Below, piece by piece: positions 1 through 64,000 of a stretch of DNA of 64,000 bases; position 1 is the stretch's first letter, and every line of letters starts with the position of its first letter. This stretch comes from Pedobacter helvus (lineage in GTDB: Bacteria; Bacteroidota; Bacteroidia; Sphingobacteriales; Sphingobacteriaceae), in NCBI RefSeq assembly GCF_005925325.1, contig NZ_SRMP01000001.1, positions 248,001-312,000 on the forward strand. Direction: 5' to 3'. A program made the translations under genes and the position numbers. The notes under the pieces are model-generated. The model had not been told where the DNA came from. It was given only the letters and a program-made list of their open reading frames with translations, and searched no databases.

Positions 1-81
1 CCAAAACGACATTTTAAAAGTAAGGAAGATGAGAATTGGTTTAGGAAGGAAATTTTCTTACGAATAAAACATAGCAGATAA
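1..81 (+). CDS. Possible C-terminal fragment of an upstream gene
   Basis: Frame 1 is open from the window edge to a TAA at 79-81 and would encode the last 26 residues of a protein, very rich in Lys, Arg and Glu. No family can be recognised from so short a piece and the reading frame may be open by chance. Positions 82-273 after it hold only AT-rich non-coding sequence in which I see no clear terminator or promoter. Confidence 0.2.
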   Translation, partial: PKRHFKSKEDENWFRKEIFLRIKHSR

Positions 82-273
82 ATACGCAAGCAAAAAAAAC
101 TTATAATCCACTCAATATCTATATCTTAAATTAATAATGATATTCAAAATAGTGATGTATCTATCAACGGGCGTGCAATACTTTACTGAAACTATTACTG
201 TAAAAATAAAATAATGTTGCTAAAAACTTTGATTTGACTTTATTTTAGTCGTTATTAAAAGAAAATCTAAATT

Positions 274-738
274 ATGACGATTATTGAACTCATAGAAAGG
301 CCAGATATTGCTACCGATTTTAAGCTAAACAATTTATATCTCCAGTTTGGATCGCTATTAAATGAACTAAGGAAAAAGCAACTTTCTCAAGATACTATCG
401 ACTTTATTAATCTAAGTGTAGAAAGGATCAACCTTTCTTCATTTGTTGGAAATGAGTTAAGGAAGCTCATTAAGCAAGAGCAAACGCTATTGTTGAAACA
501 AGTAGAAAAAGCACATAAAATCGCTCCTAAAAACTATTACCGCAATCTTTGGATGTTGCTAGGTTTTACCGCCTTTGGTTTGCCAATTGGTTTATTATTT
601 GGATTAAGCATTGGCAACACTGGCTTAATGGGTGTTGGCCTACCAATTGGAATGGCTATTGGCGCCGGCATTGGCAGTTCTATGGATAAAAAAGCTTTTA
701 ACGATGGCAGACAACTAGCTATCGAAGTTAAGTACTAA
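274..738 (+). CDS. Small membrane protein with glycine-rich C-terminal segments, function unknown
   Basis: The 154-residue product has a soluble helical N-terminal half (about 1-90, many Leu, Lys and Glu) followed by two hydrophobic glycine-rich segments at about 92-112 and 117-135. The second contains GLPIGMAIGAGIGSS, a glycine-zipper pattern that usually lets membrane helices pack closely. No catalytic motif is visible. The ATG at 274 is the first in frame and the GNAT gene starts 5 nt after its stop, so the two are probably co-transcribed. It could be a membrane-bound regulatory or stress protein, but nothing in the sequence decides this. Confidence 0.7.
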   Translation: MTIIELIERPDIATDFKLNNLYLQFGSLLNELRKKQLSQDTIDFINLSVERINLSSFVGNELRKLIKQEQTLLLKQVEKAHKIAPKNYYRNLWMLLGFTAFGLPIGLLFGLSIGNTGLMGVGLPIGMAIGAGIGSSMDKKAFNDGRQLAIEVKY

Positions 739-743
739 GCGAA

Positions 744-1190
744 ATGGATTTTCAAATCATAAAGTATCAGCCTCAATATAAGAATCAAGTCATTTCTGTT
801 TGGGAGAAATCTGTATTAGCCACACATCATTTCCTTATTGGAAAGGATTTTCTTGAAATAAAAGCACTATTGCATGACTATGATTTTGAAGTTCTGGAAA
901 TGTTTTGCCTTATAGCCGACCATAAGATTATTGGTTTTATTGGAATATATCAATCTAAAATAGAGATGCTATTTTTAGATCCAGACCATATAGGGAAAGG
1001 CCTAGGACGACAATTGATTGATTTCGCAGTTACTAAACAAGGTGCCAGATTGGTTGATGTGAATGAGCAAAATACCTACGCTAAAACCTTCTATGAAAAA
1101 GCAGGGTTTCAAGTCTATGAAAGAACGGAAAAAGATGATTTTGGTAAAGACTATCCACTCTTGCGAATGAAACTATCAGAAAGTAGTTAG
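744..1190 (+). CDS. GNAT family N-acetyltransferase, YjaB-like
   Basis: A 148-residue single-domain GNAT enzyme that should transfer an acetyl group from acetyl-CoA to an amine. The acetyl-CoA pyrophosphate loop HIGKGLG lies at 82-88 directly after the beta-4 strand MLFLDP, and the C-terminal NEQN...FYEKAGF block at 107-122 is typical of the family. The N-terminal VWEKSVLATHHFL segment (19-31) resembles the YjaB subgroup, for which the natural substrate is not well established. It follows the membrane-protein gene by 5 nt, suggesting one transcript. The substrate cannot be read from the sequence. Confidence 0.88.
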   Translation: MDFQIIKYQPQYKNQVISVWEKSVLATHHFLIGKDFLEIKALLHDYDFEVLEMFCLIADHKIIGFIGIYQSKIEMLFLDPDHIGKGLGRQLIDFAVTKQGARLVDVNEQNTYAKTFYEKAGFQVYERTEKDDFGKDYPLLRMKLSESS

Positions 1191-1242
1191 CTGTTAAAAC
1201 TAAATATCTTTAGATTTCATTAACCATCTAAATCCCTAAAAC

Positions 1243-1440
1243 ATGACTTTAATAGCCATTTTTTTCCCGTTTATTTCGTTTCTACTTCGTGGAAGAATAC
1301 TCACTGGAATTATCTGTTTGATTTTACAAATCACCTTAATAGGTTGGATACCCGCAGCCGTTTGGGCAGTAATTTCTTTACAGAATGCAAGAGCAGACAA
1401 ACGTAACAGAAAATTAATCAGAGCGATGAAATCAAAATAA
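1243..1440 (+). CDS. YqaE/Pmp3 family small membrane protein
   Basis: The 65-residue product has two hydrophobic helices, at about 2-16 and 20-46, with the LIGWIPAAVWAV core that matches the LxGWIPG motif of the YqaE/Pmp3 (PF01679) family, followed by a basic tail. Family members sit in the cytoplasmic membrane and are linked to membrane potential and salt or cold stress. The usual Pro-Pro in the first helix is replaced by FFPF, so this is a slightly divergent member. The gene stands alone between the GNAT gene and a secreted-protein gene. Confidence 0.75.
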   Translation: MTLIAIFFPFISFLLRGRILTGIICLILQITLIGWIPAAVWAVISLQNARADKRNRKLIRAMKSK

Positions 1441-1493
1441 GAAAAGTTTGTATTGAGCTTCAAATTCGTGGTTTTTCTTAATTTTGCTTTATC

Positions 1494-2630
1494 ATGAAAA
1501 ATAAAATTACCGCAGCTATTACACTACTCTGCTTAGCATTTTCTACCCCTGTATCTAGTCAAGAAAAAGAACTCAACTTCGATAAAAGCTACATCAAAGC
1601 CAATGATAAAAAAACAACTATCGAGATCAATGAGATGCAAGAGTTGGTTTACATCATTCTATCGATTACCGAAAATGGGAAAAATCCAAATATGGTAAAC
1701 CAAAAAACGGATTACTATAAAGATGTTCAGCAATACTTTACTCCCTATGCAACACTTCCCGTAGTTCAAAAATTCAATTCGTTATTAACCGAAAATATTA
1801 TCAATTATTTCATTCTAGCTGGCAATGCGTATGGCTTTAAGTTCGATCAAAATAAAATAGTACCTACGCAAGTTTATAACTTTCCAGCTAAAGGAGTCGG
1901 TAAATTCGAAGTAAAAGTAAATCCTATCCTTACTTATATTAAAGATTTGGAGGAGTTTGTTGAAAGATCTAACTACAGGAAATTTTATCATGAACATCTT
2001 CCCTACTACAACAGCCTAAAAAAGGACTATGTTAAATTTGCATCTATCGCTTTACAGAAAAAATGGTTAGAAAATAGATTTAACTATAAGATAAATAGCT
2101 ATAGAGTGTTAACCTCGCCCTTAATTGGAGGAATGAACGCCACACATACTTTTGAAGACAATCAGTTTAAAGAAATCTTACTGTTTTTACCCACTATTAA
2201 GCAGGATCAAAAATTAAGCGAGCAGCTTAACCATGCTATTAATATTCGTATCATTTTTACCGAGATTGACCACAATTACGTTGGACCTGTAAGTGAAAAA
2301 TTTAAAGAGAAAATCAATTCCATATTTAATGATAGAGCCAAATGGGTAAACGGAGCAAACAAAAGCACAGACCACTACCCTAACCCAATTAAAGTTTATG
2401 ACGAGTATTTAACTTGGGGACTTTTCATTTTATATGCACACGATAATTTCGGCAGCGATAAAGAACTGATGAACCAAATTACCGAAAACATCAATAGCAT
2501 GATGGCTAAAAAAGGTTTCCCTAAAGCTAAAGAATTTAACGAGGAATTGCTTTCATTATACCAATCTGCAAAGGATAAAAAGATCGAAAATTTATATACT
2601 CAATTATTGGATTGGAGTAGCAAGCAATAA
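1494..2630 (+). CDS. Secreted protein, DUF4932-like
   Basis: A 378-residue protein with an N-terminal signal peptide ending near residue 22 (PVSSQ). The remainder is a soluble mostly helical domain. The segment at about 245-275, with IIFTEIDHNYVGPV, resembles the acidic/histidine motif I associate with DUF4932 proteins of Bacteroidota, a family with a proposed zincin-like fold. I cannot confirm the assignment, and there is no classical HExxH. The next gene, an esterase lipoprotein, starts 17 nt after the stop, so both are likely exported together from one transcript. Confidence 0.6.
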   Translation: MKNKITAAITLLCLAFSTPVSSQEKELNFDKSYIKANDKKTTIEINEMQELVYIILSITENGKNPNMVNQKTDYYKDVQQYFTPYATLPVVQKFNSLLTENIINYFILAGNAYGFKFDQNKIVPTQVYNFPAKGVGKFEVKVNPILTYIKDLEEFVERSNYRKFYHEHLPYYNSLKKDYVKFASIALQKKWLENRFNYKINSYRVLTSPLIGGMNATHTFEDNQFKEILLFLPTIKQDQKLSEQLNHAINIRIIFTEIDHNYVGPVSEKFKEKINSIFNDRAKWVNGANKSTDHYPNPIKVYDEYLTWGLFILYAHDNFGSDKELMNQITENINSMMAKKGFPKAKEFNEELLSLYQSAKDKKIENLYTQLLDWSSKQ

Positions 2631-2647
2631 AACACAATTACTGACCT

Positions 2648-3463
2648 ATGAAAATAAAAATTTACTTATTATTATTACTACTTGCCGTATTTAGTAATTG
2701 TTCAAATGCCATCCAGCAGCAAGATCCAATTCCTACACACGAAACTTTCACTATTAATTCCAAACAAATTGGTGAAGTGAGAACTATCAACGTATGGCTG
2801 CCTTCTGAGTATGCATCAAGTACAGATTCTCTACCAGTACTCTATATGCCAGACGGTGGTATAAAAGAAGACTTTCCGCATATTGCCAACACTTTAGCCG
2901 AGCTAATCAAAAGCAAGCGTATTCCACCAATGATATTGGTTGGTATTGAAAACACACAACGTAGAAGAGATCTAACTGGCTTTACGGCGATAGAAGAAGA
3001 TAAAAAGATTGCTCCAGTAGTAGGTGGTTCCGAAAAGTTTAGGGCTTTCATCAAGGAAGAACTCTTTGCTGAAATCAATAAAAAATATCGCACTACTCTT
3101 AAAAAAGGATTAATTGGGGAGTCTCTTGCTGGCTTATTTGTTGTAGAAACTTTATTTACACAGCCTAATCTATTCGATACTTACATCGCTTTTGATCCAT
3201 CTCTATGGTGGAACGATCATCACTTAGTAAAGACAGTACAAAATGACTTGAGTAAGTTTCCGGCCGAAAAAAAATACCTTTGGTTTGCAGGCTCTAGTGC
3301 CAAAGACATTTATGTTTATACCAAACAGCTAGAGCAAATTTTAAAAGTATCTGCTCCTAAAACACTAGATTGGATTTATTCTGCAGAACCTAAAGAGCAA
3401 CACCAAACTATTTTTAGAGCAACTAAAGAAAAGGCGCTAATTTGGGCGTTTGGTAATAGATAA
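2648..3463 (+). CDS. Alpha/beta-hydrolase lipoprotein, IroE/putative esterase family
   Basis: A 271-residue lipoprotein: the N-terminal hydrophobic stretch ends in FSNC, with Cys18 as the probable lipid anchor. The body matches the esterase-D-like (PF00756) alpha/beta hydrolases that cleave esters of small molecules, including siderophores and acylated sugars. The nucleophile elbow GESLAG gives Ser159; likely partners are Asp220 (SSAKD) and His252 (KEQHQT). The PVLYMPDGG strand near 63-71 forms the oxyanion side. It lies 17 nt behind the DUF4932-like gene. The substrate is unknown. Confidence 0.82.
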   Translation: MKIKIYLLLLLLAVFSNCSNAIQQQDPIPTHETFTINSKQIGEVRTINVWLPSEYASSTDSLPVLYMPDGGIKEDFPHIANTLAELIKSKRIPPMILVGIENTQRRRDLTGFTAIEEDKKIAPVVGGSEKFRAFIKEELFAEINKKYRTTLKKGLIGESLAGLFVVETLFTQPNLFDTYIAFDPSLWWNDHHLVKTVQNDLSKFPAEKKYLWFAGSSAKDIYVYTKQLEQILKVSAPKTLDWIYSAEPKEQHQTIFRATKEKALIWAFGNR

Positions 3464-3561
3464 TTATTGAAGTAAATTGAACAATCTCAACCATCAAACT
3501 AACGCTCTGAGTATTTGTTACATTAGCAACTACGAACATTAAGATCTAATGAATAGACATA

Positions 3562-3852
3562 ATGAACAGATTTAAGTTGTTATTTCCTATATTTCTGTTA
3601 TTGATTTTCGCTTGTAATAAAGAAAATAAAATCAAACAGGTTAAATTCTGGAAATTTTCAGATGGTAAATCGTCTTCAGATATTTTAAACTTCAATAGCA
3701 AAGATTATCGCATTAAGAAGGACACTATTTACAAGTTAGATATTCCTTTGTATAAAATTGAAAACTATGAGCAACGTTTTTTATCGGGCGATCAAATTTT
3801 AGTAATTAAAGAAATACAAACTGGAAAAACAGCTAGATATGTATCAAAATAA
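3562..3852 (+). CDS. Small lipoprotein, function unknown
   Basis: A 96-residue product with a lysine-poor hydrophobic leader ending at a lipobox LIFAC (Cys18), followed by a short charged region and a beta-rich domain. No family is recognised. The first ATG is used, and the gene is separated by about 100 nt from the esterase gene and about 70 nt from the reductase gene, so it may have its own promoter. A periplasmic location is inferred from the lipobox. Confidence 0.6.
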   Translation: MNRFKLLFPIFLLLIFACNKENKIKQVKFWKFSDGKSSSDILNFNSKDYRIKKDTIYKLDIPLYKIENYEQRFLSGDQILVIKEIQTGKTARYVSK

Positions 3853-3925
3853 ATTTAGTTGTAACCAGTGAAATGACTTTTTAAAGAGAGCACTATTTAT
3901 GCTCAAGGCAAAACAGATTAATTAA

Positions 3926-4468
3926 ATGAGAAAGATCATTTTAGATTTAGCGGTTACGTTAGATGGGTTTATTGAAGGGCCAAACGGAGAGATAGACTGG
4001 TGCATCATGGATGATGATATGGACTTCGATGGCTTTCTAGTCGGAATTGACGCGATCTTTTATGGCAGAGTAAGCTACGATGCATGGGGAAATTTCCAAC
4101 CTGATGCTACTGCAAGTAAAGCCGAACAAAAATTATGGTCGGCAGTACATTCCAAACAGAAGTTTGTTTTTTCTAGTGAAGAAAGAAACGATAGAAATGC
4201 CACTTTCATTAAATCGTCAATTGCTGAGAAAGTTAAAGAAATCACAAGTTCGGCAGGAAAAGACATTTGGCTTTATGGAGGCGCTGGCTTAATCAAGACT
4301 TTTATAGATTTAGGCTTAATAGATATTTATAGGATATCTGTTCATCCCATTGTATTAGGAGCTGGCAAACCTTTATTTGAAAATTTGAAAGATCGCATAG
4401 CATTAAAACTTATTCGTACCAACGTTTTCAAGTCGGGCGTGGTGCAATTGATTTACGAAAAAATATAA
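3926..4468 (+). CDS. RibD C-terminal (dihydrofolate-reductase-like) family protein
   Basis: A 180-residue cytoplasmic protein of the RibD_C/DHFR-fold family (YyaP/YwjB type). The N-terminal strand AVTLDGFIEGPNGEIDW (9-25), the FYGRVSYDAW helix and the C-terminal IWLYGGAGLIKTFIDLGLID block are characteristic NADPH-binding parts. Proteins of this free-standing type are common in Bacteroidota but their substrate is generally unknown, and they should not be taken as folate enzymes. The gene ends before a bidirectional terminator. Confidence 0.85.
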   Translation: MRKIILDLAVTLDGFIEGPNGEIDWCIMDDDMDFDGFLVGIDAIFYGRVSYDAWGNFQPDATASKAEQKLWSAVHSKQKFVFSSEERNDRNATFIKSSIAEKVKEITSSAGKDIWLYGGAGLIKTFIDLGLIDIYRISVHPIVLGAGKPLFENLKDRIALKLIRTNVFKSGVVQLIYEKI

Positions 4469-4553
4469 GCTATAATAGCAACCGTAAAAGATCCTTGGGC
4501 AATGTGGTTGCCTTAATTTACAATCCCCATTTTAAACTTTAAGATAAACATTG

Positions 4554-4588
4554 CGAGATACGAAGCATTCTTTTTACTTCGTATCTCG
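4554..4588. terminator. Bidirectional intrinsic terminator
   Basis: A perfect 12-bp inverted repeat (CGAGATACGAAG at 4554-4565 and its complement at 4577-4588) with an 11-nt T-rich loop lies between two convergent genes, the reductase on plus and the TonB-dependent receptor on minus. Its position fits transcription termination for both, although the tails are A/T-rich rather than pure T runs. Confidence 0.7.
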
Positions 4589-4604
4589 AAATAATGTTTA
4601 CTAA

Positions 4605-6521
4605 TTACAATGCAAATTTGTAATTGGCCCCAATCGTAAACCATCTTTTCGGTAGAGGCACCGCAGCAACTTCTACGTATTCTTTATCAAGCAAATTGGT
4701 CACATCCGCATAAATATTCCAGTTTTGCTTTCCATACAATAAACGCACATCAGTAATTAAGTACGGATTTTTTAATTCTCTTTCTATCCACCTGGCACCT
4801 ACCGTTAATTGCCAATTAGTGTATTTATAAATTAACCTGCCTAAAGCTTGATGCTTTAAATTCTCTACTACATATTTCGAAGTCACATTATTTGCATAAC
4901 TCATTTCGCCGGCGTGCAGATAATTATAGCTCAATTGATAATACAACGAGCTTTTGCTGCTTAAGCTTAAAGATTGTCCCAAGCTCACATTAAAGCCTTG
5001 TATTTTATTGTTCCCAAAGTTTTGAGGTTGGTAAGGCACCGCACTCGAATTTCTTACCCAATCAATAAAATCGGAAATATTACGATAGAAATATCCTCCC
5101 TGCACATTGAAATTATCCAATTTGTATTGTAAAGAGAACTCATATTGCCAAGCATTTTCTGATGTTAAATTTGGATTACCGATGTTTCCTGGGCGTTGGT
5201 TCAAATATAAATCGGTAAAAGATGGGATACGCTGACTAGAACCGACGTTAAAAGCCAATTTCCATTTTGGAGCAAATAAATAGGCTGCATCTAATCCAGG
5301 AAATGCCTGCCAACCGTATTGTGTATTGTAATTAACGTAGGTACCAATGTTTAACAGCAAATTTCGCAAAGCTTCAGTTTTGTACTCGGCGTAAGCCCCA
5401 TGATTGTATCTCTCCCTATCGCCAATATTGGAACTTTCAATGTCTTCCGAGCGACTTTCTAAACCAAAACCAAAATCGCCGATGCCAGAATGTAAAGTAC
5501 TGTTAACTTCGGCCGACCATACTTTAGTTTGATGCAATGACCTCGCTTTAGTTAAATCGTTGCGGAAATAACGGTAATCGTCCCAATTGTAACGTGCACT
5601 CACTCTCGGACGCAGACTAAAACTCTTGCTCAACTGGTGAGATGAACCGACCGCAAACAAAGCAGTTTCTACAATTTCGAAAGCCTCTTTATCACCGGGA
5701 GCTGCATAATAACCATTAGCACCAAAAGCATTATCAATATAGCCGCCCATTAGGTTCAACTTGTTTTTCTCATTAAAATCAATGTTTCCTTGATAGAAGA
5801 ATTTATGATCGTATGTGCTGCTATTGTAACGTTGTCCGTTGTAATCGGTTACTCCGAAACCAAATAAATGCTGACTGTTCTTTCCAGCCATGTTAATAGC
5901 TATTTGTGCAGATGCACCATTGTATTTACCACTCCCATCACCCACAGCCTTGTTTTCAAAAGAAGAACCAGCCTGAAAGTTTACATCTATAGCCGATTGC
6001 TTGCTAGTTTTAGTTACGATATTAATTGCTCCTGTTAAAGCGTTGATGCCATAAACCCTCGCCGCTGGACCTTTCAATACCTCAATTCTTTCTATTGCAG
6101 ACAAAGGCACTGGAATATTCATAGAATGATGCGCCGTTTGAGCATCCGAAATCTTCACGCCATTCAGGAGGATTAAGGTTTGTTCGAAACTACCACCATC
6201 GATACTGATATCGGCTTGCGTTCCAAATGGTCCACGCTGACGAACATCCGCCCCTGCTATAAAACTTAATACTTCATTGATAGATTTAACAGGCATTTCT
6301 GCAATCTGTTCTTTGGTAATCAGCTGGATATTTCTCGCTTGCTTGCTAAAAGGAGTTTGCAGTCTATTTTCCGAAATAATGATTTCGTTAAGCTTGGTAG
6401 TATCTTGTTTCGATTCTTGAGCAAATGCAATAGTTGAGGTGAACGTTAATAGCGATAGTAGAGTTTTATTCACTGGATAAATTGTTGTATTGTTAATTGC
6501 TTTATTGATAAGCCTTATCAT
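4605..6521 (-). CDS. TonB-dependent outer-membrane receptor, BtuB/vitamin-type
   Basis: A 638-residue receptor with a signal peptide ending near AFAQ, a plug domain (about 45-165, with the typical IERIEVLKGPAARVYG and GAINIVTK motifs) and a 22-strand-type barrel. It lacks the N-terminal carboxypeptidase-regulatory domain of SusC proteins and is of the shorter siderophore/cobalamin size. The ligand would be imported with TonB-ExbBD energy. It is transcribed divergently from the MocR regulator across an 83-nt gap that carries repeated AGTCC motifs, so regulator and receptor are probably functionally linked. The gap is too short for a cobalamin riboswitch. The last residue is Leu instead of the usual Phe. 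Confidence 0.9.
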   Translation of the reverse strand: MIRLINKAINNTTIYPVNKTLLSLLTFTSTIAFAQESKQDTTKLNEIIISENRLQTPFSKQARNIQLITKEQIAEMPVKSINEVLSFIAGADVRQRGPFGTQADISIDGGSFEQTLILLNGVKISDAQTAHHSMNIPVPLSAIERIEVLKGPAARVYGINALTGAINIVTKTSKQSAIDVNFQAGSSFENKAVGDGSGKYNGASAQIAINMAGKNSQHLFGFGVTDYNGQRYNSSTYDHKFFYQGNIDFNEKNKLNLMGGYIDNAFGANGYYAAPGDKEAFEIVETALFAVGSSHQLSKSFSLRPRVSARYNWDDYRYFRNDLTKARSLHQTKVWSAEVNSTLHSGIGDFGFGLESRSEDIESSNIGDRERYNHGAYAEYKTEALRNLLLNIGTYVNYNTQYGWQAFPGLDAAYLFAPKWKLAFNVGSSQRIPSFTDLYLNQRPGNIGNPNLTSENAWQYEFSLQYKLDNFNVQGGYFYRNISDFIDWVRNSSAVPYQPQNFGNNKIQGFNVSLGQSLSLSSKSSLYYQLSYNYLHAGEMSYANNVTSKYVVENLKHQALGRLIYKYTNWQLTVGARWIERELKNPYLITDVRLLYGKQNWNIYADVTNLLDKEYVEVAAVPLPKRWFTIGANYKFAL

Positions 6522-6529
6522 CAGTCTTT

Positions 6530-6619
6530 CGGACTAACAACTTTCAGACTTCGCTACAAAACTCGTATCTTTCCGGAACATTAAAATAGTCCAGTTTTAA
6601 GATTATGAGTAGTCCGGTT
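6530..6619. promoter_or_regulatory. Putative MocR operator repeats between the receptor and regulator genes
   Basis: TAGTCC[AG]GTT occurs as direct repeats at 6587-6596 and 6610-6619, 23 nt apart, and the reverse complement TAGTCCG occurs at 6530-6536 beside the receptor start codon. A perfect 8-bp palindrome TTCCGGAA lies at 6571-6578. MocR/PdxR regulators commonly bind direct repeats in divergent promoters. The link to this protein is an inference from position. Confidence 0.45.
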
Positions 6620-8089
6620 GAAATTCCTTTTTTAAGTTTTATCGATTTAGATAGACAAGCGAAAACACCTATTTACTTACAACTGGCACAACAACTTATT
6701 AATGCCATACAACGAGGTTATTTGATACCAAACAGCAAAATGCCTGGTAGCAGGACATTAAGCGAACTACTTCAATTACATCGTAAAACGGTAATAGCCG
6801 CTTACGAAGATTTGCATCATCAAGGTTGGATAGCCATTTTACCTAACAAAGGTGCTTTTGTGATGGATAATAAAAACAGAATTAGCGAACGTCCGTATGA
6901 TTCATTGGTTTCTCTGGCTAATTATCCTCCCAAAACTGGCTATAGCTTTAATCAGTCAAATATTCTGGATAATCCTTTCGAGCAATCTAACTGTACTTTT
7001 CAGTTTAACGATGGCACAGCGGATATAAGGCTAACAGAAATCAAAAAGTTATCTGGCTTGTATAGTGCTACGCTTAAACGAAAAAACACACTAAAAAAAA
7101 TAAATAATCCCTTACATACTGGCGAATACTTCAGAGAGCAATTGAGTAACTACCTTAACAACTCCCGCGGTTTGCATATTTCCAAAAACAATCTGCTTAT
7201 TACTCGCAGCACAGAAATGAGCCTCTATATCATTTCACAATTATTAATTAAACCAAATGATGTGGTAATGGTGGCAGAATTGGGTTTATTTACCGCAAAC
7301 ATGATTTTTCAAAAAGCAGGGGCAAATATTAAAACCTTAGCGGTAGATGACAGAGGAATTGACATTGATCAATTAGCTGAAAAACTAAAAAACACAAGCA
7401 TTAGGGCAATTTATATTACGCCGCATCATCACTATCCCACTACTGTAAGTTTAAGTGCACAACGACGGCTACAGCTTTTGCAATTAGCACGAACGCATGG
7501 TTTTATCATCATAGAAGATGATTATGATTATGATTTCCAATACGACAAAAGTACGATAATGCCTTTGGCCAGTGCAGACGTAAACGGAATGGTAATTTAT
7601 GTAGGCTCCTTTGGAAAATCTTTAACTCCGTCATTTAGTACTGGTTTTGTAGTAGCACCTCAGAACCTTATTGTAGAGATGCAAAAGTATTTAGGTATTT
7701 TAGACAGACAAGGTGATATTGTAATGGAGCAGGTTTTGGGAGAAATGATTGCCGAGGGTGACATCCATCGACATTTGAAGAAATCCTTAAAAATTTACAG
7801 AGAACGCCGAAACTACTGCAGTGTATTGTTAGCAAAACATTTCGGGCACCAATCTAACTTTAGTGTTCCAAATGGCGGATTGGCCATTTGGTTAGAATGG
7901 GACATCCCCATTTCATTATTACAATTGGCAAATGCTTGCCAAAAAAATGATTTGTTTATTCCGAAGAATATCCTTTATCAAAACAGAAATACCACAGCAA
8001 TGCGCATAGGCTTTGGGCATTTAACAACTGATGAAATGGAAAAGAGTTTGGAGATTTTGAAAGAGTGTTTGGTTCAATCACTTCATTAG
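6605..8089 (+). CDS. MocR/PdxR-type GntR regulator with aminotransferase domain
   Basis: A 494-residue chimaera: a winged GntR helix-turn-helix at about 20-85 (PIYLQLAQQLINAIQRGYL then SRTLSELLQLHRKTV) and a fold-type I aminotransferase domain from about 130. The PLP lysine is Lys338 in VGSFGKSLTP, and the EDDYDYDFQYD motif is the MocR form of the cofactor-binding aspartate block. Such proteins sense PLP or an amino-compound aldimine and regulate a neighbouring gene, usually a divergent one. Here the neighbour is a TonB-dependent receptor, so the regulated pathway could be uptake of a vitamin or amine. The ATG at 6605 overlaps the last operator repeat, consistent with autoregulation. Confidence 0.92.
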   Translation: MSSPVEIPFLSFIDLDRQAKTPIYLQLAQQLINAIQRGYLIPNSKMPGSRTLSELLQLHRKTVIAAYEDLHHQGWIAILPNKGAFVMDNKNRISERPYDSLVSLANYPPKTGYSFNQSNILDNPFEQSNCTFQFNDGTADIRLTEIKKLSGLYSATLKRKNTLKKINNPLHTGEYFREQLSNYLNNSRGLHISKNNLLITRSTEMSLYIISQLLIKPNDVVMVAELGLFTANMIFQKAGANIKTLAVDDRGIDIDQLAEKLKNTSIRAIYITPHHHYPTTVSLSAQRRLQLLQLARTHGFIIIEDDYDYDFQYDKSTIMPLASADVNGMVIYVGSFGKSLTPSFSTGFVVAPQNLIVEMQKYLGILDRQGDIVMEQVLGEMIAEGDIHRHLKKSLKIYRERRNYCSVLLAKHFGHQSNFSVPNGGLAIWLEWDIPISLLQLANACQKNDLFIPKNILYQNRNTTAMRIGFGHLTTDEMEKSLEILKECLVQSLH

Positions 8090-8130
8090 ATTTAATGATC
8101 TTATATCTCCAAACAGTAAATCCAAAAATG

Positions 8131-8169
8131 AAAAGAGACCTAGCGGATATTATTTACTAGATCTCTTTT
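8131..8169. terminator. Bidirectional intrinsic terminator
   Basis: AAAAGAGA at 8131-8138 pairs with TCTCTTTT at 8162-8169, extended inside by CTAG/CTAG. It lies between the convergent MocR-type gene and the monooxygenase-like gene, with T-rich sequence on both exits. Confidence 0.7.
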
Positions 8170-8188
8170 CTAAGAAATTTTCTCGAAT

Positions 8189-8500
8189 TTATTTAATCAA
8201 GCTGATGGAAGAACCTAAATGAGTTAAATTCTCTATAATAGGTAATTCAGCTAAACCGCTTTCGTCTCTACGTTGTTGAAATTTTACAAAAGAAGGCGTA
8301 TTCAAAACTTGTTGCTGTATCTCAGCGTTTTCATACATCGAAACATGAACAAAAGTTAGTCCATCTTCCTTTACATACACATTATACAAAAATCTACTGG
8401 TGTGCATTTCTTTAAAATCAGCTAAAAAAGTGCTGATATTGCTTTTGTTTTCTGCTACAAAATCAACTTTTACTTTATAAGTAACCTGTACTGCAATCAT
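8189..8500 (-). CDS. Antibiotic-biosynthesis-monooxygenase-fold protein
   Basis: A 103-residue ferredoxin-like protein of the ABM/quinol monooxygenase type (PF03992-like). The start VTYKVKVDFVAEN and the central LTFVHVSMYENAEIQQQVLNTPSFVKF follow the family pattern of a beta strand, an NK/NS loop and a helix with aligned aromatic residues. These small dimeric proteins may oxidise quinol-like compounds without cofactor or act as dimerisation and heme-handling proteins. Nothing here identifies a substrate. The gene is monocistronic, flanked by terminators on both sides. Confidence 0.75.
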   Translation of the reverse strand: MIAVQVTYKVKVDFVAENKSNISTFLADFKEMHTSRFLYNVYVKEDGLTFVHVSMYENAEIQQQVLNTPSFVKFQQRRDESGLAELPIIENLTHLGSSISLIK

Positions 8501-8561
8501 TTCGTTTCTATTTTACTTATTAAAAATACAAAAGCATTTTAACATTTAGTATATATAAAAA

Positions 8562-8586
8562 AAGACCTTGCATTAAACAAGGTCTT
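8562..8586 (-). terminator. Intrinsic terminator of the H1-like gene
   Basis: On the minus strand AAGACCTTG (8586-8578) and CAAGGTCTT (8570-8562) form a perfect 9-bp stem with a 7-nt loop, followed by a T-run. It lies 25 nt after the stop codon of the H1-like gene, as expected for a strong factor-independent terminator. Confidence 0.85.
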
Positions 8587-8610
8587 CAAAAATTACTTTG
8601 AGCGTTTTAA

Positions 8611-8790
8611 TTATTTTGCGCTATTTTTTTTCTCTGTAACTTCAGTACGGATTTCTTGTGCTAAACCTTTAAGATCTTGCATTGCTTTACGTACTCTTGT
8701 TCCTGCAGCTGAATTACCTGCATTATAAAATTTCTCTACGTCTGCCTCGATAGCAGCTACTACTTCTTTAACTTTTGCAAATTTTTCCAT
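8611..8790 (-). CDS. Histone H1-like small basic protein (Hc1 type)
   Basis: This 59-residue gene starts MEKFAKVKEVVAAIEADV and contains FYNAGNSAAGTRVRKAMQDL, which closely follows the Bacteroidota group of the histone H1-like/Hc1 (PF07432) family. It lacks the long Lys/Ala tail of chlamydial Hc1, ending in TEKKNSAK. It presumably binds DNA as a small abundant nucleoid protein, a role known for the family but not proved for this short group. A near-consensus promoter precedes it and a strong terminator follows it, so it is an independent and probably highly expressed gene. Confidence 0.82.
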   Translation of the reverse strand: MEKFAKVKEVVAAIEADVEKFYNAGNSAAGTRVRKAMQDLKGLAQEIRTEVTEKKNSAK

Positions 8791-8813
8791 TGTTATAATT
8801 TTAATTTATTGGT

Positions 8814-8843
8814 CAAATATATCATTTAAACGGAATAAACAAG
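8814..8843 (-). promoter_or_regulatory. Bacteroidota-type promoter of the H1-like gene
   Basis: On the minus strand a -7 box TATATTTG (8821-8814) matches TAnnTTTG exactly, with CTTG at 8843-8840 as the -33 box and an 18-nt spacer (consensus about 19). It lies 24 nt upstream of the start codon, which fits a short leader. Confidence 0.65.
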
Positions 8844-8914
8844 CAATTCTTTCTTTTTTTGAGATTATTTTTTTGCCTTATTTTTTTAACAATTCACATT
8901 TACAACTATTACTA

Positions 8915-9310
8915 CTACTTAATCACAGTGAGTAAGCATATACATTCTGTATGGGCAAAGGCTTCAAATGGACGATCATAATGATAGTTAAGCAACTGAC
9001 CAACTGATAGATACTCTTCTTCACCATCTGTTATAAAAGCTAAACTACCCTCAATTACATAGAGGCTCATTAGCAAATGTTGCTCTTCATTACCGGATTT
9101 AACTTTTTCATCCTTTTTTAGTGCCACCAGCGTAGTTGTAGCGTGTTCTGACTTAAAAACAGTGATCGCATTCCTACCATTTTCGTGATAGGCAGCTTCA
9201 TTTCGGATCTCTTTGATGAACCTTGGCAAGTCAGCAAGAACCAATTGTCCATCTAATGTTCTATGCCCAGCCGGACGCTGAGGAGTAGCATTGTTAAATT
9301 TTTCTTCCAT
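8915..9310 (-). CDS. Cupin-like small protein
   Basis: The 131-residue protein has the beta-rich cupin-type pattern ITVFKSEHATTTLVALKKDEKV ... LYVIEGSLAFITDGEEEYLSVGQLLNYHYDRPFEAFAHTECICLLTV. The usual metal-binding His residues of motif 1 are not obvious, so it may be a non-enzymatic cupin. An upstream GTG at 9331 would add seven residues, but the ATG at 9310 is preceded by an A/G-rich stretch and is the better start. It lies upstream of the H1-like gene on the same strand with a 124-nt gap that holds that gene's promoter. Confidence 0.7.
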   Translation of the reverse strand: MEEKFNNATPQRPAGHRTLDGQLVLADLPRFIKEIRNEAAYHENGRNAITVFKSEHATTTLVALKKDEKVKSGNEEQHLLMSLYVIEGSLAFITDGEEEYLSVGQLLNYHYDRPFEAFAHTECICLLTVIK

Positions 9311-9417
9311 GGCTTTTTTCTTTAAAAACACTTGGGAAATAATGATGTTTGAGCAATCTACAAATGTTTAAAATTTGTTAGTGTGAGTACGCGTTAAAAT
9401 CTCGAACTTTGTGGTGA

Positions 9418-10212
9418 ATGTCATTATATATTACCTCACTTAATACCGGCAGCAATGGAAATTGCTTTTACATTGGCAACGACGAAGATGCTGTACTCAT
9501 AGATGCTGGGCTAAGTTGTAAAGAAACAGAAGCTAGATTGACCAGATTAGGTTTAAGCATGCAAAAAGTGAGGGCTATTTTTATTAGTCACGAACATTCA
9601 GATCATATTAAAGGCTTACCTGTTTTAGCTAAAAAACATCAATTACCTATTTATATTACCGCAAAAACGCATTTAGGCGGCCGACAAATCTTACCGCAGC
9701 ATTTAGTATGTGCTTTTTCGGGTGCGCAGTCAATTAAAATTAAAAGTTTAGAAATAACGGCTTTCCCTAAACTACATGATGCAGCCGAACCACATAGTTT
9801 TACCGTTTCTTATAACGATATCAAAATTGGTGTATTTACAGATATTGGCGACCATTGCGAAAACCTTATTTATCATTTCAAACAATGCCACGCCGTATTT
9901 TTAGAAGCAAATTACGATGACGAGATGTTGAGCAAGGGAAACTATCCATACTTTTTAAAGCGGAGGATAAGTGGCGGTAATGGGCACTTATCTAATCAAA
10001 AAGCATTAGATCTTTTCGTCAATCATCGGCCCGATTTTATGAGCCATCTTTTTCTGTCGCATTTAAGCAGAGAAAATAACTGCCCAGATTTGGTACAAAG
10101 GCTGTTTAATGAGGTTGCTAACGGCGTTGAAATTATTGTAGCCTCAAGATTGCAAGAAACTCCAGTTTACAGGATAGGTATTAATAAACTTAAGCCAACT
10201 CTTGCAGAATAG
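9418..10212 (+). CDS. Metallo-beta-lactamase-fold hydrolase, YycJ/WalJ-like
   Basis: The 264-residue protein shows the metallo-beta-lactamase signature HEHSDH at 58-63 with further metal ligands in KLHDA (about 120), FTDIGDH and EANYDDEML. The N-terminal SLNTGSNGNCFYI is typical of the YycJ/WalJ group, reported as a 5'-to-3' double-stranded DNA exonuclease in Firmicutes. The Bacteroidota member probably has a similar nucleic-acid role, but this is inference. Its 3' end overlaps that of the LD-carboxypeptidase gene by 23 nt on the other strand. Confidence 0.85.
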   Translation: MSLYITSLNTGSNGNCFYIGNDEDAVLIDAGLSCKETEARLTRLGLSMQKVRAIFISHEHSDHIKGLPVLAKKHQLPIYITAKTHLGGRQILPQHLVCAFSGAQSIKIKSLEITAFPKLHDAAEPHSFTVSYNDIKIGVFTDIGDHCENLIYHFKQCHAVFLEANYDDEMLSKGNYPYFLKRRISGGNGHLSNQKALDLFVNHRPDFMSHLFLSHLSRENNCPDLVQRLFNEVANGVEIIVASRLQETPVYRIGINKLKPTLAE

Positions 10213-11221
10213 TTCCTTGCTCGTTCACCGTTAATTGATGTTTTATGCCACATTTTAAAGCATAGTTCGCTTTTTGATGTCCAACAGGAAAATCGAAACA
10301 AACTGGGTAGCCAAACTCTTTCACTTTTTCCATTACAATTTGTTCTAAAGTTCTACCAAAACCATCATTATCATCGTCCTTTTTCACTCTAAAGCCACCA
10401 ATTACCAAACCTTTGAGTTTACTTAATTTACCAGCACGTTTCAAATTGTAAAACATTCTGTCGATACTGTATAAATACTCACCAACATCTTCCACGAATA
10501 AAATCTTACCATCCGTTTTAATTTCCGATGCGCTCCCAGCTAGATTTTCGATACAACGTAAATTTCCGCCAACCAATTCACCTTCTGCCTGCCCCAGTCT
10601 ATTGTTGCTTTGATAAGGTGCTTCATATTTCATTAACTCCTCCCCTTTTAAAGCTTTCTCGATAGATTTAATGGTATCAATCTGTATCGGCTCTGCTTTG
10701 TTCCAATCTGATGGAAAACTATTACACATTTTCGAATGGATACTAGCGAAACGGTAATTACTATTTAAATGGCAGTGCAAAATGGTAATATCGCTAAAAC
10801 CAATGAGCCATTTGGGGGAAATTTTAAAGACGCTAAAATCCAGTTGATCTACGATACGAACGGCGCCATAACCACCACGACCACACATAATGGCTTTGAT
10901 ACTTGGATCATCCAACATACTTTGCAAATCAGCTAATCGTTCTTCATCAGTACCACCAAAGGTAAAATCTCTAGCACCGACGGTTTTGCCTTTAACAACC
11001 TTAAATCCCCAACTTTCCATTTGTTGTACCGCTGGTTCAATTTCCTCGTGAGTAATATATCCAGCCGGACAAGTTATTCCGATAATATCGCCTTGTTTTA
11101 AATACGGAGGCCTTTTATGTTTGATACTCTCGTTATATGCAGAAATAGAAGCATTACTTTTAAAAGCATATAACATCGCCGATGCCGGCAATAACGAGGA
11201 TAGGAATAGTTTTCGGTTCAT
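10190..11221 (-). CDS. LD-carboxypeptidase (peptidase family S66), exported
   Basis: The 343-residue enzyme removes the terminal D-alanine from muropeptide tetrapeptides during peptidoglycan recycling. Starting at the ATG at 11221 gives a leader MNRKLFLSSLLPASAMLYAF that suggests export, so this may act in the periplasm unlike the cytoplasmic LdcA. The nucleophile Ser lies in WLIGFSDIT; the other triad residues are Glu in FVEDVGEYLYSIDRM and His in DFPVGHQKANYA. GRGGYGAVR marks the substrate pocket. The longer frame with a TTG start at 11257 is rejected. Confidence 0.88.
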   Translation of the reverse strand: MNRKLFLSSLLPASAMLYAFKSNASISAYNESIKHKRPPYLKQGDIIGITCPAGYITHEEIEPAVQQMESWGFKVVKGKTVGARDFTFGGTDEERLADLQSMLDDPSIKAIMCGRGGYGAVRIVDQLDFSVFKISPKWLIGFSDITILHCHLNSNYRFASIHSKMCNSFPSDWNKAEPIQIDTIKSIEKALKGEELMKYEAPYQSNNRLGQAEGELVGGNLRCIENLAGSASEIKTDGKILFVEDVGEYLYSIDRMFYNLKRAGKLSKLKGLVIGGFRVKKDDDNDGFGRTLEQIVMEKVKEFGYPVCFDFPVGHQKANYALKCGIKHQLTVNEQGTILQELA

Positions 11222-11308
11222 GATAGGGCAATTTACCAATAAGCCCACATTATGCAAAGTGTTTTAAAACGAGAAGCGCAAAAACAGTCAGTCTTTGCGC
11301 TCTTCAGT

Positions 11309-11368
11309 CCCGCTATCCGCCTTTAGACCCAGCTGCGCTTTGGGTGCTACCGGCTACTATCGGGGCTA
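11309..11368. repeat. Structured intergenic repeat, copy 1
   Basis: The left strand CCCGCTATCCGC (11309-11320) and right strand CGGCTACTATCGGGGCTA (11351-11368) enclose an inner hairpin formed by ACCCA and TGGGT at 11327-11345. A second copy occurs at 43551-43631, where the outer CCCG/CGGG pair is replaced by CCTG/CAGG, a compensatory change. It lies in a minus-strand gap between the PNPOx-fold gene and the LD-carboxypeptidase gene. Confidence 0.7.
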
Positions 11369-11392
11369 TTATACAATGTATGTGGTAATTGG

Positions 11393-11953
11393 CTACACTT
11401 CTAATTTCCCCTCAACAGAGTCGTCCATGGTTTTGCCAGTAATAATAGATGCTGCCATTTTAATAAATGAAATTGCTTCGCCGTGTTTGGTATCCCAATA
11501 ATAAACATCGGTTGGTTCCACTTTGATTACGCTGATTTTTTCATCTTCTTTACCGTCTTGAAACCACACTTTCAATAACGGGTTCCACAACTCTTCGATT
11601 TTTTGTCTGTCTTCGATAATTTCACTGATTCCGTAAATATTCAGAAAGCCGGAGTTTTTATGGTGTTGAAAAAATAGATGCGTAAAAGGGTCTGCTTCAA
11701 TTTCTTTATTCTTAGCACTATCTACTTGGCTCATGAACCATAAATTACCCTTATCGTCTACATCTAAAACAGACATTGGCCGTACCGAAAGCGGCAAACC
11801 GGTTTTAATACTGGTACAGAAGAAACAATTCTCTGCGCCTTTTGCTAATTCTTGTAACTTTTCTACAGCTTCTTTTCCTTCTAAAGTTTGAATGTGGTCT
11901 GCTGTATTTTGTGTATTGTTAGAGCTGTCTCTGCTGATATTCTGATTTTCCAT
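11393..11953 (-). CDS. Pyridoxamine 5'-phosphate oxidase family protein, general stress protein 26-like
   Basis: A 186-residue FMN-binding split-barrel protein. After a 25-residue polar N-terminus, the domain shows NCFFCTSIKTGLPLSVRPMSVLDVDDKGNLWFMSQ, which matches the general stress protein 26 type of the family. These bind flavin or F420 but lack the classic PNPOx substrate residues. It is the last gene of a three-gene minus-strand operon with a hypothetical protein and a SpoIIAA-like protein, separated by 11 and 3 nt, which supports a common stress role. Confidence 0.85.
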   Translation of the reverse strand: MENQNISRDSSNNTQNTADHIQTLEGKEAVEKLQELAKGAENCFFCTSIKTGLPLSVRPMSVLDVDDKGNLWFMSQVDSAKNKEIEADPFTHLFFQHHKNSGFLNIYGISEIIEDRQKIEELWNPLLKVWFQDGKEDEKISVIKVEPTDVYYWDTKHGEAISFIKMAASIITGKTMDDSVEGKLEV

Positions 11954-11964
11954 TTTATTAATTT

Positions 11965-12402
11965 TTAAGGTTTTAAAATTGTTTTAAGTGCAAGAGCGGT
12001 AACTAAAGCTCCAAAAAGATAATAGCCAACCGTCATGACTTGTTTTTGTGTGGTTGCAGTAACTGGTGTTGGATCTAAACCTAAAGGTTCCGGTAATTTC
12101 AAAGCACCAATACCGGCACTTAAGCCCATTGCAATAGCTTTTGGCCAAATGTATTTGCCACTACCTCCTATTGCGCTGTAATATGCTGCATTGGCAATTA
12201 AATCCAACTCTAATGTCACTTTATGTAAATCGTCGGGATCTTGTATTGGTCTGCCGTATTGGCTTAAAGTTTTATTTACTGCCTCCGCACCAAGCAAGTT
12301 AATCTCTGGCACATTATTTACATTTTTTCTAATCGTTTCATGTAATATATTTAGCGCTACAGAGCCAATTAATCCTGCAGCTATATTTCTAATCCATCTC
12401 AT
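11965..12402 (-). CDS. Conserved membrane-associated protein, function unknown
   Basis: The 145-residue product has a hydrophobic N-terminal helix (about 6-20), a polar middle with ELDLIANAAYYSAIGG, and C-terminal hydrophobic segments at about 88-101 and 124-142 (GYYLFGALVTALALKTI). Two or three membrane segments are likely. I do not recognise the family. Its gene starts 3 nt after the stop of the SpoIIAA-like gene and ends 11 nt before the flavoprotein, so the three are surely one operon. Confidence 0.7.
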   Translation of the reverse strand: MRWIRNIAAGLIGSVALNILHETIRKNVNNVPEINLLGAEAVNKTLSQYGRPIQDPDDLHKVTLELDLIANAAYYSAIGGSGKYIWPKAIAMGLSAGIGALKLPEPLGLDPTPVTATTQKQVMTVGYYLFGALVTALALKTILKP

Positions 12403-12405
12403 AAC

Positions 12406-12774
12406 TTATGATTTAATATTCAACCAATCAATTGCATCATCCAAAAGCGCCAATGGAAAACCTTTGAATTCTCCTGGAGCTACGTAGCTAAAGGCATCTG
12501 TAAATTTCTCCACGGTTTTTTCGTCGGTAACTACCGCAGCTTTCTTCCACTTGGTGAAATGTTTTAAGCCAGCAATCATATCCTGAAACCAAGCGCCAGC
12601 AGTAAAATTCTCTACAGGAGTTTCTAAAACAAGTAAGTAATAGATTTCGCCGTATTGTGTTGTAAGTACCTCTAATCCTGGCAACAAAACACTTTTAAGG
12701 TCTTCGGCCGTGACTTGGCCGGTGGCTCTAACGCCAAAAACGTGTGGTGGTGTCTCTCTTATAATGCTTAACAT
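12406..12774 (-). CDS. SpoIIAA-like (STAS-fold) protein
   Basis: The 122-residue protein starting at the ATG at 12774 matches the SpoIIAA-like (PF11964) family: VFGVRATGQVTAEDLKSVLLPGLEVL, then GAWFQDMIAGLKHFTKWKKAAVVTDEKTVEKFTDAF. Members have a STAS/CRAL-TRIO-type fold and bind small lipophilic ligands or act in stress contexts; their role is poorly known and they are not true anti-sigma antagonists. It is the first gene of the three-gene operon. The nine extra residues of a longer frame from 12801 are rejected. Confidence 0.8.
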   Translation of the reverse strand: MLSIIRETPPHVFGVRATGQVTAEDLKSVLLPGLEVLTTQYGEIYYLLVLETPVENFTAGAWFQDMIAGLKHFTKWKKAAVVTDEKTVEKFTDAFSYVAPGEFKGFPLALLDDAIDWLNIKS

Positions 12775-12826
12775 AATTTCGTTCTTTATTAAGCATAACA
12801 AGATTTTTTAAAGGAAAGTTTGAATT

Positions 12827-12868
12827 AGGAATCAGGTTTTAGGGATTAGGTACTAGGTGTTAGTTAGC
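12827..12868 (+). repeat. Degenerate heptamer array, forward arm
   Basis: Six units in exact 7-nt phase: AGGAATC, AGGTTTT, AGGGATT, AGGTACT, AGGTGTT and AGTTAGC. The G-rich strand is plus. An inverted arm of the same repeat follows at 12952-13007, separated by 83 nt. Confidence 0.7.
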
Positions 12869-12951
12869 TAGAGTGATTTTAATTCTGGCTGAACCTCTAG
12901 ATGTTGAAGTGTGCTGTTAGCGGAAGTTAATAGGAATTTATTGCTGAAAGT

Positions 12952-13007
12952 AAAAACTGACGCCTGATTACTGATACCTGTCCCCTAGTTCCTAGTTCTT
13001 GTTACCT
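12952..13007 (-). repeat. Degenerate heptamer array, inverted arm
   Basis: Read on the minus strand this gives eight units in exact phase: AGGTAAC, AAGAACT, AGGAACT, AGGGGAC, AGGTATC, AGTAATC, AGGCGTC and AGTTTTT. The first unit overlaps the stop codon of topoisomerase III, so the array begins in the gene's last bases and would form its 3' untranslated RNA. Confidence 0.75.
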
Positions 13008-14859
13008 AAACAACAGCTGGAGCCGTAGGAGCCAATTGACTGGAAATAGCAGCGCCGTCAATTAATAATTCTTGGGTAATACTGCGGGTATATTCTATGA
13101 TTTCGCTTTTAAATTCTTGCACAGAAGTACCGCCAGATCTAATTTCTTCTAATCGCTTCTCCCACGCACCAGTTAATTCTGCCTGTGCAATACGTTTTTC
13201 TTTCACAATTTCGTAAACCGCTAATCCTTTGGCTGTAGGAACTAGATTTCGTTTTTCGCGAATAATATATTCTCTGGTAAGCAAAGTTTCAATGATAGCC
13301 GCACGAGTGGCAGGCGTACCTAAACCACTGTCTTTCATCGCATAACGCAACTCTTCATCTTCAATTTCTTTACCACAAGTTTCTAATGATTTTAACAAAG
13401 AAGCTTCGTTATACATTGCCTTTGGCTTAGTCTGTTTTTCTAACAAAGCTTTATTAACAATTGGTAAAGCCTCTCCTTTCTTCACTTTTGGTAAAGCAGG
13501 ATTATCCTCGTCTTTTTTATCATCTTCTACATCGTTAAAAACAGAACGCCATCCCGCAGAGCGGATTACGGTTCCATTAGCCATAAAGGTAATCTCCGAT
13601 TGGATGGTAATCTTGGTAACTTCCTTCAAACATTCTTGATGAAAAGCTTCCAACATACGGCCAGCAACCATATCATAAATAGCCTGATGGTCTTTACTTA
13701 ACGATCCGGGCTTGATGCCTGTAGTTAAAATGGCATGGTGATCGGTTACTTTCTTGGCGTTTACACTTCTTTTGTTCAGTGTCATCTCACCCAAAGCAAC
13801 GGCTTGTTTAGCAAATTGAGGATGATCCGTTAAACTAGCAATTAATGAAGGAACCGTAGCAAAAATATCATCGCCAATGTAACGGCTACCTGTACGCGGA
13901 TAGGTCACCAATTTACTTTCATACAGGTTTTGCAACAGGCTTAAAGTTTGATCGGCGGTGAAGCCATTACGCTTGTTTGCTTCTTGCTGCAAACTACTTA
14001 AATCGTGTAAAAGTGGAGGTGGTTCTTTTCTAGGTTTCGCTTCAACAGCAGTAATGTTACCACCATTGCTAAAACCCGATGCCACGTCTTCTACCTTCGC
14101 AAAAATAACTTCACTTTCTTCTTTGGTTTCAAAGTTATCTACAGAAATTGCCTTAAACAATTGTCCGTCTTTATCTAATTGAATACCAATCTGGAAGTAA
14201 GTTTTGGGTACGAAATTTTTGATCTCGAGGTAACGGGCACAAATCATGGCCAAAGTTGGCGTTTGTACTCTCCCCAACGAAAGTACACTTCTATTACCTG
14301 CTGAGATACTCAATGCTTGTGTAGCGTTCATCCCTACCAACCAATCTGAAACAGAGCGACAATGTGCCGAACTGAACAAAGTATCGTATTCTTCGCCAGG
14401 TTTCAAGTTCCTGAAACCATCTTTAATCGCTTCATCAGTTTGCGATGAAATCCAAAGGCGCTTAAATGGCTTTTTGCACTTCAGATAAGAATAGATGTAT
14501 CTGAAAATCAATTCTCCCTCACGCCCAGCATCCGTTGCTACAATGATTTCAGTACATTCATCAAAAAGCTTTTGTATAATATCCAGTTGTTTTCTTACCC
14601 CTGGATCTTCTACCATTCCATCCTTGGTTTTTATTTTACGAATAGAAAGTTTGAATTTTTGCGGCAACATGGGCAAATGCTCTTTACGCCAACCGTAGAA
14701 ACCATATTCTTGTGGTGGCGCTAATTGCAGCAAGTGGCCAAATGCCCAAGTGAAAGAATAGCCTTTACCTTCTATGTAACCATCCTTACGGGTAGTAGCA
14801 CCAAAAACTTTGGCTAATTCACGTCCTACAGATGGTTTCTCGGCAATTACTAACTTCAT
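13006..14859 (-). CDS. topB: DNA topoisomerase III (type IA)
   Basis: The 617-residue enzyme relaxes and decatenates DNA by passing one strand through a break. The toprim domain shows LVIAEKPSVG at the start and ATDAGREGELI at about 108-118; the catalytic tyrosine is Tyr320 in VTYPRTGSRYI. The C-terminus ends shortly after the catalytic core and no zinc ribbon is present, as usual for many topoisomerase III proteins. The ATG at 14859 is chosen over a TTG two codons earlier, because MKLVIAEKPS is the canonical family start. It faces a LacI gene across a 186-nt divergent gap. Confidence 0.93.
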   Translation of the reverse strand: MKLVIAEKPSVGRELAKVFGATTRKDGYIEGKGYSFTWAFGHLLQLAPPQEYGFYGWRKEHLPMLPQKFKLSIRKIKTKDGMVEDPGVRKQLDIIQKLFDECTEIIVATDAGREGELIFRYIYSYLKCKKPFKRLWISSQTDEAIKDGFRNLKPGEEYDTLFSSAHCRSVSDWLVGMNATQALSISAGNRSVLSLGRVQTPTLAMICARYLEIKNFVPKTYFQIGIQLDKDGQLFKAISVDNFETKEESEVIFAKVEDVASGFSNGGNITAVEAKPRKEPPPLLHDLSSLQQEANKRNGFTADQTLSLLQNLYESKLVTYPRTGSRYIGDDIFATVPSLIASLTDHPQFAKQAVALGEMTLNKRSVNAKKVTDHHAILTTGIKPGSLSKDHQAIYDMVAGRMLEAFHQECLKEVTKITIQSEITFMANGTVIRSAGWRSVFNDVEDDKKDEDNPALPKVKKGEALPIVNKALLEKQTKPKAMYNEASLLKSLETCGKEIEDEELRYAMKDSGLGTPATRAAIIETLLTREYIIREKRNLVPTAKGLAVYEIVKEKRIAQAELTGAWEKRLEEIRSGGTSVQEFKSEIIEYTRSITQELLIDGAAISSQLAPTAPAVV

Positions 14860-15045
14860 ATTCAAACAAAATAGAGGGTTAAATATCCGAATTTTAAACT
14901 ATCTACCACACTTCATTTTATCAACACCTCTATTATTGTACTGTACGCTAGGCAAATAATCTATTTTTCACAGGTTGCTAATGGCAATATGTTTAACCAT
15001 TCAACATTTTAACAATTAACCCTATCTTTATAGTGATTTATAAAA

Positions 15046-16065
15046 ATGAGCAACATTACCCTACGAGACATATCTAAAGCGCTTAACATTTCGGTTTCTA
15101 CAGTTTCCAGAGCACTCACCGATAGCCACGAAATTGGAGAAGAAACGAAGAAGTTGGTATTGGCCTATGCTAAAGAGCATAATTATGTACCTAACCGAAT
15201 GGCTCGAAGTCTTAAAGTTGGGAAAACACGCTCCATTGGCGTAGTTATTTGTTCGATAGACAATAGTTTTGTGGCTCAAATGCTCGATGGAATTGACCAA
15301 ATCTGTGCGGACAGTGGCTATCAAATCATTATTATGCAGAGTAAAGAATCATACGAGCAAGAAAAAGCTTGTATCAATCTTTTATATGCAAGCGGTGTTG
15401 ATGGCATTATGATTTCTCCATCTTTTCAGACTACAGATTTCAGCCATTTAAAGGAATTGCAAACTCAGGGTTTCCCTATTGTGCTTTTTGATAGGATAAC
15501 TGAAGAATTGGATGTTCATAAAGTGACAGCTAACAATATACAAGGTGCTTATCAGGCAACTGCACACCTGATATCATCTGGTTATACAAAAATCGCCCAT
15601 TTAAGTAGTAAATCTACTTTAGCTATGACGCACGAGCGTTTTGAGGGTTACAAACAGGCACTTGCTGCACATCAAGTCGCTTACAAAGAAGAGCTCGTTA
15701 AATTTTGTAATACTTCTGATCCTCAAAATATAGATGAAAATGTGGCCAAAGCAATGAGCGAATTGCTGAAACAAAAGCCGCAAGCCATTTTTACCGCCAC
15801 AGATTTATTGAGTACGAAAGTTTTGACTTATCTGAACGAGCATCACTATAAAATACCTGAAGATATTTCGTTGGTTGGTTTTAGTAATTCTGATCTCGCT
15901 CCTATTCTAAATCCACCTTTAAGTACAGTTCGCCAACCATCGAGGCAAATTGGCGAATTGGCGGCACAAACGCTAATCAATTTGGTTAAGGGAAAAGACA
16001 TCGGCCCTGCCCAAACGGTATTGTTAGCTACGGAATTGCAGGTGAGAAAATCGAGTAGTAAATAG
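15046..16065 (+). CDS. LacI family transcriptional regulator
   Basis: The 339-residue regulator has the N-terminal LacI helix-turn-helix (ITLRDISKALNISVSTVSRAL, 4-24), the hinge NRMARSLK at about 51-58, and a periplasmic-binding-protein-like sensor domain with KTRSIGVVICSIDNSFVAQMLDGI. A sugar or nucleoside ligand is expected. No sugar gene adjoins it: neighbours are topB and mnmA. The closest candidate target is the polysaccharide locus, where a PurR-like operator stands upstream of susC at 37826-37841, but this link is speculative. Confidence 0.92.
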   Translation: MSNITLRDISKALNISVSTVSRALTDSHEIGEETKKLVLAYAKEHNYVPNRMARSLKVGKTRSIGVVICSIDNSFVAQMLDGIDQICADSGYQIIIMQSKESYEQEKACINLLYASGVDGIMISPSFQTTDFSHLKELQTQGFPIVLFDRITEELDVHKVTANNIQGAYQATAHLISSGYTKIAHLSSKSTLAMTHERFEGYKQALAAHQVAYKEELVKFCNTSDPQNIDENVAKAMSELLKQKPQAIFTATDLLSTKVLTYLNEHHYKIPEDISLVGFSNSDLAPILNPPLSTVRQPSRQIGELAAQTLINLVKGKDIGPAQTVLLATELQVRKSSSK

Positions 16066-16069
16066 TCAG

Positions 16070-16128
16070 CCACAACCTTAGACAACTTAGCACACATAAG
16101 CATTAATTTCCTTAGGTGTCTAAGGTGG
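16070..16128. terminator. Long imperfect hairpin after the LacI gene
   Basis: The arms at 16070-16090 and 16111-16128 share CCACCTTAGACA...CTTAG and its complement, giving about 18 paired bases with a 2-nt bulge and a 20-nt loop. There is no clear T-run, so it may be a terminator or a small palindromic element. It lies 5 nt after the stop codon of the LacI gene. Confidence 0.5.
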
Positions 16129-16231
16129 TAAAATCAAATCTAAACAGCCTAATGTCTATACTGTTTCATTTTTGAAAGCCAATCGTACACTTTTAAACTA
16201 ATTACGTAATTTTGCAAATTGATTTACAACA

Positions 16232-17323
16232 ATGAGCAAACACGGTAGAATTTTAGTAGCCATGAGTGGCGGGGTAGATAGTTCGGTAGCATCAGTAATG
16301 TTGCACGAGCAGGGATACGAAGTAATTGGCTTAACGATGAAAACTTGGGATTACGCTACTTCTGGCAGTAATAGCAAGGAAACCGGCTGCTGTAGCTTAG
16401 ATAGCATCAACGATGCACGTACATTGGCTGTAAATTATGGCTTCCCTCATTACATTTTAGATATTAGAGATGAATTTGGTGATTTCGTTATCGATAACTT
16501 CGTTGACGAATACCTGGCGGGAAGAACGCCCAATCCATGTGTACTTTGCAATACTTACATTAAATGGGAAGCGTTGTTAAAACGTGCTGATAAATTAGAT
16601 TGTGAGTTCATTGCGACTGGACATTACGCAAATATCCGTCAACAAGATAGCGGTCGTTATGTAATTTCTAAAGGAAAAGACGAAAACAAAGACCAATCTT
16701 ACGTTTTGTGGGGTGTTTCACAAGAAAACCTAGCTAGAACTAAATTCCCTTTGGGTAGTTTTGCTAAATCGGAAATTAGACAAATGGCGTTAGATATGGG
16801 ACAGGAAGAGTTGGCGAAGAAAAGCGAAAGCTATGAAATTTGCTTTGTTCCTGATAACGATTACCGTGCTTTCTTGAAACACAAAGTAGAAGATTTGGAA
16901 GATCGTGTAGCTGGTGGAAACTTTGTAAACAGCCAAGGAATGGTGATTGGACAGCATAAAGGCTATCCTTTCTACACTATTGGCCAGCGCAAAGGTTTAG
17001 GTGTGGCTTTTGGCGAGCCAATGTTTGTTACTCAAATTTTGCCAGAAAGCAATACGGTTGTTTTGGGCAGAGCTGATGAGTTAGAACGTCGTGAAGCAAT
17101 GGTTAGAAACGTAAACTTGATTAAATACGAAAACATCAACGAGCCTTTAGATAACGTAGTTACTAAAATCCGTTATAAAGATGCAGGTACTTTGAGTACA
17201 ATTGTGCAAGAAAAAGATCAAATGCGTGTAGTTTTCGATCATGCAGTTTCTGCAATTGCGCCTGGTCAGTCGGCAGTGTTTTACGAAGATAACGATTTAC
17301 TTGGTGGCGGATTTTTAATTTAA
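16232..17323 (+). CDS. mnmA: tRNA-specific 2-thiouridylase MnmA
   Basis: The 363-residue enzyme thiolates U34 of tRNA for Glu, Gln and Lys using ATP and sulfur relayed by cysteine persulfide. The PP-loop SGGVDSS is at 12-18. The two catalytic cysteines are Cys103 in NPCVLCN and Cys204 in SYEICFVPDNDYR, both present. KDQSYVLWG is the usual substrate-loop motif. The gene is single; a -7-like TAATTTTG at 16207-16214, 17 nt before the ATG, may be its promoter, though no good -33 box stands at the right distance. It converges with the SNF2 helicase gene. Confidence 0.97.
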   Translation: MSKHGRILVAMSGGVDSSVASVMLHEQGYEVIGLTMKTWDYATSGSNSKETGCCSLDSINDARTLAVNYGFPHYILDIRDEFGDFVIDNFVDEYLAGRTPNPCVLCNTYIKWEALLKRADKLDCEFIATGHYANIRQQDSGRYVISKGKDENKDQSYVLWGVSQENLARTKFPLGSFAKSEIRQMALDMGQEELAKKSESYEICFVPDNDYRAFLKHKVEDLEDRVAGGNFVNSQGMVIGQHKGYPFYTIGQRKGLGVAFGEPMFVTQILPESNTVVLGRADELERREAMVRNVNLIKYENINEPLDNVVTKIRYKDAGTLSTIVQEKDQMRVVFDHAVSAIAPGQSAVFYEDNDLLGGGFLI

Positions 17324-17341
17324 TCTGTAGCTCAAAGACTT

Positions 17342-20263
17342 CTAAATCAGCTCCAATAAATCATTTTTAGAGAGAGATTTAAATACAGATGCGTCAGTTT
17401 TGATCAAATCTGTTACTAAATCTTTCTTCTTTTGCTGCATCAGCATAATTTTTTCTTCAATAGTATCTAGACAAATCAAACGTACGGCCATTACATTTTT
17501 TTGCTGACCAATTCGGTAAGTTCTGTCAATAGCTTGATTTTCTACCGCTGGGTTCCACCAAGGATCTATGAGATAGACATAATCTGCTTCGGTAAGGTTT
17601 AAGCCTACTCCGCCTGCCTTTAAGCTAATTAAGAAAACCCTAATTTCCTCATCTTGTCGAAAGGAATTCACCACGGCTTCGCGATTTTTGGTTTGCCCAC
17701 TCAAGTAAGCAAACTTAACTCCTCGATCTTCCAAGGCCTCTTTTACCAAGTTCAACATTCCTACAAATTGCGAAAACACTAAAATTTTATGGTAAGGAGC
17801 CTTACTTTCTATTTGTTCTAGTAGTACATCCATTTTTGCGGAAGCATTACCGTAAAATTTCTCCTTGCTGATTAATGAAGGCGAATTGCAAATTTGCCTC
17901 AGTTTGGTTATGCCTTGTAGTACGTGCATACTACTTTTGGTGAGTTCATCTTCAGAGCGTCCCATTAAATAATCCCTGATCTCGTTACGGGCACTTTCAT
18001 AGATTTCTCGTTGCTTTTGATCCATCTCACAGTAAATCACCATTTCGGTTTTATCTGGCAATTCTTGGGCTACCTGCGTTTTCGTTCGGCGTAAAATAAA
18101 AGGTTTAATACGTTGCTGCAGCTCTTCAGCTCTCCTACTATCTTTAAACTGATCTATTGGCACAGAATATTGTTGTCTAAAATGCTCTCTGTTTCCCAAT
18201 AAACCTGGGCAGGCAAACGATAGCTGTCCATATAAATCGAAAGTATTATTTTCTATTGGCGTACCCGTAAGCACAATTTTATTCCTCGATTGAAGCAAAC
18301 GAGCAGCTTTGTAACGTTGCGAATCAGGGTTCTTGATAGATTGGGATTCATCTAAGAAAATATAATTGAAACGATATGCTTTAAGCCAAGCAACATCGGC
18401 CAATAGGGTACCATAAGAAGTTAATACGATTTGATATTGATCGAAATCTTTTTGATGCTTTATCCTATTTGCTCCGTAAATGGTAGTCACTTTAAGTGTT
18501 GGCGCAAACTTTTTAATCTCTTGTTGCCAATTAAACACCAAAGATGCGGGCACTATAATTAAGTTAGTATTCCTTTCTACTTTTTCTTGCTGAGAAAGGA
18601 TAAACGCCAACACTTGAATGGTTTTACCTAAACCCATATCATCGGCCAAACAGCCACCAAAATTAAAGGTATCCAGAAAATTTAGCCAGTTTAAACCTTC
18701 TTTCTGATAACCACGCAAGGTAGCATTTAGCGTAGCTGGCACTTCTGTTTCATCTATCTGATCGAAAGCTGCCAATTTAGATCGATACAATTGCAAGCGC
18801 TCTTTAGCATCGATACTTAATAGAGCTTCTTCATACAATTCTTCTACCGCCGAGTAATTGATATTTGGTGTACGCAAGGTTTCTTCAGAAATTTCTCCAG
18901 CGCCAAAATAGCCTTCAAATTTTTGCAGCCATTCATCGGGCAACATGCCTATCGTTCCATCATCAAGCTGTACAAATTTGTTTTTATTTCTGATGGATTT
19001 ATGCAGATGCTTTAAAGAAACGGTCTGTTTATTAAATTGTACTTTAATTGCTGTTTCAAACCAATCTATTCCACTAATTACTTTGATAGAGATATTTGCC
19101 TTGTAAGGACTTAGTTTATTGTCTTTAAGTCCGTTAAAACCAAGAATAGCGATACCCTTACTACGCCAAGCCTCAAAAGCCTCCAAAAACCATTCTGGAG
19201 AAATGAAATGTTTGCGATGCATGTAAAAGCAATCTGCATGACGTTGTTCTGAAAACTCATATGCTTGCTCTTCAAAATAAGGATGCATCTTCGCGATATC
19301 TGTAATGAACTGCAATTCCTTTTGTTCATCACGCAGTAACGTAAACATTTGCCCACGCTTATCCTTAGCTTTAATTTGTTTTTGAGAGATAATAGGAATT
19401 TCTAATGCCCCATAACGCATTACAGGTGTAAGCAACACATAATCTTCCGATTCAGTTAGGTAAATCAGTTTTTCATTTTCTAAATCAAAACCTTGTTCTA
19501 TAATTTGCTTTTTTGTGGCTGGCTTTAAATAAGAATAGTTGATTTTAACTTTTTCTTCCAATGCATCCAAAATCTCTTCTTGAAAGTTTTGATAAACCTC
19601 TCTTTCCAAAACCAATTGATTGCGATGTTGCTTAAAAAAATCCATCAACGAAAGGAAAAATGGATCTTTAACTAAATATAAGTTTTGTTTGATCTTTACA
19701 AAATACTGATAGCGTAGTTCTACAGTCTCTAAAGCAAACGACTTTCCTTGAAGGTGTAAAATGCCTTCTAAAGCAAATTGATCGGCTCTTTCATCAATAT
19801 TTAATTCAAACTCTGGCTTAAGCGCAGATAGTTCAATTTTTGTTAATGAGCTAGCGTTAATTGTAGCTGCAAGTTGCTCATCATGTAAATAAACAGGCAG
19901 ACTTAATGGGTTCACTACGATAGCTTTTAGTGCTTCGAGATCTGAAGCCACTTGACTTTCTTGGTAATGATTTTTGAACTTACTTACTGCCGCAAAAAAC
20001 TTTAACTCCTGTTGATCTTCGGTCTTCCAAAGCAAATCTAAAGGCTCTACAACTTGTAACGGATTTTTGAGCTTTCCCTGTTTAGTTTGGTCAGCGGTCA
20101 TCAATTCTATGACCAAATGCCTATAATGGCGGTGGCGACTAAATACTAGTACCAAGTTTGCATGACTTTTTGTTGCAATTGGAGGTTGAGCTTTACTTTT
20201 CTTTACAATAGGCAAAAGCTTATCATAGTTGAAATTTAGTTGCTCTTCTCCTTTTTCCTGCAT
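17342..20263 (-). CDS. SNF2-family DEAD/DEAH-like helicase
   Basis: The 973-residue ATPase has an N-terminal region of about 480 residues with no recognised motif and a C-terminal SNF2 motor: Walker A DDMGLGKT near residue 545, the DESQ box (DESQSIKNP), GTPIENN and the late motif DRTYRIGQQKN. Bacterial SNF2 proteins of this kind (RapA/HepA-related) may recycle RNA polymerase or remodel DNA-protein complexes; the exact function is unknown. No SWIM zinc motif is visible in the N-terminus. A small lipoprotein gene lies upstream with a 118-nt gap. Confidence 0.9.
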   Translation of the reverse strand: MQEKGEEQLNFNYDKLLPIVKKSKAQPPIATKSHANLVLVFSRHRHYRHLVIELMTADQTKQGKLKNPLQVVEPLDLLWKTEDQQELKFFAAVSKFKNHYQESQVASDLEALKAIVVNPLSLPVYLHDEQLAATINASSLTKIELSALKPEFELNIDERADQFALEGILHLQGKSFALETVELRYQYFVKIKQNLYLVKDPFFLSLMDFFKQHRNQLVLEREVYQNFQEEILDALEEKVKINYSYLKPATKKQIIEQGFDLENEKLIYLTESEDYVLLTPVMRYGALEIPIISQKQIKAKDKRGQMFTLLRDEQKELQFITDIAKMHPYFEEQAYEFSEQRHADCFYMHRKHFISPEWFLEAFEAWRSKGIAILGFNGLKDNKLSPYKANISIKVISGIDWFETAIKVQFNKQTVSLKHLHKSIRNKNKFVQLDDGTIGMLPDEWLQKFEGYFGAGEISEETLRTPNINYSAVEELYEEALLSIDAKERLQLYRSKLAAFDQIDETEVPATLNATLRGYQKEGLNWLNFLDTFNFGGCLADDMGLGKTIQVLAFILSQQEKVERNTNLIIVPASLVFNWQQEIKKFAPTLKVTTIYGANRIKHQKDFDQYQIVLTSYGTLLADVAWLKAYRFNYIFLDESQSIKNPDSQRYKAARLLQSRNKIVLTGTPIENNTFDLYGQLSFACPGLLGNREHFRQQYSVPIDQFKDSRRAEELQQRIKPFILRRTKTQVAQELPDKTEMVIYCEMDQKQREIYESARNEIRDYLMGRSEDELTKSSMHVLQGITKLRQICNSPSLISKEKFYGNASAKMDVLLEQIESKAPYHKILVFSQFVGMLNLVKEALEDRGVKFAYLSGQTKNREAVVNSFRQDEEIRVFLISLKAGGVGLNLTEADYVYLIDPWWNPAVENQAIDRTYRIGQQKNVMAVRLICLDTIEEKIMLMQQKKKDLVTDLIKTDASVFKSLSKNDLLELI

Positions 20264-20381
20264 TGGTATTTTTTATGGAGCGATAAAGATAATGAAATTG
20301 GCAGGTTGATTTTAACAAAAAGATAGTCGCTCCATTTCCAATTACAGAATAGCTGACAAAAAAATTGAGAAGTACTGAAGA

Positions 20382-20561
20382 TTATTTTTTGATGGTATCT
20401 AAGGTAATGCTGTCTGCATCGGTAGCTTTAATATCCAAACTATCTGAAACTGCCGGGCTATCTAGTGCAAGGGTATCAGTTGCTTTGCTTGATTTTTCCG
20501 AACCACAGGCAGTCCACATTAAACCTACTAGCGCTGTTAACAACAAATATCTTCTTTTCAT
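20382..20561 (-). CDS. Very small lipoprotein, function unknown
   Basis: An ATG at 20561 opens a 59-codon frame ending at 20382. The product begins MKRRYLLLTALVGLMWTACG, a short export signal with the lipobox WTAC (Cys19), and continues as a low-complexity Ser/Asp/Thr/Lys tail. Such tiny acidic lipoproteins are common in Sphingobacteriaceae and no family is recognised. It lies 60 nt from the FUSC transporter stop and 118 nt from the helicase start. Confidence 0.65.
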   Translation of the reverse strand: MKRRYLLLTALVGLMWTACGSEKSSKATDTLALDSPAVSDSLDIKATDADSITLDTIKK

Positions 20562-20620
20562 AACAAGGTGATTAGTTAAACCATAGCGTTATAACAAAAC
20601 TAACCTCGGCTTGTTCGAGC

Positions 20621-22654
20621 CTAATTATTCTTTTGGATGCTTGCTAGATAGTTCGACACTTCCAATAAATGCAAAGGCTGTTCGCCCCAAGTAGGCAAAT
20701 CTATTGGCTGTTTTAAGTCTAATAAGTTGATATTGGCTAAAGACTGCTCTAGGTTGCTTTCAACAGTATTGATATCTGCTTCGGATAAAAAGCTTCTTCC
20801 CTGCTTCTGTAAGCTAGCGAATGTAGCGGTAAGCACATTAAACTGATAATTAAACAATTGAACGCGTTTAATCAACGACCAGTTGAGCTGTTTCTTTAAT
20901 GGTTCTTTCTGTGCTGCTTGTATTGCTTCACTTAAGGCTGATAATTGCTGATGACTTAATTTTCTCGCCAGCCTAGTCTGATGTATGGCATCTAAATCAT
21001 GAGGTTTTAAATGAGTAACTGCTTTAAAATAAAGCAGATTTGCTTTCACCACTTCCGCCATTAAATGGCTTAAACGTGGGGCATTCCATATCGGGAATAC
21101 AAAAGTTGCTCCTAAACATAGTAGTACGCCAACAATGGTAAAAATTGCTCTGTCAGATACTAACTTCCACAAATTGCCATCGTAAACGTTTAAACACAGA
21201 ATTACAGCTACAGTGATACAAACAGCACTAATACTGTAAGCTACACGATTAAAAGCGAAGAAACCAAACAAACCCACCACACTTACCGACAATTGCACAG
21301 GAATATCCGCATATTGGCTTAAACTCCATCCTATCAACAAGCCAATGGCCGTTCCGCCTACACGTTCGGCGTTTCGTTTCATAGTTTGCCCATAACTTGG
21401 TCTACTAACAATTACCATCGTTAGCAACAGCCAATAACTGTAATGTTCTTCGGTTAGCCAAGTAATCAGTAACATTGCCACCAAACATAAGGCAGATAAG
21501 CGTAGCGAAAAGCGAAAGATTGGTGAACTTAAAGAAAAATGATTTTTCACCGTTTTTGACTGAGCTGGTGTAAGCGTCAAGAAATCGCGATAGCGTTCTG
21601 TATCTTCATCTAATTGACTGTCTACCTGAGTTTGATAATTCGAGATAATCAACGTATAAATCTCATCGATATTAGCTAAAATCTGTCTCAACAAAGTCTT
21701 TTTACTTTCTTTGAGTGTCTCTGCCTTTTGGATTAAGGCGATATGCAAATCTTCAAATTGAGTGATGGACAACTGATGATTTGGCTTCACTAACAATATC
21801 GCAAGTAACTCAATGCTTTGCTGAATTAACGGCAACGCACCTGTATTTTCAAATTGTTTGCGCAGGTATGGATAATCGTAATGTACGGCGCTTACTTGTT
21901 CGTATAAATCAATGAGGTTAATAGACTTTTCTAAAAACATTGCTGCTTTAGCATTCGGTTGCTTGATGGCTTTTCGATCGCTCAATAGTAATTGCCTGAT
22001 CAGCTCATGGCTACTTGCCAATTTAAGATGCAAACGCATATTCCGTTGATTAAAGCCAGACAAACTCACCTCTGGATTATACCCTTGTGCCCTTAACCTC
22101 AATAATGCAGCTGTCTCTCTTTCCGTCTGCGCAATCGCTCTACGTAATGAACGATAAGGGAAAATCGAAATTTGAACTAAGCTAATCAGGTAATACCAAA
22201 CACCGCCCCAAAAAATATAATTGCCATAAAGTAGCGGATCTTTTGGTTTTAAACCGATGGTAAAGGTCGCCAAGATAATCCCCATTAAGCCAATACCGGC
22301 CATACGCTGTCCCATTACCGCCAACATGGTAAGTAAAAAAGTGACGACAACTACCGTGACGATCATGAGTAACGGTATAGACGTACTAAAAGCGGTTAAA
22401 ACGGCGACCGTCGTAAAAACGAGCACACAGATCCATGCCGCTCTAAATTTATCACTGCGATTACCCGGAAGGTCGGTCATACAAATCATTAAAGCACCAA
22501 TACCTACACCTATGCCGGTTGTTGGCCAACCTACTTTGTAAAAAACAATAATCGGTATAATGACGGATAAAGTGTTACGTAAGGCATCTACCGTATGCTC
22601 GCTAGTGAACAAACGAGTAATAGCTAAGAAGAATTTCTTGAATGAAGACCACAT
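20621..22654 (-). CDS. FUSC family inner-membrane transporter (YccS/AaeB-like)
   Basis: The 677-residue protein has two membrane halves of about six helices each: 20-180 and about 385-510, separated by a large soluble helical region, with a cytoplasmic C-terminus of about 130 residues. This matches the FUSC/YccS layout, of which AaeB exports aromatic carboxylic acids. The second half carries the typical YSYWLLLTMVIVSRPSYGQTMKR motif. The ATG at 22654 is preferred to an upstream TTG. The gap after it, 22655-22956, holds no gene: it contains two heptamer arrays and the terminator of the polysaccharide locus. Confidence 0.88.
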   Translation of the reverse strand: MWSSFKKFFLAITRLFTSEHTVDALRNTLSVIIPIIVFYKVGWPTTGIGVGIGALMICMTDLPGNRSDKFRAAWICVLVFTTVAVLTAFSTSIPLLMIVTVVVVTFLLTMLAVMGQRMAGIGLMGIILATFTIGLKPKDPLLYGNYIFWGGVWYYLISLVQISIFPYRSLRRAIAQTERETAALLRLRAQGYNPEVSLSGFNQRNMRLHLKLASSHELIRQLLLSDRKAIKQPNAKAAMFLEKSINLIDLYEQVSAVHYDYPYLRKQFENTGALPLIQQSIELLAILLVKPNHQLSITQFEDLHIALIQKAETLKESKKTLLRQILANIDEIYTLIISNYQTQVDSQLDEDTERYRDFLTLTPAQSKTVKNHFSLSSPIFRFSLRLSALCLVAMLLITWLTEEHYSYWLLLTMVIVSRPSYGQTMKRNAERVGGTAIGLLIGWSLSQYADIPVQLSVSVVGLFGFFAFNRVAYSISAVCITVAVILCLNVYDGNLWKLVSDRAIFTIVGVLLCLGATFVFPIWNAPRLSHLMAEVVKANLLYFKAVTHLKPHDLDAIHQTRLARKLSHQQLSALSEAIQAAQKEPLKKQLNWSLIKRVQLFNYQFNVLTATFASLQKQGRSFLSEADINTVESNLEQSLANINLLDLKQPIDLPTWGEQPLHLLEVSNYLASIQKNN

Positions 22655-22677
22655 TTTTCGCCGCAAAGGTAATTATT

Positions 22678-22712
22678 AGTGCTCAGTTTTCAGTGGTTAG
22701 GTATCAGTTACT
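22678..22712 (+). repeat. Degenerate heptamer array, forward arm
   Basis: Five units in exact phase: AGTGCTC, AGTTTTC, AGTGGTT, AGGTATC and AGTTACT. It lies upstream of the FUSC gene; its inverted partner is at 22845-22893. Between them lies degenerate DNA with short CCGCTGATT and CCGCAGATT motifs. Confidence 0.65.
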
Positions 22713-22844
22713 GTGGACGGTTTTGGTTATTGGTTTTCCGAAACATCGGAACTTCGCAAGCTCAGCATTCGTTTCCGCTGATTTTCGGTGATGTCTCCGC
22801 AGATTAAAGGAGATTTTTTTTAGCAGCTATTATAATTATGAGCT

Positions 22845-22893
22845 GACAACTGATACCTGACCACTAATTTCTGACTACTAACACCTAGTCCCT
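22845..22893 (-). repeat. Degenerate heptamer array, inverted arm
   Basis: On the minus strand seven units keep exact phase: AGGGACT, AGGTGTT, AGTAGTC, AGAAATT, AGTGGTC, AGGTATC and AGTTGTC. AGGTATC also occurs in the partner arm. It lies directly after the terminator of the polysaccharide operon. Confidence 0.7.
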
Positions 22894-22903
22894 AAACAAA
22901 AAA

Positions 22904-22929
22904 GGACGACCTAATTACTTAAATCGCCC
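22904..22929 (-). terminator. Terminator of the polysaccharide utilisation operon
   Basis: On the minus strand GGGCGA (22929-22924) pairs with TCGTCC (22909-22904) with one G-U pair, followed by a T-run (22903-22897). It begins 28 nt after the stop codon of the GH88 gene, the last gene of the operon. Confidence 0.7.
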
Positions 22930-22956
22930 TAGCTAAATTATTAACGGTATAAAATA

Positions 22957-24135
22957 TTAGAAGTTGAATTTGCCTTGATACCTACGCAATGCTTCGATAT
23001 AATAATAATCTGCGTAATTTATAGGCACATCAATTTCAGACTTTGCTGGACGGTGGCCTGTGCTATGTTCTAAAATAAAACCGTAGTTATCGCCAAGTTT
23101 ACTGATATAAGCAGTACTTAACGAACGTAAGATTTTATCAGCCGCCGCCTTATAAGTCTTTGCATTTTTGCTATATTTTGCTAATTCGTACAATGCTGAT
23201 GAAGTAATTGCCGCCGCTGAAGCATCTCTAGACACATTCGGAATTTCCGGATCATTATAATCCCAATACGGTATACCATCAGCTGGTGTACTTTTATCAT
23301 TAAGGATATATTTAGCGATCGCATCTGCTTGAGCTAAGTATTTAGGATTTTTAGTGTAACGGAACATCAAAGTATAACCATACAATCCCCAAGCTTGGCC
23401 TCTAGCCCAAGATGACTCATTCGCATAACCTTGTGCTGTTGTTTTCTTAATTACCCCTCCTTTTTCTGCATCATAATCTACCACGTGGTAAGAACTGAAA
23501 TCTGGACGGTAATGATGTTTGATTGTGTTATCAGCATGAGAAATCGCAATTTTATAGAAAGAAGAATCTCCAGTGAATTTGGTAGCTTCAAAAAGCAATT
23601 CCAGGTTCATCATGTTATCTATGATTACTGGATATTTCCATTTATCTCCATTATGATCCCAAGATCTTATAACGCCAGCTGTAGGATTAAACCTTGTAGA
23701 GAGCGATTTTGCTGCTTGGATAATCACAGATTTATAAGCCGTATCCTTCGTAACACGGTATCCATTACCAAACGGACAATAAATCATGAAACCTAGATCG
23801 TGCGTACCTTTATTAAATTGTTCTTTCTTAATATCCTCCGTATATTTCTTCGCTAAAGCTAACCACTTTTTATCGTTCGTTTGTTCGTAGAAATACCACA
23901 ACTCTGCCGGAAAGAAACCACTAGTCCAGTCTCTAGAAACCACCATTTTTAATTGCCCATTTTCTACGGTTCTAGGAGATACTAAATTCGGTTTTATCTT
24001 TCTAGCCGAATCTACATTCTTCACCAATACATCGGTTTGTTGCGCTGCACTCTTAAATGCTTTGGCCACATCAATTTTTTGTGCCTGTGCACCAATTGCC
24101 GCTAACAAGAGTAGGCTTGTGATCTTTAATTTCAT
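22957..24135 (-). CDS. Glycoside hydrolase family 88, unsaturated glucuronyl hydrolase
   Basis: The 392-residue enzyme releases the 4,5-unsaturated uronic acid that polysaccharide lyases leave at the non-reducing end. A signal peptide ends at AIGAQAQ, so it is periplasmic or exported. The catalytic Asp pair is visible: Asp113 in THDLGF and Asp173 in PVIIDNMMN, corresponding to Asp88 and Asp149 of the Bacillus enzyme. ARGQAWGLYG (244-253) and SRDASAAAITSSAL (302-315) complete the (alpha/alpha)6 barrel pattern. It is the last gene of the operon, 14 nt after the beta-helix protein gene. Its presence implies that a real lyase acts upstream. Confidence 0.93.
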   Translation of the reverse strand: MKLKITSLLLLAAIGAQAQKIDVAKAFKSAAQQTDVLVKNVDSARKIKPNLVSPRTVENGQLKMVVSRDWTSGFFPAELWYFYEQTNDKKWLALAKKYTEDIKKEQFNKGTHDLGFMIYCPFGNGYRVTKDTAYKSVIIQAAKSLSTRFNPTAGVIRSWDHNGDKWKYPVIIDNMMNLELLFEATKFTGDSSFYKIAISHADNTIKHHYRPDFSSYHVVDYDAEKGGVIKKTTAQGYANESSWARGQAWGLYGYTLMFRYTKNPKYLAQADAIAKYILNDKSTPADGIPYWDYNDPEIPNVSRDASAAAITSSALYELAKYSKNAKTYKAAADKILRSLSTAYISKLGDNYGFILEHSTGHRPAKSEIDVPINYADYYYIEALRRYQGKFNF

Positions 24136-24149
24136 ACGTTTTACGTTTA

Positions 24150-25658
24150 TTATTTGAGTTTAGTTCTATCTTCCAGTTGTTTGATATACAATGATGGCGC
24201 AACAGTTGCCTTACTATTTAAGAGCTGCCAATTACCATCAGGTCTGCCTTTCAGCCTTCCTTCGCTTTTTTCTGCCTTAATACCGATAGCGTAGTTATTT
24301 CCACTTACGTAAGGATTTTGAACTGTTACTTTTCTTGCTTCGCAATTCCAGAGCACTTGCGTTACCCCAGACCAACCATGCCCGGTACCCCAGTTTCCTC
24401 GATCTTGTACATTGATATCTCCATCGGTAATGATATTGTCGTAAAGTGTGCCCACAGCCCAACGATGGTGAGGACCAATATCTGCCTTTGCGTTAGTTGC
24501 TTTACAGTTGTAAAACACATTTGGGCCAGCAACTTTAGCTCCCGTTGCATAATCGTGACGGCCTTCGTCTGCCGAACAGTCTCTTACCAAGTTCAACTGA
24601 CCATCATTATTGAACGAATATCTTCTACCACCTTCAATTTTAGATTTTGGCGCTAGCGAAGTACAATTTCTAACTGTTATTTGTTTACTATAGCTGGCAA
24701 GATTTACGCAAGAAAACCCAAAATACTTGCTCGTAATATTAGCTACCCAAGCGTTTTCTACCCTATTTAGCCATACTGCGTCCCAACCATGGTCTTCATC
24801 GGTTTCACTTTGATAGGCCGATTGCAGCAACATATTTTCAATACCTATCTCGCTAATCCGGCCTTCGAAAGTATATTTATAGATTTCGCCACCACCGTAT
24901 TGGGTTTCCATTGCCATCACTACAGGATTATCAATCGTGATTTGATTACCATTAATCGCAGTAATTTTTCTTTCGAAATACAGATGATAATCCTCTGCTT
25001 TCCATTGCACCAATCCTTCTCGAGGCTCAATTTGATCCATTTTTAAATCTTGTATCCACTTTGCGGTACCTGAACGATAAAGCATGATATCATCTCCTAC
25101 CTTAAAATTATTAGCATTGCTTACATTAATGGACTTTGCACCCACAGGAACATATGCATCGATAATCTTCATTCTACTTTGAGGAACCTCTTTTGGCTTT
25201 CCATCACCATTTACACTGATTAACTTATGCTGCCCAGTTCCAGTAGCAACCAATTTGGTGGCCAGTCCTTCGCCCCTTAACACAATACCGCTAGCGTTAA
25301 TATTAATACTTCCAGGAATTTCATAAGTTCCTTTTTTCAATAAGATAGCTCCTCTTAGACCATCCTTATTTAGTGGCATTTTAGCTACTTCGTTAATAGC
25401 TTCCTGAATTTGTTGCTGATCATTAACACCATTTGGAATAAGTTCTTTCACTACCTTTACATGAGGAATCTCCTTATTTCCTTGATGATAACCGACGTTA
25501 CTAAAATCTGGAATAATATCGCCTTTGGCATCGGACAGGTAAGTTAAACGACCATCCTTTGTCAATTTTATAAAATTGATTTTCTGCTGCTGTGCCAAAA
25601 CGTTGGAGAAAGGTATGGAAAGCAAAATAAAAGCTAGTATAACAGATTTAATGTTCAT
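24150..25658 (-). CDS. Secreted right-handed beta-helix protein, probable polysaccharide-active enzyme
   Basis: The 502-residue protein has a signal peptide ending VLAQ and a repetitive central region of short hydrophobic turns (for example SGIVLRGEG, ITVRNCTSL, LNLVRDCSA, NVFYNCKAT) typical of right-handed parallel beta-helices in lyases and epimerases. GVNDQQQIQEAINEV near 80-93 is the N-terminal cap of the pectate-lyase superfamily. Conserved-looking DIGPHHRWAVGTLYDN and VQDRGNWGTGHGW could hold the active site. I cannot assign a CAZy family. It sits between the alginate-lyase-fold gene (1 nt away) and GH88, so it may be a second lyase, a GH28-like hydrolase or an epimerase. Confidence 0.75.
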   Translation of the reverse strand: MNIKSVILAFILLSIPFSNVLAQQQKINFIKLTKDGRLTYLSDAKGDIIPDFSNVGYHQGNKEIPHVKVVKELIPNGVNDQQQIQEAINEVAKMPLNKDGLRGAILLKKGTYEIPGSININASGIVLRGEGLATKLVATGTGQHKLISVNGDGKPKEVPQSRMKIIDAYVPVGAKSINVSNANNFKVGDDIMLYRSGTAKWIQDLKMDQIEPREGLVQWKAEDYHLYFERKITAINGNQITIDNPVVMAMETQYGGGEIYKYTFEGRISEIGIENMLLQSAYQSETDEDHGWDAVWLNRVENAWVANITSKYFGFSCVNLASYSKQITVRNCTSLAPKSKIEGGRRYSFNNDGQLNLVRDCSADEGRHDYATGAKVAGPNVFYNCKATNAKADIGPHHRWAVGTLYDNIITDGDINVQDRGNWGTGHGWSGVTQVLWNCEARKVTVQNPYVSGNNYAIGIKAEKSEGRLKGRPDGNWQLLNSKATVAPSLYIKQLEDRTKLK

Positions 25659-25659
25659 T

Positions 25660-26823
25660 CTAAAACCAAATTATAGGGTGTCTAATTGGTAAGTTTCTGA
25701 TCACTTCCTCGTTAGTTGGTTTTAAATCTAGGCTCTTCCAAGTATTAAACCAATTTTTCTCGCCAAAGTAATTCGCTCCAAACAACAAAAATGGTTGTGC
25801 TACTGGCCAATTTTCCCAAAACATCACATCAGGCTTTAAAGTCCACTTAGATTTATCAGCAATATATGGATACAAATAATCCAAACCTTTTCTAATCGAT
25901 TTTCCATCTGGTGTTTGGTATGTCCATAGGTTATCTTTAGGTGTTGATAGGATTTGGCAAAGCATCACCATTGCATCTAAATTAAAGATAGAGTAACCAT
26001 ACGGTTTAGTACGTGCCAATTCTAAAGGAAAACCACCATCAGCAGCCATTTGATTAGGTAGAAATACATTTTTATAGCGTAATCTCAATGTATCTAATAT
26101 CGGTTGATCGTTTACCAGCTTAGCAAAGGAAGCTACCTGCATTGCCCAAGTGGTGCCATGATTGTTTTTGGCATTTTTTTCTGCGATACCGTTCTTACTT
26201 GTATTCAACCAAAGGATATAGTCGGTGAACCATTTTTTAATTGTAGCTAAATTGGCTTTATCGAAAGATTTGGCTTTCTCCATTACGATAATACCTTGCG
26301 CTACTTCCATTAAGTGGATAGAGTCGATAATGCCCCAACTTCTTCCGGCATATAAGCCTTTTACCGCCTGAGCATAAGCCAAATTGGGGTTCATTAAAGT
26401 CGATGGATCTACGAACCAAGCCTTTAAATGAACAATCGCTTGTTTTACATATTTTTCATCGCCTGTGATTTTATAAGCTGATGCTAGAGCACCAATAATT
26501 TCGCTAAACCTAATCATCGCATAACGGTGAGCCACAAAGTTATCGGGGTTGGTCTCACCATCTCTAGTCACATAAGGTCCATTTGGATTTGCTGGATTAG
26601 GCCACCAATAATCGCCTTCTGAAAAGAAATCGTGTTTACCACCAGTGCTGCGAGGCGAGCTTTCTGTGGTTACGGTAACTGTTTTTTGCTGCATCGCCCA
26701 CACTGCTTCTTTTAAAACCTGTGCTTTTAATATAGCCGTAGCTTGCGTTTTAAAGGTATTTTGAGCAAAGCTTATATTTATTGTTGCCACAAATAGTAGC
26801 ATCGTCCCTAACTGTCTCTTCAT
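25660..26823 (-). CDS. Alginate/glucuronan lyase-fold enzyme, PL38 or PL5-related
   Basis: The 387-residue secreted protein, starting at the ATG at 26823 (the upstream TTG is rejected), has a signal peptide and an (alpha/alpha) toroid body of the Alginate_lyase (PF05426) type. Signature parts are DYWWPNP near 75, NNHGTTW at 220-226 (the Asn-His catalytic neighbourhood) and RTKPYGYSIFNLD near 272, with the candidate catalytic tyrosine in YGY. PL5 acts on alginate and PL38 on glucuronan and alginate. With GH88 downstream and GH2 upstream, a uronic-acid polysaccharide substrate is inferred. A two-hairpin repeat lies just upstream. Confidence 0.8.
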   Translation of the reverse strand: MKRQLGTMLLFVATINISFAQNTFKTQATAILKAQVLKEAVWAMQQKTVTVTTESSPRSTGGKHDFFSEGDYWWPNPANPNGPYVTRDGETNPDNFVAHRYAMIRFSEIIGALASAYKITGDEKYVKQAIVHLKAWFVDPSTLMNPNLAYAQAVKGLYAGRSWGIIDSIHLMEVAQGIIVMEKAKSFDKANLATIKKWFTDYILWLNTSKNGIAEKNAKNNHGTTWAMQVASFAKLVNDQPILDTLRLRYKNVFLPNQMAADGGFPLELARTKPYGYSIFNLDAMVMLCQILSTPKDNLWTYQTPDGKSIRKGLDYLYPYIADKSKWTLKPDVMFWENWPVAQPFLLFGANYFGEKNWFNTWKSLDLKPTNEEVIRNLPIRHPIIWF

Positions 26824-26843
26824 TATTACCAATTTAAAATACG

Positions 26844-26899
26844 TGTTGGCGAGGACGCCAACATATGAATTTGCTCCCTTGTTGGTGTCCCGACCAACA
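26844..26899. repeat. Two tandem TGTTGG hairpins
   Basis: TGTTGGCG (26844-26851) and CGCCAACA (26856-26863) form a perfect 8-bp stem with loop AGGA. Sixteen nt later TGTTGGT (26880-26886) and ACCAACA (26893-26899) form a second, related stem. They lie in the 84-nt gap between the GH2 and lyase genes, inside the operon, and may tune expression or RNA stability there. Confidence 0.7.
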
Positions 26900-26907
26900 T
26901 TTATAAT

Positions 26908-29373
26908 TTACTTTTCAATCATTAAAAATTCCGTCGGCAAACCATTTGAACTTACTGAAACCACATTCTTTTGCTTATTTGTTTTTAAGCTAATTAGAGC
27001 TCTGCCATTATAAAGCTGAACTTTAGAAGAGGCAGTAGAAGTTCCCTGATCTTTAATCAATTCACCATCTCCAAGTAAATTGAAATTCACTTCTGTAGCA
27101 GCATCTAAACAAAGTACATTATTGGCGTCATAAGCTTTAACTTCAACTGTAGCCATACCGTTAGTTTCGCTTACTTTTTTAAGTACCAACTTAGCTGGCT
27201 TAGCCCATTTATCAGTTTGATATTCTTGCGTAATTTCATCAGTAACTGTTACTTTTCCTTTTTTAGCAACTACCTTGAAAGTATAAGTGCCTTTTTGCAT
27301 TGGTACCGACCAACGTAAGCCCGCTGCAGGAAAATCTTGACTATTTCGTTTTTTCAAACCAAAGCTTTTACCATTTACGAATAGCTCGGCTTCATCGCAA
27401 TTGGAGTATACCTTCACCATTTTTTCTTCACCTTCGGCACCCCAACGCACTGGCCAAGAGTGACCATAAATATGTGCCATTGGCGTATTCGTCCAATACG
27501 ATTGGAAGATATAGAAGGATTCCTTTTTGGTAAAGTCACGCTCTACCACACCTTTTTGGTTCACATAAGGTACCGGATTTTCCGGACGGATTGGTGTGCT
27601 AAAATCTTTAAATGGCCAATAAGCAGTACCAGTTAACCAAGGCATGGTTTCTTGTTCTTTTAAATGCCAGTCAATTAAATTGGCGATGTAACTTTCGCTC
27701 CAATCACCATCCTTACTTACTCTTGCGCCACCTCCATAAAGCGAAGCATCACCCGCTCTTTCATCGGCACCACCACCCTGTTTAATCTTTAATAAAGCAT
27801 TATCTGGGTTTTCTGAGTGACGACGAGCATGACTATCTCCACCCCACTCTACATGCAAGAAACGGTCTGACTTATCAAATTCCGATTTAGAAACATCTTT
27901 ATATTCGGTGTAATTACCACGATACCATCCTGCCCAGATTGAAGGTGAATACACATCTACAATATCCCTACAGAAATCGCAACGTCTAATGGCTGTGCTT
28001 CTTGATGGATCTAGTTTGTGAGATAAATTATTCAGTTCTTTCATATAAGTTCTGATTTTTTCTTTGTCGAACTCGCTGAAATCTCCAGGCCAATCGTTCT
28101 CGTTACCCAATCCCCAAATGATGATAGACGGATGGTTATAATGTTGCTCGATCATATTGGTGAGCATTCTTTTGCCTTGCTCTTGGTAAACAGCGCCACC
28201 TAAACCACCACGGCACCAAGGAATTTCTTCCCAAACTAAAATACCCAAGCTATCGCATAAATCTAAAATGATACGTGATTGCTGATAATGTCCCAAACGA
28301 ATGAAATTCACCCCCATTTCTTTCATCATCTTCATTTCCGTAACCATCATTTCTTCGGTCATGGCGGCTGCTACACCTGCATGGTCTTCGTGTCTATGCG
28401 TACCGCGTAACAACACTCTTTTTCCATTTAAAGTAAATGGACCTTTCTTCACAAACTCGAAATGCCTGAAACCTATCTTTTGGATTGCGTTGTAAGTTTG
28501 TCCGTTGGCTGTTACAGTTAATTTTACTTCATACTGTTGTGGAGTTTCTACCGACCACAATTTTGGTGACCTTACATTAGTTTCCACCAACAATTCATCA
28601 TCATTAAAGCTTGAGATATTTTTAGTAGCGTTGAAAACAGTCTTCCCATTTGGATCAACCAAGGTGATTTTAACCGCAGCATCTTTTAGGTTATCCTGAT
28701 TTAGAAAACGAGCTTTTACAGTCAATTTCCCTTGAGCTCCTTTTACATCAACTGTTGCATGTGCAAATACTTTGTCTACAGCCAACTGCGGATTATAAAC
28801 CAGATTGAGATAGCGGTAAATGCCTCCATAAACGTTAAAATCCGATAGGCTTGAAGGCATCATTTCCAAATCACGAGAGTTATCGCAACGGATAATCACC
28901 GGAACTTTACCCTTAAATTGTGTTTTAAACAATGGCGACTTTTTAAAAGCTGCAACGGCATCAGTAATATCGGCTGTCCATTCATCGTAGCCGCCAACGT
29001 GTTCCGCAACTTTAGTGGTATGGATATAAACCTGTGTTTTTTGTCCGGCACCTTCAAAATGCAATAATGTTCTTCCGTTAGCGTAAGGATTTTCTATAGC
29101 CAAGTTAGTTCTATACCAACCTGGACCTTGATAATAATGCACATTTGGATCAACGGCATCGGTAGCGTTGAAACAGTGAGGCAAGCTTACTTTTTGCCAA
29201 AATGGAAGTTCTTCGGGATTACCTTTCCCAACTGGGCGTACAGCTTCCCAAATACCGCCTAAATCTTGCTTTACAAATTCCCAACCTGTATTTAAACGTT
29301 GAGCTTTTTGCGCTTGTAGCGACTGATTTACGATAAGAAGAAACAGAAAAACTAATTTCAGTTGTTTGAACAT
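26908..29373 (-). CDS. Glycoside hydrolase family 2, beta-galactosidase/beta-glucuronidase type
   Basis: The 821-residue enzyme has a signal peptide (MFKQLKLVFLFLLIVNQSLQAQ), a jelly-roll sugar-binding domain, two immunoglobulin-like regions and a TIM barrel. The acid/base is Glu425 in WGLGNEND and the nucleophile Glu509 in FLHVEWGGD. A C-terminal Ig-like region follows. HYYQGPGWYRT and FRHFEFVKKGPFTLNGKRVLLRG are typical GH2 segments. GH2 members act on beta-galactosides, beta-mannosides or beta-glucuronides, and the choice cannot be made from these motifs; beta-glucuronidase would fit the neighbours. The ATG at 29373 is preferred to a frame 12 codons longer. Confidence 0.9.
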   Translation of the reverse strand: MFKQLKLVFLFLLIVNQSLQAQKAQRLNTGWEFVKQDLGGIWEAVRPVGKGNPEELPFWQKVSLPHCFNATDAVDPNVHYYQGPGWYRTNLAIENPYANGRTLLHFEGAGQKTQVYIHTTKVAEHVGGYDEWTADITDAVAAFKKSPLFKTQFKGKVPVIIRCDNSRDLEMMPSSLSDFNVYGGIYRYLNLVYNPQLAVDKVFAHATVDVKGAQGKLTVKARFLNQDNLKDAAVKITLVDPNGKTVFNATKNISSFNDDELLVETNVRSPKLWSVETPQQYEVKLTVTANGQTYNAIQKIGFRHFEFVKKGPFTLNGKRVLLRGTHRHEDHAGVAAAMTEEMMVTEMKMMKEMGVNFIRLGHYQQSRIILDLCDSLGILVWEEIPWCRGGLGGAVYQEQGKRMLTNMIEQHYNHPSIIIWGLGNENDWPGDFSEFDKEKIRTYMKELNNLSHKLDPSRSTAIRRCDFCRDIVDVYSPSIWAGWYRGNYTEYKDVSKSEFDKSDRFLHVEWGGDSHARRHSENPDNALLKIKQGGGADERAGDASLYGGGARVSKDGDWSESYIANLIDWHLKEQETMPWLTGTAYWPFKDFSTPIRPENPVPYVNQKGVVERDFTKKESFYIFQSYWTNTPMAHIYGHSWPVRWGAEGEEKMVKVYSNCDEAELFVNGKSFGLKKRNSQDFPAAGLRWSVPMQKGTYTFKVVAKKGKVTVTDEITQEYQTDKWAKPAKLVLKKVSETNGMATVEVKAYDANNVLCLDAATEVNFNLLGDGELIKDQGTSTASSKVQLYNGRALISLKTNKQKNVVSVSSNGLPTEFLMIEK

Positions 29374-29486
29374 ACAATTTAATTTATTTGGTTGACCAAT
29401 TGGAACCATGAAGCTACAAAACCTAATTTATTCTACAAATAGCGACTTAAGAAAAAGACATAAATGTTCACGGACGCTTTACTTAT

Positions 29487-32153
29487 CTACTTTATTCTTT
29501 TCACTTGTAAAGCATTTAACACCGGTTTACCTGCTAAACTTTTAAAGCTTAACCTAATTCCCTTTTCATCTGTTACCACGCACTCAAACTTACTTTCCAC
29601 ACTTTTAGCAATCCCATATTTCGCGGCGATATTCAGTCCTTTAATGATTAACCTATCATTCAAATAAACATCAAATATGCGTTGTGGAGGTACTTCTTTT
29701 CCTTCTGCAATTAAACTATCCAAATTATACGGTAGAACAGACTGAATTCCATTGCCCATTAGCTCTGCAAAATGTAAAGTCACTTCGTATTTACCTTTAG
29801 GAACTACCATTTCAAAAGCATCTAAACCCACTATTTGTGTTTGATAAATCGGATCATTTAAAGTCCCCTTGATATCTTTATCAGCACCGTATTGTTGTCT
29901 GCTACTATTCTTGATCTTGAAGGGTTCGCCTCCAACAGTCCCCCAACTTCCCTTTGTAAACACCTGGCTTGGCAACCAAATTTGATTTTTGTCATCTATA
30001 AATTGACGTTGAGAACCCAATAAAATATTGAAAGAATGAGTGCTATTGAACAAGCTTTGGGGCTGTAAAACAAAATCAATTAACGACTTATCTTTAATCA
30101 TTTTACCATCTTTTAACCCTAATGCTTCTAATTCATTTTTACCAGATTTAAATTCGATTTTCCAATTCGCCACATGATCTATTACAGGTTTTTTATCTTG
30201 TTTAACGCCATTTACTATTAAAATTACACTATCTAAATTGGTAATTACACTAAGGTCTTGCCTTGTATTAGTTGCGCTTCTTAATTTCCAAGAACCATCT
30301 CCTATTTTCACATAAGGTTGTTTATTAAAATAGGCTTTGTAAAGGAAGTAGGTATTTTTCGGCTGTCTATCTAGTGTCAGCAACCCTTTATTATTAATGC
30401 TTGGCATGGTCTCGCTTCTAGTCTCTGAACTAAAATCTGATAAATTCCAAGCCGCTGCTCCAGCAATAAACTGACGCTTTAAAATATCTTTGATATAAAT
30501 CTGATGATACTCCATTCCATAAGCCAAACTCTTGTCAAAACGAATTGGATTTTCGGCATGTATTCTTGGATCTACATCTGCCCCATATTCTGTGATGATT
30601 AGAGGCTTATCTGGCATTGCAGCATGTATTTTGTCTAAGTTTGGTCCAAAATCTTCTGACTTACCACCATACCAACCTTGGTACAAATTCCAGCCAACGA
30701 TCATTGGAATTTTAACTAAACCTGCATTCGTATAACCAGTTACATCACCATGATTGCTCATCATAGTATATCGCGTTGGGTCAGTTTTACGAGTTAAATC
30801 CTCTAACTGCTGCGCTAAATTTTCGATACTTTTTAAGTAAACCTTCTTTCTTTCTGGCTCCTTACCATACCTCATCTTCAATAAAACTTCGTTCATGTAA
30901 GCCCAAATAATCACGCTTGCATGGTTGTAATTCTGCTTGATCATTTCTAACTGCATTGCCTTGCTATTATTGTAGAAAGCTTCGTTCTCCGTAATTTCGT
31001 TTACTATCGGAATTTCTACCGATGTCAAAATCCCTAACCGATCACAAGCATCTAGTACCGCTTGATCTTGAGGATAATGCGCAACACGCAGAAAATTACC
31101 ACCCATTTCCTTCAACAGCTCTACATCTTTCACTTGCAAAGCTGATGGCACAGCATTACCCATTTTGGCAAAGTCTTGATGGCGACTAGCTCCTATTAAT
31201 TTTACCGATTTCCCATTCAAAAAGAAACCTTTATCTGCATCGAAACTGAAATAACGGAAACCTATGTTGGTTTTTACCTCATCTAAAACTTTAGCTGTTT
31301 TATAATCTATTAGCCTAGTAATTACCTGATATAGGTATGGACTTTCTGGCGACCAAAGTTTTGGTGCAGTTACGCTGATATTAGGCAATTTAAAGCTGAT
31401 ATTTTTACCTTCACTGCTAGCACTTAACCATTTTGTCTCGCCTACTTTATTACCTTCAACATCGATAAGTATGGAGTTAATCTGCAATTGTTTACTGTTT
31501 GTGTTATTAACTAACTTCCCTTCAATCTCTACAGTAGCCTTATCGTTAGTTACATTTTCAGCATGGATGTAAACTCCGTTTGTTCCATAAAGTTGGTCAA
31601 CAAAGTGCACTTGATCTACAATAACCAACGACACGTTCCTGTACAGACCACCAAAAAAAGTAAAATCGCCAGTTAAGGGAGGAATACTCTCATTATAACT
31701 GTTATCCACTTTCACTATTAGTTCGTCCTTTCCATCAAACCTTAACTGATCTAATGCTACGGTAAAACCAGTATATCCACCTATGTGGTTACCAATTTTT
31801 CTACCATTAAGATAAACTTCGGTCTCTTGGTTTGCTGCACCAAAATCGAGATATATCTTTTTGCCTTTCCAAGTATGCTGAAGGCTTAATTTCTTTTTGT
31901 AATAGCCCACGCCCCGGTAATAACCAGGTTCATCATCTAAAACATCAAAAGCATTCCACGTATGTGGGATATTGACTAATGCATATTTAAGCGAAGCAGA
32001 GCCTTTAGCATTTGGATCTTTTGAGAAATACCAATTTTGGTTGATAGAAATGGCTTTTCGGCTTTGCGATAGATTTTTATCTTGAGCTTTGGCAGACGTA
32101 AAAACTAATACGAGTATAAAAAATGACAGGAGTTTCTTGAATGTAATTGGCAT
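29487..32153 (-). CDS. Glycoside hydrolase family 2 with C-terminal malectin-like domain
   Basis: The 888-residue enzyme begins with a signal peptide (MPITFKKLLSFFILVLVFTSAKAQ). The GH2 core shows acid/base Glu422 in IIWAYMNEV and nucleophile Glu522 in PLIITEYGADVDPR. A C-terminal domain of about 150 residues with WGTVGGEPFKIKNS, YEVTLHFAELMG and RIFDVYLNDRLI matches malectin-like carbohydrate-binding domains, a common add-on in Bacteroidota GH2 proteins. It may bind the polysaccharide on the enzyme. The gene lies directly behind the surface lipoprotein and ahead of the second GH2. Exact specificity is unknown. Confidence 0.88.
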   Translation of the reverse strand: MPITFKKLLSFFILVLVFTSAKAQDKNLSQSRKAISINQNWYFSKDPNAKGSASLKYALVNIPHTWNAFDVLDDEPGYYRGVGYYKKKLSLQHTWKGKKIYLDFGAANQETEVYLNGRKIGNHIGGYTGFTVALDQLRFDGKDELIVKVDNSYNESIPPLTGDFTFFGGLYRNVSLVIVDQVHFVDQLYGTNGVYIHAENVTNDKATVEIEGKLVNNTNSKQLQINSILIDVEGNKVGETKWLSASSEGKNISFKLPNISVTAPKLWSPESPYLYQVITRLIDYKTAKVLDEVKTNIGFRYFSFDADKGFFLNGKSVKLIGASRHQDFAKMGNAVPSALQVKDVELLKEMGGNFLRVAHYPQDQAVLDACDRLGILTSVEIPIVNEITENEAFYNNSKAMQLEMIKQNYNHASVIIWAYMNEVLLKMRYGKEPERKKVYLKSIENLAQQLEDLTRKTDPTRYTMMSNHGDVTGYTNAGLVKIPMIVGWNLYQGWYGGKSEDFGPNLDKIHAAMPDKPLIITEYGADVDPRIHAENPIRFDKSLAYGMEYHQIYIKDILKRQFIAGAAAWNLSDFSSETRSETMPSINNKGLLTLDRQPKNTYFLYKAYFNKQPYVKIGDGSWKLRSATNTRQDLSVITNLDSVILIVNGVKQDKKPVIDHVANWKIEFKSGKNELEALGLKDGKMIKDKSLIDFVLQPQSLFNSTHSFNILLGSQRQFIDDKNQIWLPSQVFTKGSWGTVGGEPFKIKNSSRQQYGADKDIKGTLNDPIYQTQIVGLDAFEMVVPKGKYEVTLHFAELMGNGIQSVLPYNLDSLIAEGKEVPPQRIFDVYLNDRLIIKGLNIAAKYGIAKSVESKFECVVTDEKGIRLSFKSLAGKPVLNALQVKRIK

Positions 32154-32213
32154 TAAGTAAAATGTGTTAAAAAACCATCCCAATAAATTTTATTGAGATG
32201 GTTTCATTGCTAT

Positions 32214-32732
32214 TTATTTAACTTCTAAAAAGCGTTTAAAAGCTTGTGTAAACGTGCCAACAGTATATTGCGCACTGTTATTTTGAACTAAATTAATCTC
32301 AATTCTTCTCGTACCCGCTACACTGCTATTCAACACCTTAAAATAAATGGTATCTATTTTAGCTTTTGCCTGAGAAAAATTCAGGCTATAAACGCCATTA
32401 GTTGCCTGTATGGGATTTCCACTTTTATCTACTACGCTAAAGTCTTGTCCTAACACTGCCGGATTTGCAATACCAGTAGTTACTAATGTAAAATGTGCAG
32501 CAGCATCGTAATTACGCACAAATGATGAGTGGAACTGCACTGGAAACTTTACTAACGTAGTTTGTGTTCTATTTACCGATTCAGTAGCGGTATTGTTCCA
32601 TGGCAAGAAACCTGCGTAATAAAAATGATCATAGCCATCGGCTCCCACTGGCCCATCTGGATCATCTTTTTCGCAAGAAGAGAATGCAATTAAAGATGAT
32701 AGGAGTAATATTAATATTTTGTGTTTTTTCAT
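32214..32732 (-). CDS. Surface lipoprotein, probable glycan-binding protein
   Basis: The 172-residue lipoprotein has lipobox IAFSSC (Cys20), an acidic stretch DPDGPVGADGYD just after the anchor (a surface-export-type signal in Bacteroidota), and a beta-rich domain with KVLNSSVAGTRRIEINL. In SusCD loci the gene after SusD usually encodes a surface glycan-binding protein, and the DUF4843/DUF1735-like size and layout would fit, but no family is certain. Spacing to SusD is 21 nt, so it is in the same operon. Confidence 0.65.
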   Translation of the reverse strand: MKKHKILILLLSSLIAFSSCEKDDPDGPVGADGYDHFYYAGFLPWNNTATESVNRTQTTLVKFPVQFHSSFVRNYDAAAHFTLVTTGIANPAVLGQDFSVVDKSGNPIQATNGVYSLNFSQAKAKIDTIYFKVLNSSVAGTRRIEINLVQNNSAQYTVGTFTQAFKRFLEVK

Positions 32733-32753
32733 TTTATTTTAAATTATAGTTTT

Positions 32754-34391
32754 TTACTGCCAGCCTTTGTTTTGTGTTACATTATTATCACTCAAAGTGA
32801 TTTCGTTTAACGGCACTGGATATAGATAATCTCTAGCTGGGTTCCATTTTCTTTTAGTAGCATCTTCTACTACCAACACACCATCTGCGTTAAGCACCAA
32901 AGCAGATGCGTTAGTACCTACCCATTCGCTTGCGATGTACTTACCACCTAAAATTGGTTTTGCCATAACTACTTCGGCTGTTTTCCATCTAAGCAGATCA
33001 CCATATCTGAAACCTTCTAGAGCTAACTCTACCGTTCTTTCTCGCCTTATTTCATCCCTCATGCTTAAATTGTTAACAGTAACAAAAGCATTGGTTAAAC
33101 GTGGAGCAAAACCCGCTCTTGTACGCAAAGCATTAACAGTTAAGTTCAAATCTGCGTCAGAAATACTTTCGGTAAGCTCATATTTAGCCTCCGCATAAAT
33201 CAACAGTACCTCTGCGTAACGTATCAAGTTCTTTTGTACTGTTGCATTGTTATTAGTTGCCCAATCGGCAGCATCAAAACCTTTTTTACCAGCATAGGCC
33301 GTTCTAGAACCTAAAGCAGTTTGCGGTACCCACGGACGTTGATAAGATTGCTCTCCAGAACGATATAACAAAGTATTGATACGAGGATCTCTATTATCCA
33401 ATATAGTATTGTAACTCGTCTCATTAGCCTCTGGAACGAACAAAGTTGATCTCGTTGCCGTAGGTGTTTGATCTGAATTCCAAGCAGGTAGTCCATCTGT
33501 ATACAAGTACTGACGAATAAGATTTCTGGTTGGTGCAATCCTTCCATTTTCCAAATCTCTGGAAGTGTTGTGCGTTAAAATAGTAAGCGCATATTGTTTC
33601 ATCAGCAAGTTTTCAGTATTACTCATACCATCACCAGCGTGGGTAAATTCTCCCAAATAACTGTTGAACAAAGTATGTCCCTGCCCCATTACCGAGGTTG
33701 CAGCCGCTACAGCAATGTTCAAATGATCTTGCCACCCAGCAAGGTTATTGAACTTTGCAGTTGTTCCTTCCATTAAGCCAACCCTAGCTTTTAAAGCCCA
33801 GGCTGTACTTTTTGTGATACGACCATATTGTGCAGCTGGCAACGCAGCTCTAGTTGGCAACCAGGTTACAGCAAAATCTAAATCTTCGTAGATCGTTTTT
33901 GAAACTGTAGCCCTCGGTGCTCTCGGCATTTTTAAATCTGGATCATTGATCCCAAGCGTTCTTAGCACCAAAGGAACATCGCCATATTTTTCAATCAGCA
34001 TAGCGTAAGCGTAAGCTCTAAAAAAGCGAGCCTCTGCAAAATACCTGTTTCTAATGGCATCGGTTACTTTAGCCGTACCGCCCTTCTCTAAAATATTATT
34101 GGCGGTAAAAATCATCTGATAAGGGTTGCTCCAATCACCAGAAGTTGCGGGAATGCCTCTATTTCCAGTACTGATTGCATCTATATTCTGTCCGGTGTTA
34201 TCATCTGCTCTATTGTCGATAGTATGACCAGCCATTTGCTGATATAGCCTATTGGCTGCATTTTGAAGATCGGCTTCCGTATTCCAATATCCAGTATCGG
34301 CAAAATTCGTTTCTGGCACCCTATCTAATTTGGTACAGCTGGCCAAAATAGCTCCAGCAAAAAATATGATTAATAGTTTATTTCTGTTCAT
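32754..34391 (-). CDS. SusD/RagB family nutrient-uptake outer-membrane lipoprotein
   Basis: The 545-residue lipoprotein (lipobox ILASC, Cys19) has the N-terminal SusD segment FADTGYWNTEADLQNAANRLY, the tetratricopeptide-like FFRAYAYAMLIEKYGDVPLV and the RagB C-terminal RDEIRRERTVELALEGFRYGDLLRW block with DYLYPVPLNEITL. SusD lies as a lid over its SusC partner and captures the oligosaccharide on the cell surface. It starts 11 nt after the SusC stop. Confidence 0.95.
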   Translation of the reverse strand: MNRNKLLIIFFAGAILASCTKLDRVPETNFADTGYWNTEADLQNAANRLYQQMAGHTIDNRADDNTGQNIDAISTGNRGIPATSGDWSNPYQMIFTANNILEKGGTAKVTDAIRNRYFAEARFFRAYAYAMLIEKYGDVPLVLRTLGINDPDLKMPRAPRATVSKTIYEDLDFAVTWLPTRAALPAAQYGRITKSTAWALKARVGLMEGTTAKFNNLAGWQDHLNIAVAAATSVMGQGHTLFNSYLGEFTHAGDGMSNTENLLMKQYALTILTHNTSRDLENGRIAPTRNLIRQYLYTDGLPAWNSDQTPTATRSTLFVPEANETSYNTILDNRDPRINTLLYRSGEQSYQRPWVPQTALGSRTAYAGKKGFDAADWATNNNATVQKNLIRYAEVLLIYAEAKYELTESISDADLNLTVNALRTRAGFAPRLTNAFVTVNNLSMRDEIRRERTVELALEGFRYGDLLRWKTAEVVMAKPILGGKYIASEWVGTNASALVLNADGVLVVEDATKRKWNPARDYLYPVPLNEITLSDNNVTQNKGWQ

Positions 34392-34402
34392 GACTGCTCT
34401 AA

Positions 34403-37400
34403 TTAAAATGTAACGTTTAAGCCAAATGCGTAAGCTCTGTAGAACGGATATGCTTGCGAGTTCACACCATTTGGAACCTCAGGATCAAACACACTCATTA
34501 CCTTGGTACTTTCCCATAAATCTTGTCCAGAGAAATAAACCCTTACATTTTGAACGTATTTTTTCTTGAATGGGATGTTATATCCGAACTGTAAGTTCTT
34601 TAAGCGGATATAACTTCCATTTTGTACCCATCTATCCGATGGTCTGTAGTTATGATCGCTTGTTTGGTACATTCTAGGGAAAAATGCATTTGGATTGTCT
34701 GGTGTCCATCTATCCATGTGAATGCTCCAAGGCATATTGGCTGTTCCATTTAGTGGAGAAAGTGTCTCCGTAGCAATCAAGAAAGATCTTTTCAATGTTC
34801 CTTGAAAAGCAATAGAGAAATCAAATCCTTTCCAGTTTAGTCCCAAATCGAAACCATAGGAATATCTAGCACTTGTATTTCCCAAGTAAACTAAATCTCC
34901 TGGATCATCGGGCGTACCTTTACCTGCATTAATTACCCCATCACCATTTAAATCAAGATATTTGATATCTCCAGCCTTAGGGCTTGCGAAAAATGGATAA
35001 ACCACTTTTGATGAATAGGCCGCTGCTTCTGCATCTGTCTGGAAAATTCCACCCGTTCTATAACCCCAAACTGAATTTAGAGGATAACCTTCAATGGCTT
35101 GCATTACACCTCCAGTACCTATTAGTCTTGCTCCGTTAAAGTCAATCAGCTGATTTTGATTATCAGAAAAGTTTAATCCAACGCTATATCCTAAAGCACC
35201 AACTTTATCTCTCCATCTTACATTAGTTTCCCAACCCCAGTTCTTTAAGGTTCCGCCATTTACTCTAGGTACATCAACACCGACAATAGATGGCAAATTA
35301 ACATTCACAAACATGTTGATGTTTCTATTTTCGTAAACCTCGAAAGCCCCTGTTAACTTCTCTTTAAAGAAACCAAAATCTAAACCTAAGTTTGCTGATT
35401 GTACAGTTTCCCAAGTTTTACCTATTGATGGTAGTTGTTGTTGATAAAAGTAATTGGCTCTACCTCCGTTTAAAACTAAACTATTACCGGGAACCAACAC
35501 CGGGATGTAATCGTAATTGCCAACACCGCCCCCTACTGCGTTACCCATACGTCCCCAAGAACCTCTAATTTTTAAGTTTGAAATTGGCTTGATGTTATCT
35601 TTAATAAAATTTTCTTCACTAATTCTCCATCCAGCAGATACTGAAGGGAAAAAAGTCCATCTTGCTTTAGGATCTAATCTTGAGCTCCCATCGTAACGGA
35701 AAGTAGCTTCTAGTAGGTATTTTTCAGCGTAGTTATAATTGAACCTTCCAAAAAGCGAAGCAAAAGCGAATGTCTCCACGTTATCTCCAGCAGTTTTATT
35801 TAACGGATCAGCAAAGTTTAGACTGAAAGTGTCGTTACTATACAAACCTGTAGCACCAGCAGTAACCTCGTCTTTACGATATTGCTCGTAAGAAGCACCA
35901 CCCATTACTTTGAAATTGTGCTTATCAGCTATTTGAAGGTTGTAATCTACCGTGGTTTGCAAGTTATCATAATAACCTCTGTTTTTGGTGATGGTAATTC
36001 CGTTAGGTACGTTAGCCGTAAAACGTGGCGCTTCGGTATTGCTACGCCCATACCAGTATAACGACCTTCTATCTTGTTCATAATTGAAGTTATCTTGGTT
36101 TCTCCACGCCACAGTATTGATTTGTAAACCTTTGACGAAGTTTTTGAATTTTAAATCAACCTTACCTGTAAAACTCTCGTACATTTCGCGAGTAAAACCG
36201 CCGTTTTTTTGAATATCAACTGCGTTGATTTGCAAATCTCCGTTATACGGCTGGCCTGTAGTATCCTCGGCAGGTGTATATAAAGATTGACGAGTTCTCA
36301 CTCTGTACAAAGCGTTAACAATTTGCCCAGTAGAAAAAGAATTTGAATTGGTAATTTGTCCGATGTAACCCACAACAAAACTAGCGTCTATATATTTGTT
36401 AAGCTGCGAATTTAAGTTAAACTTCAAGTTATACCTCGAATTATCGTCTGGTCCGTAACGCAATACACCATCGCTATTTTGATAACCCGCAGAAAGTAAA
36501 TAATTAAGTTCTTTAGCACCGCCACCTACAGAAATGGAATGGTTTTGAGAGTGATTTACGGTACTCATTCCCGCTTTAATCCAATCTGTATTATCGAAAT
36601 ATTCCCAACGGTTAGATGTTAAATTTGGACGATAATTGAAGTTTGGATTTTTTAGCCATTCGATTTGCTCGGGCGTAAATTCCCTGGCACCAGTAGCATT
36701 AAAACGAGCTTCATCTATCAAAGTCTGTTCGTCCCAAGAGTTTAAACGCTCTGGCTGACGAGCGGTGATATTAAAACTATAAAATGAGTTTAAGCTAATT
36801 CTGGTTTTACCACTAGTACTTGATTTAGTTGTTACCAAAACAACACCACCAGCCGCTCTAGCTCCATAAATAGCTGCCGCTGCCGCATCTTTAAGGAAAG
36901 AAATACTTTCGATATCATCAGGATTGATCAAGTTTAGATCCATTTGGATACCATCAACCAATACCAAAGCACCAGTGCCATTAATTGAATTAGTTCCTCT
37001 AATCCTCAAATTGTAACCTTCTTTCCCTGGCTGTCCGCCACCTCTAGTAATTACAACACCTGGAACTTGACCTTGCAAGGCTGCAGTAGCATTTGGCACA
37101 GGTCTATTTCTCAAGTCTTCGCCGCTAATAGCAGTTACTGCACCAGTAAGATTTACTTTCTTTTGCGTTCCATATCCTACAACAACTACTTCACTTAATC
37201 CTTTAGAATCTTCTTCAAGCATTACATTAAGTACAGATTTTCCATCATAGGCAATTTCCTTTTCTTTAAATCCGATACTGGTAAATACGATAACCGAGTT
37301 GGCAGGTACGTTTTTTAAAACAAATCTTCCATCAGCATCCGTACTTACAGCTTGTTGAGTTCCTTTAACTCTTACACCTACCCCTGGCAACGGAATTCCT

Positions 37401-37576
37401 TTATCATCCTTAACTACACCCGAAACATCGGCTCGCATGGTATTCAATGATTTGCTTGTGCTTAATGATAATTCTTCGCCATTGGTAAAGGCTAAAACAT
37501 TTAATTGCAGAATAACGCACCAGAACAGTGTAAACATCGTCTTCTGCAAAATCCTTTTTAATAGAATTTTACTCAT
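34403..37576 (-). CDS. SusC/RagA family TonB-linked outer-membrane protein
   Basis: The 1057-residue transporter has a signal peptide, a CarboxypepD_reg-like domain (about 50-125, GVVKDDKGIPLPGVGVRVKG), a TonB box EVVVVGYGTQ near 135, a plug with INPDDIESISFLKDAAAAAIYG, and a barrel ending in the aromatic pattern AFGLNVTF. It imports oligosaccharides with the SusD partner. A possible promoter and a PurR-like palindrome lie in the 286-nt gap before it, separating it from the membrane regulator gene. No anti-sigma interacting STN domain is seen, so control by FecR/ECF sigma is unlikely. Confidence 0.96.
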   Translation of the reverse strand: MSKILLKRILQKTMFTLFWCVILQLNVLAFTNGEELSLSTSKSLNTMRADVSGVVKDDKGIPLPGVGVRVKGTQQAVSTDADGRFVLKNVPANSVIVFTSIGFKEKEIAYDGKSVLNVMLEEDSKGLSEVVVVGYGTQKKVNLTGAVTAISGEDLRNRPVPNATAALQGQVPGVVITRGGGQPGKEGYNLRIRGTNSINGTGALVLVDGIQMDLNLINPDDIESISFLKDAAAAAIYGARAAGGVVLVTTKSSTSGKTRISLNSFYSFNITARQPERLNSWDEQTLIDEARFNATGAREFTPEQIEWLKNPNFNYRPNLTSNRWEYFDNTDWIKAGMSTVNHSQNHSISVGGGAKELNYLLSAGYQNSDGVLRYGPDDNSRYNLKFNLNSQLNKYIDASFVVGYIGQITNSNSFSTGQIVNALYRVRTRQSLYTPAEDTTGQPYNGDLQINAVDIQKNGGFTREMYESFTGKVDLKFKNFVKGLQINTVAWRNQDNFNYEQDRRSLYWYGRSNTEAPRFTANVPNGITITKNRGYYDNLQTTVDYNLQIADKHNFKVMGGASYEQYRKDEVTAGATGLYSNDTFSLNFADPLNKTAGDNVETFAFASLFGRFNYNYAEKYLLEATFRYDGSSRLDPKARWTFFPSVSAGWRISEENFIKDNIKPISNLKIRGSWGRMGNAVGGGVGNYDYIPVLVPGNSLVLNGGRANYFYQQQLPSIGKTWETVQSANLGLDFGFFKEKLTGAFEVYENRNINMFVNVNLPSIVGVDVPRVNGGTLKNWGWETNVRWRDKVGALGYSVGLNFSDNQNQLIDFNGARLIGTGGVMQAIEGYPLNSVWGYRTGGIFQTDAEAAAYSSKVVYPFFASPKAGDIKYLDLNGDGVINAGKGTPDDPGDLVYLGNTSARYSYGFDLGLNWKGFDFSIAFQGTLKRSFLIATETLSPLNGTANMPWSIHMDRWTPDNPNAFFPRMYQTSDHNYRPSDRWVQNGSYIRLKNLQFGYNIPFKKKYVQNVRVYFSGQDLWESTKVMSVFDPEVPNGVNSQAYPFYRAYAFGLNVTF

Positions 37577-37654
37577 ACAGTTAATTTGGTTTTTTATCGG
37601 TTATTGTCAAACAAATTCGACAACGTAAATATAGAAGTGTTTTCTGCTTATTCG

Positions 37655-37685
37655 CAAACCTAAAAAACACTTAAACAACTGTAAA
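37655..37685 (-). promoter_or_regulatory. Probable susC promoter
   Basis: On the minus strand -7 TAGGTTTG (37662-37655) matches TAnnTTTG exactly, with TTTA at 37685-37682 and a 19-nt spacer. A second candidate overlaps it: TTTG at 37658-37655, a 21-nt spacer and TATATTTA, giving two stacked start regions about 50-80 nt before the susC ATG. Confidence 0.5.
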
Positions 37686-37789
37686 CTAGACAATTATAAA
37701 AATTTTGATACGCTTTAATCTCAGGTACAAAAGACCATAAGTAATTGATTAGTCGCTATATGACCAACAATCCGTTTTTAGGGTTGATA

Positions 37790-37841
37790 CGTTTAAAACG
37801 CAATGAAAAATAATTGTAAAAAAAAGCGAAAACGTTTGCGT
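37790..37841. promoter_or_regulatory. PurR/LacI-like operator and neighbouring palindrome upstream of susC
   Basis: GCGAAAACGTTTGCGT at 37826-37841 contains the palindrome CGnAAACGTTTnCG, the core bound by LacI/PurR-type regulators. A second palindrome, CGTTTAAAACG, is at 37790-37800. Both lie more than 100 nt upstream of the probable susC promoter. Binding by any LacI protein is not shown. Confidence 0.4.
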
Positions 37842-37862
37842 AGAGAATAATTTCGTAGGTTT

Positions 37863-39788
37863 TTAGGCTTTTTTGTCGAGTACAATCTTGCTCCAACCAG
37901 ACTTCCCGATACCTCGTAAGTCTTTTTTACGTTCTTCCATTACTTTTTTCACTTTAGAAGCGTAGGCCCAGCAGGTACTTTGCCTAATGCCTAGCTTCTC
38001 AGAAAGCTTATGTGAAGAAATTGTCCCCTTAGAATTGTATATCAAATAAACCAAGTAAAATGCTTTATTGATAGAAATGCGGTTATTCTCGAAAATGGTA
38101 TCGTGTAAAACAGACTCCTCGTAAGCACATTTGGTGCAGCGTCTGTTATAAGGCACTTTGCCATTGCAGTAGTTGGTGTGGCTGCACTTTAAACAAGCGT
38201 AACCGCTCTCCCATTTTAGCTCAGCTAAAAATTTGTAGCAAGCTTCTTTATCGGGATATTTTTGACTGAACTCTTCGAAATCTAGTTCTGTAGCATTAAC
38301 ACGAGCGTCAGTAACTTTCTCAATGCTGGTTTTTAAACTAATGTTATCTCTTTCCAACAGCACATTCATCCTCGATATCTCTTCAGATTGCTGCTCGAGT
38401 AGGCTATTTTTCGAAACAAGCTCTTCATTTTGCTTCTCAATCGTTTCGTTCTGTTGCTGCAAAGCGATAGCCTGTTTCTTAACTTCAATGGTACGTTGTT
38501 CTACTTTAGCTTCCAACTCTCGGTTTAGGTTGTCTTTCATTTCTGCATTTAACTGCATCTGCTTGATGATCTGTTTCTGCGCATTTTCCTTTTTACGCTT
38601 AAGAATACGTACCTGATCGCCAATGGCGAACGAAAGAAAAACCATTTCTAGCAAAAATCCAAAGCTTAAACTATAATAGCCCAACGCACCGGGAATATGT
38701 CGGGCGTAGCCCAGAATATGTACAATCTTAATTACGAAACCTAAGAATAAAAACGAATACCCTACTACAAAGAAACGGGCAGGTCTATACCGTTTTCTCC
38801 ATAAAATATAAATACCGGTCACAAAGCCTATCGACAGAGGGATGAACTCAATAAACTTATATTTAAACCAGTCGGGATTGTAAAGTAGACACACTAAGAA
38901 AAACGCCAACCTCAACAACAACACTGCATTGATCAGTTTAAAGTAGAAGGGGGCTTTCTGTTTAACGTGCAAAAGCTCCTTAGTAAAAATTAAAGCGAAT
39001 GAACTAATACAGAAAAGAGCGATACCATAAGCATATTCGTTCCAAACGGGATGTTGTGGCCAAAGATATTGATAGGCTATTCCGTCTATAGAAACTTCGT
39101 AAAGCCCAACGCTAATGATGTATAAAATGTAATAGAGATATTGTTTTCTTCGTACAGCTAAGTACATTAGCAAATTATGGAAACTGAAAATGAAAATCAT
39201 TCCATAAAACAAACCATAAGTAAGATACTCCGTTAATCCATATTGTATAAACCTCTCTACAGTCCTGAATACGATGATTACATTTACCTTATCTTTAGAC
39301 TTTACTTTGAAATAATAATAATATTCGCCTTTTTTTAGGTTTCTAATTAAAAATTCGAAGTTTTTATGACTGAAAAGACGCTCTTTAAAAACTAAATCGG
39401 CACCAGTTCTAGAATGGATATAATTACCATTTTCGTCTGGGAAATAAGCGTCTATATAATCCGTAACCTGATCAAAAAATTCAATTACACTAGACTTATC
39501 CAAATCCTCATCGAACCGAACTTTTATCCTGTACCAATAGCTAGAGTTTTGGTTATAATTTTTCGGATAATAATCTTTATTTGGGACGAATTTGTTTTGA
39601 TACGTTGCACTTGAAATAGTGTCGAAACTTAGGTTACTTTCAACGTCTTCTAGCGTATAAACTTCTGCGGATTTAAAAATATGCTCATAGCTTTTTTTAT
39701 TAAAAACAACAGGCTTTTGTGCTACAGCAAATGTGAAACAAGACAGAAATAGTAAAAAGACAGGTATACGAAATAGCATCTTAAGCAT
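37863..39788 (-). CDS. 7TMR-DISM membrane sensor fused to IS1595-type zinc ribbon and helix-turn-helix
   Basis: The 641-residue protein has a signal peptide, a periplasmic 7TMR-DISMED2-like beta domain (about 25-175), seven transmembrane helices (about 185-395), a long coiled coil (about 397-490) and a C-terminal DNA-binding module at about 505-625. The module has a zinc ribbon with CLKC and CTKC (Cys532, 535, 551, 554) followed by TIFENNRISINKAFYLVYLI and a helix-turn-helix HKLSEKLGIRQSTCWAYASKV, which is the N-terminal pattern of IS1595 transposases (PF12760). No DDE catalytic domain follows. It is probably a membrane-bound regulator of the adjacent susC operon, perhaps by direct DNA binding. 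The ATG at 39788 is used; the earlier TTG is rejected. Confidence 0.85.
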   Translation of the reverse strand: MLKMLFRIPVFLLFLSCFTFAVAQKPVVFNKKSYEHIFKSAEVYTLEDVESNLSFDTISSATYQNKFVPNKDYYPKNYNQNSSYWYRIKVRFDEDLDKSSVIEFFDQVTDYIDAYFPDENGNYIHSRTGADLVFKERLFSHKNFEFLIRNLKKGEYYYYFKVKSKDKVNVIIVFRTVERFIQYGLTEYLTYGLFYGMIFIFSFHNLLMYLAVRRKQYLYYILYIISVGLYEVSIDGIAYQYLWPQHPVWNEYAYGIALFCISSFALIFTKELLHVKQKAPFYFKLINAVLLLRLAFFLVCLLYNPDWFKYKFIEFIPLSIGFVTGIYILWRKRYRPARFFVVGYSFLFLGFVIKIVHILGYARHIPGALGYYSLSFGFLLEMVFLSFAIGDQVRILKRKKENAQKQIIKQMQLNAEMKDNLNRELEAKVEQRTIEVKKQAIALQQQNETIEKQNEELVSKNSLLEQQSEEISRMNVLLERDNISLKTSIEKVTDARVNATELDFEEFSQKYPDKEACYKFLAELKWESGYACLKCSHTNYCNGKVPYNRRCTKCAYEESVLHDTIFENNRISINKAFYLVYLIYNSKGTISSHKLSEKLGIRQSTCWAYASKVKKVMEERKKDLRGIGKSGWSKIVLDKKA

Positions 39789-39912
39789 TACAGGTTTACA
39801 CAAACAAGTTTAAAGCACTTGCTAATTGTTTATTTGGTATGTTAAAGATAGCTACAAAAAACAAAATAGCCGATATATCTATCAGCTATTTCTATCATTG
39901 AATTAAAGAATT

Positions 39913-40374
39913 TTAACTTATAAAATGATACAAGAACACTACATCTCCATTAAATGCAGGTTTCTTCTGATCTTTAATTTCGAGTGTCGCATCTAACACA
40001 ACTTTTGTAGTTCCGCGTAAATTCACAATAGATTTTAATTTGGCAATTAAGCGAACTTCGCTATCTACCGTTACCGCCTGACCGAACTTCAAATTTTCGA
40101 TTCCATAATTAATTTCCATCTTTAAATTACCAATGGAAATAATTTGCTGCCATAAAAATGGAAGCAACGACAATGTTAGGTAACCGTGGGCAATGGTTGC
40201 TTTAAATGGACTTTCGGTAGCCGCCCTTTCTGGATCAGTGTGTATCCATTGATGGTCTAAAGTTGCATCGGCAAATTTGTTGATCTGCTCTTGCGTTATC
40301 TTGTACCAATTAGACAAACCTAACTCTTTACCTTCGTAGGCCGCAAACTCATCGTGACTGTAAATTTTGATCAT
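39913..40374 (-). CDS. MaoC family dehydratase
   Basis: The 153-residue hot-dog fold protein has the (R)-specific enoyl-CoA hydratase motif: FADATLDHQWIHTDPERAA at about 35-53, where Asp and His are the catalytic pair, followed by TIAHGYLTLSLLP. It hydrates trans-2-enoyl-CoA to (R)-3-hydroxyacyl-CoA. It is the last gene of a minus-strand run RluA, ClC, MazG-like, MaoC with gaps of 14, 69 and 17 nt; whether this is one operon is not certain because the functions are unrelated. Confidence 0.88.
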   Translation of the reverse strand: MIKIYSHDEFAAYEGKELGLSNWYKITQEQINKFADATLDHQWIHTDPERAATESPFKATIAHGYLTLSLLPFLWQQIISIGNLKMEINYGIENLKFGQAVTVDSEVRLIAKLKSIVNLRGTTKVVLDATLEIKDQKKPAFNGDVVFLYHFIS

Positions 40375-40391
40375 ATTTGGTTAGTTTTTCT

Positions 40392-40856
40392 TTATAGTAG
40401 ACCTTTTATATCTGCTGGAGAATAATTTATTGATTTTAATGTTTTATCATCGCCCTTACGATACACTAAATATAAACCTTCAATTTCCTTATAATAAGCA
40501 TCTACATTATCTTTTTGTTTGTAATGTGCTATAGTTTGCTCTGCCTCTTCTACAGTTTTACAAGCTTTGCTCATGTTAGAACGATGAACTTCATCAAACA
40601 ATGCTTTGAATTTGGTACCTAAACCAAACTCTAAAACAGCGCCAGCCAAAACGTATTGCAAATCACACAAGGCATCGGCAACTTCAACCAAATCATCATT
40701 ATCTACTGCTTCCTGAAGTTCTTTCAATTCTTCAGCAATTAAATCTATTCTAAGTTTACTTCTTACTTTAGATGGTATAGCTGCCTGCTCAACAATAGGA
40801 TGTTTGAACGTTTGGTGAAACTCTGCAACTTGGCTTAATGCACTTAAATCTTCCAT
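40392..40856 (-). CDS. MazG/PRA-PH-like nucleotide pyrophosphohydrolase
   Basis: The 154-residue protein starts at the ATG at 40856. The helical pair LRIDLIAEELKELQEAVDNDDLVEVADALCDLQYVLAGAVLEFGL shows the EExxE...ExxD metal site of the all-alpha NTP pyrophosphatase superfamily. It probably hydrolyses a nucleoside triphosphate or phosphoribosyl-ATP-like compound. No histidine-biosynthesis genes are near, so it is a free-standing homologue and house-cleaning is the likeliest role. The frame 11 codons longer from 40889 lacks support. Confidence 0.85.
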   Translation of the reverse strand: MEDLSALSQVAEFHQTFKHPIVEQAAIPSKVRSKLRIDLIAEELKELQEAVDNDDLVEVADALCDLQYVLAGAVLEFGLGTKFKALFDEVHRSNMSKACKTVEEAEQTIAHYKQKDNVDAYYKEIEGLYLVYRKGDDKTLKSINYSPADIKGLL

Positions 40857-40925
40857 ATTTTGGTTTTTGAAATGGCGAATTTTTAACAAATTGGGCTAAA
40901 TACCAAATTTTATTATCAACAACGC

Positions 40926-42695
40926 CTACTGGCTCAGCATTGCTCTATACTTATTGAAGATATTGGTCTTAGAAACTAAGCCAATGTAAACACCAGAATA
41001 ATCTACAATAGGCATTACCCACAAGTTCTCCTGCTCCATTTTTTTCAACACTTCTTTTACATCATTGGTTAAAGAAGCTACTTCGCCAGGCATCTCTGTA
41101 ATATCACTAATTTGGATATGATCTGTTGATTTTTCGGAAACATGCGCTAAAATAGTTTCTATATATACTACGCCTTGAAAAATCTGCTCGTTATTTACTA
41201 CTGGAATTACGTTTCGTTTAGAACTTAAAATATCCTTTATTCTGTCGCTTAAAAGATCTGTATTTTTTAAAATCAGTAGATCTTTTTCAATCAGAGATCT
41301 TAAACTCATCATGTTCAGCACCGTAGTGTCTTTATCTTCATGATGCGAAAGATGACCGGCATCTACCAAAGGTTTGGTATAAATTGAATATTTGCTCACG
41401 CCTCTACTGATAAAATAAGCTATTGCAGTAGTAATCATCAGCGGAACCATCAATACATATCCGCCGGTAATTTCTGCAATTAGAAAGATACCCGTTAGTG
41501 GCGCATGCATTACCGCACCTAAGGCTGCTGCCATACCAGCAATGATGAAATTAGCGACATTTAACTCTGCAATACCCAAAATATTTACAGTATAGGCAAT
41601 TATAAAACCTATCATTCCGCCAATGATTAAACTAGGGGCAAATGTGCCTCCATTACCGCCAGCAGCCAATGTCACCAAAGTTGCTACCGATTTAAACATC
41701 ACAGTTACTACAGCAAAAACAATTACTGCAAAAGGTAAATCGCTAAATTGATAAAAGATACTGTTACTGATAATCGCAGTGTGATCGCCTTTAAGTAAGC
41801 TATTGATGGTGATGTAGCCTTCGCCATATAAACTCGGAAAAAGAAAAACCAAAAGTCCTAAAATCAAACCTCCTACAGCAATTTTATAATATGGATTTTT
41901 GATTTTATAGAACGATCCTTTGATCAGTTTATTCACTTTCGTAAAGTAGTAAGCATACAATCCAACTACTACAGCTAGCACCACATAATATAGCAAAGCA
42001 TTCATTTCCCATCCTTCGGTAACTAAAAAGAAAAGTTGCTCCTTAAAGAATAAACGGGCTACTACAGATGCTGTAGCGGCAGAAAGCAAGAGAGGAATAA
42101 ATGCAGGTATAGAAAATTCTGGCAATAAAATCTCGATAGCGAACACAATTCCGGCGATTGGGCTGTTAAATGCACCTGCAATGCCAGCTGCTGCACCACA
42201 AGCCAATAACAGCGTAATTTCTCGGTAACTTAAGCCTAAAAACCTGCCAACATTAGAACCTATTGCCGCACCAGATGTAGCAATTGGAGCTTCCAATCCA
42301 GTAGAACCACCAAAACCAACGGTAATTGCGGCAGTAATAATTTGTGAATAGGCGTTATGTACTTCTACCCTGCTCGACTTCTTTGAAATGGTGTACAATA
42401 AAGGTGTTAGGCCCATTTCAAATTTACCCTTTCGGATAAACCTTTTCACGTAAATTACTGAAAGTAAAATACCAATGGCCGGAAACAATAGATACAAATA
42501 GTACTTATATTGCCAATGCCAATCAGATTGAAGAGAATGTTGGATATAATGTGTTATTCCTTTTAGAAGCGACGCCGCTAGTCCCGCTAAAACACCAACA
42601 AAAACAGCAGCAAACACAAGGAAGTTTCGGTTAGAAATTTTGCTTTGCCTATACTTATTGAGCTGATCTACAAAACTTACAAACCTTATATACAT
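40926..42695 (-). CDS. ClC family chloride channel/antiporter with CBS domains
   Basis: The 589-residue protein has ten or more helices, with the ClC selectivity motif in GFGGSTGLEAPIATSGAAIG (gating Glu135 in GLEAP) and GNGGTFAPSLIIGGM at about 345. Two CBS domains follow the membrane part at about 450-589 and would bind adenine nucleotides. It is 14 nt from RluA, so the two are transcribed together. The gating glutamate suits a H+/Cl- antiporter, but the second proton glutamate is not identified, so channel versus antiporter is open. Confidence 0.9.
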   Translation of the reverse strand: MYIRFVSFVDQLNKYRQSKISNRNFLVFAAVFVGVLAGLAASLLKGITHYIQHSLQSDWHWQYKYYLYLLFPAIGILLSVIYVKRFIRKGKFEMGLTPLLYTISKKSSRVEVHNAYSQIITAAITVGFGGSTGLEAPIATSGAAIGSNVGRFLGLSYREITLLLACGAAAGIAGAFNSPIAGIVFAIEILLPEFSIPAFIPLLLSAATASVVARLFFKEQLFFLVTEGWEMNALLYYVVLAVVVGLYAYYFTKVNKLIKGSFYKIKNPYYKIAVGGLILGLLVFLFPSLYGEGYITINSLLKGDHTAIISNSIFYQFSDLPFAVIVFAVVTVMFKSVATLVTLAAGGNGGTFAPSLIIGGMIGFIIAYTVNILGIAELNVANFIIAGMAAALGAVMHAPLTGIFLIAEITGGYVLMVPLMITTAIAYFISRGVSKYSIYTKPLVDAGHLSHHEDKDTTVLNMMSLRSLIEKDLLILKNTDLLSDRIKDILSSKRNVIPVVNNEQIFQGVVYIETILAHVSEKSTDHIQISDITEMPGEVASLTNDVKEVLKKMEQENLWVMPIVDYSGVYIGLVSKTNIFNKYRAMLSQ

Positions 42696-42709
42696 CTTTT
42701 TTTATTTAA

Positions 42710-43435
42710 TTATGCGTCAAATTTATCCAATAATTTGAGTAGCGTAGCAAAGTCTTTTGGATATGGGGCTTCCACAAAAATCTCCTGTCCATCTACACCC
42801 TTAAATGTAATTTGCTTAGCATGAAGCGCAAAACGTTTCATGATTGGCTGTTCTTCTTCATCCGTTAAACGATAACCTCGCTTAATTTTCGAAAGAAAAA
42901 CTGGCTTTCCGCGGTACATGGTATCGCCACAGATGGCGGCACGTTGTGTAGCTAAGTGAATACGAATTTGGTGCATGCGTCCTGTTACCGGCTTACATTC
43001 TACCAAAGTATAGTGCTTATAATATTTAAGAGACGTGAAGAAAGTTTCAGCCCTTTTACCTTCTTGCCTGTCGATGGTTACGTTTTTATTGCCATCGTTC
43101 AAGATTGGCAAATCCACGAAAAGATTATCAAATTGAAACTGTCCATCTACCACAGCATGATAAATTTTATTCACCTTACGTTTTTCAAACTGCATCGATA
43201 AATTACGGTAAGCCTCCGGATTTTTAGCAATTACAATAGCTCCCGAAGTTTCTTTATCTAACCTATGGCAAATCTGCGCATCATCTGTGTATTGCCTAGC
43301 CAAACGTAAAATATTGATTTCGCCTGCACCAGCCGCACCACGCTCATCTAGCGAAGCCACAAACGGCGGTTTGTTTACAACGATATAATCATCGTTTTCA
43401 AAAAGTATAAGGTCTTTAAAATTTGGATATTTCAA
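42710..43435 (-). CDS. RluA family pseudouridine synthase
   Basis: The 241-residue enzyme isomerises uridine in ribosomal or transfer RNA. The catalytic Asp is in CHRLDKETSG, and GRMHQIRIHLA is the RluA motif 3. No S4 domain precedes the catalytic region. The TTG at 43435 is chosen as start because the upstream ATG at 43474 lies on a sequence that itself looks like a promoter (TACTTTTG) and its MYLYFCGFKSIILL leader has no counterpart in the family. The two starts differ by 13 residues and I am not certain. Confidence 0.85.
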   Translation of the reverse strand: MKYPNFKDLILFENDDYIVVNKPPFVASLDERGAAGAGEINILRLARQYTDDAQICHRLDKETSGAIVIAKNPEAYRNLSMQFEKRKVNKIYHAVVDGQFQFDNLFVDLPILNDGNKNVTIDRQEGKRAETFFTSLKYYKHYTLVECKPVTGRMHQIRIHLATQRAAICGDTMYRGKPVFLSKIKRGYRLTDEEEQPIMKRFALHAKQITFKGVDGQEIFVEAPYPKDFATLLKLLDKFDA

Positions 43436-43550
43436 AAGGATTATTGATTTAAAGCCACAAAAGTACAAATACATTTATGAAAACAGGCGGTTTAATTGAG
43501 ATTAGATGGCCATGGAAGAGTAAAACAAGTAGTTCTTCGGTTACGGTGGT

Positions 43551-43631
43551 CCTGCTATCCGCCTTTACTCCCTCGCTTCCCTGGCTCAACCAATGCCCAC
43601 GCTCGGGCGGTATCGGCTACTATCAGGTCTA
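43551..43631. repeat. Structured intergenic repeat, copy 2
   Basis: CCTGCTATCCGCCTTTA (43551-43567) and CGGCTACTATCAGGTCTA (43614-43631) flank a variable loop of 46 nt. Copy 1 is at 11309-11368. The outer pair CCTG/CAGG is a compensatory change from CCCG/CGGG. It lies in a 332-nt gap that otherwise holds no gene. Confidence 0.7.
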
Positions 43632-43713
43632 TTTTACAGTGGCCCGAACAAAATATAAAACCACCTAAGTAAATATAGTGGTATCGAGCGCTAACGAGCG
43701 CTTATGTAGTTCA

Positions 43714-43762
43714 AAAAACTAACCCCTAACAACTTATACCTCACTACTGATATCTGTCCCCT
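43714..43762 (-). repeat. Degenerate heptamer array
   Basis: On the minus strand seven units keep exact phase: AGGGGAC, AGATATC, AGTAGTG, AGGTATA, AGTTGTT, AGGGGTT and AGTTTTT. It lies 5 nt after the stop codon of the PPK2 gene, as the other two inverted arms lie at the end of minus-strand genes. Confidence 0.7.
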
Positions 43763-43767
43763 AACTA

Positions 43768-44646
43768 TTATTCAGAAAGCAGTTGCTCTTTATAACTAGC
43801 CAACTTATCCGCTTCCTCTTTTGCCAGTACAGGGTATTCCAGTTTCAATCCTTTCAAAGTTTCTGCAATTACCTGACTTACCGCTAACCTTGTATACCAC
43901 TTTTTATCTGCCGGAATTACATACCAAGGTGCATAATCCGTGGAAGTTTCGTTCAGTGCATCCTCGTAAGCGTTCATGTATTTGTCCCACAATGCTCTTT
44001 CCTTGATATCGCTCGAAGAAAATTTCCAATTTTTTGCAGGATCTTCAATCCTATCTAAAAAGCGTTTCTTCTGCTCATCTTTTGAAACATTCAAAAAGAA
44101 CTTCAATATCGTTACACCATTGTCAGTTAAATGTTTCTCGAAATTGCGGATACTCTCATACCTATCTTTCCAAAAACCCTTATCTATTTTCTCTACAGTA
44201 TTATATTTCGGCAAGTTTTCGCTCATAATGTATTCCGGATGGACTTTACAGACCAACACGTTTTCATAATGCGAACGGTTGTGGATCCCAATTCTTCCTT
44301 TTTCTGGCAAAGCTTTGTAATGCCTCCACAAAAAATCATGATCATATTCTTCTGCATTGGGAGTTTTAAAGCTATAAACCTGACAGCCTTGCGGATTTAA
44401 ACCAGACATTACATGTGCTATTGCACCGTCCTTACCTGCTGCGTCCATTGCTTGAAAAAGCACCAAAACAGAATGTGTATTTGAGGCGTACAAGACCTCT
44501 TGGAATTTGGAAAGCTCTTCTTTCACTCTTGCTAACTCCTCTTTTCCTGCTTCCTTATCGAGATGTCCGTTGTAATCGGTATCAAAATCTTTGATGTTTA
44601 CTTTCTTGCCAGGCTTAACTAGGTATTTATCGGTGTTTGTTTTCAT
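43768..44646 (-). CDS. Polyphosphate kinase 2 family protein
   Basis: The 292-residue enzyme uses polyphosphate to phosphorylate nucleoside mono- or diphosphates. Walker A is QAMDAAGKDG (65-74), Walker B lies in IGIHNRSHYE (about 119-128), and the lid carries RIEDPAKNWKFSSSDIKER. The length and WKFSSSDIKER motif fit the class that phosphorylates AMP or ADP/GDP, though the class cannot be fixed by eye. The gene is single, divergent from the PBP1A gene across a 241-nt gap. The gap holds only AT-rich promoter-like sequence. Confidence 0.9.
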   Translation of the reverse strand: MKTNTDKYLVKPGKKVNIKDFDTDYNGHLDKEAGKEELARVKEELSKFQEVLYASNTHSVLVLFQAMDAAGKDGAIAHVMSGLNPQGCQVYSFKTPNAEEYDHDFLWRHYKALPEKGRIGIHNRSHYENVLVCKVHPEYIMSENLPKYNTVEKIDKGFWKDRYESIRNFEKHLTDNGVTILKFFLNVSKDEQKKRFLDRIEDPAKNWKFSSSDIKERALWDKYMNAYEDALNETSTDYAPWYVIPADKKWYTRLAVSQVIAETLKGLKLEYPVLAKEEADKLASYKEQLLSE

Positions 44647-44887
44647 TTTTATATTTGTTTTTGATGGATAGTAGAGGTTCTAATTAAACAATCACTAAGT
44701 TTACAAAGAGTACATTTCCCCCTCATTCAACTAACAAATCCCTAACAAGCTAATATTCAATTAGATTGTTTTTAAGGATATTTTTAAAGATAGAACTAAA
44801 ATTAAGTAAATTAAATACGTTAATTTGTATTGTTTGTTTTAACACTATTTAACAGATTAATTTTTACGTTTTTTTCATCTTTATAGC

Positions 44888-47338
44888 ATGTTTAAAGAAA
44901 TTAAAAATAGATATCTCAGGTATTTAATCATCTTTATATATTTCATTATTTTATTCTTCTGCGCACTGCAAATCAACTTTTTATGGCTTTTCGGTTATTC
45001 GCCTTCTTATGCTGATATTAAAAGTCCGTCACAGAGAGTTGGTTCAGAATTATATACCTCAGACGGCAAGTTAATTGGCCGTTACTTTAAAGAAAACCGT
45101 ACGCCTGTAGAGTTTAAAGATATTTCTAAAAACGTAGTAAATGCGCTAATCGCAACTGAGGATGTTCGCTTTTACAAACATTCAGGTATAGATATCCAAG
45201 CTTTGGGAAGAGCAGTGGTAGGTTTAGGTAAAGAAGGTGGAGCAAGTACTATTACACAACAATTGGCGAAAAACCTGTACAGAACCCGCTACAATAAATC
45301 TTCTGGATTGGCAAAAAAAATCCCCTTGGTTAGAACTATTGTTCCTAAATTAAAAGAGTGGATGACAGCCATTAAGTTAGAGTCTAATTACAGCAAAGAC
45401 GATATTTTAACCATGTACCTTAACACGGTTTCTTTTGGAAATAACACTTACGGAATTAAAACAGCAGCTCGTATTTACTTCAATAAGCAGACAGATCAAT
45501 TGAACGTACCTCAATCGGCGCTATTGGTAGGCATGTTAAAGGCTACTACTTCTTACAATCCTATCAAAAACCCAGAAAAATCATTAGCAAGAAGAAATGT
45601 GGTTATTTCTCAAATGAATAAATACAACTACATTACTAAAGAAGCAGCCAACACCTACAAAACCGCACCTATAGGTATTGAAGTTGGTAATGACGAAGAA
45701 ACCAGCGATGGCGACTCGTACCTTAGAGCAGCGGTTGACAAGTATTTAGAGAAATGGTGCGAGGAAAACAATTACGATCTTTATGAAGATGGCTTAAAAA
45801 TCTACACTACCATTGATTCTAAATTGCAAGGATATGCAGAAGATGCTGTGAAAGATCAAATGCGCATTTTGCAACGTCGATTTTACAGTGTTTGGGGTAA
45901 CGAAGATCCTTGGGAAGACAGCGAACGTAAGAAAGTAGATTATCCTGATAGGGCAAAAAAATCACTGCCTATCTACGCTACGTTACAGAAGAAATTTGCA
46001 AACCAACCCGATTCTGTTGATGCTTATTTTAACAAGAAAAAGAAGATGCGAATTTTCACCTACAAAGGTGATAGAGACACCTTGTTTTCTACTATGGATT
46101 CTATACGTTACTACGGTAAAATTTTAAATACCGGCATGATGACGCTAGAACCAAAAAGTGGTAAAATAAAAGTTTGGGTGGGCGGTATAGACCATAAATA
46201 CTTTAAATATGACCACGTTAATCAGTCGAAACGCCAAGCTGGGTCTACTTTTAAACCGTTTGCTTATTTAGCTGCGCTGGAAAGCGGCATGAGCCCATGT
46301 GATAAATTCACCGATAAACCTGTTCGTATTGCTTATCAGGATAAAGGCGAAACCAAATACTGGGAGCCTAAAAATGCAGATTGGAGTTACAGCTACCAAG
46401 ATATGTCGTTACGTTGGGCAATGGGGCGCTCCGTGAATACAGTAACAGCTCAGGTAACTGAAAAAGTGGGCTGGGAAAATGTAGTGAAATGGGCTCACGA
46501 ATGTGGTATCGACAGTCATTTAGAGTCTGTACCTTCTGTAAGTTTAGGTTCTAACGATGTTACTGTTTACGAAATGGTGAAAGCTTACGGTACTTTCCTG
46601 AACGAAGGCAACAAAGTTGATCCAATTCTGGTAGAAAAAATCACAGACAGAAACGACAATGTGATAGAGGAATTTACCGCTAAATTTAAGCGTGCACTTA
46701 GTGAAGAAATTGCTTGGCTAATGCTGTACATGTTTAGAGGTAGCATCGAAGAACCTCGCGGAACTTCGCAAGCCTTATGGGAATGGAATACTTTATTTAA
46801 AAAGAATAATCAAATTGGTGGTAAAACCGGAACTTCATCTGATTACGTAGATGCTTGGTACATGGGAATTACCAAAGACCTGGTTACCGGCGTTTGGGTA
46901 GGTTGCGACGAAAGAACTGCACACTTCAAAAACGGAGAGCAAGGTGAAGGTTCTAGAACTGCACTTCCTATTTTCGCTAAATTTATGGAAAAGGTTTACC
47001 AAGACCCATTGAGCGGCTACACCTACGGACAATTTCCTAAAGCAAAAGTAGAAATTACACGTACCTACAACTGCCCTACACCTCGTCCACCGGTTGATAC
47101 TGTTTCTACCGACTCTGTGGTAGTAGATTCGGTAGACTTAGACATGGCATTGCCAGAACCTATCGATATCAAGGTAGAACCAGCCACTACAAAAGTGGAA
47201 GAAAAAAAACCAACTACAGAGAACCAACCGAAACAAGAAGCCACCACTCCTCCTCTTACTAGAAAAGAAGAGCGAGAATTAAAAAGAAAACAGAAAAAGG
47301 AACAAAAAGAGAAAGAAAAAAACGAGAAAAACAATTAA
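44888..47338 (+). CDS. Penicillin-binding protein 1A, bifunctional transglycosylase/transpeptidase
   Basis: The 816-residue enzyme polymerises and cross-links peptidoglycan. After an N-terminal membrane anchor (about 10-35), the GT51 domain shows the catalytic Glu91 in IATEDVRFYKHSG. The transpeptidase has Ser453 in STFK, SVN in GRSVNTV and KTGTSSD near 650. The C-terminal tail of about 70 residues is extremely rich in Lys, Glu and Pro, as in other Bacteroidota homologues, and would extend into the periplasm. The outer-membrane zincin-barrel gene follows 56 nt later. Confidence 0.95.
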   Translation: MFKEIKNRYLRYLIIFIYFIILFFCALQINFLWLFGYSPSYADIKSPSQRVGSELYTSDGKLIGRYFKENRTPVEFKDISKNVVNALIATEDVRFYKHSGIDIQALGRAVVGLGKEGGASTITQQLAKNLYRTRYNKSSGLAKKIPLVRTIVPKLKEWMTAIKLESNYSKDDILTMYLNTVSFGNNTYGIKTAARIYFNKQTDQLNVPQSALLVGMLKATTSYNPIKNPEKSLARRNVVISQMNKYNYITKEAANTYKTAPIGIEVGNDEETSDGDSYLRAAVDKYLEKWCEENNYDLYEDGLKIYTTIDSKLQGYAEDAVKDQMRILQRRFYSVWGNEDPWEDSERKKVDYPDRAKKSLPIYATLQKKFANQPDSVDAYFNKKKKMRIFTYKGDRDTLFSTMDSIRYYGKILNTGMMTLEPKSGKIKVWVGGIDHKYFKYDHVNQSKRQAGSTFKPFAYLAALESGMSPCDKFTDKPVRIAYQDKGETKYWEPKNADWSYSYQDMSLRWAMGRSVNTVTAQVTEKVGWENVVKWAHECGIDSHLESVPSVSLGSNDVTVYEMVKAYGTFLNEGNKVDPILVEKITDRNDNVIEEFTAKFKRALSEEIAWLMLYMFRGSIEEPRGTSQALWEWNTLFKKNNQIGGKTGTSSDYVDAWYMGITKDLVTGVWVGCDERTAHFKNGEQGEGSRTALPIFAKFMEKVYQDPLSGYTYGQFPKAKVEITRTYNCPTPRPPVDTVSTDSVVVDSVDLDMALPEPIDIKVEPATTKVEEKKPTTENQPKQEATTPPLTRKEERELKRKQKKEQKEKEKNEKNN

Positions 47339-47393
47339 TCGTCACTACTTTCCAATAAGCTCTCATTACGCATTGCCTTAAAATTATTCGTAT

Positions 47394-50300
47394 ATGAACA
47401 ATTTTCTAAAAAAAGCCACTTTAATTTTATCAATTGCATTGTTAGGTATTTCGGTATCTAAAGCGCAATATTTCGGACAAAATAAGGTTCGTTATAAAAA
47501 TGAAAAATTCAAAGTGATGGAAACCCCACATTTTGATATCTACTATTATCTGAAAAACGATAAGGTGGTTAAGAAATTTGCCCAAGACGCAGAAACTTGG
47601 TACAAAATGCATCAGGAGATTTTTAGGGATACTTTCTTTAAGAAAAATCCGATCATTCTTTACAACAACCATCCGGATTTCCAACAAACTACCGCATTAC
47701 AAGGTGAAATTGGTGTGGGTACAGGTGGTGTTACCGAAGCTTTCAAAAATAGGGTAATTATGCCTGTGATGGATTTGGGAAGCCAAACCAGACACGTTTT
47801 AGGCCACGAGTTGGTACACGCTTTTCAATACCATTTGTTGTTGGAAAAGGATTCAATTCCATTAGAAGCTGTAGGACAAACACCCTTATGGATGGTTGAA
47901 GGTATGGCCGAATATCTTTCTGTAGGTAAAAAAGATGCCTTTACGTCGATGTGGATGCGTGACGCGTTATTAAACAGAGATATTCCTTCATTAAAAGACC
48001 TCACCAATTCTAACAAATATTTCCCATATCGTTATGGTCAAGCTTTCTGGACGTTTGTAGGTTCGCTTTATGGAGATACTACTATTGTACCTTTATTTAA
48101 AGCTACTGCCAAATTCGGTTACGAAAATGGTATCAGATACACTTTTGGTTACGATGACAGAACTTTATCAGGTTTATGGAAAAATGCAATTGAACAGCAT
48201 TACAGACCAATGTTAAGGCCTGACAGTTCGCAAATCAAAATATCTGGAGCAAAAATTATTGACAATAAAAATGCAGGGAATATGAACGTTGCTCCTGCCA
48301 TCAGTCCAGACGGGAAATATCTAGCCTTCTTATCAGAGAAGGATTTGTTCGGCATAGATCTGTTCTTGGCAGATGCAAAAACTGGAAAGATCATCAGAAA
48401 ACTGAGCAGTCAAATTTCCAGTAGTCATATCGATGATTTCAACTTTTTAGAATCTGCTGGTGCTTGGTCGCCAGATAGCAAGAAATTTGCCTTCAGCATC
48501 TTCAGTAAGGGTCGCAATAAAATGCTAGTGATTGACATCGCCAATGGAAAAACACTTTTAAACACTGGCATGGATAAAGTTGAGCAATTTGGCAACCTCA
48601 CTTGGTCTCCAAACGGAAAAGACATTGCTTTTTCTGGCATGGTAGAAGGTCAGAGTGATATTTTCTCTTACAACTTTGACACTAAACAAGTTACCCAAAT
48701 TACTAACGACGAATATTCTGATTATGCACCAAGCTACTCTCCAGATGGCAAGAAAATAGTTTTCTCTTCTGACAGAGCCGCCGTACAATCTGGAAATTTA
48801 GCCGCAGTTAATCCAATTAACCTTACTATTTACGATATTGAAACTAAAGCTTTAAGCAATGTTCCTGTTTTTGCAGGTGCCAACAACCTTAATGCACAGT
48901 TTTCTGGCGACAGCAAACGTATTTTTTTCCTTTCTAACCGCGATGGTTTCAGAAACTTATACGAATACAATTTAGAAAACAGTAATCTTAAACAGCTTAC
49001 CGATTATTTTACTGGTATCAGCGGTATCACAGAATTCTCTCCTGCTATCACCGTTTCAAGAAATGACGATATCATTTACAGTTATTACCGTTACCAACGA
49101 TATACGCTTTACAATTCAGCTTATAGCAATTTTAGGGCTAAAGACGTAAACGCTAACGATGTTAATTTCGATGCAGCAATACTTCCTCCAAAAGAAAACG
49201 TGGGAGTAAATGTGGTAAATTCTAACCTAGGCAATTTTAACAGGTTCGAACGCACACATTTAGACTCATTGAGAAACATCCCTTATCGTCCTAAATTCCG
49301 TTTAGATTATTTAGCTAACAGCGGTGGCGTTGGCGTAAGCACCAGTCGCTTTGGAACAGGTATGCAAGGCGGTGTAATGGGTATGTTTAGTGACATTGTT
49401 GGTCAGAACCAAATTGTTGCTAACCTAGCTATCAATGGCGAGATCCAAGATTTCGGAGGAATGGCTGCCTACATTAACCAAGCTAGTCGCATCAATTGGG
49501 GAGGCGCCGTATCACATATCCCTTATATCACTGGTTTTTTAAGTAGAGATATTATCAGAGACAGTCCACAAGACAATCCATACCTCGTAGAGCGGACTAA
49601 CATTTTAAGAACTTTTGAGGATCAAATTCAGTTGTTTGCAGCTTATCCGTTCAATAAAGCTCATCGCTTTGAATTAGGAGGAGCAGTTTCTAGATATAGC
49701 TATGGCGTAACTCGTTTTAATAACTATTACCAATTGACATCAGACAGTACGCAAATAATAGGTTACGCAGGATCTGATCGCGAAAAAGTAGGCACAGATG
49801 AAATTGAAAACTCATTGGGCACTCGTTTGAGATCATTTAATATCTTCCAAACCAATGCTTACTTTGTTGGAGACAATTCAATTTTTGGAGTTACAGCACC
49901 ATTAGATGGTTTTAGATATAGAATTGGTGCAGAGCGATATTTTGGTGATTACAATTTCACCGCCGTGGCTATCGACTTGAGAAAGTACTTTAGAATTAAG
50001 CCCGTTACCATAGCTGTTAGGTCATATAATTATCTGCGTTTAGGAAGAGATGGAGAAAACCTCTACCCTCTTTATGCTGGTTACAATTATCTTATTAGAG
50101 GATACGAGCCCAATTCATTCTATAATAATCAGAGCGCAAATACAGGTTCTTTTGACATTAACCAATTATCGGGAAGTAAATTAGCAATATTTAATTTTGA
50201 GATCAGGTTACCTTTTACTGGTCCTAAGAAACTGGCACAAATTCCTTCCAGTTTCTTGTTTACTGATTTGAATTTATTTTTTGATGCTGGTGTAGCTTGG

Positions 50301-50531
50301 ACAGAAGATACAGAAGTTAAATTCAAAAGCACACCTTCTACAACTCGTATTGGCACCTATCCAAACGGACAGCAATATCTAATTGAGCGTGTACCTGCGC
50401 TAAGTGCTGGTATTTCTGTAAGAGTAAATCTATTTGGAGCGATGATTTTGGAACCTTACTACGCTTTCCCTTTTACTCGTAAAGATGTAAGTGGCGGTGT
50501 ATTTGGTTTAACCTTTGCACCAGGATGGTAG
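47394..50531 (+). CDS. Outer-membrane protein with HELVH zincin, PD40 propeller and beta-barrel
   Basis: The 1045-residue protein starts with a signal peptide (ending VSKAQ). The N-terminal part up to about 245 is a peptidase-MA-like domain with the zinc motif HELVH at 138-142 and a third ligand candidate in WMVEGMAEY. A WD40-like beta-propeller (PD40) follows at about 285-560, with repeats such as SPDGKYLAFLSEKD and SPDGKKIVFSSDRA. The last 400 residues are beta-rich and end in FTRKDVSGGVFGLTFAPGW, an outer-membrane barrel of the surface-antigen/BamA type. The job is unknown: a surface protease, or an assembly factor. It follows PBP1A by 56 nt and ends at a strong terminator. Confidence 0.88.
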   Translation: MNNFLKKATLILSIALLGISVSKAQYFGQNKVRYKNEKFKVMETPHFDIYYYLKNDKVVKKFAQDAETWYKMHQEIFRDTFFKKNPIILYNNHPDFQQTTALQGEIGVGTGGVTEAFKNRVIMPVMDLGSQTRHVLGHELVHAFQYHLLLEKDSIPLEAVGQTPLWMVEGMAEYLSVGKKDAFTSMWMRDALLNRDIPSLKDLTNSNKYFPYRYGQAFWTFVGSLYGDTTIVPLFKATAKFGYENGIRYTFGYDDRTLSGLWKNAIEQHYRPMLRPDSSQIKISGAKIIDNKNAGNMNVAPAISPDGKYLAFLSEKDLFGIDLFLADAKTGKIIRKLSSQISSSHIDDFNFLESAGAWSPDSKKFAFSIFSKGRNKMLVIDIANGKTLLNTGMDKVEQFGNLTWSPNGKDIAFSGMVEGQSDIFSYNFDTKQVTQITNDEYSDYAPSYSPDGKKIVFSSDRAAVQSGNLAAVNPINLTIYDIETKALSNVPVFAGANNLNAQFSGDSKRIFFLSNRDGFRNLYEYNLENSNLKQLTDYFTGISGITEFSPAITVSRNDDIIYSYYRYQRYTLYNSAYSNFRAKDVNANDVNFDAAILPPKENVGVNVVNSNLGNFNRFERTHLDSLRNIPYRPKFRLDYLANSGGVGVSTSRFGTGMQGGVMGMFSDIVGQNQIVANLAINGEIQDFGGMAAYINQASRINWGGAVSHIPYITGFLSRDIIRDSPQDNPYLVERTNILRTFEDQIQLFAAYPFNKAHRFELGGAVSRYSYGVTRFNNYYQLTSDSTQIIGYAGSDREKVGTDEIENSLGTRLRSFNIFQTNAYFVGDNSIFGVTAPLDGFRYRIGAERYFGDYNFTAVAIDLRKYFRIKPVTIAVRSYNYLRLGRDGENLYPLYAGYNYLIRGYEPNSFYNNQSANTGSFDINQLSGSKLAIFNFEIRLPFTGPKKLAQIPSSFLFTDLNLFFDAGVAWTEDTEVKFKSTPSTTRIGTYPNGQQYLIERVPALSAGISVRVNLFGAMILEPYYAFPFTRKDVSGGVFGLTFAPGW

Positions 50532-50561
50532 ATATCAAGTAAAAATTCGAAAGTCTTTCTT

Positions 50562-50599
50562 AAAAAGCGAGCGTTAGAAAACCCTAACGCTCGCTTTTT
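50562..50599. terminator. Strong bidirectional intrinsic terminator
   Basis: A perfect 16-bp stem (AAAAAGCGAGCGTTAG at 50562-50577 and its complement at 50584-50599) with loop AAAACC ends in A- and T-runs on the two strands. It separates the outer-membrane zincin gene from the convergent GIY-YIG gene. Confidence 0.95.
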
Positions 50600-50600
50600 T

Positions 50601-50945
50601 TTATACCGCAAGCGGCAATATAGATTGATTATTTATTTTCTGATGGATGTGCAAGCTTTCGAAATCCAGTCCAATAGTTAAATCAATCCAATCTGGATTA
50701 CAGGCACGAACCAATCTTTCTTTTTGCGCCCTAGTAAATCTACTAACAGTTTTAAACCTACTCAATGCTTGAGCCTCTGTCTTAAACTCTTCGAAATAAA
50801 CCAAACGAGTTAACTGCTGTGCACTATCGAAAAATAGATTCGGCATTTTCTTGTAGAAATCTAATGTCTTCATTAAATCAGCGCTCATACCTACGTGTAA
50901 AACTGTACGATTTCTGTCGGTAACGATGTAAACTATCTTTTTCAT
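50601..50945 (-). CDS. GIY-YIG nuclease-fold protein with altered catalytic residues
   Basis: The 114-residue protein aligns by eye with the short GIY-YIG proteins of the UPF0213 type: YIVTDRNRTVLHVGMSADLMKTLDFYKK, then LVYFEEFKTEAQALSRFKTVSRFTRAQKERLVRACNPDWIDL. The first tyrosine is kept but the second motif YxG is HVG, the arginine helix has no Arg in place, and the family's glutamate in AxxREK is replaced by Phe in ALSRFK. It is therefore probably not a nuclease. It is divergent from the XRE-S24 regulator across the operator region. Confidence 0.75.
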   Translation of the reverse strand: MKKIVYIVTDRNRTVLHVGMSADLMKTLDFYKKMPNLFFDSAQQLTRLVYFEEFKTEAQALSRFKTVSRFTRAQKERLVRACNPDWIDLTIGLDFESLHIHQKINNQSILPLAV

Positions 50946-50967
50946 GAAACAACAATTAAGGTTAAAA

Positions 50968-51047
50968 ACTAATTATATTAGATATTATTTGGCAGTTCAA
51001 ATTATAATTACTAATTTTATTGGCACAATAATACTAACAATTTTAGT
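50968..51047. promoter_or_regulatory. Three ACTAA-N5-TTAGT operator-like repeats
   Basis: ACTAA-N5-TTAGA at 50968-50982, ACTAA-N5-TTGGC at 51010-51024 and ACTAA-N5-TTAGT at 51033-51047 share the left half-site, and the last is a perfect inverted repeat. They fill the divergent gap between the GIY-YIG gene and the XRE-S24 gene. Binding by the XRE-S24 protein is inferred from position. Confidence 0.55.
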
Positions 51048-51076
51048 AAAAACAAATTTATTTTAAATTATTTTGT

Positions 51077-51853
51077 ATGTCTAACATTTCAGCCAACCTT
51101 AAATACCTTAGAAAGAAAAAAGGTTTAACACAACAGCAATTTGCTGACAATATGGAAATTAAGCGATCTTTAATAGGCGCTTATGAAGAAGACAGGGCAG
51201 AACCGAAATACGATTTACTAAAAAAAATAGCAGAATATTTCGAATTAACAATTGATGAATTCATCAACGAAAAGATTAACGATAACTGGAAACCTCAACC
51301 TAAAAGCCAGGGCTCAAACCTGAGAGTATTAAGTATATCGGTGGATAAAGATGATAACGAAAATATTGAACTGGTTCCTGTTAAGGCTAGCGCTGGTTAT
51401 CTAAACGGTTTTTCAGACCCTCAATACATTCAAGATCTACCGAAATTTCAACTACCTATCCCTTCTTTAAAACAAGGCACCTACAGAGCTTTTGAAATTA
51501 AAGGCGATTCCATGTTGCCAATTCAATCGGGCAGTATTATTATAGGTGAATATCTAGATAATTGGAATGACATCAAGATTGGTGAAACCTATGTAATTAT
51601 CAGCAAAAATGAAGGTGTGGTTTACAAAAGAGCAGGCAATAAGTTTAAAGAAGAAAGAGAGCTGAAATTAATATCTGATAATAAAGTTTATGATCCTTAC
51701 TCGATTCCGGCAGAAGATATTTTAGAAATATGGAAAGCCAAAGCATACCTTTCAACAGCTTTGCCAGAACCAACTCCAGAACCTACTATCGAGACGCTTT
51801 CTACTATGATGGCACAAATGCAAAAATCAATTTCTCAGTTGAATAAGAATTAA
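51077..51853 (+). CDS. XRE family regulator with S24 (LexA/CI-like) peptidase domain
   Basis: The 258-residue protein has an XRE helix-turn-helix (about 6-60, KYLRKKKGLTQQQFADNMEIKRSLI) and a C-terminal S24 domain. The serine-lysine dyad is visible as Ser145 in IKGDSMLP and Lys184 in VVYKRAG, and Ala106-Gly107 in KASAGYLNG is the natural self-cleavage site. It could be a CI-like repressor that cleaves itself upon RecA activation, or a stress regulator of Bacteroidota without such cleavage. No phage or umuDC gene is near. Three repeats in the upstream gap suggest autoregulation. Confidence 0.9.
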   Translation: MSNISANLKYLRKKKGLTQQQFADNMEIKRSLIGAYEEDRAEPKYDLLKKIAEYFELTIDEFINEKINDNWKPQPKSQGSNLRVLSISVDKDDNENIELVPVKASAGYLNGFSDPQYIQDLPKFQLPIPSLKQGTYRAFEIKGDSMLPIQSGSIIIGEYLDNWNDIKIGETYVIISKNEGVVYKRAGNKFKEERELKLISDNKVYDPYSIPAEDILEIWKAKAYLSTALPEPTPEPTIETLSTMMAQMQKSISQLNKN

Positions 51854-52027
51854 TAATTTAGTCATAGATGCACAGATATTTTTTTTCATCCATTATCGTG
51901 AAGTTTTCAATCCGTGCAGCTGTGGCTACTAAAAACAATTAACATTTTTTAACAGAGTTGACTTTAAACTTCTCACCAACTTTTTCATCTCAATCATAAA
52001 TAACAATGAAACTTAAATAATTGAGAA

Positions 52028-52492
52028 ATGAAAAAATTATTGTTTACTGTAGCTTTTGCTGTACTAGGTTTTACAGCTAGCTATGCGCAACAGACAGAAA
52101 AAACTGAAAGAGCAGATAGAGCTAAGAGAACCGAAAGAAGAGAGAGAGTTAAATTATCAGCGGACGAAAGAGCTGAAAAATCAGCAAGTGCGTTACAAAC
52201 AAAATTAAGTTTGAGCGCCGATCAAAAAGCCAAGATCAAGCAAATAGAACTTGAAAGGATCAAGGAACAAGATCAAGCTCGTAAAAAAGATGCAGAAGCA
52301 ATGAAGGATAGGTTTGAGGAAAGAAAAGCCTCAATGAAAGCGCATCAAGATAAAATCGATGCTGTTTTAACAGCAGAACAGAAAACAAAACTAGCTGCTT
52401 CTAGAGAAGAGATGAGAGGCAAAATGAAAGAGCGCTTGAAAGATAGGAAAGATAGACCTCATAGAGCCATAAAAACTCAGGAAGGCAAATAG
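52028..52492 (+). CDS. Spy/LTXXQ-like periplasmic helical protein
   Basis: The 154-residue protein has a signal peptide (MKKLLFTVAFAVLGFTASYAQ) and a highly charged helical body: LSADQKAKIKQIELERIKEQDQARKKDAEAMKD and DAVLTAEQKTKLAASREEMRG. The two LxxxQK elements resemble the LTxxQ repeat of Spy/CpxP-type periplasmic stress chaperones, and the protein looks like the DUF4890-type Bacteroidota proteins. A chaperone role is inferred. It is monocistronic with a repeat element and a hairpin terminator after it. Confidence 0.72.
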   Translation: MKKLLFTVAFAVLGFTASYAQQTEKTERADRAKRTERRERVKLSADERAEKSASALQTKLSLSADQKAKIKQIELERIKEQDQARKKDAEAMKDRFEERKASMKAHQDKIDAVLTAEQKTKLAASREEMRGKMKERLKDRKDRPHRAIKTQEGK

Positions 52493-52513
52493 CCACCACA
52501 CATTCGAGTAACC

Positions 52514-52604
52514 CTCATTTCGACTGAAGCGCAGCGGAATGGAGAAATCTAATAGGCAACTTAAAACTGCTGGATTTCTCCTCCTAAAGTAGTTCGAAAT
52601 GACG
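52514..52604. repeat. MITE-like imperfect inverted repeat with nested arms
   Basis: An outer CATTTCGACT / AGTAGTTCGAAATGACG pair (around 52516-52525 and 52588-52604) and an inner perfect pair GGAGAAATC (52541-52549) / GATTTCTCC (52573-52581) flank a loop. I recall similar CATTTCGACTGAAGCG sequences as dispersed repeats in Sphingobacteriaceae, from memory only. It lies between convergent genes. Confidence 0.6.
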
Positions 52605-52620
52605 TAACGTTGAAAGTGAA

Positions 52621-52651
52621 GGCTTACGAAGTTTTAAAAACTTCGTAAGCC
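52621..52651. terminator. Perfect 15-bp hairpin between convergent genes
   Basis: GGCTTACGAAGTTTT (52621-52635) and its exact complement (52637-52651) flank a single A. It lies between the Spy-like gene and the convergent SGNH hydrolase gene and ends 10 nt before the latter's stop codon. A terminator is likely, without a long T-run. Confidence 0.8.
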
Positions 52652-52661
52652 TTATGATAAA

Positions 52662-53351
52662 CTACTTCAAATAACCACCTTTTTCCAGCACTTCTTTCCA
52701 AACTTCATAGCCAGCTGAGATTAAGTGCAAACCATCTTTAGTTAGTTCTGCCCTCAATTTTTTATCAGCATCTAAAAAGTGAGGATACAAATCGATCACA
52801 GTAACTTTCTTTGCTGTAAACTTTCTGATTTCATCATTCAGATAGAGAATATGTTCATCTTTACCATAATGGTTTTTAAATTTCTCGAATGAGGCATTAA
52901 CTGGCAACATGGTATAAAAATAGATCTGGGTTTTCTTCGAACCTTTCCTAATTCGCTCGATAATCGTTTTATAATTTCTTAATATCAAGCTATCAGGAAT
53001 ATTTCTAGAAATATCATTGATACCGATGAGCACAAAAACCTTTGCCGGTTTCCTATCAATCACCTCTTGCAAACGTTCTAAAACTCCAAAAGTAATATCA
53101 CCAGAAATACCTCTATTTTTAGCTTGAGGCAAATTCAATAGCTTACTCCAATTGGTTCCTGCAGTAATGCTATTTCCTAGGAAAACATATTCTTTTTTAG
53201 CAATTGGCTCTGAACTAAACTTCTGCACCAATTCTTTGTACTTCCCTGGACGATAAGTACTATCGTAAGGTTTGGTTTGAGCATTCACTTTGCCAAACAA
53301 CAACAATGAAGCTAAGGCAGTTACGACGAAAAATCTATTTTTAGTAATCAT
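52662..53351 (-). CDS. SGNH/GDSL-type lipase or acylhydrolase
   Basis: The 229-residue exported esterase has a signal peptide ending KVNAQ. The SGNH blocks are present: Ser61 in FLGNSITAG, Gly84 in GISGD, Asn112 in GINDIS, and Asp/His in TKDGLHLISAGY near 206-209. It is related to sialate/platelet-activating-factor type acylhydrolases and could deacylate a lipid or a glycan. It is the last gene in the minus-strand phosphate-type cluster, with only 6 nt between it and GlpT, so one transcript is likely. Confidence 0.88.
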   Translation of the reverse strand: MITKNRFFVVTALASLLLFGKVNAQTKPYDSTYRPGKYKELVQKFSSEPIAKKEYVFLGNSITAGTNWSKLLNLPQAKNRGISGDITFGVLERLQEVIDRKPAKVFVLIGINDISRNIPDSLILRNYKTIIERIRKGSKKTQIYFYTMLPVNASFEKFKNHYGKDEHILYLNDEIRKFTAKKVTVIDLYPHFLDADKKLRAELTKDGLHLISAGYEVWKEVLEKGGYLK

Positions 53352-53357
53352 AATCTT

Positions 53358-54725
53358 TTAGTGAGATAAAGGTGTAAGGTTCGCTAAATTTTTCTTCTCC
53401 CTGTTCCAAGTAAAAGCGGTAAAGAAGATCGCTAAAATACAAGAAATAGCGATGGTAACGAAACAAGCGTCCCAACCATAATCATCTACCAAACCACCCA
53501 AGGCGGCGTTCGCCAACAAATCACCGATAAAGTAACCAAACAAACCTGTTAAGCCCGCAGCAGTACCAGCTGCTTTCTTTGGAACCAAATCGATAGCTTG
53601 CACACCAATTAACATTACCGGACCATAAATAAAGAAACCTATTGCCCAAAGGGACACGTTTTGCAAAAAATGGTGATGAGATGTTTTCCAGTATAAAATC
53701 ACAGCTACCAACGTAAAGAACATATAAATGATAGTCACAGGAGCTCTTCTTCCTTTAAATAATTTATCGCTCATGATACCACAAAGCAAAGTACCCGGAA
53801 TAGCTGCCAATTCGTAGCCTCCAGATGCCCAAGCTGCTTCTGCTTGGGTATAATTTTTAGCTTCCTGCAAGAAGGTTGGCGCCCAATTAATAATTCCATT
53901 TCTTACCAAATAGACAAAGGCATTCGCAATGGCAATAAACCAAAGCAATCGGTTATTAAAAACATACTTGAAGAAAATTTCTTTAGCTGAAAATTCTTTT
54001 TCCTGCGTTTTAGCATCGTAGCTTTTAGGGTAATCATTATTGTATTCCTCTATTGCAGGCAAACCAACCGACTGCGGAGTATCTCTTACAAAAAGAAATG
54101 CTACCAAGGCAAATACAATAGCAACCAAACCTGGGAAGTACAATTTCGCATGCCAGTCTGCAAACAATTCAAACGCTAAAACAGTTAATGGACCTACTAA
54201 AAAACCTCCTACGTTGTGAGCCAAGTTCCAGATAGACATTGCGGTACCTCTTTCTCTTACCGAATACCAATGCGCTACCACCCTGCCACACGGAGGCCAA
54301 CCCATACCTTGCACCCAACCGTTGATAAAAAGCAAAACAAACATTAACGTTATGGAAGAAGTGGCGAATGGTACTAAGCCCATAAAAATCATAGTAAACG
54401 CAGACAACACCAAGCCAATAGATAAGAAATAACGGGCATCACTACGATCGGAAATGTTCCCCATTAAAAACTTACTAAAACCGTAGGCTATAGATAATGC
54501 CGAAAAAGCAAAACCTAATTCTTTTTTACTAAACCCACCGTTTTCTTCGAGCTGAAGATCTGGAATGGCAAAAGAAAAGTTTTTACGAACAAAGTAATAG
54601 GCCGCATAGCCCACAAAAATCCCTATAAAAACTTTAATACGCTCTTTACTGTATATCGATTTTACTTTATCATATGGTAACAACGGCTTGTGCGCCGCAG
54701 GTTCTGGAAATATTCTAAATCCCAT
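53358..54725 (-). CDS. glpT: MFS glycerol-3-phosphate:phosphate antiporter, GlpT-type
   Basis: The 455-residue inner-membrane transporter has about 12 helices and the organophosphate:phosphate antiporter signature NGWVQGMGWPPCGRVVAHWYS, with YFVRKNFSFA near the first helix. It imports glycerol-3-phosphate (or a related sugar phosphate) in exchange for phosphate. The GlpQ phosphodiesterase gene upstream would make its substrate in the periplasm. UhpT-like hexose-phosphate transport cannot be fully excluded. Confidence 0.88.
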   Translation of the reverse strand: MGFRIFPEPAAHKPLLPYDKVKSIYSKERIKVFIGIFVGYAAYYFVRKNFSFAIPDLQLEENGGFSKKELGFAFSALSIAYGFSKFLMGNISDRSDARYFLSIGLVLSAFTMIFMGLVPFATSSITLMFVLLFINGWVQGMGWPPCGRVVAHWYSVRERGTAMSIWNLAHNVGGFLVGPLTVLAFELFADWHAKLYFPGLVAIVFALVAFLFVRDTPQSVGLPAIEEYNNDYPKSYDAKTQEKEFSAKEIFFKYVFNNRLLWFIAIANAFVYLVRNGIINWAPTFLQEAKNYTQAEAAWASGGYELAAIPGTLLCGIMSDKLFKGRRAPVTIIYMFFTLVAVILYWKTSHHHFLQNVSLWAIGFFIYGPVMLIGVQAIDLVPKKAAGTAAGLTGLFGYFIGDLLANAALGGLVDDYGWDACFVTIAISCILAIFFTAFTWNREKKNLANLTPLSH

Positions 54726-54741
54726 ATTGGTTGGTTAAAGC

Positions 54742-54780
54742 CCCTCTCTCCCTTCGGATATCTCTCCCCAAAAGGGAGAG
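54742..54780. repeat. CTCTCCC repeat and hairpin
   Basis: Two CTCTCYCC motifs and a GGGAGAG motif occur between the GlpQ stop and the GlpT start. CTCTCCCC at 54763-54770 pairs with GGGAGAG at 54774-54780 around a 3-4 nt A loop. It resembles the frequent intergenic repeats of Bacteroidota (from memory) and could act as a weak terminator or processing site between the two genes. Confidence 0.5.
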
Positions 54781-54893
54781 AAAACTCTTATCAAAGCAAG
54801 TACTAGTTGGCTGTTGGTTAGTATTATTATTTTGGTTAAAATGGTTAATTGTTTAATGATTTAACTGTAAACTACAAATCGTTAGCTGAAAGC

Positions 54894-55796
54894 TTACAAC
54901 AGGTTTGTATAGTCTGAAATAACTCCATCTACACCTAATGCTTTTAGCGCAGCAATTTCTTTAGCCGTATTCACCGTCCAAGGAATAACCTTTACGCCAT
55001 CAGCATGTGCTTTCTTCATCATTTCGACATTTACCATTTTATAAGCAGGACTTAGGATGAATGGCTTAAATCCTAAATCAGCAATATTTTCTTCGTAAGT
55101 TTTCTTATTAGATACTAAGAAAGAAGTTTTAATGCTTGGATATTCTTTATTGATGATTTGAATAGTACGTTTATCAAAGGACTGGATAACTACGTATTGC
55201 TCAATTTTCTTAGACTTGATTACATCCATCAACAACTTCACGAAAACTTCTGGCTTTGGATTGGTTACACCATCACCTTTAGCACTACATTTAGTTTCGA
55301 TATTGTAAAAATACTGTTTTCTACTTTTGGTTTTAATATCATGCTGCACACTATCAATCAAATCTGCCAGCAAAGGAATATAAGTTTTCACTTTCTTTTG
55401 CTGAGGAAAGTCCTTGTTAACTTTGGTTCCAATATCAAATGTTTTCAATTGACTGTAATCCATTTTGAATACATTGTATTTCTTAGCATCCGAAGCTGGT
55501 ATTTCTTTTCCTTCTGGCGTAAGCATAAAACCTGGACTTAGGTAGTCATCGTGAGTAACTACAACTTTTCCATCGTTGGTAATATGAGTGTCCATCTCTA
55601 AAGTGGTTACGGCGGGATAAGACATCGCATCTTTCATCGCCAAAATGGTATTTTCTGGCACCAATCCCCTACCCCCACGATGCGCTTCGGCACTAAAACT
55701 TGGAAATGCAACTTGGTCAGTCTTAATTGATTTTTTCACAGAACATGCAGTTATCCCAAAAAGTAAAATTCCAAACGGGTAAATGAGTTTTTTCAT
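54894..55796 (-). CDS. Glycerophosphodiester phosphodiesterase lipoprotein, GlpQ-type
   Basis: The 300-residue lipoprotein (lipobox LFGITAC, Cys18) hydrolyses deacylated phospholipids such as glycerophosphocholine to glycerol-3-phosphate. Catalytic residues are visible: His39-Arg40 in AEAHRGGRG, Glu48 in VPENT, Glu67 and Asp69 in LEMDTH and His82 in THDD. NIETKC near 155 and KVIPWTVNTAKEIAALKALGVDGVISDY are family motifs. The presence of GlpT next to it gives a complete uptake route. Confidence 0.9.
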   Translation of the reverse strand: MKKLIYPFGILLFGITACSVKKSIKTDQVAFPSFSAEAHRGGRGLVPENTILAMKDAMSYPAVTTLEMDTHITNDGKVVVTHDDYLSPGFMLTPEGKEIPASDAKKYNVFKMDYSQLKTFDIGTKVNKDFPQQKKVKTYIPLLADLIDSVQHDIKTKSRKQYFYNIETKCSAKGDGVTNPKPEVFVKLLMDVIKSKKIEQYVVIQSFDKRTIQIINKEYPSIKTSFLVSNKKTYEENIADLGFKPFILSPAYKMVNVEMMKKAHADGVKVIPWTVNTAKEIAALKALGVDGVISDYTNLL

Positions 55797-55869
55797 ACTA
55801 TGATATTATAAAGTTGAAAGATTAGAAAGTTATAAAGTTTTATTTTACCTAAACACCTCTAAAAAACAA

Positions 55870-57285
55870 CTAATTAACTTTTTTCTCAGCCGTAAATTGC
55901 TCACCAAAGCGATCAGTTGCTATTATTTTAACTACTTTAATAGACGAACTACAGTGAGCCATAAATAAATGCTCTGTTCTAGTGGGCTCGGCAAATCCTC
56001 GCGAAGCCGGCAAGTGCTCACCTTTATAAAGCCTCACCGCTTCTGGATCAAAACCTTTCATCTTTTCCAGCTCAACAGACTTTCCATCTAAAAAGCATTC
56101 CACTTTCCATTCAGGATCGTAGTTCCAAACATTGGCGATGATACGATTATTCCCAGTAAGCTTTTCTATATCTAAACTCACCTGATGTTTTCTATCTAAG
56201 CCAGTTCCTTTGTAGTACCACTTCAATTTCTTGCCCGTTACTTCGTAAACACCGTAACCACGTGGCGCTCCATCGCTACAAATTGGACCAGTCCACCAAG
56301 CACCGCAAACCGCACCGTGATTATGCTCGAAAACGCCATCCCTAATTACGTTAACGTTATAATGCGTATGGCCTGTCATCACGTGAACATTGGTAAAACT
56401 CCTTAAGATATCGTAAAAAGCCATATTATTTTTCACACTGTTGTGAATTGGAATATGTGCATTAATGATCACTAAATTATCTTTAGGCACATGTTGCAAA
56501 TCTTTTTCCATCCAAGCTAACTGCTCTTCAGTGATATAGCCATCGTATTTTCGCTCTTCGCCCAAATACCTCACATCATCGAGTACGATATAATGCGCTT
56601 TTCCTCTGTTGAAAGAGTAATAAGTTGGTCCGTAGTATTTTTTAAAAGTTCTGTCTGAGGTTTCATCTCCACCCTGGCGATAATCCATATCATGATTACC
56701 CAAGCACTGGAAAAATGGAATTCCCATTAACTCTACGGCTTTGTTGTAATCATCGAAAAGCGGCAGATTATCCCAAACTAAATCGCCCACACCAATTCCG
56801 TGCACCAAAGCTTTTGAGCCTAAATCTTTCAATAATCGCTTTACGTCTGGCACCGATGTCTCCATCATTTGCGCCACATCCTTTTTATTTTTCACCTGCG
56901 GGTCTGCCCAGATAATGAAGTGATGCTTATCATCATCCTGTTTTAATTTCTTTAAGGTAAAATCAACTTCGTTACGAGCACCTAAGGTTTCGTATTGTCT
57001 ATTTACACTACCTAAATCAGTTTTGAAATCGTATCCAGCAGGCGTGCTTAAAAAAAGAAATTCTGATTTTTCGGTTAAAGTGATAGAGTAGCCACCATTC
57101 GCGTCGGTTTTCACCACGGCGAAACCATCAGACAGCACTACATTGGCAATACCTTTTTTACCATCAGTTACCTTACCTGTGATGGTGTTACCATGTTTCA
57201 ACTGGTCAAAGGCATTGGATTTTAAGCTCACTACCATTCCGGTAGCCAGCAAGCCAAATCGTTCTAAAAATAATCTACGGTTCAT
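55870..57285 (-). CDS. Calcineurin-like metallophosphoesterase with beta-sandwich N- and C-domains
   Basis: The 471-residue enzyme has the layout of the MetallophosN-Metallophos-MetallophosC (PF16371/PF00149/PF16370) proteins. A Tat-like signal (NRRLFLERFGLLATG) starts it, then a carboxypeptidase-regulatory-like sandwich (about 30-112). The catalytic core has Asp128 (WADPQ), Asp168 (GVGDLVWD), GNHD at 196-199, NAHIPIH and TGHTH. The C-terminal domain ends near TAEKKVN. It should release phosphate or split phosphodiesters in the periplasm. Its gene follows the SusCD-DUF5689 terminator and precedes GlpQ by 73 nt. Confidence 0.92.
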   Translation of the reverse strand: MNRRLFLERFGLLATGMVVSLKSNAFDQLKHGNTITGKVTDGKKGIANVVLSDGFAVVKTDANGGYSITLTEKSEFLFLSTPAGYDFKTDLGSVNRQYETLGARNEVDFTLKKLKQDDDKHHFIIWADPQVKNKKDVAQMMETSVPDVKRLLKDLGSKALVHGIGVGDLVWDNLPLFDDYNKAVELMGIPFFQCLGNHDMDYRQGGDETSDRTFKKYYGPTYYSFNRGKAHYIVLDDVRYLGEERKYDGYITEEQLAWMEKDLQHVPKDNLVIINAHIPIHNSVKNNMAFYDILRSFTNVHVMTGHTHYNVNVIRDGVFEHNHGAVCGAWWTGPICSDGAPRGYGVYEVTGKKLKWYYKGTGLDRKHQVSLDIEKLTGNNRIIANVWNYDPEWKVECFLDGKSVELEKMKGFDPEAVRLYKGEHLPASRGFAEPTRTEHLFMAHCSSSIKVVKIIATDRFGEQFTAEKKVN

Positions 57286-57479
57286 TGTTGTGTTTAGTGT
57301 TAGCTGTTGCGGATGTTTTTAAAAGAACAGAAGGCACATCCTCACCTTCTGCTTGATATTTATTTAAGATCCTAATAGAATATGTGACCGTTAAAAAAAC
57401 AAATTGAGATGTCTATAACTGAAAAAACGTTACGAAACATGCTAATATATTTTTCTCCCAATTGTTTAATTGATTAAAT

Positions 57480-57506
57480 AAAAAGGGAGAATAACTCTCC
57501 CTTTTT
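57480..57506 (-). terminator. Terminator after the DUF5689 gene, with a possible competing arm
   Basis: On the minus strand AAAAAGGGAGA (57506-57496) pairs with TCTCCCTTTTT (57490-57480) around a 5-nt loop, a perfect 11-bp stem. It starts 1 nt after the DUF5689 stop codon. A third arm, GGGAGAA (57459-57453), could pair with the second and open the terminator. Confidence 0.8.
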
Positions 57507-57507
57507 A

Positions 57508-59103
57508 TTATCGAATAGTCGTAACATCAGTACCACCGTTTGCTGTTTCTATTTCAGAAATAGCAGACTGCTTAGTTAATTGTACTAGAACACGACTTCT
57601 AGCTTGTACCCACTTACCTAATGTAGCACTATAAACACCACCAAGTTTATTAAAATAACCTATGTCGGCAGTTGGATAAGCACCTAAATGTTGAGTATTA
57701 GTCCCACTTCTATAATAAGGCTGCTCTCTAAGTGTAATAGGATCAACTCTATCATAAAAATCGTTATTAGCAACACGGAAACCCGCTGGTGGCGGACCAG
57801 CACTATACAAACTTCCTCCAGACCAAGTAAATACCACATCAATAGGATTGGTGTCTTTAGTAACATTACGAGTATTGAACAATGCAATTCCGAAAGAATT
57901 ACCACTATTAGCCATCAATCCAGCCGTGGTAGAACCCACTGTTGTTTTAAAACCAATTCCATCGTCTCCATTAGTAGTTGTATAATTAAAGCTACGTATC
58001 CATTTTAATGCAGACATTGAAGTAGAATTAGCACCATTAATAAACTTTTGATCGCCTCCAACGTAGAAAAACTCTCCTTTTTTTACTGTTCCGCTTGTTA
58101 ATGCGAACTTATAAGTCCTAAATTGAGCCACATTTACCGTTCCACCTGCTACCCAACCATTTGTTGGAAATCCACCTGGCGAAGCACCACCAGCATTGTT
58201 AGAAACTATTACAGAAAATGGCGTAACAGCGAAATTGATATCTTGCGTAGCTAATAACTGAACATATTCATAACGTGGATCACCACCGTTGGGATCTGCC
58301 ATGAAACCTGATATTACCGCCGCTGTAGTTTCTATCTCCGAACTTAAGGTAACAATATCACTTGCCTTCCTTACCCTATGCTCCGCCTTAGAAACCCCAT
58401 CTTTAACTATATTAAAAACTATTCCAGTATAATTACCTGAATAAGGAGGTATTACATTAGCGAAAGAAGCATTGGCCTGAGTATACATTACAATATCAGA
58501 CGTACCATCATTCAAAGACTTACTTCCAGACAAGACATCTGTTGGTGACAGAGTGGGATTAAAAGTACCTTTAACTATCGTAATCAAAGTACATTCAAAT
58601 GCACTTGGATTTGCTACTATTTGATTAGCGAAACCTCTATTTGCTTTCAATTCAACATTAGAAGCGACTTTGGTAACCTTACTCGCATCAACACCAGAGA
58701 TCTGTAGAATGCCGTCCACTCGCTTAATTACTCCGCCTTCTATATTTATATGAACAGAATCGCCTGGAACATATTTAGCGGCATCCGCACCTATGTTTAT
58801 AGCCATACCACGTAAAGAGTCTATGCCATTACCAACACGCCTGGTATTCTGAATAATAAGCAGTCCAGCAGGAAGATTATTTCCCGAATGATCTGAGATC
58901 ACTTGACCACGCAAAGAATTGGCTCCTCGCATAAGATCGGTATTTAAAGCTACATCGGTACCTTTATAAAGCTTACGCAAATCAAAGTTAGAAATAAATG
59001 GGCTTGCATTACTCTTAATGTAGTCACTATCTCGCTTGCAAGCCGCTAGAATAGATGCAGAAGTAACTAATAATAGAATATATTTAGAAATTATCTTTTT
59101 CAT
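57508..59103 (-). CDS. DUF5689-type surface lipoprotein
   Basis: The 531-residue lipoprotein starts at the ATG at 59103 (lipobox ILAAC, Cys22). Its N-terminal region LRKLYKGTDVALNTDLMRGANSLRGQVISD, followed by GAGLIIQNTRR and the OB-like VPGDSVHINIEGG, matches the DUF5689 domain found next to SusCD and nucleases or phosphatases. The C-terminal half is a beta-sandwich with FYDRVDPITLREQPYYRSGTN. It may be a surface glycan- or polyphosphate-ester-binding protein. It comes 13 nt after SusD. A frame 19 codons longer is rejected because it starts inside the SusD gene. Confidence 0.75.
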   Translation of the reverse strand: MKKIISKYILLLVTSASILAACKRDSDYIKSNASPFISNFDLRKLYKGTDVALNTDLMRGANSLRGQVISDHSGNNLPAGLLIIQNTRRVGNGIDSLRGMAINIGADAAKYVPGDSVHINIEGGVIKRVDGILQISGVDASKVTKVASNVELKANRGFANQIVANPSAFECTLITIVKGTFNPTLSPTDVLSGSKSLNDGTSDIVMYTQANASFANVIPPYSGNYTGIVFNIVKDGVSKAEHRVRKASDIVTLSSEIETTAAVISGFMADPNGGDPRYEYVQLLATQDINFAVTPFSVIVSNNAGGASPGGFPTNGWVAGGTVNVAQFRTYKFALTSGTVKKGEFFYVGGDQKFINGANSTSMSALKWIRSFNYTTTNGDDGIGFKTTVGSTTAGLMANSGNSFGIALFNTRNVTKDTNPIDVVFTWSGGSLYSAGPPPAGFRVANNDFYDRVDPITLREQPYYRSGTNTQHLGAYPTADIGYFNKLGGVYSATLGKWVQARSRVLVQLTKQSAISEIETANGGTDVTTIR

Positions 59104-59116
59104 AATCTTTAGGGAT

Positions 59117-60709
59117 TTATGGTTTTTGCCACCAAACCAATGTGTTGATATTATCTGCACCTTGAGCAGCTACTGCATTTTTATAACTAGTAGGGTTTGT
59201 TGACTGAACTACCACAGGATAATTAAGTCTCGCAGGCATTTTACCACCATTAGCCAAACCTGGGCCCTTCGGTAGAATTGGATGACCCGTGCGTCTAAAT
59301 TCATACCATTGCTGCATATCTACAAGAAACATTGCGAAATATTTCTGAATATGTATCATTTCTAACTTACTGTTATTTCCGGGAGTTAGATTATCTAATG
59401 GTAAGGTATTATCCCACATGATATCTGCCTCTGTGATATATTTCACAAACTCGGCATCAGTAGCACTGCTGTACAAATTTGGCAACCAATAGTTAATCCC
59501 ATCAAGCATTCCCTTATAGTAGTAGTTTTCAACAGGCCCATTAATCCACCCCCTAACAGCAGCCTCTGCCTTTATAAAAGCAACCTCAGCACTATTCATG
59601 ATAATACCTGTATAAGGATCTGTTTGCAGAGTTGTTGGATTATTTGTTTGAGCATCAGAATTAAAATAAGCCTGTTTTATAATTCCAGACCCTGCAGAGT
59701 AGCCACTTGGCACTCCTACATAACCACTAGGGCCTTGGGATATACCAAAACGAGGTACACTATTTTTACCTAAAGAAGGTCTCGTTCTTGGATCATTCCA
59801 ACTCACTAACCTATCCAAGAAAAAATCGGTTATAGCCGGCGTTCTAAAATCCACAGCTCTAACATTAACCATAAATGGAGATGAATAAACCGCAGAAGAA
59901 CTATTGGTTCCATTCCATAAAATTTTCGCTGTATGGTTATTATTTTCCATTACAGGATAATTGGTTGGGTTCGTATCAACGATCTCCTTTATTTTTGCGA
60001 TTACAGTACTTGCCACTTCACTCTTTCCAGAAACTCTAAGTAATAATCTCAAGTATAAAGAGTTACCAAACCTTCTCCATTTAGAAACATCTCCTTGATA
60101 AACCGGATCACTAGTTGCTACAATTCCGGTACCTGTCTTAAGTAATTCATTCGCTTCTTCAAGCTTCTTAAACATGTCTAAGTAGATATCTTTTTGCTTA
60201 TCAAAAGCAGGCTCTAAAATTCCATGTTTATTATCTACCCAACCTTTATTAGCTTCAGAATAGGGAACATCTCCAAACATATCAGTAAGCATAGAGTAAA
60301 CCCAAGTTTGGGTAATTAAGGATATACCTTGATATGATTTATTCAAGCTCTCTGGTTTACTTGCAATATTGTGAATATCTTGCAAATCGGTAACATTCAA
60401 ATACCAATTATTCCAAGTATAATCAGATAAGTTATTCCTAATATCATATCTAAAAACTCTACCTTCTGCATCATTGATATCTACCGTAACCTGCATTAGT
60501 TCGTTATTGAAATTACGATTTCGAACCATGTTTGTACTCAAAACATTTACAAGCGCTGGTGCAAGCAATTGATGCGCTGCTACTTTTGCCTTACCTACAG
60601 GATCGGTATTTTCCTTTTCGAAATCTTTGGTACACGAAGAGCTAGAAATTGCCATCGCAGCCAAAAGTGTATATATAATAGTATTTCTATTCTTTTTCAT
60701 AATCTTCAT
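59117..60709 (-). CDS. SusD-like outer-membrane lipoprotein (SusD-like_2 type)
   Basis: The 530-residue lipoprotein has lipobox ISSSSC (Cys26 from the first ATG; a second ATG three codons later is equally good). The N-terminus NTDPVGKAKVAAHQLLAPALVNVLSTNMVRNRNFNNELMQ and the C-terminal LDGINYWLPN...QWYEFRRTGHP are features of the SusD-like_2 group. It should cap the SusC partner and bind the ligand. Spacing to SusC is 3 nt, so they form one operon. The substrate, given the following genes, may be a phospho-compound instead of a plain glycan. Confidence 0.92.
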   Translation of the reverse strand: MKIMKKNRNTIIYTLLAAMAISSSSCTKDFEKENTDPVGKAKVAAHQLLAPALVNVLSTNMVRNRNFNNELMQVTVDINDAEGRVFRYDIRNNLSDYTWNNWYLNVTDLQDIHNIASKPESLNKSYQGISLITQTWVYSMLTDMFGDVPYSEANKGWVDNKHGILEPAFDKQKDIYLDMFKKLEEANELLKTGTGIVATSDPVYQGDVSKWRRFGNSLYLRLLLRVSGKSEVASTVIAKIKEIVDTNPTNYPVMENNNHTAKILWNGTNSSSAVYSSPFMVNVRAVDFRTPAITDFFLDRLVSWNDPRTRPSLGKNSVPRFGISQGPSGYVGVPSGYSAGSGIIKQAYFNSDAQTNNPTTLQTDPYTGIIMNSAEVAFIKAEAAVRGWINGPVENYYYKGMLDGINYWLPNLYSSATDAEFVKYITEADIMWDNTLPLDNLTPGNNSKLEMIHIQKYFAMFLVDMQQWYEFRRTGHPILPKGPGLANGGKMPARLNYPVVVQSTNPTSYKNAVAAQGADNINTLVWWQKP

Positions 60710-60712
60710 AAA

Positions 60713-63700
60713 TTAAAGACCTACAACTAAACGAGCTCCAAATGTTCTAGTAGATGGCAACTGACCAGTTTCGAAACCTTGCACAATATCAGATCCTGCT
60801 AAAGTTCCAAACTCTGGATCAAATGCTGGCCAAGGTGACCAAACAACTAGATTACGTCCGTATGCACCTATGGTTAATTTACTAAAACCAATTCTTTTTA
60901 AGAATTTCTTGTTAAAAGCATAGGTAATATTTGCTTCTCTAAACTTCAAATAATCTGTCCTAAAAATACTTCCTTCAGCCTGATCTGAACCATACAACGA
61001 GGTATAATAGTTTTCGAAATTGGTAGCAGTTACATCATTTGGCCGATAAGTTCCATCCGGATTTTGAACTACCCCCTGGCCAATAACACCATTATATCTA
61101 CCTGGAAGAGTAACTTTCAACTTGCCCAAAGCAGCCATCCTCGAGAATGTAAGTGAGTGTCCAACAGCACCTAATTGAGCGTCAAAAAGTGCATTTACGC
61201 TTATTTGCTTATAAGTTATACCTGTGCCAAAACTAAACCTAAATTGCGGCAAAGTATTACCCAAGTAAAAAAGTTCTGTAGAGTTAGTTAATGCATTACC
61301 CGTATTAGGGTCAAATACGATTTGTCCATCTGGAGATCTTAAAAAGCCTCTTCCGTATAAATCACCCATGCTACCACCGATATTAGCTACAACTTGTCCA
61401 CCACCAAGCGCTCCAGTACGAAGTACAACCGAGCTATCCGCTAACTCTTTAATTGTATTTCTATTAGCAGTAAATGTTCCATTAAGCGTCCATTTAAATG
61501 ATCGAGTTTGGATAGGTGTTCCGTTAACAGCCAACTCAATACCTTTATTATCTACCCTACCTACGTTTACAACCTGGACGTTATAACCCGTAGATTTATC
61601 TACAATTCTGTTTAAGATTTGATTTTTAGTATTGCCAGTATAAACGGCTAAATCAAAATTTAAACGATTTTTAAACAATTTCAAATCCAAACCTAACTCT
61701 ATTGTAGTCGTAATTAAAGGCTTTAAATCTGGGTTGGGTAATATTCTCGGATTATTCATAGCACTGTCTGGATAAATACCGTCTGCAGCATTCAAATAAG
61801 TATACTGCGTTCTGTACGGTGTAGTACTACCACTACCTACCTGCGCAATCGAAGCTCTAAGTTTTGCAAAGCTGATCATCTTTGGCAGCTTCCAATAATC
61901 TGAAGCTACAAATGACATACTAGCTGAAGGATAGAAAAACCCTACATTATCTGTTCTAGTTAAAGTAGCTAACGTACTATTCCAATCTTGGCGAGCAGTA
62001 AGATCTAAGAACAGATAGTTTTTATAACTGAAAGACATCGCTCCATAAAAGCTATTAATTCTATAACGAGCAGTATCTGGAACAAGCACCAAAGGATTCT
62101 CGTTATTATCTAATCTGTAGATATTTGGAATAACTAAACCATCAGCTCTTTTTTCTAACCTGTTATATACATTGCGCATTTGGCTACCACCTACATTTGC
62201 CGTTACATGTAAATTTTTAGTGATTTTTTTATCATACTTTAACATGAAATCCGCATTAACTTCATAAGAACGGATATCTGCCACACGATAAGAACCATGA
62301 GCAAATTTGTTCCCTGACGCATCCCAAGGGCGTTGCGTTTCACGAACATCATTATTTAAATCTCCAGAAGCACGAACCATCAAACTTAATTCTTTGGTAA
62401 ACTTATAGTTTAACTGAATATTACCTAGCCATCCATTACGTCTTTGTGCGTTGATATACTGCTCAGAAATTGCATAAGGACTTTCTGGATTTGTAGTAGT
62501 GATGTTTACCAATTGCTGAAATTCTTTTCCTGGAGCCCAGTAATCTCTATACCAATCAGTATTTACGTTTGGCTGCGCAAACATAAACCAATACATTAAA
62601 GATTGGTTGCCATAACCTGTTGCCGGCAAATTATCACTATTTCTATTACTGTATTGCACTTTTAAGTTCATACTCAACTTTTTTGTTAAGTTAGTATTTG
62701 CATTTAATGCGACTGTGGTTCTTTCCAGACCTGTATTTGGCACTATCCAATCGTTATCTCCATGACTTGCAGAAAGACGTAGGCCGATATTTTTATAGGT
62801 ACCATCCAAACTTACCGATTGTGAAGTTTCATAACCAGTAGTAAAAAAAGCATCAATTGGATTTTCGTAAGCTACCCATGGCGTCCTATTTACACCTCTA
62901 GTCTTCGTAACTGGATCGTATTGGTAAAACATACCCCCAGCCGAAAAAGGAGCTCCCCAAGTTGCACTTGTACCGTTAGTACTGGCACCGTCTTCAGTAT
63001 TTCCATAAGAGAAATAAGAAACTCCAAATTGACCTTGACCGAATTCTTGTTGCACATCTGGACTTCTATTAACGCTTTCCCAAGAACTATTAGAAGTAAA
63101 TGTAATACCCACTGTTTTTCTTCCTTTAGTAGCTGATTTTGTAGTAATGATAATTGCTCCATTAGCTCCGCGTTGGCCGTAAAGCGCAGAAGCCGCCGGT
63201 CCCTTCAATACCGTTACGTTTTCTATATCATCTGGATTTAAGTCGTTCAATCCACTACCGAAATCCGCTGGCATGATATCACCCGAAGTTCCATAAACAC
63301 CACCGCCAGTACCAGCACTTCTTCTAGCACTACTACTTGCAACGACACCATCAATAACAATTAAAGCTTCGTTATCGCCAGTTAAGTTGTTTTCCCCACG
63401 TAAGATGATCTTATTTGAACCCGCAGGACCACCATTACGAACTAAGTTCAAACCAGCAACTTTCCCAGAAAGTGCATCTGTCCAGTTACTAGCTACCGCA
63501 TCTGTAAATTGGTTGCTATCCAATTTCGTAACAGCATAACCCAATGCCTTTTCCTCTCTTTTAATACCTAACGCAGTTACTACAACCGTATTTAATTCAC
63601 TAGTAGATGAAGCAATTCTAATATTAACACCGGTTTGAGCATTAGCGAATGTTCTAGTTACCGTTCCGTAACCGATCATTGTAAAACTGATAGTTGCTCC

Positions 63701-63940
63701 TCTGGCAACGTTAATGCTGAATTCGCCTTTACCATCCGTTAAACCCAATACACGTTTAGCATTATCAGTGATACTTACACCCGGAACAGGCGAATTATCT
63801 CCGTTATCTAAAACCGTACCTTTAATAGTGATGTTTTGAGATGAAGTTTGTGCAACAGCAGCCTGAAAAAGCAAAAGTTGAAAAAGCATAACAAAAAGTA
63901 ACTTCACATTACTTACATTTTTAAACGATAGCCTCTTCAA
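60713..63940 (-). CDS. SusC/RagA family TonB-linked outer-membrane protein
   Basis: The 1075-residue transporter has a signal peptide (ending LLLFQAAVAQ), a CarboxypepD_reg-like domain (ITIKGTVLDNGDNSPVPGVSITDNAK), a TonB-box-like ELNTVVVTALGIKREEKALG, a plug with GLNDLNPDDIENVTVLKGPAASALYG and a long barrel ending FGARLVVGL. The start is uncertain: the codon at 63940 is TTG and the frame stays open to the window edge, so the true start may lie outside. The ligand is unknown; the downstream genes suggest an organophosphate or phosphorylated glycan. Confidence 0.92.
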   Translation of the reverse strand: MKRLSFKNVSNVKLLFVMLFQLLLFQAAVAQTSSQNITIKGTVLDNGDNSPVPGVSITDNAKRVLGLTDGKGEFSINVARGATISFTMIGYGTVTRTFANAQTGVNIRIASSTSELNTVVVTALGIKREEKALGYAVTKLDSNQFTDAVASNWTDALSGKVAGLNLVRNGGPAGSNKIILRGENNLTGDNEALIVIDGVVASSSARRSAGTGGGVYGTSGDIMPADFGSGLNDLNPDDIENVTVLKGPAASALYGQRGANGAIIITTKSATKGRKTVGITFTSNSSWESVNRSPDVQQEFGQGQFGVSYFSYGNTEDGASTNGTSATWGAPFSAGGMFYQYDPVTKTRGVNRTPWVAYENPIDAFFTTGYETSQSVSLDGTYKNIGLRLSASHGDNDWIVPNTGLERTTVALNANTNLTKKLSMNLKVQYSNRNSDNLPATGYGNQSLMYWFMFAQPNVNTDWYRDYWAPGKEFQQLVNITTTNPESPYAISEQYINAQRRNGWLGNIQLNYKFTKELSLMVRASGDLNNDVRETQRPWDASGNKFAHGSYRVADIRSYEVNADFMLKYDKKITKNLHVTANVGGSQMRNVYNRLEKRADGLVIPNIYRLDNNENPLVLVPDTARYRINSFYGAMSFSYKNYLFLDLTARQDWNSTLATLTRTDNVGFFYPSASMSFVASDYWKLPKMISFAKLRASIAQVGSGSTTPYRTQYTYLNAADGIYPDSAMNNPRILPNPDLKPLITTTIELGLDLKLFKNRLNFDLAVYTGNTKNQILNRIVDKSTGYNVQVVNVGRVDNKGIELAVNGTPIQTRSFKWTLNGTFTANRNTIKELADSSVVLRTGALGGGQVVANIGGSMGDLYGRGFLRSPDGQIVFDPNTGNALTNSTELFYLGNTLPQFRFSFGTGITYKQISVNALFDAQLGAVGHSLTFSRMAALGKLKVTLPGRYNGVIGQGVVQNPDGTYRPNDVTATNFENYYTSLYGSDQAEGSIFRTDYLKFREANITYAFNKKFLKRIGFSKLTIGAYGRNLVVWSPWPAFDPEFGTLAGSDIVQGFETGQLPSTRTFGARLVVGL

Positions 63941-64000
63941 AATACCAAATACAGAAAGCTGCGACTTCGGAATACTTTCGCACCCCGCGGCATGTAGGCA

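Follow-up and report, generated by a model that had tools for sequence, protein, structure and literature searches.

The polysaccharide locus in the analysed window, by which we mean the whole 64,000-nt stretch of a Pedobacter helvus contig, is very likely controlled by a membrane-bound one-component activator encoded next to it, which would act through a domesticated IS1595 transposase module that binds paired repeats. This reading is built on what sequence comparison establishes about the regulator and its relatives, namely the domains, the absence of a DDE domain, the gene neighbourhood, the conserved repeats, their spacing from the promoter and the grouping of the module with IS1595. We infer that the regulator itself binds the repeats and activates, that it responds to a glycan and that it works from the membrane as an uncleaved protein. 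The features concerned are collected in Table 1. According to the list of open reading frames, the original prediction had placed the gene correctly (37863..39788), and its strand is minus; plus-strand frame 1 across the same interval is full of stops.

Table 1. Features of the regulator, its predicted sites and the polysaccharide locus, in positions of the window
Feature	Position	Strand	Basis or detail
Regulator gene (641 aa)	37863..39788	minus	start ATG 39788; alternative start TTG 39803
7TMR-DISMED2 domain, residues 42-174	39267..39665	minus	Pfam
7TMR-DISM seven-transmembrane domain, residues 187-392	38613..39230	minus	Pfam and hydropathy
C-terminal output module, last 147 residues	37866..38306	minus	profile matches and conserved cysteines
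Predicted operator copy 1, TTGCGTTTTAAACGTATCA	37785..37803	minus	C of CGTAT at 37791
Predicted operator copy 2, CTGAGATTAAAGCGTATCA	37706..37724	minus	C of CGTAT at 37712; 79 nt after copy 1
Second conserved element, TACAG	37679..37683	minus	29 nt after copy 2
Bacteroidota-type promoter	37625..37657	minus	TTG at 37657-37655, 21 nt, TATATTTAC at 37633-37625; 79 nt after copy 2
susC, taken to be the operon's first controlled gene	34403..37576	minus	Pfam
susD	32754..34391	minus	Pfam
172-aa protein without Pfam family	32214..32732	minus	profile scan
GH2 with malectin domain	29487..32183	minus	Pfam
GH2	26908..29409	minus	Pfam
Alginate-lyase-type PF05426 protein	25660..26832	minus	Pfam
502-aa protein without Pfam family	24150..25658	minus	profile scan
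GH88-type protein	22957..24135	minus	Pfam

The N-terminal part of the regulator is that of a 7TMR-DISM receptor, as had been proposed. A Pfam scan identified the DISMED2 domain (PF07696, residues 42-174, E 1.5e-25) followed by the full-length 7TM domain (PF07695, profile positions 1-205 of 205, residues 187-392, E 2.1e-43), and the hydropathy profile shows a signal-peptide-like segment at residues 1-29 and seven transmembrane segments, all between residues 185 and 393. The 7TM domain is joined to the C-terminal module by a charged, helical-looking stretch of about 100 residues. Judging from its sequence and from weak matches of residues 394-502 to the RNase Y N-terminus in a profile scan, this linker is probably a coiled coil. 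The same Pfam scan detected no histidine kinase, receiver or AraC domain in the regulator up to E 1, in agreement with the claim that a kinase output is absent, and a scan of the regulator and of 19 neighbouring proteins revealed neither a sigma-70 region nor a FecR domain. When solved structures were searched by sequence, only two matches came up (E 0.39 and 0.6). The same genome encodes a second full-length copy of the regulator, 54% identical, at C5:669408-671273; here too a susC lies directly downstream on the same strand, 174 nt away.

The output module combines a zinc ribbon (residues 513-556) with an IS1595 helix-turn-helix (HTH) stretch (residues 569-626). The ribbon contains two CxxC pairs (C532xxC535 and C551xxC554), and all four cysteines are invariant in an alignment of 56 homologous C-termini (56/56). 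On the window regulator alone, PF12760 scores 14.4 bits (E 0.039), below its gathering score of 25.4, and NF033547 scores 28.7 bits against a cut-off of 75 (E 1.1e-6, profile positions 2-62 of 215); beside the IS1595 ribbon, Pfam otherwise gives only weak HTH matches. At E up to 0.01, PF12760 matches 54 and NF033547 matches 55 of the 56 homologous C-termini. The zinc ribbon named in the original prediction is supported by PF12760 across the homologues and by the cysteines, and the HTH by NF033547. The assignment of the module to the IS1595 type is supported, zinc and DNA binding being predicted properties. The NF033547 match stops at residue 626 of 641, its positions 63-215 are unmatched in the regulator and the chain ends where the DDE catalytic domain of a transposase would begin, which bears out the missing DDE domain. 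By domain similarity, sensor, transmembrane segments and DNA-binding domain are joined in one chain.

In the window, susC is the next open reading frame after the regulator; both are on the minus strand and the gap between them measures 286 nt, so that the regulator indeed lies directly upstream of susC, as had been claimed. Two products of the downstream genes have no Pfam family. The 502-residue protein shows a weak similarity to the BT3328 hyaluronate lyase model, scoring 38.1 bits where the cut-off is 1100, and the profile match of the 172-residue protein covers its first 27 residues only. Because the locus encodes two GH2 enzymes, a PF05426 lyase, a GH88-type protein and this distant hyaluronate-lyase-like protein, its glycan is likely a uronic-acid polysaccharide.

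Neighbours of the same type accompany the homologues. After removal of identical ends we surveyed 125 distinct module ORFs, 119 of which have a 7TMR sensor. As the original prediction implied, the regulators are associated with polysaccharide loci: susC lies less than 1 kb downstream on the same strand at 64 of the 119 7TMR regulators (within 700 nt at 58), against none of 20 controls, although many of the surveyed loci are mutually orthologous, so that locus counts are not independent events, and many control proteins are probably orthologous too, which leaves fewer than 20 independent cases. The controls were 20 of 22 paralogous 7TMR-DISM proteins from the same genus, each with a stretch of 10-14 kb in which no same-strand susC was found; one has a susC 4.2 kb away on the opposite strand, and all seven that were scanned are histidine kinases. 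Across the 125 loci, susC is the very next ORF on the same strand in 62, and SusC, SusD or a member of a glycosidase or lyase cluster occurs within four ORFs in 123 (the exceptions are L085 and L117). These clusters, formed by single linkage and each named from one Pfam-scanned representative, are GH30, GH2, GH3, GH5, GH97, GH88, PL14, alginate lyase and chondroitinase B. At all eight scanned loci that have a pair of sites and no susC, the next gene encodes GH30. Nine further 7TMR fusions (L231-L239), eight of them from other families, all have a same-strand SusC match; the nearest lies 205-3728 nt downstream in eight, and L235 has one SusC at 2921 nt and another that begins 33 nt before the end of the regulator. 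In L112 and L134, two regulators of the family stand in tandem on the same strand.

Aligning the regulator-susC gaps of 16 close orthologues brought out two direct repeats and a promoter. In the window the repeats, G-N9-CGTATCA, stand 79 nt apart upstream of the promoter; in the alignment, L041 and L105 have a degenerate second copy. Of the 49 other gaps, which include two from the aligned group (L090 and L100), 40 contain the 8-mer AAGCGTAT, against 0.1 expected from letter shuffles. When 114 sites were stacked by their CGTAT core, 108 had a G at position -10, which had not been used for picking them. We considered whether the repeats are a mere by-product of aligning orthologous gaps; this is ruled out, since they recur in other groups and before genes other than susC. 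As a bare pattern the pair is non-specific in whole genomes, with 6 matches in the window's own genome and 5 in the reversed control.

Pairs were therefore scored with matrices. A leave-out matrix was trained on all groups after removal of loci whose similarity over the last 150 residues exceeded 0.85 (in the window's own test, some members of its group remained in the training set). In 3710 control scans with permuted matrices, the 99.9% quantile was 11.5 and the highest score 13.1, whereas real pairs mostly score 25-50; those of L051-L053 score 15-18. With this matrix a pair was found beside 62 of the 64 susC-adjacent 7TMR regulators (L050 and L108 are missed) and beside 30 of the 55 7TMR regulators that have no susC within 1 kb, the other 25 having no pair within 1.2 kb. 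Among the six module ORFs without a recognised 7TMR sensor, three have a pair: L087, the propeller fusion L119 and L090, a fragment at a contig end. No pair is found near the sensor-swapped L086 and L089. In L113, L132, L162 and L170, the pair stands before a divergent susC. A second matrix, made from the window's group only (34 sites), exceeded its control maximum (11.7, the highest of 3210 permuted-matrix scans) at 28 of 47 susC-adjacent and 28 of 55 other held-out 7TMR loci, and at one of five held-out loci with other sensors.

The window's own genome gave 52 matches to the window SusC, some of them pieces of one gene, and 30 were examined. These represent 28 susC-type genes, because L326 and L329 are inner pieces of genes already represented. 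The pair is present only at the two genes that stand beside the regulators (scores 46.6 and 45.2), and the next score is 7.6. Elsewhere, L042, L045 and L049 carry a further pair about 4.7 kb downstream of the regulator (scores 26.0, 56.3 and 36.6; spacing 77, 88 and 77 nt, respectively), which suggests that more than one promoter may be controlled in these loci.

The geometry of the sites is conserved. Among 88 loci, the two repeats are spaced 76-79 or 86-92 nt apart, and 70 loci have ATCAG, ATCAA or TACAG at +29 from the second repeat. A TAnnTTT box preceded by a TTG follows that repeat at 77-80 nt in 60 loci and at 88-89 nt in 18; two of the remaining loci have a promoter match elsewhere and eight have none. 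We call the two elements the -33 and -7 boxes after the Bacteroidota promoter consensus. In 200 letter shuffles of these same sequences, any promoter match appeared in 4.5 of the 88 loci on average (10 at most), and one within the zones of 77-80 or 88-89 nt in 0.3 on average (3 at most).

The repeats thus lie about 80 and 160 nt before the -7 box and upstream of the -33 box, a placement that is usual for activators rather than for steric repressors. The two classes of promoter distance, about one helical turn apart, fit what an activator touching polymerase would need. Both observations argue against the idea that the same protein, on the same sites, represses susC until the glycan is sensed. 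Nothing in the sequence of the regulator speaks against repression, nor against release of the cytoplasmic part by proteolysis; we consider it unlikely that the system works in either of these ways, and an activator held in the membrane is the reading that we retain.

To relate the sites to the protein, we compared the HTH stretches. The motif IRQSTCW is kept in 118 of the 134 regulators examined, 92 of which have a pair scoring above 11.5 nearby. Since the other 26 have none, the helix alone does not decide. Nine diverged relatives (L050, L089 and L231-L237) have no pair downstream or before a divergent gene; L232 reaches 12.5 once upstream same-strand DNA is added, which is below the permuted maximum of 13.1. 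Slightly changed helices vary, with a pair at L061, L063, L066 and L082 and none at L079 and L088. We regard the link between helix and site as suggestive rather than strict. In L050, L232 and L237, where the regulator has a diverged helix, the gaps have CAATCGATTTCGGA in common, with one change in L232, and such a stretch is a possible candidate for a second operator type.

The 26 regulators that keep the commonest helix and lack a nearby pair could also mean that a different factor occupies the repeats and that the IS1595-like end serves to contact other proteins or RNA, as zinc ribbons can. Several observations speak against such a factor: the 26 other susC-type genes of the same genome lack the pair, the pair does occur beside L087 and L119, which have other sensors but the same C-terminal end, and a clear pair is absent at the nine relatives whose helices have diverged further. 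We regard a separate factor as quite improbable and keep the regulator itself as the predicted ligand of the repeats.

The module is widespread in the family of the window's genome. At E up to 1e-25 it occurs in 114 of 301 genomes and 12 of 25 genera, with up to three matches per genome. Judged by the best 80 of 383 relatives, the closest named genomes belong to Pedobacter (identity in the module is 93% for P. xixiisoli and 90% for P. ureilyticus), and further relatives come from Mucilaginibacter, Arcticibacter, Pararcticibacter, Hufsiella, Nubsella, Desertivirga and Chitinophaga. Across the phylum, 45 of 395 genomes have some match at E up to 1e-10; many of these matches are transposases by ORF length, and the five inspected look like transposases. 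L240:1194-1607 encodes a stand-alone protein of 137 residues consisting of zinc ribbon and HTH only.

In a tree of 70 rows rooted at the midpoint, a branch supported at 99/96 separates all sampled regulators, four with other sensors and L240 from what lies beyond it, namely the G256 ORFs, L241 and the transposases L207/L243; 19 of 21 transposases are on the far side of a 100/99 branch, and the long branches (L089, L240 and several transposases) are uncertain. By this analysis the regulators form one group within IS1595. Other sensors ahead of the module are a Reg_prop propeller with Y_Y_Y in L119 (Desertivirga arenae), two PAS domains in L089 and, read by eye, a short transmembrane segment and helix in L086 and L087. 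As these sensors fall in four separate places of the tree, either the module has been recruited repeatedly or its sensors have been exchanged. We think it probable that a single domestication in Bacteroidota made the module a general output for glycan sensing that can be swapped between 7TMR-DISM, propeller/Y_Y_Y, PAS and short-TM sensors, with an operator code of helically phased direct repeats of its own; it would thus constitute a further class of control.

That a receptor gene merely fused with a broken IS1595 copy, by chance or recently and with no function, is barely conceivable. IS1595 transposases are present in the genus, above the cut-off in 6 of 60 genomes; but the cysteines are invariant, the module is found in those 114 family genomes, is conserved across genera and forms one tree group, and the window's genome has no module match beyond the two regulator copies at E up to 10.

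Several observations concern the transposases themselves. We examined a transposon-end origin of the operator. The best inverted repeat was inspected at 11 of 31 IS1595-like ORFs, and no CGTATC core was noticed there; one end (L243) seems loosely similar to the ATCAG element. Genome G256 has ten IS1595-like matches. The nine inspected (L222-L230) encode 304-332 residues and have CELG or similar where canonical relatives have EVDE, and on either side of L226 lies a 25-nt inverted repeat that has one mismatch. These ORFs may belong to mobile elements whose catalytic site is altered, or they may represent a second domestication.

Taken as a domesticated activator, the regulator would work as follows. 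The periplasmic DISMED2 domain would sense a breakdown product of the locus's own glycan, and the 7TM bundle and coiled coil would relay the signal to the C-terminal zinc ribbon and HTH. The IS1595-derived module would bind the two G-N9-CGTATCA direct repeats in the regulator-susC gap and, once bound, would recruit RNA polymerase to the promoter, the -7 box of which lies 77-80 or 88-89 nt past the second repeat.

To our knowledge, Bacteroidota have many polysaccharide loci for most of which the regulator is not known. Here a regulator, an operator and a promoter are predicted together for a whole family of such loci, which allows regulators and loci to be matched from sequence. The system would also be an example from bacteria in which a receptor has acquired the DNA-binding module of a transposase as its output. 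In searches of the open PMC literature, we found no description of the 7TMR-DISM/IS1595 fusion, of its tie to SusCD or of its operator. If the proposal is true, it adds a further class of polysaccharide control beside the hybrid two-component, ECF/anti-sigma and SusR/AraC types.

The susCD operons are controlled, in response to a glycan signal, by hybrid two-component systems, ECF/FecR pairs, SusR and AraC regulators. The window regulator has none of the kinase, receiver, sigma, FecR or AraC domains of these systems in Pfam, so that the departure from the usual types of control asserted in the original prediction is supported. The L119 fusion shares the propeller and Y_Y_Y sensor parts of the hybrid systems but has an IS1595 output. 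IS1595 transposases likewise have an N-terminal zinc ribbon and HTH, and in the tree the module clusters with some of them; unlike them, the regulator lacks the DDE domain, is fused behind a receptor and is kept beside polysaccharide genes. With the 7TMR-DISM receptors, the window regulator has in common a DISMED2 domain and a 7TM domain leading to a cytoplasmic output. The outputs of these receptors are kinases in the paralogues scanned here and, in the literature considered, GGDEF (PMC5342196) or the ChiS domain (PMC8092284), where the window regulator has the IS1595 module. The ChiS-family sensors are likewise DNA-binding proteins with varied sensors, and the domain architectures depicted for proteobacterial genomes include 7TMR-DISM combined with the DNA-binding domain of ChiS (PMC8092284). 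Their DNA-binding domain is a different one, they are proteobacterial and the passage describing them makes no mention of SusCD loci (PMC8092284). Because the ChiS family, as depicted in that passage, pairs 7TMR-DISM with another DNA-binding domain, the principle of the window regulator has a precedent (PMC8092284).
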